Positions 1-51,903 of a DNA stretch of 51,903 nt are shown one piece after another. The stretch is from Beggiatoa sp. (GTDB taxonomy: Bacteria > Pseudomonadota > Gammaproteobacteria > Beggiatoales > Beggiatoaceae), in contig QKBZ01000073.1 in NCBI GenBank assembly GCA_003245895.1, forward strand, positions 1 through 51,903. Direction: 5' to 3'. Positions within the stretch are counted from its first letter, which is position 1. The number at the start of each line of letters is the position of its first letter. The notes under the pieces were generated by a model that ran no database searches, was not told the origin of the DNA, and saw only the letters and a list, made by a program, of their open reading frames with translations. The translations under genes and the position numbers were made by a program.

Positions 1-274
1 GTGCTTGTATGCGCAAGCTTATTCATATCTGTTTTGCTGTTTTGAACAAGCAGACAGAATATTGTCCACAACTTAGCTAAAGTTAACTCGTTTTTTTCTT
101 TCCTTGCTACAAGAAGGCTTGACTTTAGAGACGGTATCTACAACCAATTTAAAATTTCCCCTAATCCTGAAAATTCTATAATCCTGTAAATCCTGATTCA
201 GACAACACCCATTAAACATCACGATAATGCTAAGGTATTATAGGAAAAGTGAAAAAGAATAAAGAGAAAAGGGA
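1..274. other. Non-coding left edge
   Basis: This AT-rich stretch lies downstream of the minus-strand SUMF1-fold gene. I see no convincing ORF, tRNA or strong hairpin in it. I looked for a second copy of the end of the SUMF1 gene, as a template repeat would be, and found none. The window edge cuts off whatever follows. Confidence 0.5.
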
Positions 275-2788
275 TTAAATCCTGGCGCATATCCGAAAAC
301 CGCCAGAGTTGAAGCGGTAAGTAGCAGCGTGGCTGTTGCGAGACGCCGAGCGGCAGCTATCCGTATTGCCGAGCCAAGAGCCGCCGCGCAAGAGGCGGGA
401 CGCTCCATCATCTAGCCACGCAGAACCATCCGTTGGCGCGCCTTGATAACTATCATGATAAGTATCCAAACACCACTCCCAAACATTGCCTGACATATCA
501 TATAAACCAAATGGATTCGCACGCTTCTCCCCAACTAGATGTGTTTTACCACCTGAATTATCCTTGTACCAACAGCAACCACCATCCATGTCATTGCCCC
601 ACCAATAACGGGTTTGCGTATCTCCTCGCGCAGCATATTCCCATTCTGCTTCCGATGCTAAACGATATTCACGTCCGCTTTGCTCAGATAACCAATCACA
701 ATAGGCCACAGCATCATGCCATGTCACATTGATTACTGGTCGCTTATCTCGCCCCCAACCTTGATCACTTGGCTTTTCTCGCCCTGTTGCCTGACAAAAA
801 TGGTCATACTCTGCAAAAGTGACCAGATACACACCGATAGCAAAACTGGCAACCGTCACACGGTGTACTGGTTGTTCATCACCATGACCCTGACTATCCC
901 CCATCTGAAACTCACCACCCGCTAACACCTTCATCAACGGTGTTAAGCCTCCTTGTGACAACTCATCTTGAAAGGTATCCCCCGCTTGCAAACATGGCTC
1001 AGCCAACACCAATGCCGTCTCCGCCTGTTCCAAATCATGCAACACAATCTCAACCGCTAACTGTCGGAATGTGTTATGCAATGGACTATTTACCTGCAAA
1101 CCGGACAAAGCTTGCTGAAACGCCTGCACATCCGCCCGCTGCTGCGCCTCTGGCTGCGACAACTTCGCCAACGCCGCTTGCACCGACACATCCTCTAACA
1201 CTGTTCGCACCCGCTGCGCCTCATCTGGTTTATTTAACTGCTGATATGCCTCACTCAAAGCCAACAAATACGGCACATCAGGCATAAACACTGAATCGGC
1301 GGCAATCTGTTCCACTCCATGCGCTGCCAACCACAACCGCACCGACTCCGCCACCACTGCCGAAGCATGCGACTGATCCGGCAACTGCGCCAACCCTGTC
1401 GCCAACGCCAGCAATACACTTGGCACACGATAAGGCTGTGTCGCCGCTAAAGTTTGCAACAACTGCTGATAACCTTGCACTAAATTGCCAATCAACTCCT
1501 GAACCGGCAACACACCCAATTGATCCGCCGCCAACAACTCGGACAATAAACTGGGTAACTTTAACGCCGTATCGTGATACACCAAATGATGCACATCCGC
1601 CAACCAACAGGCGACAATGGCATGCAAAGTCTCTAACGTGCCATACAATGCCTCCCAATCCTGAGCACTGACATGATACTTATGCTCAATCTCATCAATC
1701 CCCGCCTCGGCTAAAGCTTCCGCCTCTGCCATTAACAAGGCATTTAACGCATCAAGCCCGAACTCACTTCCTGCAACCGTCGCCCCGCCATACCGCTTCT
1801 GAATCGTGTCAATATCCTTACCCAAAGCCAACAACTTATCCCGCGTCACTAACCATTTCTTAGCCCGCGCTTTTGCCGAGGCATACAACACTTGTTTATA
1901 GGGAAAACGCGAAATGATGTCCTCATAAAAATAATGACTGTCCTCTGGCTGCCCTAAACCCCAATACGCCACTTTTAAATTAATATACTCACCAAACACA
2001 CTGGACTCTAATACCATCGTTGGCTCAGATTTCAACATGCCAAACAAAGTCATCATGCTGGCACCGCCATGATAACGATTGCTATCCCATGAACCATCTA
2101 ACAACTGTGTCGGACGCTCTGTATCAGTAAACGCATAATGTCGATTTAACACCTTGCGCAGACTACTGGCTAAAAACTCCTCAATTTTCGGAAACTGCGT
2201 TGCATTCCCGTGCTTGTCGTACTCCACCTCCGGCGGCGACAACACAATGCGCAACGGCACAGCACCCTGACCTTTATACGCATCAATAATTTGAAAGGGC
2301 GGTATGCGTAACGGCCAATTATCAGACAAATGCTTAAATGCTTGTGAAGCTAATGCCGTTTCTCGGTTAGCTTGCGCGGTTAACAAATTGCTCTCGCGTT
2401 GATATGCCGCTAACTCCTGTTGAAAGCGTATTTCTTCCCCTAACTTCCACGCTTGAAATTTAAAATTATCTTGCTGCAACTTGGTATTAACCTCCGCACG
2501 ATACTGCTCCACAGCCATTTGATGCTTGTGATCAAGCTTTTTAAGATGCAAAGCAAACTCACTTTTTGCCGCCTCTAAACTCACTTGACGCTCAAAACCA
2601 ATCGCTGCCATACACGCTTGAAACCGCTGCTGCCCGATTTGCTCTCGCTCACGGGCGGCGATTTGCAAAGCAGCCACTTTAAGCTGTGTCTCGCGTTGTC
2701 TATCCGAGACAGTTAATTGAGTGCTACGATTGACTAAAGAACCGGAAAAAAAGGAAGCAATTGCTGGAATTAAAAGAGGAAATGCCAT
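275..2788 (-). CDS. Coiled-coil protein with C-terminal SUMF1/FGE (C-type-lectin fold) domain
   Basis: An 837-residue protein. The start at 2788 is chosen because AAGGA lies about 10 bases before the ATG. A frame extension to 2863 only runs into a REP element. The N-terminus has a short hydrophobic segment (about residues 1-16), then a charged, Gln/Glu-rich probable coiled coil (about 20-150), then a middle region I do not recognise (about 150-600). The SUMF1/formylglycine-generating-enzyme-type domain fills about residues 622-837, with GGEFQMGD, RPVINVTW, YRLASEAEWEYAARG, GLYDMSGNVWEW and LLRGGSW motifs. In true FGE the two catalytic cysteines lie five residues apart after the GGSW-like motif. 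Here the first is Gly and the second is Cys, so copper-dependent FGE activity is unlikely and a ligand-binding role is more plausible. The last 120 or so bases are GC-rich and full of codons ending in C, unlike the rest of the gene. Function unknown. Confidence 0.85.
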   Translation of the reverse strand: MAFPLLIPAIASFFSGSLVNRSTQLTVSDRQRETQLKVAALQIAAREREQIGQQRFQACMAAIGFERQVSLEAAKSEFALHLKKLDHKHQMAVEQYRAEVNTKLQQDNFKFQAWKLGEEIRFQQELAAYQRESNLLTAQANRETALASQAFKHLSDNWPLRIPPFQIIDAYKGQGAVPLRIVLSPPEVEYDKHGNATQFPKIEEFLASSLRKVLNRHYAFTDTERPTQLLDGSWDSNRYHGGASMMTLFGMLKSEPTMVLESSVFGEYINLKVAYWGLGQPEDSHYFYEDIISRFPYKQVLYASAKARAKKWLVTRDKLLALGKDIDTIQKRYGGATVAGSEFGLDALNALLMAEAEALAEAGIDEIEHKYHVSAQDWEALYGTLETLHAIVACWLADVHHLVYHDTALKLPSLLSELLAADQLGVLPVQELIGNLVQGYQQLLQTLAATQPYRVPSVLLALATGLAQLPDQSHASAVVAESVRLWLAAHGVEQIAADSVFMPDVPYLLALSEAYQQLNKPDEAQRVRTVLEDVSVQAALAKLSQPEAQQRADVQAFQQALSGLQVNSPLHNTFRQLAVEIVLHDLEQAETALVLAEPCLQAGDTFQDELSQGGLTPLMKVLAGGEFQMGDSQGHGDEQPVHRVTVASFAIGVYLVTFAEYDHFCQATGREKPSDQGWGRDKRPVINVTWHDAVAYCDWLSEQSGREYRLASEAEWEYAARGDTQTRYWWGNDMDGGCCWYKDNSGGKTHLVGEKRANPFGLYDMSGNVWEWCLDTYHDSYQGAPTDGSAWLDDGASRLLRGGSWLGNTDSCRSASRNSHAATYRFNSGGFRICARI

Positions 2789-2817
2789 TATCGAATATCC
2801 TTTGGAATAGGCTTGAC

Positions 2818-2850
2818 GTAGGGCGGATAAGGCGCAAGCCGCCATCCGCC
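2818..2850 (+). repeat. REP element, GTAGGGCGGATAAGGC type
   Basis: A GTAG foot is followed by an imperfect palindrome: GGCGGAT-AAGGC, short loop, then GCCGCCATCCGCC. It belongs to the same family as the copies at 3092, 3159 and 6959. It lies 30 bases upstream of the ATG of the SUMF1-fold gene, in that gene's leader. Confidence 0.85.
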
Positions 2851-2889
2851 GTTCATGTCGCATGACGCTGCTTTTATTATTTTTAGCTT

Positions 2890-2962
2890 CGTCTGGTGGG
2901 CAAAACGCCGATTAAGCTCAAAGACAAAACAAACCTCTCGGCGGCGTTTCGCACACCCTACA
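2890..2962. repeat. Degenerate inverted REP-like pair
   Basis: The left arm reads GTGGGCAAAACGCCG. The right arm, read on the minus strand, begins GTAGGGTGTGCGAAACGCC. The arms match imperfectly and carry a GTAG foot only on the right. It probably represents a decayed pair of another REP subfamily. Confidence 0.45.
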
Positions 2963-2971
2963 TCAGTGCTT

Positions 2972-3000
2972 GTAGGATGGGCTGATGAAGGAAGCCCATC
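2972..3000 (+). repeat. REP element, GTAGGATGGGCT type (left arm of pair)
   Basis: A GTAG foot, then GATGGGCT, a short loop and AGCCCATC. It forms an inverted pair with the copy at 3037-3065. Confidence 0.85.
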
Positions 3001-3036
3001 GTTTACCGCGATGTTGGTTCATCGGTTGGCTCGATT

Positions 3037-3065
3037 GATGGGCTTCGTGCCTCAGCCCATCCTAC
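3037..3065 (-). repeat. REP element, GTAGGATGGGCT type (right arm of pair)
   Basis: On the minus strand it reads GTAGGATGGGCTGAGG and then a matching GAAGCCCATC arm. With 2972-3000 it makes a head-to-head BIME-like unit of about 94 bases. Confidence 0.85.
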
Positions 3066-3091
3066 GAACTGCCATTAAGTTAAACGTATTT

Positions 3092-3124
3092 GTAGGTCGG
3101 ATAAGGCTTTAGCCGTCATCCGAC
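3092..3124 (+). repeat. REP element, GTAGGTCGGATAAGGC type (left arm of pair)
   Basis: A GTAG foot and palindrome GTCGGAT-AAGGC...GCCGTCATCCGAC. The 19 bases before it (ATTAAGTTAA, then CG and TTT) are shared with the copy at 6959, so the mobile unit seems longer than the palindrome. Confidence 0.85.
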
Positions 3125-3158
3125 ATTACGCGCTTTAAGCTTGAACCAAGCCACTGGC

Positions 3159-3191
3159 GGCGGATGACGGCTGGTGCCTTATCCGCCCTAC
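3159..3191 (-). repeat. REP element, GTAGGGCGGATAAGGC type (right arm of pair)
   Basis: On the minus strand it begins GTAGGGCGGATAAGGC and ends GCCGTCATCCGCC. It pairs head-to-head with 3092-3124. Confidence 0.85.
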
Positions 3192-3217
3192 ATCAGTTTG
3201 CGTAACGTGAGTTACCC

Positions 3218-3589
3218 TTAATCGTCACTACCGCCACCACATGAACCTGAATCACCACCACAAGAGGAATCATCATTACTGGACGGTGTATCCATATAAG
3301 TCGTTGAAGTGTTACAACCATTCATATCTATATGAGGCGGTGGCTGAACAATGGTAACAGGCAATGGATTGGGGATATTTAAAGCACTGTGCATGGATAA
3401 ATGCTGTGCATGACTATCATCCCATGCACTCTCCGCACTCAACGGCGTGTCTAAAATCGCATTCATGGCATCATGCACCACAGAATGATCCAATGTCGGC
3501 GAAGCAAGCGGATCAGCAAAAGACATCGTATCAACACCCGCATAAACAGCACTTGAATCATCCAAGCCTGCATAAGTGGTTTCATCCAT
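3218..3589 (-). pseudogene. Low-complexity acidic protein, distal part with Cys/Gly-rich tail
   Basis: A 123-codon reading frame rich in Asp, Ser and Ala, ending in a tail with SSCGGDSGSCGGGSDD. Its first codon overlaps the end of the upstream frame (3582-3776), one base out of phase. No ribosome binding site precedes its ATG. The two frames share an acidic Asp-Pro-Ser-rich composition, with DPFAS in one and DPLAS in the other. I therefore read them as one protein broken by a single-base frameshift, a programmed frameshift, or a sequencing error. Translational coupling of two real genes cannot be excluded. Small proteins with CGGG tails are known from many bacteria, but I cannot assign a function. 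Confidence 0.5.
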
Positions 3590-3776
3590 ACTGGGTATGA
3601 AACAAACTGTGATCAGCGGCTAACGCATCATGATTAAAAGCATCCTCTGTTATGGAAGGAGTCATCATGTCATGCGATGCAAACGGATCATGCAAACCTG
3701 AACTGGCATCTAAAGCTGGATCAGTAACGGAGGAAGGATCAGAAGCGGCATTCCAACTATCATCAAACGGATTCAT
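3582..3776 (-). pseudogene. Low-complexity acidic protein, proximal part
   Basis: A 64-codon frame starting MNPFDDSWNAASD. An AAAGG sequence about 10 bases before the ATG at 3776 supports this start. It is rich in Asp, Ser, Ala and His, with no hydrophobic segment. The stop falls inside the start region of the next frame (3589), with an 8-base overlap. Together the two frames would give an acidic protein of roughly 185 residues, without recognisable domains, ending in a Cys/Gly tail. Confidence 0.5.
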
Positions 3777-3913
3777 GAGCGTATACCTTTGAAATTGAAA
3801 TACATCGTGGAAGATTTAGAGCATAGCCCTAAAGTTGGCAGAACACAAAACAACAAGGCTCAATGTCGTGTTTTAATGCCGAATAGATAATTTAAGTAAC
3901 AAGATTTAATTAA

Positions 3914-3942
3914 TTGACATTTTGAAGCAGTAAAAATACAGT
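3914..3942 (+). promoter_or_regulatory. Sigma-70 promoter with no sense gene
   Basis: TTGACA at 3914-3919 and TACAGT at 3937-3942 are separated by 17 bases, which is near consensus. The next genes on either side run on the minus strand, so any product is a short RNA or antisense transcript. Confidence 0.5.
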
Positions 3943-3949
3943 AATATCA

Positions 3950-4008
3950 AAGCTGTAAGTTTTGCATAAAATTGTCCAATTACTTACAAGCAAAAGTGAA
4001 ACACTTTT
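3950..4008 (+). ncRNA. Candidate small RNA with two hairpins
   Basis: Downstream of the promoter at 3914-3942 lie a TGTAAGT...ACTTACA stem (about 3955-3988) and an AAAAGTG-AAA-CACTTTT hairpin at 3992-4008. The second hairpin also overlaps the end of the DUF486 gene and may serve as that gene's terminator. The plus-strand U tract is weak, so the RNA call is tentative. Confidence 0.25.
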
Positions 4009-4363
4009 AACTCCCCTGCAATTCCCCCCGAAACATAAAAAACACCGCCCCCACCAAACACAAACCTGCCCATAAATAATCCAACTTCAGCGGCTCTTTC
4101 AAATACAACACTGAAAATGGTACAAACACTGTCAAGGTAATTACTTCCTGAATAATCTTTAACTGTCCGACATTTAATGCGGTATAACCAATGCGGTTAG
4201 CAGGTACTTGTAATAAATACTCAAACAAGGCCACGCCCCAACTGACTAGCGCGGCGATTAACCACGGTTTATGGCTTAATTCCTTCAAATGGGCATACCA
4301 CGCAAAAGTCATAAACACATTGCTACACAATAATAAACTGATAGAAATAACAACAGGATGCAT
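4007..4363 (-). CDS. DUF486 family membrane protein
   Basis: A 118-residue integral membrane protein with four predicted hydrophobic segments (about residues 3-22, 34-52, 72-88 and 94-112). The length and the pattern FMTFAWYAHLK, NRIGY, QLKIIQEVITLTVF and YLKEPL fit the DUF486 family, which resembles half of a drug/metabolite transporter. Substrate unknown. The gene follows the hybrid kinase by 28 bases on the same strand and could share its transcript. A weak AGAG lies before the ATG. Confidence 0.85.
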   Translation of the reverse strand: MHPVVISISLLLCSNVFMTFAWYAHLKELSHKPWLIAALVSWGVALFEYLLQVPANRIGYTALNVGQLKIIQEVITLTVFVPFSVLYLKEPLKLDYLWAGLCLVGAVFFMFRGELQGS

Positions 4364-4391
4364 ACAACTCTTTGTAAAAAAGGGTGGGAAC

Positions 4392-6911
4392 TTAAGCCGA
4401 TTGCCGATACTTACTCACTAACTGACAAATCGCCTCCTCATCAAATGCTTGCGCTAAACTGCGAATCTTACGTGCAAACGCCTGATAACGCGGATCACCG
4501 TGTTCTAACGCTTCGATCTGCTCCAGAATCCCGCTAATATCACCCATCATCGCTGCGTTATAAATCTGCTCAGCTATTTCTGTGCTTAACTGAATATCGC
4601 CTAACTCTGCTTCAGGTGGCGCGCTTGTCTCTACAACTGGCGTACTGACAGGCACTTGTGCTAATGACTGGTCATATTCCCAATCTAAGGTTAAATGCAG
4701 TTGCAGCAATTGTAATAAGGTGTCGGCGTGAAACGGTTTATTAATAAAATTATTACAGCCAACTGCTACATTTGTTTCTGGTGTATCCAGCACGCTGGCA
4801 GAGGCGGCAATAATCGGCACGTTGAATAAACTAGGGTGGCGGCGTAGTAAGCGCATCAGTTCAAAACCATCCATAACTGGCATCACTAAATCGGTAATCA
4901 CACAGGCTGGACGTTCTTGCTCAGCAAGGCGTAACGCTTCTTGCCCATTGCTGGCCTCAATCACGGTAAAACCTAATGGGGCTAATAAATCGCGCACAAT
5001 GACCCGATTTTCCCAGTGGTCATCAACAACTAAAATCGTTTGCGGTTCACCTTTAAAACCCGTAATCACGGTATTAGGCAACGGTGTTTTCAATACCAAT
5101 GGTTCCAACGCCTCTCGCGTTTGTACAAAAAAGCTAAACCGACTGCCATACCCTAACTGACTCTCCACCTGCAACTCGCCACCCATCATGGACACTAGAT
5201 TGTGACTGATTGATAGCCCTAAGCCGGTGCCTGCGGCTTTGTTGTTAATATCGCTAAGCTGCTGGAAAGGCTGAAAAATACGCGCAATATCGTCTTCGGA
5301 AATACCTATGCCAGTATCAATTACTTGAAATTGCAGGCGATACCCATCTGCACTGGCTTGAAAAGTGATGCCACCTTGTTGGGTAAATTTCACCGCATTG
5401 CTAAGTAAATTGCTTAACACTTGGCGCAAACGCCGCTCATCGCCATGTACTGCGACAGGTAAATTGGTTAACGGCTCATAATTAAACGCCAAGCCTTTTT
5501 CTTCCGCACGATTTTTAAACAAAGTCGCTAAATTATTCAGCAGTTCGGGTAAGTTGAAATCTTGTTCGACCAGTTCTAAACGGCCTGCTTCAATACGGGA
5601 TAAATCTAAAATATCGCTGATCAGTGTTAGCAAATAACGCCCGCTGTGTAAGATGACCTCTACCCCATTGCGCTGATCTTCCGTCAATTGTCGGTCACGC
5701 ATTAACACTTGCGCATAACCTAAAATGCCATTTAACGGCGTGCGCAATTCATGGCTCATATTGGCTAAAAAAGTGCTTTTGGCGCGGTTGGCACTGTTGG
5801 CGCGTTCTAAGTTTTCTTGCAACTGTTGGAATAAGGTTTGTAGCTGCGCCACCATTTGATTAAAGGTGTAAGCCAATACACCAATTTCATGTTCGGCTTT
5901 AATGCGCGCCCGCACATTCAAATTGCCTTCTTGAATATGCTTTGCCGTTTGGGTAAGGGCTTTTAAGGGGCTAATGATTTTACGGCTAAAGCGCAAACTG
6001 AGCAGGATAGCGAAAATTAAAGCAACGACCAGCGATAACAACATGCTGGTTAACAAAGTATAAAGTGTGAGTTGAACCTCGCGACGAGGTAATTCAGTCA
6101 CCACTTGCCAACCCGTTAAAGGCACGGTTGCCATCGCACCTACGACAGGCACATTTTTTAACCCTTGGTATTGCAATAAGGCACTAGAGGCTTCTTTTTG
6201 CGTTAACATCGACCAATATTCGCGCAAATTTAAATCTTCTAGTTGCATGATTTGTTCACCAGAATGCCAATCTTGTGAGGCAATCAATAAACCTTGTTCA
6301 TCTACAACATAAACATAGCCCATTTGCCCAATGCGCAGTTGCGACACTAAAAAGCTCAAAAATCGGAAGTTTAAACGCGCAACTAATAAACCCACGGCCT
6401 CATGCTGCTCGTTTTGTACTAACACAGCGAAATAGCTGACCAGTTGTCCGGTATCATTGGCAATTTGGGTGTCGGTAAATAAGGTTGTGTGCTGATTTTT
6501 AGCTAATAACTGGCTAAGCGGGGTTTCAGGCATTAACGGACGGCGTAGTAGCGGATCAACAATGCCCAGTTGTAACACGGGCTGTCCTTGCCCATCAAAC
6601 AAGGCAATACTGTCATAGGCTTCGTTATATTGCTGTAGGCTGGATAACAAGCGGTATTGTGTTTGATTGGGAAATGACATTAAGCCGTCAACAGAAGCCA
6701 AATATTTTAATTTGGTAATTAAATCGATGGCATATAAACCGATGTGGCGCGATGCAGCAGCGGCTTGTGCTTGTTGCAACTGCCCTGCATGTTGTAATTG
6801 CTGTTGATAGCTCAAGTATGACAATAAACTACCGCTGGCAAATATACTCACCATCACTAATAACAAAATGCCCCAACGCAACTGGCTGGAAATAGAAAGC
6901 CTTTTTAACAT
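4392..6911 (-). CDS. Hybrid sensor histidine kinase with extracytoplasmic sensor, HAMP and receiver
   Basis: An 839-residue inner-membrane hybrid kinase. The start at 6911 is chosen because TAGGA lies 8-11 bases upstream. A longer frame to 6986 only reads through a REP element. In order: membrane segment (about 13-33), periplasmic dCACHE-like sensor (about 40-290), second membrane segment (about 297-325), HAMP, HisKA with MSHELRTPL (phospho-acceptor His387), HATPase with LLSNAVKF, DTGIGI and GTGLGLSIS, and a receiver with VVDD and ITDLVMPVMDG (phospho-acceptor Asp674). A helical tail of about 70 residues follows and does not look like an Hpt domain. No separate regulator gene is adjacent, so its partner is unknown. 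Confidence 0.92.
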   Translation of the reverse strand: MLKRLSISSQLRWGILLLVMVSIFASGSLLSYLSYQQQLQHAGQLQQAQAAAASRHIGLYAIDLITKLKYLASVDGLMSFPNQTQYRLLSSLQQYNEAYDSIALFDGQGQPVLQLGIVDPLLRRPLMPETPLSQLLAKNQHTTLFTDTQIANDTGQLVSYFAVLVQNEQHEAVGLLVARLNFRFLSFLVSQLRIGQMGYVYVVDEQGLLIASQDWHSGEQIMQLEDLNLREYWSMLTQKEASSALLQYQGLKNVPVVGAMATVPLTGWQVVTELPRREVQLTLYTLLTSMLLSLVVALIFAILLSLRFSRKIISPLKALTQTAKHIQEGNLNVRARIKAEHEIGVLAYTFNQMVAQLQTLFQQLQENLERANSANRAKSTFLANMSHELRTPLNGILGYAQVLMRDRQLTEDQRNGVEVILHSGRYLLTLISDILDLSRIEAGRLELVEQDFNLPELLNNLATLFKNRAEEKGLAFNYEPLTNLPVAVHGDERRLRQVLSNLLSNAVKFTQQGGITFQASADGYRLQFQVIDTGIGISEDDIARIFQPFQQLSDINNKAAGTGLGLSISHNLVSMMGGELQVESQLGYGSRFSFFVQTREALEPLVLKTPLPNTVITGFKGEPQTILVVDDHWENRVIVRDLLAPLGFTVIEASNGQEALRLAEQERPACVITDLVMPVMDGFELMRLLRRHPSLFNVPIIAASASVLDTPETNVAVGCNNFINKPFHADTLLQLLQLHLTLDWEYDQSLAQVPVSTPVVETSAPPEAELGDIQLSTEIAEQIYNAAMMGDISGILEQIEALEHGDPRYQAFARKIRSLAQAFDEEAICQLVSKYRQSA

Positions 6912-6958
6912 AACAAATCCTATTGTTACCAACACTGTCATTAAGTTAAGCGGAGTTT

Positions 6959-6991
6959 GTAGGTCGGATAAGGCGATAGCCGTCATCCGAC
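6959..6991 (+). repeat. REP element, GTAGGTCGGATAAGGC type (solo)
   Basis: It has the same palindrome as 3092-3124. The preceding ATTAAGTTAA (6940-6949) is also conserved between the two copies. An inverted copy of that 10-mer lies at 7018-7027, bracketing the element. It sits 48 bases upstream of the hybrid-kinase start. Confidence 0.85.
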
Positions 6992-7499
6992 GGTTGTTCT
7001 TTAAAAGCGAGAACAGGTTAACTTAATAGTTGTGATTGTTACCAAGCCTATGGCTTAGTCTTTCCTATGCAATAAATCAGTATCTTAGAGGAATGTTGCG
7101 GCTTGTAAACAGTTGAGACACACACAAATGTTTGTTAGGCAACAGACGAATATTTTTTGAAGTGAATGCAAAAACTGTTACAGGCGCGGGGGTAGCAGTA
7201 TTCGCACGAAATATCATCTATAGTGTAGCTAAAGCTTATCACTAAGCTGCCCCTTGTCGCTCTGTGGTGCTTGGGCATAGAATAAAAAAACACCGACCTA
7301 TCGCAAGCCGATAACACGCCACAGCCACGTATTGACTTACACCAAAGAAAGCTACCACTGGAGGCGTTTGACCTTATCGTAATGTCATACAAAAAATGTT
7401 TTGTTGAGTCTATCAACTCGACAACGCCCTATTCATCCATCATCAAAGCTTATAAACTGTCGCCTTTTTTGCGCGAACTGCCTGTTTTTAGGAAATACT
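6992..7499. other. Intergenic region between divergent genes
   Basis: This is the shared upstream region of the hybrid kinase (minus) and the RlmI-like gene (plus). Apart from the REP flank I see no strong promoter match and no coding frame with a plausible start signal or family resemblance. Confidence 0.5.
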
Positions 7500-8696
7500 A
7501 TGCCTTTGCAACCGCTGTATTTGAAGAAAAATGCAGATCGGCGATTACGTGCCGGTCATCTGTGGATTTACAGTAATGAAGTGGATATTCAAAAATCCCC
7601 GTTACGCAGTTTTGAAGCAGGACAGCCGGTCACTGTCTTTGGTCACGATCAAAAACCGTTAGGCAGTGCCTACGTGAATTCCGCGTCTTTAATCTGTGCG
7701 CGGATTATCAGCCGTGATCCTGATTTAATGCTGGATCAGTCTTTATTAGTACACCGTATCAATGTTGCTTTGTCATTGCGGCAGCGTTTATTTAGTCAAC
7801 CTTGCTACCGTCTAATTTATGGCGAAAGTGACGGTTTACCGGGTTTAGTGGTGGATCGCTATGAACAAGTGCTGGTGGTGCAATTAGGCACCGCAGGCAT
7901 GGAGCGGTTAAAAAATGAAATCATTGCCGCCTTAGAAAAAGTGTTAAAACCTGCTGCCATTGTGCTGCGCAATGATAGCTCGACACGGGCGATGGAAAAT
8001 TTAAACAGTTATGTTGAAGTGGCAAGCGGCACTTTACCGGCTGAACCGCTGTTGATTGAAAACAGTACCCGTTTCCGTGTGCCGATTTTAGAAGGTCAAA
8101 AAACGGGCTGGTTTTATGATCACCGTTTGAATCGCGCTCGCTTGCAAAGTTATGTGCGTGGGCTGCGTGTGTTGGATTTGTTTAGTTATGTCGGCGGCTG
8201 GGGTGTGCAAGCGGCAGTGGCTGGCGCGCAAGATGTGTTATGTGTAGACAGTTCCCAGCAAGCTTTAGATCAAATTCCGATTAATGCCGGTTTAAATGGG
8301 GTCGCGGATCGCGTGCGTACGCTGCATGCCGATGTGTTTGAGGCGTTAAAAGATTTACGCCAAGAGCAAGAACGCTTTGACGTGATCATTTTAGACCCAC
8401 CGGCCTTTATTAAACGACGCAAAGATCAGCAAGCGGGCGAGTCGGCATATCGTCGTATTAATCAATTAGCCATGACTTTGTTAAAACGAGATGGCATTTT
8501 AGTCTCGGCCTCGTGTTCTTTGCATTTGCCTGCGGAGACATTGTTGGACTTAATTCGTGCCACAGGACGGCATGTAGATCGGCATGTTCAGTTATTAGAG
8601 CAAGGTCATCAAGGCGCAGATCATCCAATTCATCCTGCGATTCCTGAAACGGCATATTTAAAAGCCTTTTTCTGTCGCGTGTTGCCTGCGTTATAA
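7500..8696 (+). CDS. rlmI: 23S rRNA m5C1962-type methyltransferase (RlmI-like)
   Basis: A 398-residue class I SAM-dependent RNA methyltransferase of the RlmI/YccW type, which methylates a cytosine in 23S rRNA. The N-terminal PUA-like domain (about 1-75) begins with a K-x-x-A-D-R-R-L-R-x-G-H-L-W motif. The Rossmann methyltransferase follows, with VLDLFSYVGGWGVQA, VDSS and ILDPPAF motifs. The length matches E. coli RlmI (396). The start at 7500 has AGGA 8 bases upstream. A frame extension to 7401 lacks such a signal. It heads a probable operon with sohB (12 bases on) and the NRDE gene. Confidence 0.9.
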   Translation: MPLQPLYLKKNADRRLRAGHLWIYSNEVDIQKSPLRSFEAGQPVTVFGHDQKPLGSAYVNSASLICARIISRDPDLMLDQSLLVHRINVALSLRQRLFSQPCYRLIYGESDGLPGLVVDRYEQVLVVQLGTAGMERLKNEIIAALEKVLKPAAIVLRNDSSTRAMENLNSYVEVASGTLPAEPLLIENSTRFRVPILEGQKTGWFYDHRLNRARLQSYVRGLRVLDLFSYVGGWGVQAAVAGAQDVLCVDSSQQALDQIPINAGLNGVADRVRTLHADVFEALKDLRQEQERFDVIILDPPAFIKRRKDQQAGESAYRRINQLAMTLLKRDGILVSASCSLHLPAETLLDLIRATGRHVDRHVQLLEQGHQGADHPIHPAIPETAYLKAFFCRVLPAL

Positions 8697-8708
8697 AAGA
8701 GAAGTGTT

Positions 8709-9710
8709 ATGTGGGAGTTTCTATTTGAATACGGTTTGTTTTTAGCCAAAGCGACAACGATTGTGATCGCCATTGCGGTTGTTATCGCGATTGCGGTGAG
8801 TACTAGCCAACGTGGTAACAGTGAGCATCAGCAAGGTGAATTGCGCATTGTGTCCTTAAGTGAGCGTTTTGAGCAGTATAAGCAGGCGTTGGCGGAAACG
8901 CTTTATGACAAAACCACGCTTAAAAAATGGCAGCAAGAACAGAAGAAAAACACCGCAGAGCGAGAAAAAACCACGCGACGGCATGTGTTTGTGTTGGATT
9001 TTCAGGGTGATATGCGTGCCTCAGCGGTGGACTCACTGCGGCAGGAAATTACCGCTTTGTTAACCATTGCCGATGCGGAGCGCGGCGACGAAGTGGTGTT
9101 GAAATTAGAAAGCAGTGGCGGTTTAGTGCATAGCTATGGTTTAGCCGCTTCGCAGCTTAAACGATTGAAAGATAAAGGCATTAAATTAACAGTTACGGTG
9201 GATAAAGTGGCAGCGAGTGGCGGTTATTTAATGGCTTGCTTGGCAGATAAATTGATCGCAGCACCGTTTGCCATTGTTGGCTCTATTGGTGTGTTAGCGC
9301 AGTTGCCGAATCTGAATCGTTTATTGAAAAAACACAATGTCGATTTTGAGCAATTATCAGCGGGTGAATATAAGCGCACTTTAAGCGTCTTTGGCGAAAA
9401 TACGGAAAAAGCCCGCGCAAAAATGCGTCTGGAATTGGAAGATACGCACCAGTTATTTAAACAATTTGTCGTTGAGCAGCGCCCACAATTGGCGATTGAT
9501 AAAGTAGCGACAGGTGAATACTGGTATGGCTCGCGGGCGTTGGATTTGCAATTGGTGGATGCGCTCAGCACTAGCGATGATTATTTGTTAGCCTTGGCAA
9601 CAGAAGCGGATATTTATCAACTGACTTATGTGCATAAACGTAGCTTAAAAGAAAAGTTTGGCTTTGCTATGCAAGAAGGTATGGCGCGCTTAATGGAGCG
9701 TTTCAGCTAA
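8709..9710 (+). CDS. sohB: Inner-membrane serine peptidase SohB
   Basis: A 333-residue S49-family peptidase. The N-terminal membrane anchor is at about 12-30, followed by a charged stretch, then the crotonase-like protease core. The catalytic pair is Ser170 in AASGGY and Lys222 in GEYKRT, the Ser/Lys dyad of signal peptide peptidase A relatives. The single-core length and short linker fit SohB rather than double-length SppA. AGAGAAG precedes the ATG. It lies between the RlmI-like gene and the NRDE gene, with the next ATG directly abutting its stop codon. Confidence 0.92.
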   Translation: MWEFLFEYGLFLAKATTIVIAIAVVIAIAVSTSQRGNSEHQQGELRIVSLSERFEQYKQALAETLYDKTTLKKWQQEQKKNTAEREKTTRRHVFVLDFQGDMRASAVDSLRQEITALLTIADAERGDEVVLKLESSGGLVHSYGLAASQLKRLKDKGIKLTVTVDKVAASGGYLMACLADKLIAAPFAIVGSIGVLAQLPNLNRLLKKHNVDFEQLSAGEYKRTLSVFGENTEKARAKMRLELEDTHQLFKQFVVEQRPQLAIDKVATGEYWYGSRALDLQLVDALSTSDDYLLALATEADIYQLTYVHKRSLKEKFGFAMQEGMARLMERFS

Positions 9711-10472
9711 ATGTGTCTGATTTTGTTCGCATGGCAGCAACATCCTGATTATCCGCTGATTGTGGCGGCGAATCGGGATGAATTCCATCAACGCCCCACG
9801 GCGGCGGCACAGTTTTGGCCTGATGCGCCAGAATTGTGTGCAGGTCGTGACTTGCACAGTGGCGGCACATGGTTAGGCGTGACGCGAACCGGTCGTTTTG
9901 CCGCTGTGACCAATTACCGTGAAGCACCTAAACGCGGTCAATTTGACACCTCGCGTGGCGCGTTAGTGACTGATTTTTTGCGCAGTTCTGTCAGTGTGCC
10001 CGCACAGTTGCAGCACTGTCAGCAAACGGCTGCACGCTATGATGGTTATAACTTGTTGTTGGCGGCGAATGGTGAATTAGCTTATGTGTCTAATCGTGGC
10101 GGTGCAGCGCGGTTATTAGATGCGGGTGTGTATGGCTTAAGTAATCATTTGCTAGATACGGCGTGGTATAAGGTGCAAGCGGGTAAGCAGGTGATGCAAC
10201 ACGCCTTATCATTGACTGGGGAAGCCTTGGTGGCAGCTTTATTTGCAGGTTTAGCGGATGAAACGCGCCCGCCAGATGAGTTATTACCGAATACTGGTGT
10301 TGATTTCGATTGGGAGCGTTTGTTATCTGCGCGTTTTATTGTCGATGAAAACTATGGAACGCGCAGTGCAACAGTCGTGTTGTGGCGGCGAGATGGTACG
10401 GCGGAGTTGATAGAGCGGCAGTTTTCGCCTAGTGGTGAATTGTTGGGAGAGCAACGTTTTTTGGCTGATTAA
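9711..10472 (+). CDS. NRDE (TANGO2-like) family protein
   Basis: A 253-residue protein starting MCLILFAW with an AANRDEFHQRP motif that names the NRDE/TANGO2 family. Cys2 could become an N-terminal nucleophile after Met removal. The fold is related to Ntn hydrolases, but the substrate in bacteria is not settled. The ATG follows the sohB stop with no gap, so translation is probably coupled. The last four bases overlap the convergent DUF2288 gene through the palindrome TTAA. Confidence 0.88.
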   Translation: MCLILFAWQQHPDYPLIVAANRDEFHQRPTAAAQFWPDAPELCAGRDLHSGGTWLGVTRTGRFAAVTNYREAPKRGQFDTSRGALVTDFLRSSVSVPAQLQHCQQTAARYDGYNLLLAANGELAYVSNRGGAARLLDAGVYGLSNHLLDTAWYKVQAGKQVMQHALSLTGEALVAALFAGLADETRPPDELLPNTGVDFDWERLLSARFIVDENYGTRSATVVLWRRDGTAELIERQFSPSGELLGEQRFLAD

Positions 10473-10798
10473 TGCACAGCCGTCGTTGGCATTTCTTCCT
10501 GCACTAAAATCCAAGGCTTAACCACCACCGCCCACAGTGCTTCATTCGTTACCAACCACGCTTTCGCCTGTTCATCTGTGACTAAGCCAAGTTTCTGCTG
10601 CTGCATCCACTGCTCAACACTGGCTTTATCATCATTTGAAAATGCAAACGCGACATCGACTAAATCTAGCTCTGCACTAACAAACACCAGCGAACCGTTT
10701 GCAAAAAAGCGTTGTAACTCAGTCCACGCAATTTTCGAGGTTTCTAAATTAATTTTAGCGCGGAAGACTTCGGCTTGTTCTTGTGTCTCATCTGTCAT
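10469..10798 (-). CDS. DUF2288 family protein
   Basis: A 109-residue soluble protein matching the DUF2288 pattern: L-x-x-E-T-x-K-I-x-W-x-E-L-Q-R-F-F-A-x-G near the N-terminus and VVVKPWILVQE near the end. Function unknown. It is the third gene of a purK-purE-DUF2288 run, 15 bases after purE, with AGGT before the ATG. Confidence 0.85.
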   Translation of the reverse strand: MTDETQEQAEVFRAKINLETSKIAWTELQRFFANGSLVFVSAELDLVDVAFAFSNDDKASVEQWMQQQKLGLVTDEQAKAWLVTNEALWAVVVKPWILVQEEMPTTAVH

Positions 10799-10813
10799 GG
10801 GTCTGACCTATAC

Positions 10814-11341
10814 TTAGCTTTTTTGATACTCGTCTAAATATTGGGCATAGCCGATATTTTCTAATTTTTCAGCTTTACCTAACACCATTTTCTCAAGATC
10901 AGCTTTAAACTGACGCACATTGTCGCGGATATTAGGTAATTTCACGCCGACGATTTGCGCCGCTAAGATGCCTGCATTTTGTGCATTATTAATGGCAACG
11001 GTGGCGACAGGAATACCGGCAGGCATTTGCACGATGGACAGTAAAGAATCTTGACCGCTTAATGCTGATGTTTTAATCGGTACGCCAATTACGGGTAAGG
11101 TCGAAATAGAGGCCACCATACCCGGTAAATGGGCTGCACCGCCTGCACCGGCAATGATTACCTCAATGCCACGCGCTTCTGCTTGCTGTGCATATTCATA
11201 TAAACGCTGCGGCGTGCGATGTGCTGAGACAATGGTCAGTTCAAAATTCACTTGCAAGGTTTCTAACACGGTGGCAGCCGCTTGCATAACGGGCAAATCA
11301 GAATCGCTGCCCATGATAATACCGACTAAGGCTTGAGTCAT
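10814..11341 (-). CDS. purE: N5-carboxyaminoimidazole ribonucleotide mutase
   Basis: A 175-residue class I PurE, which converts N5-CAIR to CAIR in purine synthesis. It shows MGSDSDLP near the N-terminus, SAHRTP with the catalytic His, and [11 protein letters not shown]. The length fits the family (about 165-170) with a short C-terminal extension. Its ATG overlaps the purK stop by four bases (ATGA). That supports co-translation with the enzyme that makes its unstable substrate. Confidence 0.97.
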
Positions 11342-12501
11342 TTAAGGGTCTCCTCTCCCTGAATTTTCAGCACATCTTTGGCGTGTTCTAAGGCTTCTAA
11401 TGCGGTGCTGACCTGCTCAGCTAAAACAGTGATATGTCCCATTTTACGAAACGGGCGAGTGATGGCTTTATCATAAAAATGGAATGATAAGCCAGAAATA
11501 GCTAGGGCTTCTGCTAAACCTGCAATCACGGGGCGACCTTGGAAACCTTCATCACCCAATAAATTTAACATTGCCGCAGGACTTAATAATTGTGGGCTGC
11601 CTAAAGGTAAGTCACTGACAATACGCACTAATTGCTCGAATTGGCTGGTGACACAAGCTTCAATGGTGTAATGCCCTGAGTTGTGAGGACGTGGTGCGAT
11701 TTCATTGACTAAAATGGTGTCTTCTTGGGTTAAGAACATTTCCACCCCAAACACACCTACACCATCTAACACTTCAATAGCTTTTACCGCGACTTGGCGC
11801 GCTTGCTCGGCAATTTCCGGCGCAATATCTGCGGGTGCCGCAACGATGTCGCAAATATTGGTGCGATCATCAAATACCATTTCAACGATAGGATAACAGG
11901 CCACGTTGCCGTGTTTATCCCGTGCAATCATTGCCGCTAATTCTTTTTTAAACGGTACAAAGCTTTCCACCATAGACGGCGTATTTAATACCTTATCTAT
12001 GTCGTCAGGGCTTTTTAATACCGCAACACCTTTACCGTCATAACCACCGCGTCGTGCTTTTTGTACCAAGGGGAAAGTAGCATTGGCTAAAAACTCAGCG
12101 TCTACCACATCCACTTGCTGATAGGCAGGCACAGGCACACCATGTTTATCTAACACCTGTTTTTGCAACAACTTATCTTGAATAATTTCCAGCACATACG
12201 GAGAAGGATAGATCGGATAACCTTCGTCGTGTAAGGCTTTTAACGTATCAATATCAATGTGTTCAATTTCATACGTCAACACATCGCTTAAGCGAGCTAA
12301 GGCGCGAATCTTCGCCCCATCATATAAATCGCCGACTAATTGCGCATCTGCTACCGACGCAGCAGGGCATTGCGGCTGTGGGTCTAATACATTAATGAAA
12401 AAACCCATTTCCCGCGCGGCTTGCGCAGTCATCTTACCTAATTGACCACCGCCAATTAAGCCTATACGTTTTAATGGATAAGAAAAAGTCGTGTGCTGCA
12501 T
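11338..12501 (-). CDS. purK: N5-carboxyaminoimidazole ribonucleotide synthase
   Basis: A 387-residue ATP-grasp enzyme making N5-CAIR from AIR, ATP and bicarbonate. The N-terminal pre-ATP-grasp domain has [24 protein letters not shown] lies in the ATP-grasp core, and [17 protein letters not shown] near the catalytic centre. The length is typical (355-390). It is the first gene of the purK-purE-DUF2288 run. Confidence 0.97.
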
Positions 12502-12559
12502 GTGTGTTATTCAGGTAAAACAGTAAATTCTATCAAAGGCAAAGGTTTAGAAACAAGCT

Positions 12560-13816
12560 TTAGTCGGCAGCTTTTGCCGCTGAAAATTGAACAATAAAGG
12601 TCGCGCCTTGGCCTAACTCACTTTCACACCAGATTTTGGCCTGCATGGCATCAACTAATTTTTTCACAATAAATAAGCCTAAACCTGAAGAGTGCTCACC
12701 TCCTGTAGGACGGGCAGATAAGCGGGTAAACTTTTGGAACAAGCGCTGTTGATCTTGTTCGCTTAAGCCTTGTCCTTGGTCTTGCACTGCAATTTGTATC
12801 TTATCATTTACTTTGTGTAGTCGAACTTCAACACGTCGATTGAGTGGTGAATACTTCAAAGCATTGGAAATTAAGTTATCAAAAATTTGGTGTACTGAAG
12901 CAGTGTGCGCATGTGCAAGCGGCACTGGATCAATGTGTAATTGCAGATCAATATTTTTTAAGGCGGCACGTTGCTGATATTGGTGCTGTAATTGTTGCAA
13001 GGTGATGGCAAGGTCTGTTGCTTCACATTTCAAGTCCGTCATGTGACTTTCAATTGCATTTACATCTAATAAGTTAATGACCAGCTCAAACATATGTTGG
13101 CTCGCATCTGCGATATGCGTTGCTACATCTTGCAACTCGTTATCCGTCATATCTGAGCTAGCTTCAAGGATTTCTTCTGCATAGCCTTTGATAGCAGACA
13201 GAGGATTTTTTAAATCGTGTGCCGCCATGTTGAGAAAGTCATTTTTGCTTTGGTTTAAGCGGGTCAGTTCTAAATTATTCTGGTTTAACTGAATTAAATT
13301 GCGGCGCAATTCTAACTGTGCCATGACTTGGCGACTTAACGCTTGCAGGGCTTCCTGCTGTGTTTCTGTTAAGGTGCGCGGTGTAGAATCTAAAACACAT
13401 AGTGTCCCTAAGGCATAGCCTTCTGCTGTGACTAAAGGTGCGCCTGCATAAAAACGAATATTCGGTGAGTCTTGTACTAAAGGATTTCCGGCAAAGCGTT
13501 GGTCTTGTAATGCGTCAGGCACCATCATTAACTGATCAGGTTGTAGAATCGCATGAGGACAGAAGGCCACCTCACGTTCAGTTTCTTCTACTTCTAAGCC
13601 CACACGAGACTTAAACCATTGTCGATCTGCTTCGATCAAACTAATTAAGGCGATAGGCGTACCACAAATATAAGAGGCCAGTTTGGTCAGTTCGTCAAAA
13701 TTTTGTTCAAATTCGGTGTCTAAAATTTCGTAACGCGCTAAGGCCGCTAAGCGTTCAGGCTCATTGACGGGTTTTTCGGCAGACACAAATTGAGTGTGCA
13801 AATCGTTCATAGACAT
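12560..13816 (-). CDS. GAF-domain sensor histidine kinase
   Basis: A 418-residue soluble histidine kinase without membrane segments. An N-terminal GAF domain (about 25-165) has the pattern ERLAALARYEILDT, SLIEADRQWFKS and GTLCVLD common to cytosolic bacterial GAF kinases. HisKA follows with AAHDLKNPLSAI (phospho-acceptor His200), then HATPase with NLISNALKYSP, DQGQGL and GLGLFIVKKLV. No receiver domain or adjacent regulator is present. Met3 is an alternative start. Neither start has a clear ribosome binding site. The ligand sensed is unknown. Confidence 0.9.
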   Translation of the reverse strand: MSMNDLHTQFVSAEKPVNEPERLAALARYEILDTEFEQNFDELTKLASYICGTPIALISLIEADRQWFKSRVGLEVEETEREVAFCPHAILQPDQLMMVPDALQDQRFAGNPLVQDSPNIRFYAGAPLVTAEGYALGTLCVLDSTPRTLTETQQEALQALSRQVMAQLELRRNLIQLNQNNLELTRLNQSKNDFLNMAAHDLKNPLSAIKGYAEEILEASSDMTDNELQDVATHIADASQHMFELVINLLDVNAIESHMTDLKCEATDLAITLQQLQHQYQQRAALKNIDLQLHIDPVPLAHAHTASVHQIFDNLISNALKYSPLNRRVEVRLHKVNDKIQIAVQDQGQGLSEQDQQRLFQKFTRLSARPTGGEHSSGLGLFIVKKLVDAMQAKIWCESELGQGATFIVQFSAAKAAD

Positions 13817-14231
13817 AAGTAACTAACAATTGTAAGTGGGAATGAAGCATGCGAATGGTGAGGGCGTACTGTAATAACATACTTAAATAACAATGACTGG
13901 ACGAACCATACTGATAAATTTAAGCATGAATGACACGCAACTGGCCTCCTTGCACTGTTATATTGTTTAAAATGTGATTATACTACGCCACACGCGAGAA
14001 TGAGTTTAGACAAAGATAAAATAAGTTTTGTCTTATTTTCATTGGCTTAGTTGTGTATTGCTGTCATGCAGCTAAAAATATGCAGCTAAAACGAAAAAAA
14101 AGAGGTTTTACCTCTTGCATAATGAAAATATCCTCCCTATAATGCGTGTCTTTAAGCAGTTGTTCATGTCAAGGTTAACGCTCACGTAATCAAACATGCA
14201 TCACTGATAAAAACCAAGTTTAAAAAACTGG
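13817..14231. other. Intergenic region with AT-rich hairpins
   Basis: It separates the GAF kinase (minus) from the tRNA-tuf operon (plus). It holds a perfect AAAATAAG/CTTATTTT hairpin at 14018-14039 and the minus-strand terminator at 14092-14116. I see no ORF with support. Confidence 0.5.
14092..14116 (-). terminator. Rho-independent terminator on the minus strand
   Basis: On the minus strand AAGAGG-loop-CCTCTT is followed directly by a run of T residues. No known minus-strand gene lies to its right, so it would stop antisense transcription or a short RNA. Confidence 0.45.
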
Positions 14232-14261
14232 TTGACATCCGATAAAAGCCTAGCTTATAAT
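14232..14261 (+). promoter_or_regulatory. Promoter of the tRNA-tuf operon
   Basis: TTGACA at 14232-14237 and TATAAT at 14256-14261 with an 18-base spacer match the sigma-70 consensus in both boxes. Transcription should begin just before tRNA-Tyr. Confidence 0.85.
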
Positions 14262-14274
14262 AGTTGGCTATCTC

Positions 14275-14359
14275 GGAGGGGTACCCAAGCGGTCAACGGG
14301 ATCAGACTGTAAATCTGACGGCTCAGCCTTCGGAGGTTCGAATCCTCCCCCCTCCACCA
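14275..14359 (+). tRNA. tRNA-Tyr (GTA)
   Basis: An 85-base class II tRNA with a long variable arm and encoded CCA. The acceptor GGAGGGG pairs with CCCCTCC. The anticodon GTA is at 14309-14311. It is first in a tRNA-Tyr/Gly/Thr-tuf cluster as in E. coli, which has an extra tRNA-Thr upstream. Confidence 0.96.
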
Positions 14360-14394
14360 ATATTTACCAGCTAGAAACACCGACCGAATTCTAG

Positions 14395-14468
14395 GCGGGT
14401 GTAGTTCAGTGGTAGAACTTCAGCCTTCCAAGCTGATTGCGTGGGTTCGATTCCCATCACCCGCTCCA
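14395..14468 (+). tRNA. tRNA-Gly (TCC)
   Basis: A 74-base tRNA. The acceptor GCGGGTG pairs with CACCCGC, the TCC anticodon is at 14427-14429 and the 3' CCA is encoded. Confidence 0.96.
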
Positions 14469-14479
14469 CAGATTTTTAC

Positions 14480-14555
<76 letters not shown>

Positions 14556-14632
14556 AGTTTTTAGATTGAACGCCAACAGGCAGCCCCAAATTTAATTTCC
14601 GTGTAATGCGTTAATAAGGAATAGTTTCTGAT

Positions 14633-15811
14633 ATGTCCAAGGCAAAATACGAACGCTCCAAACCGCACGTCAACGTAGGTACGATTGGTCACGTTGACCA
14701 TGGTAAAACCACTTTGACAGCAGCACTGACTAAAACATTCAGTAAAGAGTTCAAAGCATACGATCAAATCGACAATGCTCCTGAAGAGCGTGCTCGTGGT
14801 ATCACTATCTCAACCGCACACGTGGAATATGAGTCTGAAGGTCGTCACTATGCTCACGTTGACTGCCCAGGTCACGCTGACTATGTGAAAAACATGATCA
14901 CGGGTGCTGCACAGATGGACGGTGCTATCTTAGTTGTGTCTGCTGCTGATGGCCCTATGCCACAAACGCGCGAACACATCTTATTAGCGCGTCAGGTTGG
15001 TGTACCTTACATCGTAGTCTTCATGAACAAAGCGGACATGGTTGACGACGAAGAATTATTAGAATTGGTAGAAATGGAAGTTCGTGAATTATTGGACAGC
15101 TACCAATTCCCAGGTGACGATACACCTGTTATTAAAGGTTCTGCCTTAAAAGCATTAGAAGGCGATGAATCTCCTATCGGTGTACCTGCTATTAAAGAAT
15201 TAGTAGATGCATTAGATAGCTACATCCCAGAGCCTACTCGTGATGTAGACCAAAACTTCTTGATGCCAATTGAAGACGTATTCTCAATTTCTGGTCGTGG
15301 TACTGTAGTAACTGGCCGTATTGAGCGTGGTCGCATCAAAGTTGGTGAAGAAATTGAAATCGTTGGTATCAAAGATACAGCTAAAACCACTTGCACTGGC
15401 GTGGAAATGTTCCGCAAGTTGTTAGACCAAGGTGAAGCTGGTGATAACGTAGGTGTGTTATTACGTGGTACCAAACGTGATGAAGTTGAGCGTGGTCAAG
15501 TATTAGCTAAACCAGGCAGCATCAAACCACACACTCACTTTGAAGCAGAAGTGTACGTGTTAAGTAAAGAAGAAGGTGGTCGTCATACGCCTTTCTTCAA
15601 TGGCTACCGTCCTCAGTTCTATTTCCGTACCACTGACGTAACAGGTGCGGTAGATTTACCTGAAGGTGTTGAGATGGTAATGCCAGGTGACAACGTTAAA
15701 GTAACTGTTAAGTTAATTAACCCTATCGCGATGGACGAAGGCTTACGCTTTGCGATTCGTGAAGGTGGCCGCACAGTAGGTGCAGGTGTTGTTGCTAAAA
15801 TTATTGAGTAA
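14633..15811 (+). CDS. tuf: Elongation factor Tu
   Basis: A 392-residue translation GTPase that brings aminoacyl-tRNA to the ribosome. The G1 motif GHVDHGKTT is near residue 20, [12 protein letters not shown] is the G3/switch II region, NKADMVDD is G4, and the two beta-barrel domains follow. E. coli EF-Tu has 393 mature residues. AAGGAA lies about 10 bases before the ATG. The position after tRNA-Tyr/Gly/Thr and before secE identifies the tufB-type copy. A second tuf gene may exist elsewhere. Confidence 0.98.
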
Positions 15812-15836
15812 TAGCTTACTTTAAGTTCGCTATTCT

Positions 15837-15862
15837 GAATGTGCAGCGTTCGCTGCACATTC
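15837..15862 (+). terminator. Hairpin after tuf
   Basis: A perfect 10-base stem GAATGTGCAG/CTGCACATTC with loop CGTTCG, 25 bases past the tuf stop. No U run follows directly, so it may be a processing or partial termination hairpin between tuf and tRNA-Trp. Confidence 0.5.
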
Positions 15863-15870
15863 CCGATTTT

Positions 15871-15946
<76 letters not shown>

Positions 15947-15980
15947 TTTTTTTTGCGCCTCAGTGTGAGTGAAGCAGTCA

Positions 15981-16361
15981 ATGAATACAAAAATGGACGC
16001 GCAAAGTTCTGACAAGATCGATTTGGTCAGATGGTTGTCCGTAGCGGCTTTGCTGGCTGTGGGTGTCGTCAGTTTTTATGTCTTTGCAGAGCATTCACTG
16101 TTATTGCGTGTTATCTTTTTGTTAGCAATGGCAGGTGGGGCTGTATTTATCGCCTTAAAGACTGAAAAAGGCAAAAACACATGGGACTTTTTGCAAGATA
16201 CCCATATTGAAGTCCGTAAAGTCGTTTGGCCGAGCCGTCAAGAAACCTTACAAACAACAGGTATTGTCATTGCTATGGTGATTATCATGGCATTGTTTGT
16301 ATGGTTGTTAGATGGCATTTTAATGTGGTTAGTGCGTTTGCTGACAGGGCAAGGAGCATAG
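15981..16361 (+). CDS. secE: Preprotein translocase subunit SecE
   Basis: A 126-residue SecE with three membrane segments (about 18-36, 42-59 and 92-117), as in the long enterobacterial type. The conserved cytoplasmic amphipathic helix and hinge read EVRKVVWPSRQET. It clamps SecY in the SecYEG channel. ATG 15981 is preferred, with GAAG about 7 bases upstream. A GTG at 15969 is an in-frame alternative. Its stop is three bases before nusG. Confidence 0.95.
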   Translation: MNTKMDAQSSDKIDLVRWLSVAALLAVGVVSFYVFAEHSLLLRVIFLLAMAGGAVFIALKTEKGKNTWDFLQDTHIEVRKVVWPSRQETLQTTGIVIAMVIIMALFVWLLDGILMWLVRLLTGQGA

Positions 16362-16364
16362 ACC

Positions 16365-16898
16365 ATGAGCATGCGGTGGTATGTAGTGCATGCTTATTCT
16401 GGCTTTGAAAAGTCAGTAATGCGATCTTTACAAGATCGCGTAGTGCGTAGTGGCTTAGAAGCTTTTTTTGGCGAGATTCTCGTACCTACTGAAGAAGTAG
16501 TTGAAATGCGGGATGGTCAAAAGCGTAAAAGCGAACGAAAATTGTATCCTGGGTATGTGCTGGTACAGATGGAAATGAATGGGGATTCTTGGCATTTGAT
16601 CAAGGATACTCCTAAAGTCATCGGTTTTATCGGCGGTACTCAAGAAAAACCTGCGCCTATTACCGAGAAAGAAGCCGAAGCAATCTTGCAACGTGTACAA
16701 GAAGGGACGGAAAAACCACGTCCTAAAGTCTTGTTTGAAATTGGCGAAATTGTACGTGTTACCGACGGGCCATTTAATGATTTTAATGGCACTGTTGAAG
16801 AAGTCAATTATGAAAAAAATCGTTTGCGGGTTGCCGTTTCGATCTTTGGTCGTTCCACGCCAGTGGAACTTGAGTTTGGACAGGTAGAAAAAGAGTAA
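16365..16898 (+). CDS. nusG: Transcription termination/antitermination factor NusG
   Basis: A 177-residue NusG. The NGN domain ([24 protein letters not shown]) is at about 3-115 and the KOW domain ([13 protein letters not shown]) at about 125-177. It binds RNA polymerase and couples to Rho or ribosomal S10. AAGGAG lies about 8 bases before the ATG, within the end of secE, so translation is likely coupled. Confidence 0.97.
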
Positions 16899-16985
16899 TT
16901 GAATTTATTGTAGAGGTGCAAGAATAAATCGCTAGACGCGAGTGCGCGGCGTTTTAATTTTGCGCCTTTTGTTTTTGTCATAATT

Positions 16986-17013
16986 CGGGGAGCCGAACAG
17001 GCGCTAGAACCCG
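16986..17013 (+). promoter_or_regulatory. Probable L1 autoregulatory leader of rplK-rplA
   Basis: Two short stems are nested: outer CGGG/CCCG (16986-16989 with 17010-17013) and inner GCC/GGC (16992-16994 with 17000-17002), separated by asymmetric internal loops. They lie just before the GGAG site of rplK. This resembles the L1-binding leader known from other gammaproteobacteria, where excess L1 represses its own operon. It is called from shape and position only. Confidence 0.5.
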
Positions 17014-17026
17014 TTGGAGTGATAAC

Positions 17027-17458
17027 GTGGCCAAGAAAGTACAAGCCTATATTAAGCTACAAGTTAAAGCAGGACAAGCGAATCCAAGTCCTCCTGTTGG
17101 TCCAGCATTGGGTCAACGTGGTTTGAACATCATGGAATTCTGTAAAGCCTTTAACGCTCAAACTCAAAGTTTAGAGCCAGGTTTACCGATTCCTGTTGTG
17201 ATTACTGCTTACAGCGACCGTAGTTTTACCTTCGTCTTAAAAACCCCTCCTGCTTCTATCTTATTGAAAAAAGCAGCCGGTATTAAGAGTGGTAGTAAAA
17301 CACCACACACTGATAAAGTCGGTAAAGTGTCTCGCGAACAAGTTGAAGAAATCGCGAAAACAAAAATGCCTGACTTAACTGCGGCTGATTTAGAAGCAGC
17401 GGTACGCACCATTGCTGGTAGCGCACGTAGTATGGGTATCGAGGTAGAGGGCTTATAA
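17027..17458 (+). CDS. rplK: 50S ribosomal protein L11
   Basis: A 143-residue L11, one residue longer than E. coli. It has [26 protein letters not shown] at the N-terminal domain and the RNA-binding C-terminal domain ending RSMGIEVEG. The start is GTG with GGAG 7-10 bases upstream. It is part of the GTPase-associated centre with L10 and L12. It is followed by rplA after two bases. Confidence 0.98.
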
Positions 17459-17460
17459 TC

Positions 17461-18150
17461 ATGGCAAAATTATCTAAACGAGCAAAAGCGATTCGTGAAA
17501 AAGTCGTTTCAGGCAAACTCTATAGCTTTGAAGAAGCAGTTGCTTTATTAAAAGATTTGCCACCTGCTAAATTCTTAGAATCTATTGATGTCAGCGTTAA
17601 CTTAGGTGTTGACCCACGTAAATCTGATCAAGTGGTGCGTGGTTCTACAGTATTACCTAATGGTACAGGCAAAACAGTACGTGTTGCCGTGTTTGCACAA
17701 GGTGCAAATGCAGATGCTGCTAAAGCAGCCGGTGCAGACGTAGTGGGTTTTGAAGACTTAGCCGCAGAAATCAAAGGCGGTTTCATGGACTTCGATGTAG
17801 TGATTGCCTCTCCTGATGCAATGCGCATTGTCGGTCAATTAGGTCAAATCTTAGGCCCTCGTGGCTTAATGCCTAACCCTAAAGTGGGTACTGTTACTCC
17901 TGACGTTGTGACTGCGGTCAACAATGCAAAAGCAGGTCAGGTACGTTACCGTACTGATAAAGCCGGTATCATCCATTGCTCTTTAGGCAAATTAGACTTT
18001 GATGTAGAGGCTTTAAAAGGTAACTTACAAGCCCTGTTAGCTGACTTAAATAAAGCTAAACCTAGCACTGCTAAAGGCGTTTACATGCGTCGTGTGACCT
18101 TATCGACCACGATGGGGCCTGGTGTAGGTATCGATCAAACTTCTTTATAA
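17461..18150 (+). CDS. rplA: 50S ribosomal protein L1
   Basis: A 229-residue L1 forming the ribosomal L1 stalk and the repressor of this operon. The signature [15 protein letters not shown] and the N-terminal [11 protein letters not shown] are clear. The length matches the family (about 230). Two bases separate it from rplK. Confidence 0.98.
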
Positions 18151-18162
18151 GCGAAGTTTGTC

Positions 18163-18185
18163 AGACGACAGTTTAACTGTCGTCT
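18163..18185 (+). terminator. Hairpin after rplA
   Basis: A perfect 10-base stem AGACGACAGT/ACTGTCGTCT with a TTA loop, 12 bases past the rplA stop. No U run follows. It is likely a 3'-end stabilising or partial termination hairpin before the rplJ leader. Confidence 0.5.
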
Positions 18186-18259
18186 ATCCCGAATATTCAT
18201 CGTTTGCCAATAGGTGAGCGATACAACTAACTTTGTTGGGCTGCTGATGATTGATGATA

Positions 18260-18370
18260 CTCAACTTTCAGCGGCCGTCAAAGACCACAGGTGCGAGTAG
18301 GAAAACTCGTTTAATTGAGTGTCTAACTGACCTCCGCCAGTGTAGACGGCAAGACCGCTGAAAGGTCTTT
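18260..18370 (+). promoter_or_regulatory. L10 leader (rplJL autoregulation)
   Basis: A long-range helix joins CTTTCAGCG plus GCCGTC (18265-18279) with GACGGC, a four-base AAGA bulge and CCGCTGAAAG (18345-18364). It encloses smaller hairpins, including CGAGT/ACTCG. The bulged helix and the position upstream of rplJ match the L10 leader, bound by the L10-L12 complex to repress rplJ-rplL translation. Confidence 0.8.
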
Positions 18371-18436
18371 GCTGATGAGCGAAACTGATAAGTGTGTGAA
18401 CACTTAATAGTTTATTTTTAAGCAAGGAGATACTGT

Positions 18437-18961
18437 ATGCCGCTAAGACTTGCTGACAAGCAGGCAATCGTGGCTGAAGTCGCAGAAGTTGCGGCGAATG
18501 CCTATTCTGCTGTCACTGCTGAATATCGTGGCATGACTGTAGCGGAAATGACAGACTTACGGGTACAAGCTCGTAAAAACGGCGTTTATTTACGTGTCGT
18601 GCGCAACACCTTAGCTCGCCGCGCTGTGGCTGAGACTGAGTTCGAGTGCTTGAACGAAACGCTGACAGGTCCTGTCGTTTTAGCCTTCTCACAAGAAGAC
18701 CCAGGTGCTGCGGCACGGGTCATCAAAGAGTTTATTAAAACTAACAAGAAACTGCTGGTTAAAAGCGTAGCCATCGGCGGTCAATTGTATAGTGCTGATG
18801 AACTCGAAAGAGTCTCGAAGATGCCGACTCGTGATGAGGCGCTCAGCATGTTAATGTCGGTGATGAAAGCACCGATCAGCAAATTTGTACGCACTATGGC
18901 TGAACCTCATGCCAAATTGGTACGTACAGTGGCTGCTATCCGCGATAGCAAAGCAGCATAA
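18437..18961 (+). CDS. rplJ: 50S ribosomal protein L10
   Basis: A 174-residue L10. The N-terminal RNA-binding domain has ADKQAIVAEVAEVA, YRGMTVAEMTDLR and VRNTLARRAV. The C-terminal helix, which docks L7/L12 dimers, spans about 135-170. AAGGAG precedes the ATG. With L12 it forms the stalk that recruits translation factors, and the complex represses its own mRNA through the leader at 18260-18370. Confidence 0.97.
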   Translation: MPLRLADKQAIVAEVAEVAANAYSAVTAEYRGMTVAEMTDLRVQARKNGVYLRVVRNTLARRAVAETEFECLNETLTGPVVLAFSQEDPGAAARVIKEFIKTNKKLLVKSVAIGGQLYSADELERVSKMPTRDEALSMLMSVMKAPISKFVRTMAEPHAKLVRTVAAIRDSKAA

Positions 18962-19028
18962 ATTTTATTTCGCTTTTCGTTAACTGGGTAACACGTTAAT
19001 TACCCAAGATACAGGAGTTATCAAAATC

Positions 19029-19409
19029 ATGGCCGTGTCTAAAGAAGAATTGTTAGAAACCATTGCGAACATGACCGTAATGGAAGTTGTTGATTTAATC
19101 AGCGCGATGGAAGAAAAATTCGGTGTTTCTGCTGCTGCGGCAGTTGCTGTTGCTGCACCTGGTGCTGTTGCTGCATCTGGTGATGCTGCTGAAGAGCAAA
19201 CTGAATTCAACGTTATGTTAACTGGTTTTGGTGACAAGAAAGTTAACGTAATTAAAGCCATCCGTGGTATCACTGGTTTAGGTCTGAAAGAAGCGAAAGA
19301 CTTAGTTGAAGGTGCACCTTCAGCAGTTAAAGAAGGCGTTTCTAAAGACGAAGCAGAGAAAATCAAGAAAGAATTGGAAGAAGCAGGGGCAACTGTGGAA
19401 ATCAAGTAA
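19029..19409 (+). CDS. rplL: 50S ribosomal protein L7/L12
   Basis: A 126-residue L7/L12. The N-terminal dimerisation domain is at about 1-32, an Ala/Gly-rich hinge ([17 protein letters not shown]) follows, and the C-terminal factor-binding domain has [24 protein letters not shown]. The length is normal (120-128). It lies 67 bases after rplJ with its own AGGAG. Confidence 0.98.
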
Positions 19410-19451
19410 GTTTCACTTGCTTTCTATATTCACTGCTACAATTAATTGAAT

Positions 19452-19481
19452 GGCTGGTGGCCTTGTGTTACCGGCCTTTTT
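19452..19481 (+). terminator. Attenuator between rplL and rpoB
   Basis: The stem GGCTGGT/ACCGGCC (7 pairs, one G-U) is followed by TTTTT. In E. coli a leaky terminator at the same place lowers rpoBC expression relative to the ribosomal protein genes. Confidence 0.75.
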
Positions 19482-19566
19482 CTGCTAGTACCAATCTTGT
19501 CCTTTTAGATTAACTGTTCCCGAACGTTGGCGTTCTAAGCAGTATTGGGTAAAACTGGGAGTGATA

Positions 19567-22500
19567 ATGGCCTATTCGTTCACTGAAAAAAAACGTATTC
19601 GCAAGGATTTTGGTAAGCGTTCCAGCATACTAAAAGTACCTTATCTGCTCGCCACACAGATTGAATCCTACCGTAGTTTTTTACAAAAAGACACCCCTGC
19701 CGAAGCGCGTGATGATTTGGGATTACACGCTGCTTTTAAATCCGTTTTCCCAATTGTCAGCTATTCTGGCAATGCTGTGCTGGAATATGTCAGCTACCGC
19801 TTAGGTAAGCCAATGTTTGACGTGAAGGAATGTCAAGTACGTGGCATGACCTATGCTGCGTCTTTGCGCGTCAAAGTGCGCTTGGTGTTATACGATAAAG
19901 ATTCTAAAAACCGTGCGGTTAAAGATATTAAAGAACAAGAAGTCTATATGGGCGAAATGCCGTTAATGACAGACACTGGCACGTTTGTGATTAATGGTAC
20001 TGAACGGGTGATTGTGTCTCAGTTACACCGTTCTCCTGGGGTCTTCTTTGATCACGACAAAGGGAAAACCCATTCTTCTGGTAAATTATTATTCTCTGCG
20101 CGTGTAATTCCTTACCGTGGCTCTTGGTTAGACTTTGAATTTGACCATAAAGACTGCGTGTTTGTGCGGATTGACCGTCGCCGCAAACTGCCTGCCAGCA
20201 TTTTATTGCGTGCCTTAGGGTTTGATAATGAGCAAATGTTACGTTTGTTCTTTGATACCAATGCATTTGAATGCCGTGGCGGTGAGTTTTTCTTAACCTT
20301 AATTCCTGAGCGTTTGCGCGGTGAATTGGCCTCTTTTGATATTAAAGATGCCGAAGGTAATGTGGTGGTGGAAACCGGTCGTCGCATTACCGTGCGCCAT
20401 ATCCGTATTTTAGAAAACGCGCAAGTCACCTCGTTGAGCGTGCCACGCGATTATGTAGAAGGCAAAATTTTAGCGCATGATGTCATCAGCAGTATTGGTG
20501 GTGCCACGATTGCTAAAGCCAACGATGAATTAACGCCTGAGTTATTAGAAGCCTTTGTTGAACATGGTGTGGATAACTTCCATACTTTGTACACCAACGA
20601 CTTAGATCGCGGGCCTTATTTGTCCGATACTTTGCGTATCGATCCAACGACTACCCCATTAGAAGCCCATGTCGAAATTTATCGCATGATGCGTCCTGGG
20701 GAGCCACCGACCACTGAAGCGGCAGAGGCGTTATTTAATAACTTATTCTTCACCGCAGAACGCTATGATTTATCAGCAGTAGGTCGTATGAAATTTAACC
20801 GCCGTATTGAGCGGGTTAAATTTACCGATTTTGTTAAAACCTTCTATGAAGCAGGCTTATTAACTGAGCATGATATCTTAGCCGGTTTTAAACCGTTAAT
20901 TGATGAAAATATCTTATCGCGTCAAGGGATTGTCGATGCCTTTAGAAATATGGGCACTGCGTACACCTTGGCAGAAAAAGATTTATTAAAACTGTTAAAA
21001 GAAACTCATGTGTTTGCAGGGCAAGATATTTTCCCTGCTGAATTAGCGCAACAAAGCTTAAGCAATCACGCCAGCTTAGCAGCGCGTGAAGATGCTGCGG
21101 CCTTAGCACACAGTTTACAGTTATTAATCAATAACGAAATTGTGCATGATGCGGTGTTCACAAACGCTTATGAAGCGTTAAAAACACAGGTTAATGTAGA
21201 CGGTTTAGAAGGCAATGCCTTATTGCAAGGTCTGCAAGCCTTAATGGAATTGGGTGTATTCACCCCAGCAGCCTTATTAGACATTGCCCAAACTTTAGCC
21301 AATGTCGGTACTTTATCGCGTCAAGACATCTTAGACGTGTTACGGACTTTAATTAATATCCGTAACGGTAATGGTGTGGTGGACGATATTGACCACTTAG
21401 GCAATCGTCGGATTCGTAGCGTAGGCGAGATGGCGGAAAACCAATTCCGTATCGGTTTAGTACGAGTAGAACGCGCGGTGAAAGAGCGTTTAACCTTGGC
21501 TGAATCTGAAAACATTATGCCGCAAGAGTTGATCAACGCGAAGCCAGTGTCTGCTGCGATTCGGGAGTTCTTTGGTTCCAGCCAATTGTCACAATTTATG
21601 GACCAAAACAACCCCTTATCTGAAGTCACGCATAAACGCCGTGTCTCTGCCTTAGGGCCTGGTGGTTTAACTCGTGAGCGTGCAGGCTTTGAGGTGCGCG
21701 ACGTGCATCCGACTCACTACGGTCGGGTCTGTCCAATTGAAACGCCTGAGGGGCCAAACATTGGTTTGATCAACTCCTTAGCAGTGTATGCGCGTACTAA
21801 CGAGTATGGCTTCTTAGAAACGCCTTATCGTCGCGTGGAAAATGGTCGTGTCACCAGCCAAGTGGATTACTTATCGGCGATTGAAGAAGGCCGCTATGTG
21901 ATTGCACAAGCGAACGCCGAGTTAGACGAAGACGGTTGTTTAGTTGACGACTTGATCACCGCACGGCATGAGAATGAATTTACCTTGATGCCGCGAGATC
22001 GGATTGAGTACATGGACGTGTCGCCACGTCAGATCGTATCGGTGGCAGCCTCCTTAATTCCGTTCTTAGAACACGATGACGCGAACCGTGCGTTAATGGG
22101 TTCTAACATGCAACGTCAAGCAGTACCGACCATTCGTACCGAGAAGCCTTTAGTGGGTACTGGTATGGAACGCGCTGTGGCGGTTGACTCCGGTGTAACC
22201 GTGGTCGCTGAGCGGGGCGGTGTGGTTGACTCTGTGGATGCGGCGCGGATTGTGGTGCGTGCTAACGATGACGAAGCAGAAGCCGGTGAGTCAGGTGTAG
22301 ATATTTACAACTTAACTAAGTATGTACGGTCTAACCAAAACACCTGTATCAACCAAAAACCGTTAGTTCGTCCGGGTGACTTAATTGTCAAAGGCGACGT
22401 ATTAGCCGATGGCCCTTCTACTGACTTAGGTGAGTTGGCCTTAGGGCAAAATATGTTGGTTGCCTTCATGCCGTGGAATGGCTACAACTTTGAGGACTCC

Positions 22501-24114
22501 ATCTTATTGTCCGAACGGGTGGTGCAAGAAGACCGCTTTACCTCGATTCACATCGTGGAATTAAGCTGTATGGCACGCGATACCAAGTTAGGGCCAGAGG
22601 AGATTACCTCAGACATTCCTAACGTCAGTGAAGCTGCTTTAGGCAAGTTAGACCAAGCCGGTATCGTGTACATCGGCGCAGAAGTGCGTCCAGGTGACAT
22701 TTTAGTCGGTAAGGTTACGCCTAAAGGTGAAACCCAATTAACACCTGAAGAAAAACTGTTACGCGCGATTTTCGGTGAGAAAGCCTCTGACGTAAAAGAT
22801 ACCTCTTTGCGTGTACCTTCAGGTACCACCGGTACGGTCATCGACGTGCAAGTATTTACCCGCGACAGCGTGGAAAAAGATGCACGGGCGTTGCAAATTG
22901 AACAAACTGAAATGGATAAAATCCGTAAAGACTTACGCGATAAGTTACGGATTTTAGAAGATGATACCTTCCAGCGTTTAGAGCGGGTATTAGTCGGTCG
23001 TAAAGCCTTAAATGGGCCGAGAGGCTTAGGCGCCAATGCTGAAGTCACTAAAGCCTATTTAGATGGCTTAAGCCGCGAACAATGGTTTGAAATCAGCTTG
23101 CAAGAGCCAGAAATCAACGAGCAGTTAGAGCGTGCGGCGGAAGGCTTAAAAGAAGCGCGTCAACACTCTGACGAGTTGTATGAAGAAAAACGCCGTAAGT
23201 TAACCACGGGTGATGACTTAGCACCGGGTGTGTTAAAAATGGTGAAAGTCTATCTGGCAGTGAAACGTCGTATCCAACCGGGTGACAAGATGGCGGGTCG
23301 TCACGGTAATAAAGGTGTGGTCTCCATGATCGTACCTATTGAGGATATGCCGCATACCGCAGACGGCACACCGGTAGACATCGTGTTAAACCCATTAGGG
23401 GTACCTTCACGGATGAACATCGGTCAGGTGTTGGAAACCCATTTAGGTTTAGCCGCAAAAGGCTTAGGCATACAGATTGACCGGATGTTAAAAGCACAAC
23501 GAGAAGTCGCTGACTTACGCGAATTCTTAGGCAAAGTGTATAACGTCAGTGGTAAACGCGAAGATTTAGACAGTTTCTCTGATGATGAGATTCTGGAATT
23601 ATCGCGCAACTTACGCCGAGGCGTACCGACTGCGACACCAGTATTTGACGGTGCCAGTGAAGACGAAATCAAATATATGCTGAATTTAGCGGGTTTAGAG
23701 ACCAATGGTCAAACCCGTTTATTCGATGGTCGTACCGGTGAATTATTTGAACGTCCGGTCACGATTGGCTATATGTACATGCTGAAGTTAAACCACTTGG
23801 TTGACGACAAGATGCACGCACGTTCCACAGGGCCTTACAGCTTAGTGACACAACAACCGTTAGGCGGTAAAGCGCAATTCGGTGGTCAACGCTTCGGGGA
23901 AATGGAAGTGTGGGCACTGGAAGCTTACGGCGCGGCGTACACCTTGCAAGAAATGCTGACGGTGAAATCGGATGACGTAAACGGTCGTACTAAGATGTAT
24001 AAAAACATCGTGGATGGCGACCACCGTATGGAAGCGGGCATGCCTGAGTCCTTCAACGTATTGGTCAAAGAGATCCGTTCGTTGGGTATCGATATCGAGT
24101 TAGAACAAGACTGA
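19567..24114 (+). CDS. rpoB: RNA polymerase subunit beta with large internal insertion
   Basis: A 1515-residue beta subunit, about 170 residues longer than E. coli RpoB (1342). The start at 19567 has GGGAG upstream. The conserved framework is intact: [15 protein letters not shown], the rifampicin-pocket region [15 protein letters not shown] (from residue 670), [26 protein letters not shown], and the C-terminal clamp. The extra residues lie between MKFNR (408-412) and [10 protein letters not shown] (583-592), where E. coli has about 11 residues. The insert is helical in character and contains repeated LSRQ-x-I-x-D-x-x-R-like units. It lies just upstream of the [10 protein letters not shown] segment, on the beta lobe/fork side. 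The reading frame is uninterrupted. Confidence 0.98.
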
Positions 24115-24132
24115 TTGCAGTTATCAGGTGAT

Positions 24133-24160
24133 ATGGCAAGTGCTTCTTAGCACTTGCCAT
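24133..24160 (+). promoter_or_regulatory. Intercistronic hairpin rpoB-rpoC
   Basis: A perfect 11-base stem ATGGCAAGTGC/GCACTTGCCAT with a 6-base loop, 18 bases after rpoB. No U run follows, so RNA processing or stability control is more likely than termination. Confidence 0.6.
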
Positions 24161-24200
24161 TTGCTGCTGATTACTGATCACTGTAAACGGGAGAACGGTT

Positions 24201-27200
24201 TTGAAAGATTTGCTGAATCTGTTAAATAGCCAAGGACAGATCGAAGAATTCGACAGGATTTGTATTGGCTTGGCCTCACCAGAGAAAATTCGCTCATGGT
24301 CTTATGGTGAAGTCAAAAAACCTGAAACGATCAATTACCGCACGTTTAAACCCGAGCGGGATGGCTTGTTCTGCGCCAAGATTTTCGGCCCTATTAAGGA
24401 TTATGAGTGCTTGTGCGGTAAGTACAAACGCTTAAAACATCGCGGCGTAGTGTGCGAAAAATGTGGCGTAGAAGTCACTCAAGCTAAAGTACGTCGTGAG
24501 CGCATGGGGCATATTGAATTAGCCAGCCCTGTGGCGCATATCTGGTATTTAAAATCCTTGCCATCACGCATGGGTTTATTATTAGACTTAACCTTACGCG
24601 ACATTGAGCGGGTGTTGTATTTTGAAGCCTATGTGGTTATTGACCCTGGTTTTGATACCCCATTACAACGCGGTCAATTGTTAAGCGAAGAAGAATATTT
24701 AGACGCGCTGGAAGAATACGGAGATGAATTCGTGGCCTTAATGGGCGCGGAAGCGGTTAATGAATTGCTGAAAAGCATGGATTTAGCCGGTGAAGTGAAC
24801 CGTTTACGCGAAGAAATCAACAGCACGAATTCAGAAACCAAGATCAAAAAGCTGAGCAAACGGCTGAAACTGATCGAGTCTTTCTTGCATTCTGGCAACC
24901 GTCCTGAATGGATGGTGTTGAAAGTATTGCCGGTATTACCTCCTGAGTTGCGTCCGTTAGTGCCGTTAGATGGCGGTCGTTTTGCCACTTCTGACTTAAA
25001 CGACTTATACCGTCGCGTGATTAACCGGAATAACCGTTTAAAACGCTTATTGGACTTAAATGCACCAGACATCATCGTGCGCAACGAAAAACGGATGTTA
25101 CAAGAATCCGTGGATGCGTTGCTGGATAACGGTCGTCGTGGTCGTGCCATTACTGGTACTAACAAGTTACCGCTGAAATCCTTAGCCGACATGATTAAGG
25201 GTAAGCAAGGTCGTTTCCGTCAAAACTTATTAGGGAAACGGGTTGACTACTCTGGTCGTTCAGTCATCGTGGTTGGTCCTAGCTTAAAACTGCAACAATG
25301 TGGTTTACCGAAAAAAATGGCCTTGGAATTATTCAAGCCGTTTGTGTTTGGTAAATTAGAATTGCGCGGTTTAGCGACCACCATTAAAGCGGCGAAAAAA
25401 TTGGTTGAGCGTGAAGGGCCAGAAGTTTGGGACATTTTAGACGAAGTGATCCGCGAACATCCGGTAATGTTAAACCGTGCGCCAACTTTACACCGTTTAG
25501 GTATTCAAGCCTTTGAACCGGTGTTGATTGAAGGTAAAGCGATCCAGTTGCATCCGTTAGTCTGTACTGCCTTTAACGCCGACTTCGACGGTGACCAAAT
25601 GGCGGTGCATGTGCCGTTATCAATTGAAGCGCAGTTAGAAGCACGCTCGTTGATGATGTCAACTAACAACATCTTATCGCCTGCCAACGGTGAGCCGATT
25701 ATCGTACCGTCTCAAGACGTGGTCTTGGGCTTGTACTATATGACCCGTGAGCGTTTAGGTGCCAAAGGTGAAGGCATGTTATTGCGCGACACTAAAGAAG
25801 TGCATCGTGCTTATAACAACCACGAGTTAGACTTACAAGCGCGCGTCACGGTGCGGGTAAAAGAGTCAATTTTCGACGAAAACGGCGTACCGGTAGAACA
25901 CACCATTCGTGTCAACACTACCGCAGGTCGTGCCTTATTATCCGACATTCTGCCAGCGGGCTTACCGTTTAAGATCATCGACTGTTCTTTGACTAAGAAA
26001 GCGATTTCTAAGCTGATTAACTCTTGTTATCGCCAAGTAGGCTTAAAAGAGACTGTGATCTTTGCTGACCGTTTAATGTATACCGGTTTCTCGTATGCAA
26101 CCCGCGCTGGGATTTCTATCGGCGTGGAAGACATGGTCGTCCCTGATGACAAACCGGATATTATTAGTGCCGCAGAAGCTGAGGTGAAAGAAATCGAAGA
26201 ACAATATGGTTCTGGTTTAATCACCAACGGTGAACGCTATAACAAAGTGGTCGACATCTGGTCTCACACCAATGATAAATTGGCTAAGGCCATGATGAGC
26301 AAGTTAGGCACAGAGCCAGTGTTTGAATTAGACGGTTCACCTCGCTTGGATGAAAACGGCAAGCAAGTGATGCAGCCTTCGTTTAACTCCATCTACATGA
26401 TGGCGGATTCTGGAGCGCGGGGTTCTGCGGCACAGATTCGGCAGTTAGCGGGGATGCGGGGCTTAATGGCAAAACCTGACGGTTCTATCATTGAAACGCC
26501 GATTACTGCGAACTTCCGTGAAGGCTTAAACGTTTTACAATACTTTATTTCTACTCACGGGGCGCGGAAAGGTCTGGCCGATACTGCGTTAAAAACCGCG
26601 AACTCTGGTTACTTAACCCGTCGTTTAGTAGACGTAGCGCAAGATATGGTGGTGTTAGAGCCAGATTGTGGCACGCACCACGGTTTAGAAATGACCCCAT
26701 TAATTGAAGGTGGGGACGTTGTTGAACCATTGCGCGAGCGTGTATTAGGTCGTGTGTTAGCGGAAGATGTATTAATCCCTACCCAAGACGAGCCGTTGAT
26801 CACGCGTGGCACCTTGTTAGATGAAGCATGGGTAGAGCGTTTAGACGAGCACAGTATTGACCGTGTTCGAGTACGTTCCGCCATTACTTGTGAATCACGC
26901 TATGGTATTTGCGCCATGTGTTATGGTCGTGACTTAGGTCGCGGTCACTTGGTGAACAATGGTGAAGCAGTCGGCGTTATCGCAGCACAGTCTATCGGTG
27001 AACCGGGTACCCAGTTAACCATGCGGACGTTCCACATCGGTGGTGCAGCTTCGCGGGCGGCAGCGGTCAGCAGCATTGAAGCCAAGTCAAAAGGGGTGGT
27101 CAAGTTACACAACATTAAGACCATTCAACAACAAGGTGATAATGCGACTGGTAAGTTAATCGCCGTTTCTCGTTCGGGTGAGTTAAGTATTCTGGACGAG

Positions 27201-28442
27201 TTTGGTCGGGAGCGGGAACGCTATAAAGTACCTTACGGTGCGGTGTTCTCGGTACACGATGGCGATACCGTAGAAGGCGGTCAACAAATTGCTACTTGGG
27301 ACCCACATACTCACCCTGTGATTACAGAGGTAAAAGGTAAAGTTGCCTTTAGTGAAGTATTAGAAGGGGTTACAGTTAGTCGTAAAACGGATGAAATTAC
27401 CGGCTTAAGCAGTATCGAGGTAATGGACCCTAAACAGCGGCCTGCCAACGCGAAAGATACGCGCCCAATGGTGAAATTGATCGACGAAGATGGCTATGAC
27501 TTGTGCATTCCAGGGACTGAAATGCCTGCGTCTTACTTCTTGCCACCGAAAGCGATTATTGTTGTTGAAGATGGTTCTTTAGTGAACGTCGGGGACGTTA
27601 TTGCCCGTCTGCCACAAGAATCTTCTAAAACCCGTGACATTACCGGTGGTTTACCACGGGTTGCTGACTTGTTTGAAGCGCGTGCGCCAAAAGAGCCTGC
27701 GGTATTGGCTGAAACCAGCGGTACTGTGAGCTTTGGTAAAGATACTAAGACCAAACAGCGTTTGATCATCACCGACAAATCGGGCGAAGCGACTGAAATT
27801 CCGATTCCGAAATGGCGGCATGTTAACGTGTTCGAGGGTGAGCATGTAGAACGTGGTGAAAACTTAGTAGACGGTGCGCCAAACCCGCACGACATTTTAC
27901 GCTTGTTAGGTATCACGGCCTTAGCCAGTTATATCGTGAATGAAGTGCAAGAGGTTTACCGCTTACAAGGGGTTAAAATCAACGACAAGCACATTGAAGT
28001 CATCGTGCGTCAAATGTTGCGTAAAGTCGTGGTGCAAGACTCTGGCGAGACCCGTTTATTACGCGGTGAGCAAGTGGAACGTGCACGTTTATTAGAAGAA
28101 AACGAGCGCGTATTAGCCGAAGGCAAAATGCCAGCGACCTTTGAGCCAATTTTATTAGGGATTACTAAAGCTTCTCTGGCGACAGAATCCTTTATTTCTG
28201 CGGCATCGTTCCAAGAAACCACACGGGTATTAACCGAGGCTTCTGTGAGCGGTCGTTGTGATGACTTACGCGGTCTGAAAGAAAACGTGATTGTAGGTCG
28301 CTTGATTCCTGCGGGTACAGGCTTGGCTTATCATGATGACCGTCGCCGTCAGCAGCGTCAATACAACGCAGGTACGCAACCACCAATGCCGATTGATACA
28401 GAAGAATCTGGCGTTGAAGATGCGACTTCATCTGAAATGTAA
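24201..28442 (+). CDS. rpoC: RNA polymerase subunit beta prime
   Basis: A 1413-residue beta-prime subunit (E. coli 1407). The start is a rare TTG at 24201, with GGGAG upstream and the expected N-terminus [10 protein letters not shown]; no better ATG exists. The N-terminal zinc site has CLCGKY and CEKCGVEV. The catalytic loop NADFDGDQ carries the three magnesium-binding Asp residues. The trigger loop region is near [10 protein letters not shown]. The second zinc site has [13 protein letters not shown]. No large lineage insertion is seen, unlike rpoB. Confidence 0.98.
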
Positions 28443-28454
28443 GCCTGTTGCCTT

Positions 28455-28482
28455 ATGAGTGTGTTTGTTTGAACACACTCAT
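28455..28482 (+). terminator. Hairpin after rpoC
   Basis: An 11-base perfect stem (ATGAGTGTGTT/AACACACTCAT) with a six-base loop, 12 bases past the rpoC stop. There is no U run directly after. A second stem at 28498-28530 follows. Confidence 0.5.
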
Positions 28483-28497
28483 TAGCCACATTAAACA

Positions 28498-28537
28498 AGC
28501 GATGTTGAGTGCAGTTTGGCTCACATCGCTTAAATTT
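28498..28537 (+). terminator. Probable terminator of rpoBC
   Basis: AGCGATGT plus GAG pairs with CTC plus ACATCGCT (8 + 3 pairs with a one-base bulge). The stem is followed by TAAATTTT. Together with 28455-28482 it probably ends the operon. Confidence 0.45.
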
Positions 28538-28558
28538 TGTGGGTGCAGTGACATAGAT

Positions 28559-28588
28559 GTAGGGTGGAATAGCGCAGCGTATTCCACC
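28559..28588 (+). repeat. REP element, GTAGGGTGGAATA type (left arm of pair)
   Basis: A GTAG foot, then GGTGGAATA, loop GCGCAGCG and TATTCCACC. It pairs head-to-head with 28636-28668. Confidence 0.88.
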
Positions 28589-28635
28589 ATGAAACTCTGC
28601 AAATCATTAAAGGAAATGCAGACAACAAGTGTCAT

Positions 28636-28668
28636 GGTGGAATACGGCTTATGCCTATTCCACCCTAC
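28636..28668 (-). repeat. REP element, GTAGGGTGGAATA type (right arm of pair)
   Basis: On the minus strand it begins GTAGGGTGGAATA and ends TATTCCACC. The pair fills the junction between the rpoBC operon and the dcw genes. It ends 49 bases before the ftsW start. Confidence 0.88.
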
Positions 28669-28717
28669 ATATTGCAACACGCTGTCTTAAGTGACGTAAT
28701 CTCCCTAGGAGTCAAAC

Positions 28718-29899
28718 TTGAGCGACATTTTTAACTCACAAAGTGCCGCTACTTCAGCCAATGCGCCGCTTGCGCATTTTGATATGCCGTTTTTCCTCGG
28801 TGCACTCGCCTTAGTATTGCTAGGCTTAATCATGGTGGCTTCTAGCTCCATGAATATCGCTGACACGCAATTACACCAGCCTTTTTATTATTTCCAACGT
28901 CAATTATTTTTTGTCGGCTTCGGCACGATTTTAGGTGTGCTTGCATGGCAAGTGCCTATGCAAACGTGGCAACGGCTGAGTGTGCCTTTGTTGCTGCTGA
29001 GTTTGCTCGCCTTGATCTTGGTGTTAATCCCTGGGCTGGGTCGAGAAGTGAATGGCAGTATGCGCTGGTTCAATTTCAGTGCTTTCACCTTACAGCCTTC
29101 TGAGCCGATGAAATTGTGTATGGTGTTATATCTTGCCGGTTACTTAGTGCGCCGTAGCGATGAAGTACGCACCGAAATCAGCGGTTTTATCAAAGCCATG
29201 TCAGTGGTTATCGTCATGAGCGGTTTGGTGTTATTAGAGCCAGACTATGGCACAGCAGTGGTATTATTTGCCACGGTGATGGGCATGTTATTTTTAGCTG
29301 GCGTGCCGATGAAGCAATTTGTGCTGTGGTTAGTTATCGTCTCGATGGCCTTGGTGTTATTAGTGGTGTTAGCACCATATCGCTTAGCCCGTTTAACAAC
29401 CTTCGTCAATCCTTGGGCCGATCCGTTTAATAGTGGCTTTCAGTTAACACAAGCCTTAATCGCCATCGGTCGCGGCGAGTGGTTAGGCGTAGGCTTAGGC
29501 AACAGCGTGCAAAAACTGACCTATTTACCCGAAGCACACACCGATTTTTTATTCGCTATCTTGGCAGAGGAATTAGGCTTACTCGGTGTCATGGTGGTGA
29601 TTGGCTTATTTGCCTTTTTAGTGCTGCGGGCGTTTTGGATTGCGATTCAAACAGAGCGCCAAGGGCGGTATTATGCTGCCTATGTCGCTTACGGCTTAGG
29701 CTTATTGTTAGGTTTGCAAGCCAGTATTAATTTAGGGGTGAATATGGGGCTATTGCCCACCAAAGGTTTAACCTTGCCCTTAATGAGTTACGGTGGTTCT
29801 AGTTTGGTTAGCACTTGTTTAGCCGTGGCATTGTTGTTGCGTATTGACCATGAAACTCGGATGTTAGCAGGAGAAAAGCGTGACGAATTGCGCAGCTAG
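28718..29899 (+). CDS. ftsW: Septal peptidoglycan glycosyltransferase FtsW
   Basis: A 393-residue SEDS-family membrane protein that polymerises septal glycan with its partner FtsI. About ten membrane segments are seen. The signatures are GREVNGSMRW, LQPSEPMKL, LLEPDYGTA, HTDFLFAILAEELG and GLTLPLMSYGGSS. The start is TTG at 28718 with AGGAG seven bases upstream. The usual upstream murD, mraY and ftsI are absent here, so the dcw cluster is split. Its end overlaps murG by 20 bases. Confidence 0.95.
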   Translation: MSDIFNSQSAATSANAPLAHFDMPFFLGALALVLLGLIMVASSSMNIADTQLHQPFYYFQRQLFFVGFGTILGVLAWQVPMQTWQRLSVPLLLLSLLALILVLIPGLGREVNGSMRWFNFSAFTLQPSEPMKLCMVLYLAGYLVRRSDEVRTEISGFIKAMSVVIVMSGLVLLEPDYGTAVVLFATVMGMLFLAGVPMKQFVLWLVIVSMALVLLVVLAPYRLARLTTFVNPWADPFNSGFQLTQALIAIGRGEWLGVGLGNSVQKLTYLPEAHTDFLFAILAEELGLLGVMVVIGLFAFLVLRAFWIAIQTERQGRYYAAYVAYGLGLLLGLQASINLGVNMGLLPTKGLTLPLMSYGGSSLVSTCLAVALLLRIDHETRMLAGEKRDELRS

Positions 29900-30971
29900 T
29901 TCTACAGGGACAGTGATGATTATGGCCGCAGGCACGGGCGGTCATGTGTTTCCCGCTTTGGCGGTGGCTGAAGCTTTGCGCGAGCAAGGTTATGATGTGC
30001 ATTGGTTAGGCACCGGCAAAGGGCTAGAAGCTAAAGTGGTGCCTGCTGCGAACTTTCCGCTGCATTGTATCGACATCGCAGGCTTGCGTGGCAAAGGGGC
30101 TTTAGGCTGGTTTGCCGCACCGTGGCGCATTACGCGGGCAGTCTGGCAAGCACGACGCATTTTTAAACAACAGCAGGCACAAGTGGTGATCGGCTTTGGC
30201 GGTTTCGTCACGGGGCCGGGTGGCATTGCTGCGGCTTTAAGCGGTATTCCGCTGTTTATCCACGAGCAAAATGCCATTCCAGGGCTAACCAATCGCTGGC
30301 TGGCAAAAGTGGCAACGGGTGTCATGAGTGCTTTTCCCAATAGCTTTGCAGCGACAGTAGGCGCACAAGTGACGGGCAACCCATTACGCGCTAACATCAT
30401 GGCCTTGAACGCACAAGAGATTGCACGCCCACGCCAGCCTCTGCGCGTATTAGTGGTCGGCGGCAGTTTAGGCGCGTTGGCTTTAAATGAAGCCGTACCT
30501 GCGTCCTTAACGCAACTGGGTTTGCCACTAGAAGTGCGCCACCAAACCGGCACCGCGCATATCGAAGCCATGCAAGTGGCGTATGCAGCAGCGAATTTTC
30601 CAGTAGAAGTGTTAGCATTTATTGAAGATATGGCAGCCGCCTACGCATGGGCAGATGTGGCGATTTGTCGCGCTGGTGCCTTGACTGTGAGCGAATTAGC
30701 ACAAGCAGGATTACCTGCCATTTTAATTCCCTATCCGCATGCAGTGGATGATCACCAAACCCACAATGCACGTTATTTAAGTGATCGCGGGGCTGCGATA
30801 TTATTACCGCAAACCGAGCTATCTGTGGCAGGATTGACAAAGTTATTACACACATTGTACAACGAGCCAACCCAATTACAGCAAATGGCGCAGGCCGCGC
30901 AACAATGCGCCCAGCCAAATGCATTACAACAAGTGTTGGCACCTGTTCAAGCGCAACTACAAGGGGCTTGA
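29880..30971 (+). CDS. murG: UDP-GlcNAc:lipid I GlcNAc transferase MurG
   Basis: A 363-residue GT-B glycosyltransferase making lipid II on the inner face of the inner membrane. The N-terminal loop is [30 protein letters not shown] and a C-terminal [24 protein letters not shown] segment bind UDP-GlcNAc. The GTG start at 29880 has AGGAG six bases upstream and gives the usual N-terminal length. ATG 29916 is an alternative. It overlaps ftsW by 20 bases, suggesting coupling. Confidence 0.96.
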
Positions 30972-31026
30972 ACCTTGTTTAAGGCTGGGCGAATCGTCGC
31001 CGCCGTTATTGAGAAAACGAAGACCT

Positions 31027-32493
31027 ATGACGACATTAGAACGGACAAAAACGCAAACTCATGAGCGCTTACCTAAACGGGGACGGCGCATTCATTTCGT
31101 GGGCATTGGCGGTGCAGGTATGGGCGGCATTGCAGAAGTAATGCACCATATCGGCTATGCCGTGACCGGCTCTGATTTGCAAAAAAACAATATGACCCGC
31201 CATTTGTCGAGTCAAGGTATTCGGGTTCACATCGGACATGCGGCGGAAAACGTCTATGGTTGTGATGTGGTGGTGATTTCTAGTGCGGTGAAAGAAGATA
31301 ACCCCGAAGTGAAAACCGCACGCGAACAGCGCATTCCCGTAGTGCCGCGTGCCGAAATGTTAGGCGAGTTAATGCGCTTTCGCCAAGGCATTGCCATTGC
31401 GGGTACACACGGCAAAACCACGACTACCAGTTTAGTCACCAGTTTATTAGCCGAAGGCGGTTTAGACCCAACTTTTGTCATCGGTGGTTTATTGAATAGC
31501 ACCGGCACACATGCCAGCTTAGGCGAAGGTCAGTATTTAGTCGCTGAAGCCGACGAGAGTGATGCGTCATTCCTATATTTGAAACCCATCATGGCGGTGG
31601 TGACGAATATCGATGAAGATCACATGGAGACCTATCAGCATGATTTTGAATTGCTGAAACAAACCTTTGTTGATTTTCTACACCAGTTGCCTTTTTATGG
31701 CTTAGCGGTGTTGTGCTTGGATGATCCGGTAATTCGAGAGTTATTGCCAGAAATTACCAAGCCGATTTTAACGTATGGCGTGTCTGCTGACGCGGACATT
31801 CGTGCGGTGAACATTAAGGCAGAAGGCGGTTATACCCATTTCTCGGTTATCCGCGAGGACAGTCCGTGGATGGACATCAGTTTAAACCTGCCCGGTCATC
31901 ATAATGTGTTAAATGCCTTAGCAGCGATTGCCATTGCCCATGAAGCGGGTGTGTCAAATCACGCTATTCAGCAAGCTTTACAACGCTTTAGCGGTATTGG
32001 GCGACGTTTGCAAATGCAAGCCTTGCGCTTAACGACACAACAAGAGATTTTGTTATTTGACGACTATGGTCATCACCCGCGCGAAGTGACGGCGGTGTTT
32101 CAAGCCATCCGCAGCGGTTGGCCTGAGCGTCGTTTAGTGGTTGTGTTCCAACCGCACCGCTATACTCGCACCCGCGACTTATTTAACGAATTTGTCGAAG
32201 TGTTGGCGACGGTAGACGAGTTGTTCTTGCTCGATGTGTATTCAGCAGGTGAACAGCCGATTGCTGAAGCGACAGGGCAAGCATTATGTGAAGCCATCGC
32301 AGCGACAGGACAAGTGCAGCCGCATTTTGTGGAACACAGCAGCACTCTCGTCGAACAATTATGTCCAGTGTTACGCGATCAAGATATTTTGCTCACCTTA
32401 GGTGCGGGGAATATTGGTGCGATTGCGAGCCAATTACCACATGACTTGCAACAGTGGTTTGCTTCCCCCTTACTCGCTTCCTCTACAGGTTAA
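31027..32493 (+). CDS. murC: UDP-N-acetylmuramate--L-alanine ligase
   Basis: A 488-residue Mur ligase (E. coli 491) that adds L-Ala to UDP-MurNAc. The Rossmann domain is [16 protein letters not shown], the ATP loop [12 protein letters not shown], and the C-terminal domain has [11 protein letters not shown] and [13 protein letters not shown] 31027 is taken as the start. The frame runs back into murG, but the extra 36 residues do not resemble MurC. GAAG lies a few bases upstream. Confidence 0.96.
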
Positions 32494-32503
32494 TCCCATT
32501 ACC

Positions 32504-33484
32504 ATGAATAAAGCGCGTCATTTTCCGGTTGATCATTCAACGGGGTATCGAGCGGGCAGCCTCGCTTTTACGCCGTCGGGTTTGCGTGGACAATTACGTC
32601 ATCATGAACCCATGTCTACACACACTTCATGGCGTGTAGGTGGGCCAGCCGAATGGTTTTATGCGCCTGCCGATCTGGAAGATTTAGTGCAGTTTATGCC
32701 GCAAATTCCTACCGGTATGCCGGTGTTTTGGCTAGGTTTGGGCAGTAATTTGCTAGTGCGCGATAACGGTATCCCTGGCGTGGTGATTTTAACCGCAGGT
32801 TTGCTCAATGAACTGACGTGGCTTAATGACCACACGGTGCGTGTAGAAGCGGGTGTTAGCTGTGCCAAAGTGGCAAGGGAAACCAGTCGCGCACAATTAG
32901 GCGGCGCAGAATTTTTAGCCGGTATCCCCGGCACTATGGGCGGTGCTTTAGCGATGAATGCCGGTGCTTGGGGTGGCGAGACATGGAATTTAGTGCAAAG
33001 TGTGGAGGTGTTGACCTTACACGGTGAACACAAACGGCGCAGCATTGCTGATTACAGTGTGGCTTATCGCGCTGTGCAAGGGCCGCCGGATGAATGGTTT
33101 GTCGCGGCGACTTTAAAGCTTAGCCCAGACCCTGAAGGCATTGGTCAACAACGCATTAAAACCTTGTTAAAAGAACGCAGCGAGAAACAGCCGATGGGCT
33201 TGCCTAGCTGCGGTTCTGTGTTTCGCAATCCGCCAGGCGATCACGCGGCGCGGTTGATTGAAGCGGCGGGGTTAAAAGGATTTTGCATTGGCGGTGCCTG
33301 TGTCTCAGAAAAGCACGCCAATTTTATTATTAATCAAGATCAAGCCAGTGCTGCTGATATTGAGCAGTTAATCTGGCATGTGCAAGATGTAGTCGCCCAA
33401 CAATTTCAGGTTCAGTTAAAACCTGAAGTCCGAATTGTCGGTTATCCAAGTGAATGGGAAATGCAACAGGAAGTGGATGTATGA
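32504..33484 (+). CDS. murB: UDP-N-acetylenolpyruvoylglucosamine reductase
   Basis: A 326-residue FAD enzyme reducing UDP-GlcNAc-enolpyruvate to UDP-MurNAc. HTSWRVGGPAEWF opens the FAD domain. GIPGTMGGALAMNAGAWGGE, a Tyr-Arg VAYR segment and a C-terminal GGACVSEKHANFIIN follow. The compact form matches the type II (Bacillus-like) MurB often placed in dcw clusters between murC and ddl. The start is uncertain: 32504 is the first ATG after murC but lacks a close ribosome site. The stop overlaps ddl (ATGA). Confidence 0.93.
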   Translation: MNKARHFPVDHSTGYRAGSLAFTPSGLRGQLRHHEPMSTHTSWRVGGPAEWFYAPADLEDLVQFMPQIPTGMPVFWLGLGSNLLVRDNGIPGVVILTAGLLNELTWLNDHTVRVEAGVSCAKVARETSRAQLGGAEFLAGIPGTMGGALAMNAGAWGGETWNLVQSVEVLTLHGEHKRRSIADYSVAYRAVQGPPDEWFVAATLKLSPDPEGIGQQRIKTLLKERSEKQPMGLPSCGSVFRNPPGDHAARLIEAAGLKGFCIGGACVSEKHANFIINQDQASAADIEQLIWHVQDVVAQQFQVQLKPEVRIVGYPSEWEMQQEVDV

Positions 33485-34398
33485 GCAAAACTGACTTTGG
33501 CAAAGTTGCGGTATTAATGGGCGGACGTTCAGCAGAACGGGAGATTTCGCTGATTTCTGGACAAGCGATTTTAGCGGCTTTATTGCGACAAGGGGTTGAT
33601 GCAGTCGGTATCGACACTGCACATTCCTTATTGTCGCAATTAACAGAAACCCGCTTTGATCGCATTTTCATCGCTTTACACGGACGCGGCGGCGAAGATG
33701 GCACTATTCAAGGTTTATTAGAACATTTAGGTTTACCGTATACTGGCAGTGGTGTGTTAGGCTCTGCCTTGGGGATGGATAAACAACGCTGCAAACTGTT
33801 ATGGCATGGTTTACAGTTACCTACGCCTGAATTTGAAATGCTGCACTCTGACAGCGATTTCACAGCAATTGCAAAACGCCTTGGCTTGCCGTTAATGGTG
33901 AAACCAGTGTTAGAAGGTTCTAGTGTTGGCGTGAGCAAGGTGCAAACGGTAGATGAGTTTAAAGCCGCTTATACCCAAGCCGCCTCCTGCCAATCACCTG
34001 TGATGGCAGAACGTTTTATTGAGGGAACGGAATATACCGCAGCGGTGTTAGGACAAACGCCTTTACCCTTGATTCGCTTGGAAACGCCACGCACGTTTTA
34101 CGATTACGAAGCCAAATACAGTGATGATGCAGCAACCTTGTATCATTGCCCCTGTGGTTTACCACCAGAACAAGAACAGGCATTGCAGCAATTAGTCTTG
34201 CAAGCCTTTCATGCTGTAGGGGCGCGGGCTTGGGGACGGGTTGATCTAATGTGTGATCGTCAAGGTCAGCCGTGGTTATTAGAAATTAACACTGTACCTG
34301 GTATGACCAGCCACAGCTTAGTGCCAATGGCAGCAAAACAAGCCGGTTTAAGCTTTGATGAATTAGTGTTGCAAGTATTATCAACGGTGACACAATAA
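33481..34398 (+). CDS. ddl: D-alanine--D-alanine ligase
   Basis: A 305-residue ATP-grasp ligase making the D-Ala-D-Ala terminus of the peptidoglycan stem. GKVAVLMGGRSAEREISL opens the protein. ALHGRGGEDGTIQGLLE, GSSVGVSKV and EINTVPGMTSHSLVP carry substrate, ATP and metal contacts. The length matches E. coli DdlB (306). AGGA precedes the ATG, which overlaps the murB stop by four bases. Confidence 0.96.
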   Translation: MSKTDFGKVAVLMGGRSAEREISLISGQAILAALLRQGVDAVGIDTAHSLLSQLTETRFDRIFIALHGRGGEDGTIQGLLEHLGLPYTGSGVLGSALGMDKQRCKLLWHGLQLPTPEFEMLHSDSDFTAIAKRLGLPLMVKPVLEGSSVGVSKVQTVDEFKAAYTQAASCQSPVMAERFIEGTEYTAAVLGQTPLPLIRLETPRTFYDYEAKYSDDAATLYHCPCGLPPEQEQALQQLVLQAFHAVGARAWGRVDLMCDRQGQPWLLEINTVPGMTSHSLVPMAAKQAGLSFDELVLQVLSTVTQ

Positions 34399-34403
34399 GT
34401 GAT

Positions 34404-35198
34404 ATGGAACGCCCTGCATGGTTAATTCAGCCTGAACGGCGTAATGTAACGCAGGCTGCACGGCGTATGCCGAATACGCCAGACCCTAAGCAAAGTTCCG
34501 GTAATGGCTTAAAAAAATGGCTTATTCTTGGCATACTAGCAACAGGGTTAATCAGTCTCGTTATTTGGGGGTTACAACCTGAAACCTTCACCATACAGAA
34601 GGTTAAAATAGAAGGGCAACACCGCACTGAGCCGGAAGTGTTACAATCACTGTTATCACGTTATACAGCAACAGGTTTTTTATACCTCGATTTAGCGGCG
34701 ATGCAAACAGCTTTAACAGCGTTACCGTGGATTGAACAGGCGACAGTGACACAACAGTGGCCAGATACAGTACAAGTTACCTTAACCGAATATGAACCTT
34801 TAGCGATTTGGCAGCAAACGCAAACCGCAGCCCCCATACTTGTGTCAACGCAGGCCACTCCGATTGAAGTCACACCGACGACTGACGAGCAAGCCCGCTT
34901 GCCCCTGTTAGTGGGAGAGCAGTTATCGACTTTGGTACAACGCTATCGTCAAGTCACTGCCCTATTTAGGCCAACGGGGTTACAACTGCAACAAGTCAGT
35001 TGTAGTATCCGTCAAACCTGCACCTTGCAACTGGCTGAAGGGCTAAGCATTGTGTTAGGGCGAGATGATTATTACCGACATTTACAACGTTTTCTCAGTG
35101 TTTACAGCCGCATTGTGGACGTACAGGACATGCCTGTTCGACAGGTAGATCTGCGCTATACCAATGGCATTGCGGTGCAGTTGGCAACGGCAGAGTGA
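34404..35198 (+). CDS. ftsQ: Cell division protein FtsQ
   Basis: A 264-residue bitopic membrane protein. A cytoplasmic N-terminus (1-37), one membrane helix (about 38-60), a POTRA domain beginning FTIQKVKIEGQHRT, and a periplasmic beta domain follow. LPWIEQATVTQQWPDTVQVTLTEYEPLAIW is the conserved FtsQ core. It links FtsB/FtsL to the divisome. It starts five bases after ddl without a clear ribosome site, so coupling is likely. Confidence 0.92.
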   Translation: MERPAWLIQPERRNVTQAARRMPNTPDPKQSSGNGLKKWLILGILATGLISLVIWGLQPETFTIQKVKIEGQHRTEPEVLQSLLSRYTATGFLYLDLAAMQTALTALPWIEQATVTQQWPDTVQVTLTEYEPLAIWQQTQTAAPILVSTQATPIEVTPTTDEQARLPLLVGEQLSTLVQRYRQVTALFRPTGLQLQQVSCSIRQTCTLQLAEGLSIVLGRDDYYRHLQRFLSVYSRIVDVQDMPVRQVDLRYTNGIAVQLATAE

Positions 35199-35206
35199 GG
35201 AGAATT

Positions 35207-36442
35207 ATGGCTAGAGATAAAAACTTGATCGTGGGTTTGGATATTGGTACCTCCAAAGTCGTCGCTATTGTGGGCGAAACATCATCCGATGGTGATGATG
35301 TTGAAATCATTGGTATTGGTCAGCATCCGTCACGCGGCTTAAAGAAGGGGGTCGTGGTTAACATTGAGTCCACGGTACACTCCATTCAACGTGCAGTTGA
35401 AGAAGCAGAGTTGATGTCTGGTTGCGAAATTAAATCGGTGTCTACGGGCATTGCCGGTAGTCATATTCGCAGCATGAATTCACATGGCATCGTGGCGATT
35501 CGTGACAAAGAAGTGACACAAGATGATTTAGATCGGGTGTTAGATGCCGCGCGCGCGGTGGCGATCCCTGCCGATCAAAAGATTTTGCACATTCTGCCGC
35601 AAGAATATGTCATTGATAACCAAGAAGGTATTCGTGAACCAATTGGTATGTCAGGTGTGCGTTTAGAAGCTAAAGTGCATTTGGTGACTGGTGCTGTAAG
35701 TGCGGCGCAAAATATTATCAAGTGCGTGCGCTTATGCGGCTTAGAAGTTGATGACATTATTTTAGAGCAATTGGCTTCTAGTGAAGCAGTCTTAACGCAA
35801 GATGAAAAAGAATTAGGCGTGTGCTTAGTGGACATCGGCGGCGGCACTACAGATATTGCGATTTTTACCGAAGGCTCTATTCGCTACACCGCTGTGATCC
35901 CGATTGCTGGTGATCAAGTGACTAACGATATTGCAGTGGCAATGCGTACACCGACGCAATATGCGGAAGATATTAAGATTAAATATGCTTGCGCTTTGCC
36001 GCACCTAGCCAGTGCCGATGAAATGATCGAAGTGCCTAGTGTGGGTGCGCGTCCACCGCGTTATTTATCGCGTCAGACTTTAGCTGATGTGGTTGAACCA
36101 CGTTATGAAGAATTGCTGAACTTAGTGCAAGCGGTGTTACGTCGTAGTGGTTATGAAGATTTGATCGCAGCAGGCGTGGTATTAACCGGCGGCAGTTCTA
36201 AAATGGATGGTGTTTTAGAATTGGCTGAGCAAGTTTTCCATGTGCCAGTGCGCTTAGGCTATCCTAAATATGTATCGGGTTTAGTCGATGTGGTGCGCAA
36301 CCCTATCCATGCGACTGGCGTGGGTTTATTGTTATTTGGTCATCGCCACCGCCATGAACGTGTTTCTGAACTTAACTTTGGTGAAGGTGGTTTAAGGGGC
36401 ATTTTTGGCCGGATGCGAAATTGGTTTCAAGGGAATTTTTGA
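35207..36442 (+). CDS. ftsA: Cell division protein FtsA
   Basis: A 411-residue actin-like ATPase that tethers FtsZ to the membrane. LIVGLDIGTSKVVAIVGE is the phosphate-1 motif, VDIGGGTTDIAIF phosphate-2, and VVLTGGSSKMDGV the adenosine motif. A C-terminal amphipathic helix (RGIFGRMRNWFQ) fits the membrane-targeting sequence. AGGAG lies before ATG 35207. Unlike most relatives it is not followed closely by ftsZ. Confidence 0.96.
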   Translation: MARDKNLIVGLDIGTSKVVAIVGETSSDGDDVEIIGIGQHPSRGLKKGVVVNIESTVHSIQRAVEEAELMSGCEIKSVSTGIAGSHIRSMNSHGIVAIRDKEVTQDDLDRVLDAARAVAIPADQKILHILPQEYVIDNQEGIREPIGMSGVRLEAKVHLVTGAVSAAQNIIKCVRLCGLEVDDIILEQLASSEAVLTQDEKELGVCLVDIGGGTTDIAIFTEGSIRYTAVIPIAGDQVTNDIAVAMRTPTQYAEDIKIKYACALPHLASADEMIEVPSVGARPPRYLSRQTLADVVEPRYEELLNLVQAVLRRSGYEDLIAAGVVLTGGSSKMDGVLELAEQVFHVPVRLGYPKYVSGLVDVVRNPIHATGVGLLLFGHRHRHERVSELNFGEGGLRGIFGRMRNWFQGNF

Positions 36443-36490
36443 TGTTAGGCGCATTTCATGCGATGATAAGCAGGTGCTCATGATCATGTA

Positions 36491-36518
36491 TTGACCAAGT
36501 AAGCCTGTGTTTTATGAA
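36491..36518 (+). promoter_or_regulatory. Weak promoter candidate after ftsA
   Basis: TTGACC at 36491-36496 and TATGAA at 36513-36518 with a 16-base spacer. It would transcribe into the hairpin at 36551-36600. Confidence 0.3.
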
Positions 36519-36550
36519 CATCGAGGCGCATTATAGGCTGTAAAGTAAAG

Positions 36551-36611
36551 CGATTAATAAGGTCTTGCATCTGTGTTATGTATCAAGATCGTGTTAATCG
36601 TTTTATGTTTT
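36551..36611 (+). terminator. Terminator-like hairpin between ftsA and ftsZ
   Basis: CGATTAA plus GGTCTTG (36551-36567) pairs with CAAGATC plus TTAATCG (36584-36600) around a 3x3 internal loop and a 16-base apical loop. TTTTATGTTTT follows. It could end transcripts coming from ftsA or act as an attenuator. Confidence 0.5.
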
Positions 36612-36970
36612 AGACTCAGTCTTAAATAAGAAAAATTAAGAAACTCTGTAATGACTGCTTAATACGCGATACATTACCACCAAGCGTATTTATTGTTCAC
36701 TGAGTATACTTAACTGGGTGAGCTATGTGCCATTACAAATGGATAATAAAATACCCCCATACCCGTATGCTATTGCTGCTTCGCTCGTTAAGCGATGAAT
36801 GATTTAAATGCTTAATATTAAAGTCATTATTTGATGTTGAGGCGAGATTTTACAGTAATTGAACTGTAGTGGATTCTAGCGGTGATAGCAGCGTATCCGA
36901 CTTGTTTATTGGATTTGTGAAACCACTAAAACTTGAGCAACATGCGCGGATGCAGCAAAACGGACACAAT

Positions 36971-37004
36971 TAAGATAAACTTATCTTATTGTATTGATTA
37001 TAAT
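36971..37004 (+). promoter_or_regulatory. Candidate ftsZ promoter with overlapping palindromic operator
   Basis: A perfect TATAAT at 36999-37004. The expected -35 position falls inside the palindrome TAAGATAA-AC-TTATCTTA (36971-36988), which has no -35 consensus. This arrangement suits a regulator-dependent promoter driving ftsZ about 250 bases downstream. Confidence 0.45.
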
Positions 37005-37262
37005 GTAAGCTAATATGCTGTTAAGCATCTCATTTTATAGCGTTACAGCAACATAGTACATGGTCAACAAAGTGTGTGTGTCACTTATAACTCAATGCCA
37101 ATGGTTAGCGCAATGATTCAATTGCTGCGGCGCAATATCCTTTAAAACGCCTTTCTAACATGGCTGGCATAGCCTATGCTGACAGTGAATAGTTTATTAA
37201 ATTTAAGTGTTAATTTGAAGGTAATACCTTACGCGGCGTGCATCGTATAGGAGGTTTTAATC

Positions 37263-38492
37263 GTGTTTGAACTCATGGATACCTACAGCCAAAATGCTGT
37301 AATCAAAGTAGTCGGTGTTGGTGGCGGTGGTGGTAACGCCGTTGAACACATGTTAACTGGCAGTATTGAAGGTGTTGAATTTATTTGCGCAAATACTGAC
37401 GCGCAAGCCTTACGCAACTCCTCAGCACGTACCATTTTACAATTAGGCACTGATGTCACTAAAGGCTTAGGGGCAGGTGCTAATCCTGAAGTAGGCCAAC
37501 AAGCGGCTTTAGAAGATCGCGAACGTATCATGGCCATGTTAGAAGGCACTGATATGGTCTTCATCACTGCGGGTATGGGCGGTGGTACCGGCACAGGGGC
37601 TGCCCCTGTTGTCGCGCAAGTGGCTAAAGAATTAGGCGTTTTAACAGTTGCCGTTGTCACCCGTCCTTTCCCATTTGAAGGTCGCAAACGTGCTATCGTT
37701 GCCGAACAAGGTGTTAAAGAGTTATCACAACATGTTGACTCTTTGATCGTCATCCCTAATGAAAAGTTATTAAGCGTGTTAGGGCGCGATGTTTCATTAT
37801 TAGATGCCTTTAAAGCAGCCAATAATGTATTGCATAGTGCGGTTCAAGGTATTTCAGAATTAATCACTCGCCCTGGTTTGATTAACGTCGATTTCGCTGA
37901 CGTGACCACCGTGATGCAAGAGATGGGCATGGCGATGATGGGAACCGGTCGTGCTAAAGGTGAAGGCCGTGCACGTAAAGCAGCAATGGATGCGATTTCT
38001 AGCCCCTTGTTAGAAGATGTCGATTTATCCGGTGCGCGTGGCATTTTAGTCAACATGACTGCTGGTATGGACTTAACCATTGGTGAATTTGAAGAAATGG
38101 GCGATGTGATCGAAGAGTTCGCCTCTGAAAATGCCACTGTGGTTGTCGGTACTGTATTAGACCCTGAAATGAACGACGAGTTACGTGTCACTGTGATTGC
38201 CACAGGTGTGGGTGCAGCACGTCCTGAACAGGCGGAACAGCGGGAACGTCCACCGATTAAAGCGGTACCTAAACCTGAAAAAGTGCCACAAGCTGCACAA
38301 GTTGCCTCAAGCCCTGCGCGTTTAAACAGTGGTAATAAATCCGCTGATTATAAGGAATTTGATAAACCAGCTGTGACGCGTTTACAACAAGGCAACACAG
38401 GCAACAACACATTATCAAATAATGACAATGCAGATACGCATTCAGACAATTATTTGGATATTCCGGCCTTCTTACGTCGGCAAGCAGATTAA
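37263..38492 (+). CDS. ftsZ: Cell division protein FtsZ
   Basis: A 409-residue tubulin homologue forming the Z-ring. The GTP-binding domain has [21 protein letters not shown], the tubulin signature [13 protein letters not shown] and NVDFADV. The C-terminal linker is variable and Asn/Asp-rich (about 320-395). It ends in the FtsA/ZipA-binding peptide [13 protein letters not shown]. The start is GTG 37263 with AGGAGG eight bases upstream. ATG 37275 would be too far. It is transcribed apart from ftsA by the look of the 820-base gap. Confidence 0.97.
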
Positions 38493-38896
38493 GCTTCAAT
38501 ATTGAAAGAGCAGCCGTGTTAACACACTGTCGGCATTAGTCATGCAAAGGGAATTCGCATGGCTGGACAACAATTAATCAGTCATATGACTAAAATTTGT
38601 TGTAAAAAACACAGCATGTGTTAACACTTGACAACAGCTTGTAATGCGATTACAACAGTTGTTCAAACTTGACAACACACTTCCATCTGGTCTATTGTGC
38701 AATGCAAAAAATGTATTTGCGGATCATATGGTAGATGCTTGTTTTTGAACCAGCATTGTAAATAAACAGTGTCTGTTTCTGGTCAACACTGTTGCATTCC
38801 TAATTTTTGGCATCACAAGCGGTTGTTCGCATAGGTTCTGAGTGTTCAACACTCACTACCTGTTAGCTGCCTACAATATTGGAGACATAAACAATA
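38493..38896. other. Intergenic region rich in AACAC palindromes
   Basis: It lies between ftsZ and lpxC. Palindromes: TTCAAT/ATTGAA at 38495-38506, GTGTTAACAC at 38516-38525 and again at 38618-38627, GTCATATGAC at 38581-38590, TTGTAAT/ATTACAA at 38639-38655 and TGAGTGTT-C-AACACTCA at 38839-38855. A promoter candidate lies at 38669-38698. Confidence 0.55.
38669..38698 (+). promoter_or_regulatory. Promoter candidate for lpxC
   Basis: TTGACA at 38669-38674 and TATTGT at 38693-38698 with an 18-base spacer. A second TTGACA (38628-38633) just upstream abuts a GTGTTAACAC palindrome but has a poorer -10. Confidence 0.45.
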
Positions 38897-39817
38897 ATGA
38901 TAAAACAGCGTACTTTAAAAAATGTGATTCGTGCCACAGGTGTCGGTTTACACACAGGCGAAAAGGTTTTATTGACCTTACGTCCAGCACCTGTTGATAC
39001 CGGCATCATCTTCCGTCGGGTCGATTTAACCCCCCCAGTCGAAATTCCTGCCCACGCTGAAAACGTAGGCGATACCTTATTGTCCACCACCTTGGTTAAG
39101 GACGATGTCAAAATTTCAACAGTTGAGCATTTATTGTCTGCCTTAGCTGGTTTAGGCATTGACAATGTGTATGTTGAATTGAGTGCCTCAGAAGTCCCCA
39201 TTATGGATGGCAGTGCAGGCCCTTTTGTCTTTTTAATCCAATCTGCTGGTATTGAAGAACAAAGTGCTGCTAAGCGTTACCTGAAAATCAAGCAAAGTGT
39301 CACTGTGCAAGAAGGTGATAAATGGGCGCGCTTTGATCCATTCGATGGTTTCCGCATCAATTTCCGTATTGATTTTGATCATCCCGTATTTCGTCGCAGT
39401 CGGCAAAATGTCGAGATCGACTTTGCTAAAACCTCTTTCATCAAAGAAGTGAGCCGTGCGCGTACCTTTGGTTTTATGCACGAAATTGAGTTGCTGCGCG
39501 AAAATCGTTTAGCGTTAGGCGGCAGTTTAGATAATGCGATTGTGGTCGATGACTACCGTATTTTAAACGAAGATGGTTTGCGTTATGACGATGAGTTCGT
39601 CAGACACAAAGTGTTAGATGCGATTGGTGATGTGTACTTGTTAGGCTATCCCTTAGTCGGTGCCTTTAGTGGTTACAAGTCAGGACATGGTTTAAATAAT
39701 TCATTATTACGCGCATTGTTAGCGGATCAAAATGCTTGGGAATTGGTCAGCTTTGAAGAGCAAGAACCAGTTGCAGCGTCTTTATTGAATTATCTTCAGC
39801 CTGCTTCAGTAGTTTGA
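38897..39817 (+). CDS. lpxC: UDP-3-O-acyl-GlcNAc deacetylase LpxC
   Basis: A 306-residue zinc deacetylase for the committed step of lipid A synthesis (E. coli 305). [21 protein letters not shown] is the conserved N-terminus. [17 protein letters not shown] has the zinc-ligand His. [13 protein letters not shown] gives the other His/Asp ligands and SGHGLNN the catalytic His. Placement after ftsZ is typical of gammaproteobacteria. The last 22 bases overlap the convergent dciA gene. Confidence 0.97.
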
Positions 39818-40341
39818 TGCTGGATTAGGTTAAGCAACGCGTTCCGTAATCTAGGATGTTTAACTGTTTCTGCCACGGTGCGCAATAAGTGTGCATTTTC
39901 GCTCGACAATGTGCGTGTGAGTGCAGGGGAAGCATGTTGTGCTGTTGTAGCAGGCATTGCGCTATCTGGCTGTACACGCACTTCTATGCGCGATAAGTTT
40001 AAGCCCGTCAGTTGGCGTGCCTGTGTTAAAATGAGCGTTTGCAAATAACGTAACCGTGTTGCCCATGCCGCAGAGTGTGTATATAACACTAAACTATCTG
40101 CGTTTAAATTCGCCACATGGCAATGTGGTCGTAAGGGTGCCGGTAAAATTACAAATAGTTGTTGCTCTAACTGTTGTAAATAGCGACTGTGTTGCAATAT
40201 AGATTGAAATTGACTATTTGGTGCGTTGACAACCTGACTCAATTTTTTCATGGTAGTTGTACTCAATAGGCGGCGTAAACTGAGTCCTAGTACTGAAAGT
40301 TTATTGCCCCAATTTGGTTCTAACGATAAAATCCCAAGCAT
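39796..40341 (-). CDS. dciA: DciA/DUF721 family protein (helicase loader type)
   Basis: A 181-residue DUF721 protein. This family includes DciA, which loads the DnaB replicative helicase in bacteria lacking DnaC. The conserved core is [40 protein letters not shown] (about 65-105). The start at 40341 has AGAGGTG close upstream. ATG 40251 is an alternative. The gene lies between lpxC and secA on the opposite strand, a place where DUF721 genes are often found in gammaproteobacteria. Confidence 0.82.
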
Positions 40342-40555
40342 ATCACCTCTGCGATCAGCTCGATAGGGCTGGCCAGCAAGTTCACCCCACAGCACTCAGT
40401 GCCAATGGCGTGTCGTGAATCATGGATTTGACCGCCTTGAGTTTACCCTGTCAACGCGGTAAAACCTCAGGTTTTTGCACTTGCACCCATGTTGATCTTG
40501 GGCGGGACACGAGTCTTCCTGAATTCCATTCTGAATCGCTAAGTATACATAAGCA

Positions 40556-43321
40556 ATGATCACTAATATCTTTACCAAATTATTTGGCAGTCGTAATGAC
40601 CGTCAGTTAAAACGACTGTTTAAAATCGTTTCACAAATTAATGATTTAGAACCCAGTTTTGTCAAGCTCAGCGATGCTGAGTTAAGTGCAAAAACGGTCG
40701 AGTTTCGGGAACGTTTAGCACAAGGTACTCAACTCGATGAGTTGTTACCTGAAGCATTTGCCACTGTGCGCGAAGCCTCGAAACGGGTTTTAAACATGCG
40801 TCATTTCGATGTGCAGCTCATCGGTGGCATGGTATTGCATGAAGGCAAAATTGCCGAAATGCGTACTGGTGAAGGTAAAACTTTAGTGGCAACCTTACCC
40901 GCCTATTTAAATGCGTTACCGGGTAATGGTGTGCATGTCATTACTGTAAATGACTATTTAGCGCGTCGTGACTCTGAGTGGATGAGCCGAGTCTATGGAT
41001 TTTTAGGCTTGACTACAGGTGTCGTCGTGCCGGATATGGAGCCAGATAAAAAGCGCGAAGCCTATTTAGCCGATATTACTTACGGTACTAATAACGAATT
41101 CGGCTTTGATTATTTACGCGATAACATGGCGTTTAGCTCCAAGGATCGCGTGCAGCAAAAAGGCTTAAATTACGCCATTATCGATGAGGTGGACTCGATT
41201 TTAATCGACGAAGCCCGCACTCCGTTGATTATTTCCGGTCCTACTGATGACAACTCCGATTTATATCAACGCATTAATGTCATCATCCCCAGCTTAACCC
41301 GCCAAGAAAAAGACCCCGACGCACAAAGCAAGTTTGAAGAAGCGGAGTATGTGCCAGGGGATTATTATGTCGATGAGAAGAGCAAGCAAGTCATTCTCAG
41401 CGATGAAGGGCATCAAAAAATTGAAGAAATGTTGGTTGATGCGGGTATCTTAAAGCCAAATGAAAGCTTATATGATGCGACTAATATCAACTTAATGCAC
41501 CATGTGAACGCCGCGTTACGCGCCCACACCTTATTCCAAAAAGATGTGGATTACATCGTTAAAGATGGACAAATTGTCATCGTTGACGAGTTCACCGGTC
41601 GTACTATGCCGGGTCGTCGCTGGTCGGAAGGCTTGCATCAAGCCGTTGAAGCAAAAGAAGGGGTGGCGATTCAAAATGAAAATCAAACCCTTGCTTCGAT
41701 TACCTTCCAGAATTTATTCCGTCTGTACAACAAACTGTCAGGCATGACAGGGACTGCGGACACAGAAGCCTACGAATTCCAAACCATTTACAATTTAGAA
41801 GTATTGGTGATTCCTACTCACCGTCCAATGGTGCGTAAAGATTTTGGCGATTTGGTGTATTTAACGGCAGTTGAGAAATTTAATGCCATTATTGAAGACA
41901 TCCGCGATTGCCAAGCACGTCAACAACCTGTGCTAGTGGGTACCACTTCGATTGAAACTTCTGAGTATTTGTCTAAATTGCTACAGAAGGAAAAAGTTGA
42001 GCACAAGGTTTTAAACGCAAAATTCCATGAGCAAGAAGCACATATTGTGGTTAATGCAGGTCGCCCAGGTGCGGTAACGATTGCCACTAACATGGCGGGT
42101 CGTGGGACGGACATCGTATTAGGTGGTAATTTTGAAGCGGAATTGGCTGAGCTAGGTGAAATTGACGAGGCTAAACGTCAAGAGTTACACCAAGCATGGG
42201 AGCAACGACATCAAGCGGTATTAGCCTCAGGCGGTTTACACATCATTGGTACCGAGCGCCACGAATCACGCCGGATTGATAATCAGTTGCGTGGTCGTTC
42301 AGGCCGTCAAGGTGATCCGGGTTCTAGCCGTTTCTATCTGTCATTAGAAGACAGTTTAATGCGTATTTTTGCCTCTGAGCGTGTCTCTGGCTTAATGCAG
42401 AAATTAGGCATGGAGCAAGGCGAAGCGATTGAACATCCTTGGGTATCTCGTGCTATTGAAAATGCACAGCGTAAGGTTGAAGGCCGTAACTTTGATATTC
42501 GTAAACAGTTATTAGAATACGATGATGTGGCGAATGATCAACGTCGTGTGATTTATGAGCAACGTAACGAATTGATGGAATCAGACTCTGTTGAAGAAAC
42601 AGTGGTTGCGATTCGAGAAGATGCCTTAAACGATTTAATCGATGGCTATATTCCGCCACAAAGTTTAGAAGAAATGTGGAATATTAAAGGCTTAGAAGAG
42701 GCATTAGAGCAACGCTTTATGCTGAAATTGCCAATTAGCCAATGGTTAGAAGAAGACGAGGAGTTGCATGAAGAGCCATTGCGTCAGCGTATTGCAGAAG
42801 CCATTGACACAGAATACCGTACTAAAGAGCAGCAAGTAGGTGCTGAAGTATTGCGCCACTTTGAAAAAGTGGTCATGTTGCAAGTGTTGGATTCGCATTG
42901 GAAAGAACACTTAGCGGCAATGGATTACTTACGCCAAGGTATTCATTTACGTGGTTATGCGCAGAAAAATCCGAAGCAAGAATATAAGCGCGAAGCCTTT
43001 GAATTATTCTCTCGCATGTTAGAAGCCTTTAAAACAGAGGTGGTCAACATTCTGTCTAAAGTGCGCGTGCAAGCAGAAGAAGACGTGGCAGCGGTAGAAG
43101 AACAGCGCCGCCAGCAAGCAATGGATTCTGGCTTCCAATTCCGTCATGCCAATTTTGATGGCATGGCTGAGGAACATGCAGATACTGCGACACCACCACC
43201 TGAAACGGCCGCTCCAGCAGTACAACCGTTTGTGCGTGAAACGCCTAAAGTGGGTCGTAATGAGCCTTGTCCTTGTGGTTCAGGCAAAAAATATAAACAT
43301 TGTCATGGAAAATTAAGTTAA
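40556..43321 (+). CDS. secA: Preprotein translocase ATPase SecA
   Basis: A 921-residue motor that drives proteins through Sec[14 protein letters not shown] is at the N-terminus. The Walker A loop is MRTGEGKTL, the DEAD-type Walker B is [15 protein letters not shown], the preprotein cross-linking domain spans about 220-370, and the second ATPase fold has [15 protein letters not shown] and [12 protein letters not shown]. The C-terminal zinc finger [17 protein letters not shown] binds SecB. I see no SecM-like arrest peptide gene upstream. The stop overlaps the argJ start by one base. Confidence 0.98.
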
Positions 43322-44541
43322 TGGCCGTTCAGTTAGCACCTTTAGGTCGTTTATTACCCATTGCAGGTTTGCAATTAGGCACTGCAGGCGCAGGGATTAA
43401 GCACACCAATCGTGATGATGTGGTGTTAATCCATTTAACCAGCGAGCAAGCCAGTTGTGCCGCTGTGTTTACCCGCAATGCGTTTTGTGCTGCACCGGTT
43501 GTGTTAGCAAAACAGCATTTAGCCAGCACCGCAGCGCGTTATTGCTTGATTAATTCTGGCAATGCCAATGCCGGTACGGGTGCCGCAGGTTTGCAAGCAG
43601 CGCAAGCTACTTGCCAAGCTGTTGCTGAGTTGCACGGTGGTAGTGCAGAAGCCGTATTGCCTTTTTCGACGGGTGTGATTGGTCAAGCTTTGCCAGTGGA
43701 AAAAATCCGCACTGCGTTGCCTAACGCAATTCAAGCCTTAAGCGAAGATAACTGGACAGCAGCGGCTAAGGCCATTATGACCACTGACACGCAGCCAAAA
43801 GGCTTTTCGCGTCAGGTTGAAGTGCAAGGTCAGACTTTGACTGTAACCGGTATTTCTAAAGGTGCAGGCATGATTCGGCCTGATATGGCAACTATGTTGG
43901 CCTTTATCGGTACCGATGCGGCTGTGCCTAGCGAGTTATTGCAACGCTGTTTAGCGCAAGCGATGGATGTCAGTTTTAATCGTATTTCGGTAGACGGTGA
44001 TACTTCAACCAATGATGCGTGTGTGTTAATGGCCTCTGGCCAAGGTGCGGTGCAAATTAGCAATGAGCAAGACCCTGCTTGGACTGTGCTGTGTGAGACA
44101 GTTACGGAAGTGTGCCAAGCCTTAGCACAAGCTATTGTGCGTGATGGTGAAGGCGCGACTAAGTTCATCACCATTGCTGTGGAAGGTGCTGCCAACCGCG
44201 AAGAGTGTTTAGCAGTGGCTTATACCATTGCGCATTCGCCTTTGGTGAAAACGGCGTTTTTTGCCAGTGATGCCAACTGGGGACGCATTCTTGCGGCGGT
44301 CGGTCGTGCAGGCTTGAATAATTTAGTGTTGGAAGATGTGCAAATTGATTTAAATGAAGTCAATATTGTGCGTCAAGGTGGCGTATCACCGGAGTACACT
44401 GAAGCACAAGGCCAGCGCGTGATGCAAGAAACTGACATCACGATTCGTGTGCAGCTTGGGCGTGGCGAAGTCAGTGATCAAGTTTGGACGTGCGATTTAT
44501 CTCACGAATACGTCAGCATTAACGCAGACTACCGCACTTAA
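43321..44541 (+). CDS. argJ: Bifunctional ornithine acetyltransferase / N-acetylglutamate synthase
   Basis: A 406-residue ArgJ, moving acetyl groups from N-acetylornithine to glutamate in the cyclic arginine pathway. It cleaves itself before the nucleophile Thr in MATM, here Ala190/Thr191 (KGAGMIRPDMATML). DGDTSTNDAC and SDANWGRILAAVGRAG are further family signatures. The ATG overlaps the secA stop. argJ next to secA is a common gammaproteobacterial order. Confidence 0.96.
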   Translation: MAVQLAPLGRLLPIAGLQLGTAGAGIKHTNRDDVVLIHLTSEQASCAAVFTRNAFCAAPVVLAKQHLASTAARYCLINSGNANAGTGAAGLQAAQATCQAVAELHGGSAEAVLPFSTGVIGQALPVEKIRTALPNAIQALSEDNWTAAAKAIMTTDTQPKGFSRQVEVQGQTLTVTGISKGAGMIRPDMATMLAFIGTDAAVPSELLQRCLAQAMDVSFNRISVDGDTSTNDACVLMASGQGAVQISNEQDPAWTVLCETVTEVCQALAQAIVRDGEGATKFITIAVEGAANREECLAVAYTIAHSPLVKTAFFASDANWGRILAAVGRAGLNNLVLEDVQIDLNEVNIVRQGGVSPEYTEAQGQRVMQETDITIRVQLGRGEVSDQVWTCDLSHEYVSINADYRT

Positions 44542-44548
44542 TTTGCTT

Positions 44549-44575
44549 ACGCTGTCGTGCCAGCCACGACAGCGT
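44549..44575 (+). terminator. Strong hairpin between argJ and gspL
   Basis: A perfect 11-base stem ACGCTGTCGTG/CACGACAGCGT with loop CCAGC. It is seven bases after the argJ stop and 14 before the gspL ATG. The U tract after it is interrupted (TCGGTTATT). Confidence 0.55.
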
Positions 44576-44589
44576 TCGGTTATTCCATC

Positions 44590-45813
44590 ATGCGTACCCC
44601 GCTCATTTGCCGCTTATCTCCTGAGACTGAAACCTTACAGTGGGCGCGTTTTTCCGCTGCTGGTGATTTAGTTGAGTTTGGCGAACAAGCTTTAGCCGAT
44701 TGTGCGGGGTTAGCAGTCAACACTGTTTTAGTCCCTTCTGAGCCTATCTTGCTTACACAGGCCAGCGTGCCTACTCGCCAACGTCAACGCTTATTGCAAG
44801 CGATCCCTTACGCGCTAGAAGAACAACTGGCTGCGGATGTGGAGACGTTGCATTTTGCCTTAGCACCACAAATCAATGCTGATGATCAAGTGGCAGTTGC
44901 CGTAGTCGCTGAATTATCTATGCAACATTGGCAGGACTTGTTGCAAGTGTTTGATGGGACAGTGACGGCCTTAGTACCAGATGTGTTAGCGGTGCCGTAT
45001 CCCGCAGATGGCTGGGGTATTGCCGTGATGGGCGAACGTATCTTAGTGCGCACGGGGGCTTATAGCGGTTTTGCCATTGAGTTAAGCAATTTAGCTTTAT
45101 GTTTAGAGCTGGCTTTAGCAGAAATGGAAGCGCAGCCACCACAGTGTTTTTCTGTGTATTATCAACGTGAAATAGAGGCGCAAGAAGCCTTAAAAATTTT
45201 GCACGGCACTGGAATTCCTTTAGCGCAACAGGCACAGCCGCGTGCTTTAGCCACCATGTGGGCGCAGGGTTTAGAGAATATTCAGCCGTTAAATTTGCTG
45301 CAAGGGCAATACCGCCCTATCTCCCGCTACAATATGACGTGGCGACCTTGGCGTTTACCTTTAGCATTAGGGGTAGCATGCGGCTTAGCATTTGCCAGTG
45401 TGCAGTTTATTGAATATCAACAGCAAGTGCATTACCGCGAGTCGTTAAGTCAACGAATTGAGGCCGTTTATCGAGACACGTTTCCTAATGCACAGCGGAT
45501 TGTCAGTCCTAGAGTGCAGATGGAACAGCAATTACGGCAGTTACAAGGCGCGCAAGGCAGTGCAGCAGTGCAAGCTAACGTGTTGCAGACCTTGGCTAAG
45601 ATTAGCTCACCTTTATCTCGCACCGCAGGCTTAGTATTAAAACGCTTAGAGTATCGCGCACAAGTATTAGAACTCAGCTTAGAGTTAGCCAGTTTGCAAG
45701 CCTTAGAAACGCTCAAAACGCAGTTACAGCAAGCTGGGATGACAGTTGAAATACAGTCTGCTAGCAGTTTGAATAATCGCGTGGAAACACGATTAACCAT
45801 TGCCGTGAAATAA
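44590..45813 (+). CDS. gspL: Type II secretion protein GspL
   Basis: A 407-residue GspL-type inner membrane protein. An actin-like cytoplasmic domain covers about 1-240, with PTRQRQRLLQAIPYALEEQL near 60. One membrane helix spans about 260-277. A ferredoxin-like periplasmic domain ends the protein. GspL joins the GspE ATPase to the secretion platform. It normally sits beside gspM, which is missing here. ATG 44590 is chosen, though no clear ribosome site is present. GTG 44557 would place the hairpin inside the gene. Confidence 0.85.
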   Translation: MRTPLICRLSPETETLQWARFSAAGDLVEFGEQALADCAGLAVNTVLVPSEPILLTQASVPTRQRQRLLQAIPYALEEQLAADVETLHFALAPQINADDQVAVAVVAELSMQHWQDLLQVFDGTVTALVPDVLAVPYPADGWGIAVMGERILVRTGAYSGFAIELSNLALCLELALAEMEAQPPQCFSVYYQREIEAQEALKILHGTGIPLAQQAQPRALATMWAQGLENIQPLNLLQGQYRPISRYNMTWRPWRLPLALGVACGLAFASVQFIEYQQQVHYRESLSQRIEAVYRDTFPNAQRIVSPRVQMEQQLRQLQGAQGSAAVQANVLQTLAKISSPLSRTAGLVLKRLEYRAQVLELSLELASLQALETLKTQLQQAGMTVEIQSASSLNNRVETRLTIAVK

Positions 45814-45815
45814 GC

Positions 45816-46619
45816 TTAAGCTAAATTCTCTAGGCTTTGCATATCTAACCCCGTAATTTCAGCAATAGCTTCTAACGACATACCTTGCGCTTTTAATGCT
45901 TTGGCAATGGCAAGCTTTTCTTGCATGCGCCCCTTTTCTTCGCCTTCCCGCAATCCCTTTTTATACACCGTCGTTTCCAGTGCATATTCCTCTTTCATCC
46001 GCGCCCGATCTTGCGGTGTTAAATTATCACGGCTGATTAAATTCAATGCTTTTAACACCGCCGGATGATGATAAGTCGCTTCATCAACTTGTTCATCTAA
46101 GCTGTCTTTAATTGCGCTTAACCATTCGTAATAAGGTGCAGGGATTTGCTCTGTGACGTGTTTGGGCGATAAATACAGCACTTTGTGAGGAATTTCGCCT
46201 AAAGGTTTTCCAGTTAAGTGATCAACAGGATCAAAATAAATGGTAGAAATAGCGGATTTATGCGCGTTATTGCTGGTTAACACCACAATGGTGAACACTT
46301 TTAACGCAGGGCGGTAGTTTTTCGCATTTGTGGCTTGTTCCAGTAAAGCCGCACAGTGGTAATGTAAAAAGCGGTCGTAGTGGTCTTCATAAAAACGATG
46401 TTGAATATCAACAATGATGCGGTTAACCGTATCTTCAGCATATAAATCAAAACGTGAATCGACATTGCCTATCGGTGGGGTAAACGATTTCTCCGTTTCT
46501 ACTTTATCGATACACAGATCAATGCCCAGCACATCTTTCACAAATGCTGTGAACACTTCTACATCACAAAAGGCTTTTTTAAAAATGACACCATAACGCA
46601 GTGATGCAACCGCCTTCAT
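45816..46619 (-). CDS. Rpn/PD-(D/E)XK nuclease family protein, copy 1
   Basis: A 267-residue protein of the Rpn-like PD-(D/E)XK transposase/nuclease family. It begins with the family motif RYGVIFKKAFCD. DSRFDLYAED and IIVDIQHR (Asp71-x-Gln73) stand for the catalytic D...(D/E)-x-Q. A charged segment GLREGEEKGRMQEK and a small helical tail (MSLEAIAEITGL) follow. It is nearly identical to copy 2, 27 bases upstream. GAGG lies eight bases before the ATG. Relatives promote RecA-independent recombination, but the role here is unknown. Confidence 0.87.
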   Translation of the reverse strand: MKAVASLRYGVIFKKAFCDVEVFTAFVKDVLGIDLCIDKVETEKSFTPPIGNVDSRFDLYAEDTVNRIIVDIQHRFYEDHYDRFLHYHCAALLEQATNAKNYRPALKVFTIVVLTSNNAHKSAISTIYFDPVDHLTGKPLGEIPHKVLYLSPKHVTEQIPAPYYEWLSAIKDSLDEQVDEATYHHPAVLKALNLISRDNLTPQDRARMKEEYALETTVYKKGLREGEEKGRMQEKLAIAKALKAQGMSLEAIAEITGLDMQSLENLA

Positions 46620-46646
46620 GTTTTGAACCTCTTTTTTAAAATGGTT

Positions 46647-47474
46647 TTATGTCAATTCGCTCAATATCTGCTGCTCTAAACCGGTAATGTCTGCAATAGC
46701 ATCTAACGACATGCCCTGCGCTTTTAACGCCTTCGCAATCGCTAATTTTTCTTGCATACGCCCTTCCTGCAAACCTTCCTTGCGCCCCTTTTCTTCGCCT
46801 TCTAGTAAGCCTTTTTTATACACCGTTGTTTCTAGCGCATATTCTTCTTTCATCCGCGCCCGATCTTGCGGCGTTAAATTATCACGGCTGATTAAATTCA
46901 GTGCTTTTAATACCGCTGGATGATGATAAGTCGCCTCATCAACTTGTTCATCTAAGCTATCTTTAATCGCGCTTAACCATTCGTAATAAGGTGCAGGGAT
47001 TTGCTCGGTGACGTGTTTCGGCGATAAATACAGCACTTTATGCGGAATTTCGCCTAAAGGCTTTCCAGTTAAATGATCGACTGGATCGAAGTAAATGGTA
47101 GAAATAGCGGATTTATGTGAATTATTACTGGTTAACACCACAATAGTGAACACTTTTAACGCAGGGCGGTAGTTTTTCGCATTTGTAGCCTGTTCCAATA
47201 AAGCAGCGCAGTGATAGTGTAAAAAACGATCATAGTGGTCTTCATAAAAACGGTGTTGAATATCAACAATAATGCGATTAACCGTATCTTCTGCGTATAA
47301 ATCAAAGCGAGAATCGACGTTACCTATCGGTGGGGTAAACGATTTTTCTGTTTCTACTTTATCGATACACAGATCAATGCCCAACACATCCTTCACAAAT
47401 GCGGTGAACACTTCCACATCACAAAAGGCTTTTTTAAAAATGACACCATAACGCAGTGATGCGACCGCTTTCAT
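46647..47474 (-). CDS. Rpn/PD-(D/E)XK nuclease family protein, copy 2
   Basis: A 275-residue tandem paralogue. Over the first 220 or so residues I see about two amino-acid differences from copy 1 (Ser for Ala in NNSHK, Leu for Arg in KKGLL). DNA in a compared 180-base stretch (47236-47415) differs at roughly 15 positions, all synonymous. The charged linker is longer by one EGRKEGLQ-type unit, and the last residues diverge (LEQQILSELT). GAGG precedes the ATG. It lies 15 bases after lpxH on the same strand. Confidence 0.87.
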   Translation of the reverse strand: MKAVASLRYGVIFKKAFCDVEVFTAFVKDVLGIDLCIDKVETEKSFTPPIGNVDSRFDLYAEDTVNRIIVDIQHRFYEDHYDRFLHYHCAALLEQATNAKNYRPALKVFTIVVLTSNNSHKSAISTIYFDPVDHLTGKPLGEIPHKVLYLSPKHVTEQIPAPYYEWLSAIKDSLDEQVDEATYHHPAVLKALNLISRDNLTPQDRARMKEEYALETTVYKKGLLEGEEKGRKEGLQEGRMQEKLAIAKALKAQGMSLDAIADITGLEQQILSELT

Positions 47475-47489
47475 GTTGCTAACCTCTGC

Positions 47490-48224
47490 CTAAGTCGTTG
47501 CCCATGTTTCTAACTGCCAAGCTTCAGGACGGCAGCTTAAAATAATTGCTTGCTGCGGATGCCAGTCGCCAACTACATAACGATAAGCAGACTGTCCTGC
47601 TAAGTTAAATTCATGATACGCAGGGCGGTGGGTGTGACCGTGAATTAAATGGGACACTAAATAGGTTTGCATAATGCTATCCACCGCTTCTGGTGTCACA
47701 TCCATGATGTCTTTCGCTTTCTGTTGTGTCGCTGCTTGGCTTTGCTGGCGGGCTTGTTGTGCGGCTTGGCGGCGTTGTTCTAGCGGTAAGGCTAAAAAGC
47801 TTTTTTGCCATGCAGGGTTGCGTACTTGTTGGCGAAATTGTTGGTAGGCTTCATCACGAGTACATAAAGTATCGCCGTGCATGAGCAAAGTCGGTGTGCC
47901 GTATAAATCAATTTTGTGTGCATCCGCGCTAATCAATTCACCATGACAGTGTTCCGCAAACACTTGGCCTAATAAAAAATCTCGGTTGCCGTGCATGAAA
48001 TATAAGCGTGTGCCGCTGTCTGCGACAGCTTGCAAGGCTTTAATAATCGGTGCTAACGCGGGGGAGTCTTCATCATCGCCTAACCACGCTTCAAACAAGT
48101 CACCTAGAATATACAAGGCTTCGGCTTGTGGGGCGCGGTGTTGCAGGAAATTGAAAAAGTGCTGTACGGTGGCAGGTTGGGCGGGGTGTAAGTGTAAGTC
48201 AGCAATAAATAAGGTTTCAGACAT
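47490..48224 (-). CDS. lpxH: UDP-2,3-diacylglucosamine diphosphatase LpxH
   Basis: A 244-residue calcineurin-like phosphoesterase that makes lipid X in lipid A synthesis. The metal-binding motifs appear in order: ADLHLH near residue 8, GDLFEAWLGDD near 41, GNRDFL near 79, HGDTLCTRD near 115 and HGHTHRP near 197. The length matches E. coli (240). It follows the cyclophilin gene after an 80-base gap holding a GNRA hairpin. In many relatives lpxH also sits beside ppiB. Confidence 0.95.
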   Translation of the reverse strand: MSETLFIADLHLHPAQPATVQHFFNFLQHRAPQAEALYILGDLFEAWLGDDEDSPALAPIIKALQAVADSGTRLYFMHGNRDFLLGQVFAEHCHGELISADAHKIDLYGTPTLLMHGDTLCTRDEAYQQFRQQVRNPAWQKSFLALPLEQRRQAAQQARQQSQAATQQKAKDIMDVTPEAVDSIMQTYLVSHLIHGHTHRPAYHEFNLAGQSAYRYVVGDWHPQQAIILSCRPEAWQLETWATT

Positions 48225-48270
48225 GATATGCGCTCAACAAGGGCTGCAAAGCGTTTAAAGGAGGGGGCGC

Positions 48271-48286
48271 GCGGGGTTGCCCCCGC
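48271..48286 (-). terminator. Stable hairpin between ppiB and lpxH
   Basis: On the minus strand GCGGGG-GCAA-CCCCGC forms a six-pair GC stem with a GNRA-type tetraloop, 18 bases after ppiB. Only a short T tract follows, so termination would be partial. Confidence 0.4.
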
Positions 48287-48304
48287 TGCTTACAACACAG
48301 TGAT

Positions 48305-48808
48305 TTATTCTGCAATCACTTCTGCTGATTCAATCACAACATCTTCTTTCGGTACGTCTTGATAACCACCTACAGAACCTGTTGCAACAAGTTTGATTGC
48401 TTCCACAACGTCCATGCCTTCAGTCACACGACCGAATACACAATAGCCCCAACCTTGCGCATTTTTGCCAGTGTGGTTTAAGAAACCATTGTTGCTGACG
48501 TTAATGAAAAACTGTGCAGTTGCAGAGTGCGGGTCGCCAGTACGTGCCATCGCAATCGTGCCGATGTCGTTGCTTAAGCCGTTATCTGCTTCATTTTCAA
48601 TCGGTGCATTGGTTTTCTTTTGGCGCATGCCTGCTTCTAAACCACCGCCTTGGATCATGAAATTATTGATCACGCGATGAAATAAAGTGCCTGTATAAAA
48701 ACCAGAGCTAACATAAGCTAAAAAGTTCTCTACAGTTTTAGGGGCTTTAGCCGCATCTAATTCTAATACGATGGCACCTTTGTTAGTGACCATTTTCACT
48801 TGTGGCAT
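48305..48808 (-). CDS. ppiB: Cytoplasmic peptidyl-prolyl isomerase (cyclophilin)
   Basis: A 167-residue cyclophilin without signal peptide. [16 protein letters not shown] contains the catalytic Arg. [22 protein letters not shown] and [14 protein letters not shown] are the other family motifs. The length matches E. coli PpiB (164). AGGAG lies nine bases before the ATG. It is 54 bases downstream of a second, exported cyclophilin. Confidence 0.94.
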
Positions 48809-48862
48809 GGTTTCAACTCCTAGTTAATTATTCGCTGGGTAAAACTGAATCATTGTACTTGT

Positions 48863-49744
48863 TTAATGGGCTAATTCGACAGTGTCAGCTTGTGTAGGCT
48901 GATCAGGTGCAGGCACTGCATGTTCAAAGCCAGCAGGTATCACCATACGTGTGCTACTTGCAACAGATTTACTGACAACTTCAGTGCTAGTTTCTGTTGT
49001 ACTGTCACTCAAAGTACTGCCAGCATTATCAGTAGTTGTTTGGGCAGTGAGCGTGTTCTCAGTGCTGGTTTCTGTCGCATCTACAGTGTCTGTCTCATCA
49101 GTGACAATTTCTGTCTCTGCTGTTGCCGAAGCATCAGCGTCTATATTGGCAACAGGTGCAATAAAGCTGGTAGCGGCTTCGTTTAACTGAATATGTTGCA
49201 AAATAACCGGTTCTAAAGGGGCATGCCGTGAGAAAGGCCCAACAGAACCTGTTGCTAAGGCTTGAATGTGATTGACCACGTCCATGCCACTGACCACTCG
49301 GGCAAATACTGCATAACCCCATTCGGTTGCTGTAGGGCTTTTATAGTCTAAAAAGTCGTTATCGTTGATATTGACAAAAAACTGTGAAGTGGCGGAATGA
49401 GGGTCAGATAAACGGGACATGGCGACTGTGCCGCGCTCGTTTTTTAAACCATTATTCGCTTCATTTTGAATCGGTGGATAAGTGTCTTTTTTGTCATAGC
49501 TGCTGGAATAACCGCCGCCTTGCACCATGAAATCGGGGATAACACGATGGAAAACCGTATCATCATAAAAACCTTCGCGGGCATAGCGTAAAAAGTTAGC
49601 CACTGTGATCGGTGCTTGATCAGGATAAAGCTCTAGCACAAATGTGCCCTGATTGGTGACTAATTCGGCTTGCAGCGTATCGTCTGCTGCGTAAACCTCG
49701 TGGATAGACAACAAAAGCAAAAACAAGGCAATGAAGTATCTCAT
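48863..49744 (-). CDS. Exported cyclophilin with Thr/Glu-rich tail
   Basis: A 293-residue protein. A signal peptide (about 1-19, MRYFIALFLLLLSIHEVYA, cut after AYA-like residues) precedes a cyclophilin domain (about 22-185, with VFHRVIPDFMVQGGG and GTVAMSRLSDPHSATSQFFVN). About 105 residues of Thr/Glu/Ser/Asp/Ala-rich low-complexity tail follow, which is not part of ordinary PpiA (about 190 residues). It is expected to act in the periplasm. ATG 49744 is chosen. GTG 49759 is in frame but would spoil the signal peptide. Confidence 0.88.
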   Translation of the reverse strand: MRYFIALFLLLLSIHEVYAADDTLQAELVTNQGTFVLELYPDQAPITVANFLRYAREGFYDDTVFHRVIPDFMVQGGGYSSSYDKKDTYPPIQNEANNGLKNERGTVAMSRLSDPHSATSQFFVNINDNDFLDYKSPTATEWGYAVFARVVSGMDVVNHIQALATGSVGPFSRHAPLEPVILQHIQLNEAATSFIAPVANIDADASATAETEIVTDETDTVDATETSTENTLTAQTTTDNAGSTLSDSTTETSTEVVSKSVASSTRMVIPAGFEHAVPAPDQPTQADTVELAH

Positions 49745-49866
49745 AGGCAGGATGCACACAATCGGTTGAAGTGGGTGACAGAATACAGTGCAAGCGCGTG
49801 CAACTCACGACGCTAAAACGACGTATCCTCCTTAGCTAGCTTGATGCTAGTGTAACATACTCTCTC

Positions 49867-50415
49867 TCATGCGGGGCTATTCTGTGTTGCGGCTTCTGCC
49901 TCTGTTGTTGCCGTCGATTCTTCGGTGGATTCGGTAGTTATTTGTGTTTTGCCATCATTGTCTGTCGGCAATGCTTCCTTATCTAATTGCTGAGACGCTT
50001 TTTCCGCTTCACGGTTTAAGGCTTGGCGCATTTCATAAGTGACAATATCACCTAGTGGTTCAAATTTAGTAAAGTCTTCCGCATAGACATCTAAACCATC
50101 ACACACATTAAATTTTGCCTGTCGAAACACTGCACGCAAGGCTTGGCGGCGTAGCTGATCGCTGACACCTTTTGATAAAAACTGGCTGAGATCGCTGTGT
50201 TCAGTGAGTGTGTCAACAGCAGGTAATTCTACTTTATGTTCTTCTGGCACAGTGGTAGCCGTCGGCACAGCAACCGCTTTAGTTTCTGTCTCCTGTTCTG
50301 CAACCGCAGGCACATCAGTAACTGTTGTCGGCGTTTCTAGCTGTTGCGCTTGTTGTTTGCGCCGTGACCAACGGTGTAAAAAGGATTCATTATTTAAATC
50401 AGTCTTTTGGTTCAT
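49867..50415 (-). CDS. DUF3306 family protein
   Basis: A 182-residue protein with ESFLHRWSRRK at the N-terminus and LSKGVSDQLRRQALRAVF...FNVCDGLDVYAEDFTKFEPLG as the DUF3306 core. A Pro/Thr/Glu-rich linker and an acidic Thr/Glu tail flank the core. GAGG lies seven bases before ATG 50415, so the longer frame to 50472 is unlikely. It overlaps DUF3305 by 17 bases. In other proteobacteria this pair is found with formate dehydrogenase and other molybdoenzyme genes. Biochemical role unknown. Confidence 0.85.
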   Translation of the reverse strand: MNQKTDLNNESFLHRWSRRKQQAQQLETPTTVTDVPAVAEQETETKAVAVPTATTVPEEHKVELPAVDTLTEHSDLSQFLSKGVSDQLRRQALRAVFRQAKFNVCDGLDVYAEDFTKFEPLGDIVTYEMRQALNREAEKASQQLDKEALPTDNDGKTQITTESTEESTATTEAEAATQNSPA

Positions 50416-50902
50416 GATCGTCCTCTTGTACCCAATCTTTACGGCGACGTTTTTTCGGTTCCGCAGGCACATAATGTTCTAACACATAATATTCTGCCCA
50501 GCGGTAAATTTCTGGCGGAATCGGCACGTCATGCACTTCTGCATCGGCTTCTAAATATGCACAGGCTTCGTCATAACTCAAGGTGACTAGAAAGGGCTGT
50601 GGCTCGCTACTATCTACACTAGGACGGCAGACGACAAAGAGCTTAGGCGTGTCAGCCATTAAATTATGGTAATAACTTTCCGCTTCATCGACATGAAGCT
50701 GCAATACAAAACCTTGCCATAAATAATGTTCTTCTTGTGCTGAACTGCGCATCGGTAAACGCTGGATCGCTTGCTTCTCATGTGCTAAGGCAATACCTAG
50801 CACTCGCCAACGCTCTGTTAACCAACGGTGTTGCTGCACGGCTTGTTTTTCAGTAATCACTGAAACGTAAAATTGTTGAGGAAAGTTTTCTTGTAAGGGC
50901 AT
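50399..50902 (-). CDS. DUF3305 family protein
   Basis: A 167-residue protein matching DUF3305: FYVSVITEKQ, WLTERWRVLGI, LQLHVDEAESYYHNL, PKLFVVCRP, VTLSYDEACAYLE, VPIPPEIYRW and a basic KKRRRKDW end. AGGTG lies seven bases before ATG 50902. A TTG extension to 50956 is less likely. It is the first gene of the DUF3305-DUF3306 pair, divergent from moaA with a 307-base shared upstream region, which suggests a molybdoenzyme link. Confidence 0.86.
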   Translation of the reverse strand: MPLQENFPQQFYVSVITEKQAVQQHRWLTERWRVLGIALAHEKQAIQRLPMRSSAQEEHYLWQGFVLQLHVDEAESYYHNLMADTPKLFVVCRPSVDSSEPQPFLVTLSYDEACAYLEADAEVHDVPIPPEIYRWAEYYVLEHYVPAEPKKRRRKDWVQEDDHEPKD

Positions 50903-51209
50903 CGTCGCCACCTGATACTCAAATCGCTGTTGCAACAGTGAGACATTTTTGCGCAATATGCGGTTTATTTTTGCGCCAAATTGACCCGTTTTTATGACAA
51001 AAAGTAGCTAAAATAATCGTTTTCTTTCCATTAAACGGCTAAAAGACTATTCTATAGACTTTTCTAAGTGTAGCAGTTCCGCTAAACGAGGGAAAATGCA
51101 CCTTATCTCCGTTATTTTCTGTGGTTAAAGGAATATTTTTTGCTCTTGTTGGGTCACTTTTCCTGACTATAATAGTATTTTAAACGAAATAACACGGGGT
51201 ATATGTGTC
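50903..51209. other. Divergent control region of DUF3305 and moaA
   Basis: AT-rich, no ORF. It contains a plausible moaA promoter at 51146-51173. I looked for a molybdenum-cofactor riboswitch fold and could not make one with confidence. Confidence 0.5.
51146..51173 (+). promoter_or_regulatory. Probable moaA promoter
   Basis: TTGTTG at 51146-51151 and a perfect TATAAT at 51168-51173 with a 16-base spacer, about 37 bases before the moaA ATG. Confidence 0.55.
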
Positions 51210-51903
51210 ATGTCTTATCAGCTTGTCGATAAGTTTAATCGTAAGGTCACTTATTTGCGGATTTCAGTAACAGATCGTTGTGATTTTCGCTGTGTGTATT
51301 GTATGAGCGAAGACATGACTTTTATGCCTAGGGCGCAATTATTAACTTTAGAAGAATTAGCCTTGATAGGGCGTGCCTTTGTGGAATTGGGTGTTACAAA
51401 AATTCGTTTAACGGGTGGTGAACCCTTAGTGCGCAATAACGTGATGCAACTGTTTAATTCTTTGGGACAGTTATCCGGTTTAAAAGAATTGGTGTTAACG
51501 ACTAACGGTTCGCAATTACCTAAGCTTGCACCAGAGTTAAAACGAGCCGGTGTAAAACGTATTAACATTAGTTTAGATAGTTTAAAACCAGAGCGTTTTC
51601 AGCGTATTACCCGTGTTGGACACTTAGATAAAGTATTGGCAGGGATTGAGGCAGCAAAACAAGCTGGTTTTGAAGGTATCAAACTGAATACGGTGATTTT
51701 GAAAAACCGTAATCATGATGAAATTCATGATTTAGTACAGTTTGCGGTTGATCAAGAAATTGATATTAGTTTTATCGAAGAAATGCCTTTAGGGGTGATT
51801 GGCGATCACGACCGCTCTGAGGCTTTTTATTCTAGTGATCAAATTCGGCAAGATTTAGAACAAGGCTTCACTTTGCTGCCAACAACTGAGAGCAGTGGCG
51901 GCC
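51210..51903 (+). CDS. moaA: GTP 3',8-cyclase MoaA (partial, runs off the window)
   Basis: The first 231 codons of a radical SAM enzyme that starts molybdenum cofactor synthesis by converting GTP to 3',8-cyclo-GTP. The radical SAM cluster cysteines are Cys24, Cys28 and Cys31 (CDFRCVYC). TGGEPLVR is the SAM-binding motif. NISLDSL and FIEEMPLG are typical MoaA segments. The C-terminal second iron-sulfur cluster lies beyond the window. GGGGT lies upstream of the ATG. Confidence 0.95.
   Translation, partial: MSYQLVDKFNRKVTYLRISVTDRCDFRCVYCMSEDMTFMPRAQLLTLEELALIGRAFVELGVTKIRLTGGEPLVRNNVMQLFNSLGQLSGLKELVLTTNGSQLPKLAPELKRAGVKRINISLDSLKPERFQRITRVGHLDKVLAGIEAAKQAGFEGIKLNTVILKNRNHDEIHDLVQFAVDQEIDISFIEEMPLGVIGDHDRSEAFYSSDQIRQDLEQGFTLLPTTESSGG

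Follow-up and report, generated by a model that had tools for sequence, protein, structure and literature searches.

A probable orphan target of a diversity-generating retroelement in Beggiatoa sp.: an FGE-type gene with a variable-region-like end

Introduction

A gene at the end of a contig of Beggiatoa sp. closes with codons that differ from those of the rest of the gene, which raises the question whether this tail is the variable region (VR) of a diversity-generating retroelement (DGR) and, if so, whether such an element still acts on it. The window, i.e., the whole stretch of DNA analysed (51,903 nucleotides), makes up contig C5 in full; the draft genome to which it belongs measures 4.9 Mb in 451 contigs and is 99.5% complete. 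According to our analysis, the tail is with high probability the VR of a DGR. The gene itself is best read as an orphan or degenerate DGR target that was diversified in the past and is now probably static, its VR of about 121 bp being frozen in one state; to this reading we assign a probability of roughly 0.6.

Architecture of the target gene

275..2788, complement strand: target gene with FGE-type C-terminal domain, 837 aa if translation starts at 2788, as is likely (open reading frame and homologue alignment)
290..934, complement strand: FGE-sulfatase (C-type-lectin fold) domain, PF03781 (Pfam match 178 bits; PDB matches PvdO and TvpA)
1250..2320, complement strand: N-terminal module, joined in relatives to different C-terminal domains (homologue comparison)

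The target gene is a single open reading frame, whose longest version starts at 2863 (275-2863, complement strand); the start at 2788 is considered likely as the homologues L104, L105 and L186 align from about there. The protein is composed of an N-terminal segment, followed by an unassigned module and by the C-terminal FGE-type domain, and the PF03781 match, by which the fold was assigned through sequence homology, reaches the protein end. PF03781 is shared with the formylglycine-generating enzyme (FGE; SUMF1; PDB 2q17, 6muj). Alignment to these FGE structures confirmed what a preliminary description of the sequence had read as "Gly then Cys" at the catalytic pair: the first catalytic Cys is Gly in the window protein and the second Cys is kept, i.e., the catalytic Cys pair of FGE is incomplete. 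The peptide motifs of the gene end (LLRGGSW...CRSASRN...YRFNSGGFR) are likewise present as first described. However, as RGGSW...GFR is general in FGE-type tails, enzymes included, with or without DGR action, the motif alone proves little. For the last 124 residues the closest PDB chain is TvpA of Treponema denticola (PDB 2y3c; E = 4.8e-19), with 72 bits compared to 45 bits for FGE, and the likeness includes RGGSW and the Cys after it. TvpA is part of a DGR, whereas the window target is without a cassette in the assembly.

The N-terminal module (about 360 residues) could be assigned to no Pfam family and to no confident PDB entry by sequence or fold, and a structure model of it (mean pLDDT 75, five sequences) had no counterpart among PDB folds at E <= 0.001. 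It is lineage-restricted (window 1250-2320, L104, L105, L131, L186), having not been found in the 273 other genomes of a sample across the class, and besides FGE-type domains it is joined in four same-family genomes to WD40 repeats (G024, G018), to a dynamin-type GTPase (Dynamin_N; G011) or to Lcl_C (G031). The module is possibly a component of a conflict system. The architecture is consistent with a putative sensor carrying an exchangeable binding head, as was proposed for DGR targets of multicellular bacteria (PMC10907252). A small Gly/Cys-rich gene upstream (3218-3589) at first resembled a gene next to a G011 homologue, but was rejected as its counterpart, the BLASTP similarity not being significant.

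Complete DGRs in same-family relatives

A search of 43 same-family genomes with a DGR reverse-transcriptase (RT) query revealed the DGR motif IGNLTSQ/VGNLTSQ in the RTs of more than 10 of them. The templates beside eight of these family DGR RTs encode RGGSWNNNPNN.RSANRNRNNPDNRNNN.GFR or close variants, and the matching stretch of VR and template amounts to 117-134 bp. At six loci the neighbouring VR equals the template at all 63-72 non-A core positions and differs at 14-18 adenines only. In this working version, an error-prone RT copies the template-repeat RNA and inserts any base where the template has an adenine, for the most part in AAC/AAT codons. The cDNA then takes the place of the VR up to the invariant 3' end, by which some 13 ligand-face residues of the FGE-type C-type-lectin domain are re-randomised.

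Six DGR targets of the same family (L134, L136, L138, L139, L141, L143) show the tail motif and the NNY columns as in the window; L134, L141 and L143 also show the CCAG(G) end, and most of the six are followed by a CT tract. In contrast to the window target, all six have an RT nearby and a template matching all non-A core positions. The templates of relatives were also tried as direct source of the window VR and were rejected, with at least 19 non-A mismatches (best: 19 of 63 non-A sites). In a separate observation, a Methylococcaceae protein of 1625 aa (L018, 8072-12949) was found to contain three FGE-type domains, all of them with VR-like tails; an open reading frame for a DGR reverse transcriptase comes after it.

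A codon scar at the gene end

281..401, complement strand: predicted variable region, about 121 bp (codon scar; bounds taken from the VR/template pairs of relatives)

In the last 41 codons of the gene (278-400, complement strand) 22 end in C (53.7%), compared to 9.1% of the other 792 codons, and the highest other non-overlapping stretch of 41 codons contains 10. Given the residues and the codon usage of the window, 12.3 C-ending codons would be expected in the tail (simulated P = 0.0009). The GC content is 61.8% in the tail and 48.5% in the rest of the gene; yet another stretch of the gene is at 63% GC, so that the tail is exceptional in third-position C and not in GC alone. The preliminary description of a GC-rich, C-ending gene end is confirmed. 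Its extent up to 434 has to be shortened, as the composition changes at about base 400 and the 11 codons upstream (401-433) include no C-ending codon.

At the 13 columns where the templates of relatives encode Asn, the tail codons are all NNC or NNT: CTC GGC AAT GAT AGC TCT AAC CAC GCT TAC TTC AAC TCT. When the column pattern was placed along the target gene, 13/13 NNY was obtained in one of 810 placements, i.e., in the tail itself, and paralogues in this genome that are clearly not VRs show 6-7 NNY codons of 13. The Leu codon of the tail is CTC, C-ending codons making up about 2% of Leu codons in the window. Conditional on the amino acids the NNY scar is only moderately improbable (P = 0.008).

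Further FGE-type genes of the genome have similar ends. A second one (contig C284:1-1190; L005, L190) has a VR-like tail with 13/13 NNY, nearly all of them NNC, and a CT tract (run of 23) past its stop codon; for this paralogue no template was found in the genome. FGE-type tails on contigs C124 (L009) and C352 (L011) have 12/13 and 13/13 NNY and are without a CT tract.

The 3' end and the polypyrimidine tract

281..304, complement strand: IMH-like invariant 3' end, GGCGGTTTTCGGATATGCGCCAGG (CCAGG end as in L141; L143 and L134 end in CCAG)
242..274, complement strand: polypyrimidine tract TCCCTTTTCTCTTTATTCTTTTTCACTTTTCCT, directly 3' of the stop codon

The match of VR and template stops at CGCCAGG in L141 and at CTCCAG in L143, and the target sequences continue past it with ATTTATTAG and GATTTTTTAA, respectively. 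The 3' end of the gene in the window reads ...TGCGCCAGG, then ATTTAA. At the CCAGG/ATTT junction the gene end agrees with L141 and L143, by comparison with the VR/template pairs of relatives, and it is a candidate IMH-type end.

The polypyrimidine tract is the sole 33-mer with at most two purines on either strand of the window, and comparable CT tracts are found behind proven VRs in the relatives. CT runs of 14-36 were observed in nine tails with 0-2 non-A template mismatches versus 5-20 in nine template-distant tails (Mann-Whitney P = 7e-4), a small comparison with groups picked post hoc, drawn from related genomes and containing some recent duplicate copies, so that the association may reflect shared descent and not function. 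The paralogue on contig C63 of the same genome has no CT tract, and just past the matching part of the relatives' templates no such tract was found. A hairpin search after the VR gave a stem of 5 bp only. A literature search of partial coverage for DGRs together with polypyrimidine tracts returned no description. We tentatively raise the idea, which we hold to be rather doubtful, that the tract could act in cis in the DGRs of this clade, e.g., in cDNA integration or strand opening, as a mark of targets that depends on neither template nor RT and would thereby permit orphan recognition.

Search for a template and a reverse transcriptase

A search of the genome with PF00078 revealed two RTs: a truncated group II intron RT with the motif QGGVISP, and a retron-type RT on contig C60 with the motif QGAPTSP. 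The latter (C60:8534-9172, L004; 469 aa) has its best match in PADLOC RT_XIII (642 bits). DGR RTs carry (I/V/L)GxxxSQ versus QGxxxSP, and neither of the two has the DGR motif; motif and family exclude both the C442 and the C60 RT as DGR RTs. Across the 451 contigs no DGR RT was found by Pfam family, by single sequence or by a ten-row profile of family DGR RTs, the profile matching only the group II RT. For Avd (PF05635), an accessory protein that some DGRs lack, no match was obtained in the genome, and the same search matched in no control genome either. No RT pseudogene or other intermediate of cassette loss was found.

Templates were searched with patterns in which each VR base could be itself or A, with up to three further mismatches. 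These patterns recovered 6 of 6 known templates of relatives as positive control, and in the whole assembly they matched only the VR itself. Family-wide patterns gave, besides the VR itself, only A-rich low-complexity matches, which were rejected as templates. Local searches near the FGE paralogues and in the neighbourhood of the two RTs yielded no template, nor did bases 1-274, for which its absence had already been noted. The genome search that had been suggested for a near copy of the gene end and for a DGR-type RT found neither, the outcome that had been named beforehand as speaking against a working element, as far as the assembly reaches. The idea of the tail as DGR variable region is well supported by the TvpA match, the templates of relatives, the 13/13 NNY columns and the 3' end with its tract; a working element is not, with no template and no DGR RT in the assembly.

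Surroundings of the locus

1..144, forward strand: IS110-family insertion sequence, terminal part with the transposase C-terminus (repeat copies)
162..207, no strand assigned: copy of a dispersed repeat of about 45 bp, MITE-like (about 40 genome matches)

The contig ends 274 bp past the target gene, and the break lies inside an IS110 element, which is reached 130 bp past the stop codon. Segment 1-144 has copies of 97-100% identity at seven other places of the genome, nearly all of them contig ends, and a diverged copy on contig C107 was identified as Transposase_20/DEDD_Tnp_IS110. The dispersed repeat sits between the stop codon and the IS110 element; several of its matches form inverted pairs about 12-15 bp apart. 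Elsewhere in the window, two tandem near-identical open reading frames of 267 and 275 aa (45816-47474, complement strand) were observed, which we take to be transposase-like members of the PD-(D/E)XK nuclease family.

Comparable loci were described among the DGRs that multicellular bacteria carry (RT clade 5). At several DGR loci of Thiohalocapsa PB-PSB1 the RT or the template was displaced or disrupted by transposons and MITE-like arrays, and some population variants, as for DGR 7, kept them (PMC10907252). As in the window, in these DGRs, among them the degenerate DGR 3, 4, 5 and 7 of Thiohalocapsa, an FGE/CLec VR forms the C-terminus of large proteins whose N-terminal part varies (PMC10907252). 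The degenerate loci and the window are also alike in having transposons and MITE-like repeats beside the VR, with RT and/or template missing. They differ in that neither RT nor template is found anywhere in the Beggiatoa sp. assembly, and in that the N-terminal module of the window protein is not STAND, vWA or another named domain.

Discussion

The orphan reading is based on the codon scar, the TvpA match, the complete DGRs of relatives, the IMH-like end with its tract, the missing RT and template, the IS110 element and repeat downstream, and the Thiohalocapsa precedent. Cassette loss at this locus would fit the comparison with those degenerate loci, and it may have been caused by one of the two downstream neighbours, the IS110 insertion or the MITE-like repeat. 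The present protein would then be a fixed binding protein or sensor, with the FGE-type head reporting to the N-terminal module. The reading is weakened by the end of the draft contig so close to the gene, where a cassette could be unassembled, by the lack of an RT pseudogene, by the P value of 0.008 and by the occurrence of the motif in all FGE-type tails.

An active DGR target, with template and RT in unassembled sequence (e.g., beyond IS110) or in part of the population, is unlikely, although it is the strongest of the alternatives. The contig breaks within a repeated insertion sequence near the stop codon, the scar shows no damage, NNA and NNG codons being absent from the 13 columns, and in Thiohalocapsa the RT and template of DGR 7 were kept only in some variants (PMC10907252), all of which would suit such a target. 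The completeness of 99.5%, a template that is nowhere in the assembly and the finding of a DGR RT fragment on 0 of the 451 contigs, even with the profile, argue against it.

It is more improbable that the tail is of the ordinary FGE type and never served as a DGR target, with NNY and third-position C arising from local composition or chance. This would be in line with the generality of RGGSW...GFR, enzymes included, with the absence of a cognate template and with the 19 of 63 non-A sites at which even the best template of a relative is off, but it leaves the sharp change at base 400, the 13/13 NNY columns, TvpA as closest chain, the CCAGG end and the polypyrimidine tract to coincide, while non-VR paralogues reach 6-7 of 13 and the C63 paralogue is without the tract.

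Least probable of all is that recombination or gene transfer brought the FGE-type domain, VR included, from a DGR target elsewhere to a resident N-terminal module, at a locus that never had its own cassette. The swapped C-terminal domains of relatives (WD40, Dynamin_N or Lcl_C) and the sharp composition change at the VR could be cited for this, but an NNC scar itself predicts such a change at the VR edge and the further VR-like paralogues in the genome suggest a past resident system.

If the gene is the orphan DGR target that we prefer, it has consequences for how these systems are counted. DGR surveys are usually RT-first, so that targets outliving their machinery remain uncounted; such orphan targets would be recognisable by the codon scar together with the 3' end and the downstream tract, and the polypyrimidine tract is a testable candidate for a cis-element. 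If the protein is still used after freezing, it would show the fixation of a binding specificity that was found by hypermutation.

Follow-up and report, generated by a model that had tools for sequence, protein, structure and literature searches.

Lineage-specific inserts in RNA polymerase have been a long-standing puzzle. The rpoB gene of a Beggiatoa sp. poses this puzzle in a specific form, namely from what the long insert within its beta subunit arose and what it might do. The window considered here, which is the whole stretch of 51,903 nucleotides analyzed (contig QKBZ01000073.1), holds the sole rpoB found in the assembly. Both matches of this genome to PF04563 (beta) lie inside the gene, and all of its matches to PF04563 and PF04997 (beta') lie inside the rpoB operon. 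The order of this operon, rplK-rplA-rplJ-rplL-rpoB-rpoC with gene names assigned from the translations, is ordinary. The full-length equivalog match of the protein to TIGR02013 scores 1890.7 bits against a cut-off of 801. The start proposed by the open reading frame tool is a GTG two codons upstream of the ATG at 19567, from which residues are counted here. The features that frame the insert are the following.

19567..24114, + strand: rpoB, RNA polymerase beta subunit, 1515 aa from the ATG, TIGR02013 equivalog
20461..20523, + strand: beta-i4 hairpin loop, without the helicase interaction motif that is present here in other RpoBs
20788..20802, + strand: MKFNR, the last conserved residues ahead of the insert, aa 408-412
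20815..21288, + strand: the insert, 158 extra residues (aa 417-574) when aligned with RpoBs that lack it (MAFFT, 13 RpoBs)
21307..21363, + strand: native beta2-lobe helix unit, the presumed template, aligned to solved beta subunits
21385..21411, + strand: DIDHLGNRR, conserved, downstream of the native helix, position from the alignment

The insert and its place in the beta2 lobe

The stretch from MKFNR to the native unit as a whole occupies about 20803-21306. The original prediction had placed about 170 residues between MKFNR (residue 408) and residue 583, where E. coli would have about 11. Both figures agree with the present count, which gives exactly 170 residues here and 12 in the E. coli-type chain 7mkn_C (MKFNR at 401-405, LSK at 418). 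Removal of the insert leaves an RpoB of 1357 aa, and five of eight insert-free relatives have lengths of 1357-1365 aa. Because of this agreement in length, and because the beta-i4 loop aligns, the RpoB of the window seems to have retained beta-i4 in addition to the insert. The presence of homologous inserts in three genera rules out an assembly artefact. Thus, the insert is real, in frame and common to these three genera.

The DIDHLGNRR segment presumably holds D446 and R451 of E. coli, which belong to the core-recognition-element pocket. The insert site itself corresponds to residues 406-417 of 7mkn_C, or to about 408-419 in chains of 1342 residues. It had been expected beside the fork and rifampicin region but belongs to the beta2 lobe. 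This lobe, domain uD2, spans residues 153-226 and 343-449 in E. coli (Table 1 of PMC11515920), and the site falls in its C-terminal part, 343-449. The insertion had also not been linked to any known beta-subunit insert. In fact, it lies between a GRxKxN segment and the helix ahead of the conserved downstream segment, which is the known beta-i5 site (SI1, beta-ln5), where an unrelated domain is found in B. subtilis. In chain 6wvj_C, presumably that of B. subtilis, KINKKL is found at about 274-279 and NITPADII follows the insert. The two inserts therefore share the same point, with GRYKINKKL / NITPADIISSISYFF in 6wvj_C corresponding to GRMKFNRR here.

Distribution and kinship of the carriers

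A 313-aa query across the site matched rpoB in 36 of the 42 genomes of the family, and 36 proteins were extracted. The spacing between MKFN and DIDHL is 37 residues in 31 of them, which are insert-free, and is longer in the other five: 195 residues in the window and 194, 192, 326 and 321 in genomes G018, G021, G007 and G011, respectively. The window, G018 and G021 (three of the 36) share one kind of insert, with lengths of 158, 157 and 155 aa. G007 and G011 possess a second kind, of about 285 residues, at the same site. Homology between the short and the long inserts was not detectable (hhalign probability 4.6%, E 0.0088).

The family was counted by spacing, and a profile of the three short inserts covered the class and phylum samples. 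The original prediction had held that occurrence of the same insert in most gammaproteobacterial RpoBs would speak against it. The profile found homologues in two of 369 class genomes, G021 and the window's own, and in the window alone among 398 genomes of the phylum sample. A profile of the two long inserts detected only G007 and G011 among the 42 family genomes. A contig scan with two short peptide patterns found one named carrier, and the survey is non-exhaustive. Overall, the insert is confined to a few genera. Twenty-six genomes lacking an rpoB match were re-tested; 22 had no beta2-lobe family match and four had matches in frames of 218-334 aa, which is uninformative either way, and 37 further unmatched class genomes stand outside that re-test. 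Two genomes each gave two full-query rpoB matches (G353 on contigs C12 and C36, G364 on C128 and C132), possibly reflecting a second rpoB or a mixed assembly. Additionally, four RpoB frames of 1528-1793 aa, in which the start motif was not found, have normal lobe spacing (L157 in G008, L151 in G001, L154 in G025 and L152 in G035).

Within the class sample, an insert-free query matched 312 of the 369 genomes. Besides the window and G021, at least 53 class genomes (counted by eye) gave two separate matches in one gene, and in a re-search the gap between the two matches was about 14 to 93 residues, mostly about 20. Twenty such loci were fetched. Fourteen of the segments have 22 to 70 additional residues, and among the other six, G086 is without a long insert. 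Different inserts of about 70-90 residues occur at or next to the lobe loop in L097 (G148), L098 (G264), L096 (G362), L099 (G352) and L100 (G131), indicating that this site has received insertions repeatedly within the class. A serious rival to an adaptive explanation is that this loop is simply tolerant of insertions, that the helix next to it was multiplied several times through slippage or unequal exchange, and that selection does no more than keep the product foldable, without any partner. The acceptance by the loop of other, shorter inserts, located within a few residues of the site, in at least 53 further genomes of the class sample is in line with such non-adaptive growth, as is the lack of an insert in most family members.

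The RpoB tree was computed from 1,347 mostly gap-free columns and 43 rows (36 family members and 7 others). The window, G018 and G021 form a group with a bootstrap value of 89 and SH-aLRT of 75 (FastTree 0.96), and G007 and G011 form another with values of 100/100 (FastTree 1.00). A single clade of all five carriers was rejected under LG+G4 (p-AU 0.028), and the minimum number of changes on the RpoB tree is two. The inserts were gained either twice or once with losses; the AU test is not strong.

The inserted units and the native helix

The origin of the insert was approached with a PSSM of 19 columns, built from 34 native units of other genomes with the five carriers left out. The background comprised 73,853 windows from 187 proteins (77,219 aa) encoded in the window and on 29 contigs of the same genome. 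Four units were named.

20854..20910, + strand: inserted unit, best copy of the native helix; PSSM 19.17 bits, 0 of 73,853 background windows as high
20908..20961, + strand: inserted unit, 18 residues after the unit at 20854..20910; PSSM 5.63 (19-aa window), 10 of 73,853 as high
20965..21018, + strand: inserted unit, weakest of the four; PSSM 0.58 (19-aa window), 85 of 73,853 as high
21253..21309, + strand: unit straddling the MAFFT insert edge, 18 residues before the native unit; PSSM 9.83, 2 of 73,853 as high

The best inserted unit scores above the entire background, and the other three named units are in its top 0.12%. Two non-overlapping windows of at least 5.6 bits within a 158-aa segment were found in none of 2,476 background segments, and aa 417-574 contain two; a third such window, aa 563-581, straddles the downstream edge of the insert. 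When the scores of the top four windows in the 158-aa block were summed, the window and G018 exceeded all 1,290 background segments and 500 shuffles. In G021, whose block has one window only above 1 bit, the sum was reached by 0.39% of the background and 0.20% of the shuffles. Moreover, the best native-like unit in the long insert of G007 scores 18.57, which is above all background windows.

Local alignment of each insert with its own native unit was matched by none of the background segments for the window (0 of 853), G018 (0 of 856), G007 (0 of 508) and G011 (0 of 515), and by 0, 2, 0 and 0 of 500 shuffles, respectively. For G021 this alignment was not significant (24 of 865 background segments, 12 of 500 shuffles). 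When the native unit was taken from G024, which lacks an insert, neither G018 (28 of 856) nor G021 (66 of 865) gave a significant alignment. An 18-residue register links the named inserted units to the native unit. Specifically, autocorrelation with the native unit included peaks at offsets of 18 and 36 (and 6). At 18 or 36, none of 1,156 background segments equals the window, and 0.9% do so when any period of 12-29 is allowed. Without the native unit the autocorrelation is modest, as 1.3% of the background is as high at offset 18 and 8% for any period of 12-29. The long inserts have a weaker register at offset 18 (5.1% of the background for G007, 1.4% for G011).

Because the PSSM and register tests reach only about four of about nine inserted helices, as counted in an AF2 model, the claim of self-copying is limited to those. 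The remaining helices are too diverged or of other origin. The tandem self-copies of the original prediction are thus borne out in part: the four named units exceed chance and keep an 18-residue register, but only about four of about nine helices are recognizable as copies and the direct match in G021 is not significant. A further argument had been a 13-base DNA match. It is present at 20914-20926 and 21313-21325 but reflects little beyond the shared peptide LSRQ. When codons were resampled from the gene and the proteins kept unchanged, a match as long arose in 14 of 200 trials, compared with 0 of 200 when the insert protein was also shuffled. The codon-redraw control rules out this repeat as an independent sign of recent duplication.

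Judging from the scores and the register, the native lobe helix was probably duplicated in frame, with fast divergence thereafter giving rise to the insert. It is quite unlikely that a foreign helical domain was inserted instead and that its likeness to the native unit stems from convergence in N-cap and amphipathic helix patterns. A foreign source would suit the failure of about half of the helices to score as copies, the undetectable homology between the short and the long inserts, and the G021 result in the direct alignment test, which was not significant. However, the background of real proteins contains such helices, and still none of its windows reaches the best unit. In addition, 17 of 20 units score higher on their own native unit than on the median of 39 others, although the units are not independent and, among 40 native units, just two of the 20 score highest on their own. 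Nor was an outside homologue found above the cut-off in Pfam, NCBIfam, PDB sequences or viral contigs.

The original prediction had set self-duplication against a match to an unrelated known domain, and nothing in Pfam, NCBIfam or PDB sequences reached the cut-off or E 0.01 with the insert. Sub-cut-off matches were to KorB, SAM_SMF, DUF5344, Spectrin_Anc-1_2, RhoGEF, VipE, MgtE_N and TFIIA_gamma_N, and single PDB chains matched below threshold at E 0.25 and 0.5. The closest Pfam match of a long insert was FANCI_S2, a solenoid, at E 0.0069 and below the cut-off. An intein or mobile element was rejected: the Hint domain had no Pfam match at E <= 1 in RpoB or the inserts, the insert profile matched once in its own genome, and it had no match in viral contigs.

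A second large RpoB insert is found in G007 (aa 1479-1880, L033, 402 aa) and G011 (aa 1468-1706, L034, 239 aa). It aligns after residue 1157 of G010, a position that we take to be the beta-i11 site. The G007 insert includes a stretch of low complexity in which Glu, Pro, Ala, Ser and Thr abound. Close to the beginning of this insert, from aa 1497 on, a 37-aa segment, LHDFLAKIYASQGEILDADVLSDHEIVTLARYLSENV, matches the adjoining native segment as it occurs in the window, with a score of 70 against a background maximum of 38 (0 of 142). The match of the G011 insert to the native segment is weak (score 37; 1 of 304 background, 4 of 500 shuffles). The second insert of G007 likely contains another self-copy elsewhere in RpoB, and its match suggests that self-duplication may recur in this enzyme.

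Fold, possible role and comparison with known inserts

The insert is predicted to be all-helical. An AF2 model from a two-row alignment contains only helices in the insert, with block-mean pLDDT of 76-88 at model residues 101-160 and 52.6 overall. A 700-residue model, also from a two-row alignment and intended to position the insert relative to the lobe, again gave only helices in the insert, at a mean pLDDT of 41.4. With regard to the BEAN/BBM2 fold (CATH 3.90.105.10), the observation is that both models show only helices in the insert, at low mean pLDDT of 52.6 and 41.4. Foldseek and VIA-align searches of the PDB and BFVD with a low-confidence model gave no convincing fold match (Foldseek best E 0.66; best Z 4.6). 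As for an alpha-solenoid (HEAT, TPR, PPR), the period of 18/36 is present, no Pfam repeat family is above the cut-off, and the fold search relied on the low-confidence model.

Between the window and G018, identity is 49.7% in the insert and 88.9% in the rest of RpoB. The corresponding values are pN 0.32 and pS 0.77 for the insert and pN 0.068 and pS 0.71 for the rest, with synonymous sites near saturation. In the four pairs compared, pN of the insert exceeds that of the rest about 2- to 5-fold. Across the three short inserts, the polar/apolar class is kept in 100 of 121 variable columns, compared with 41.6 +/- 4.2 in shuffles. Thus, the insert is under purifying selection that preserves its polar/apolar pattern. 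The high pN would be expected of non-adaptive growth in a tolerant loop, whereas the persistence of the insert over three genera, with its polar/apolar pattern and a length of 158, 157 or 155 aa, is evidence against it. Growth of this kind is given an appreciable chance, well short of an even one.

By analogy with other inserts of the lobe, the insert may form a surface platform of the lobe for protein docking, which would recruit or tune a lobe-contacting transcription or repair factor, and to this we assign just under an even chance. Docking is favored because the same site docks PcrA in Bacillus and the lobe insert of E. coli is the main TraR contact on the lobe. Specifically, SI1 (beta-i5) of B. 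subtilis binds the C-terminal domain of PcrA, according to the accessible part of the report (PMC8318588). Similarly, the portion available of another study describes the E. coli lobe insert as the main lobe contact of TraR and the lobe as lining the downstream DNA channel (PMC6970531). This lining of the channel would also suit contact of the insert with nucleic acid, for example with downstream DNA as a clamp or bubble stabilizer, as would a match to the DNA-binding KorB domain that is far below the cut-off (E 0.14, 12.5 against 22.3 bits). However, no DNA-binding family is above the cut-off. Direct DNA binding is also less likely because the insert is neutral to acidic, its net charge including the native unit being -9 in the window, -3 in G018, +2 in G021 and -6 in both G007 and G011. 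A nucleic-acid role is thus regarded as very improbable. The explanation as a whole, a lineage-specific all-alpha repeat domain at beta-i5 that was copied from the enzyme itself and would serve as a docking platform, is judged to be evenly balanced between right and wrong. The 31 of 36 family genomes without the insert count against it, as does the fact that no partner was found.

A more specific version of docking concerns the beta-i4 hairpin. The helicase interaction motif, [VIL]-D-x-x-T-G-E-[VIL]-[VILT], has no match in the whole RpoB of the window or of the other four carriers. In the beta-i4 hairpin, the motif is strict in all seven family members that branch early, and the remaining 29 RpoBs have it in eroded form. 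Its Gly-Glu is absent from all five insert carriers and present in 22 of the 31 others (Fisher p 0.005, a test that ignores kinship), and the T/S-G-E version is found in 0 of 5 carriers and 14 of 31 others (p 0.13). The Tudor domain of UvrD was found in four of the five carriers. In the family as a whole, the UvrD/PcrA Tudor domain was undetected in 24 of 42 genomes, including all of genera g2, g17, g18 and g20. It may be that the polymerase twice in this family grew a helical-repeat arm by copying its own lobe helix, and that the arm took over factor docking from the beta-i4 hairpin, but this is considered unlikely. The takeover stays hypothetical because Gly-Glu has also been lost in nine of the 31 insert-free relatives.

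In the open literature searched, as represented by titles and abstract openings, no helical-repeat insert of RpoB is described for the family. An earlier notice is possible in the 2010 work of Lane and Darst, which is reportedly the reference survey of lineage-specific RNA polymerase inserts. The available text on variant beta' subunits of Beggiatoaceae has no match to 'rpoB' (PMC4679880). In the part available of another article, rpoB comes up a single time, where a Thiomargarita is said to have two copies (PMC4853749). In the present case, a helix of the polymerase itself appears to have supplied the material for a new domain next to it, at a site already known, and this in two lineages of one family. 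If confirmed, the inserts would form a natural series for following the birth of a domain inside an essential enzyme. Likewise, two unrelated beta-i5 domains would then allow one to ask whether the site itself selects for docking.

Several known inserts resemble that of the window in part. The gammaproteobacterial GPGIL...SDIIDVL inserts, which add 22 to 70 residues in 14 RpoBs, lie in the loop ahead of the same native helix. In contrast to the window insert, they lie about five residues further on (by eye), and none matched the window-insert profile among the 369 genomes. The B. subtilis insert, named beta-ln5 in PMC7749167, is likewise an accessory, lineage-specific element of the beta2 lobe (PMC8318588, PMC7749167), a region described in the consulted sections of PMC7749167 as a hot-spot of lineage-specific insertions. 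It differs in that it contains a helicase interaction motif, as far as its report was available (PMC8318588); the window insert is without this motif and has no sequence resemblance to it by eye. Moreover, most lineage-specific inserts of the bacterial beta subunit share one fold, BEAN, and the Firmicutes-type insert (Oceanobacillus, type 3) is such a domain according to the text available, whereas the window insert is predicted to be all-helical (PMC11515920). Although it has another insertion point and another repeated module, the beta-i4 (SI1) of E. coli, with its two tandem BBM2 motifs, is described in the accessible part of its report in terms that also fit the present case, as a beta2-lobe insert made of tandem module repeats (PMC2939025).
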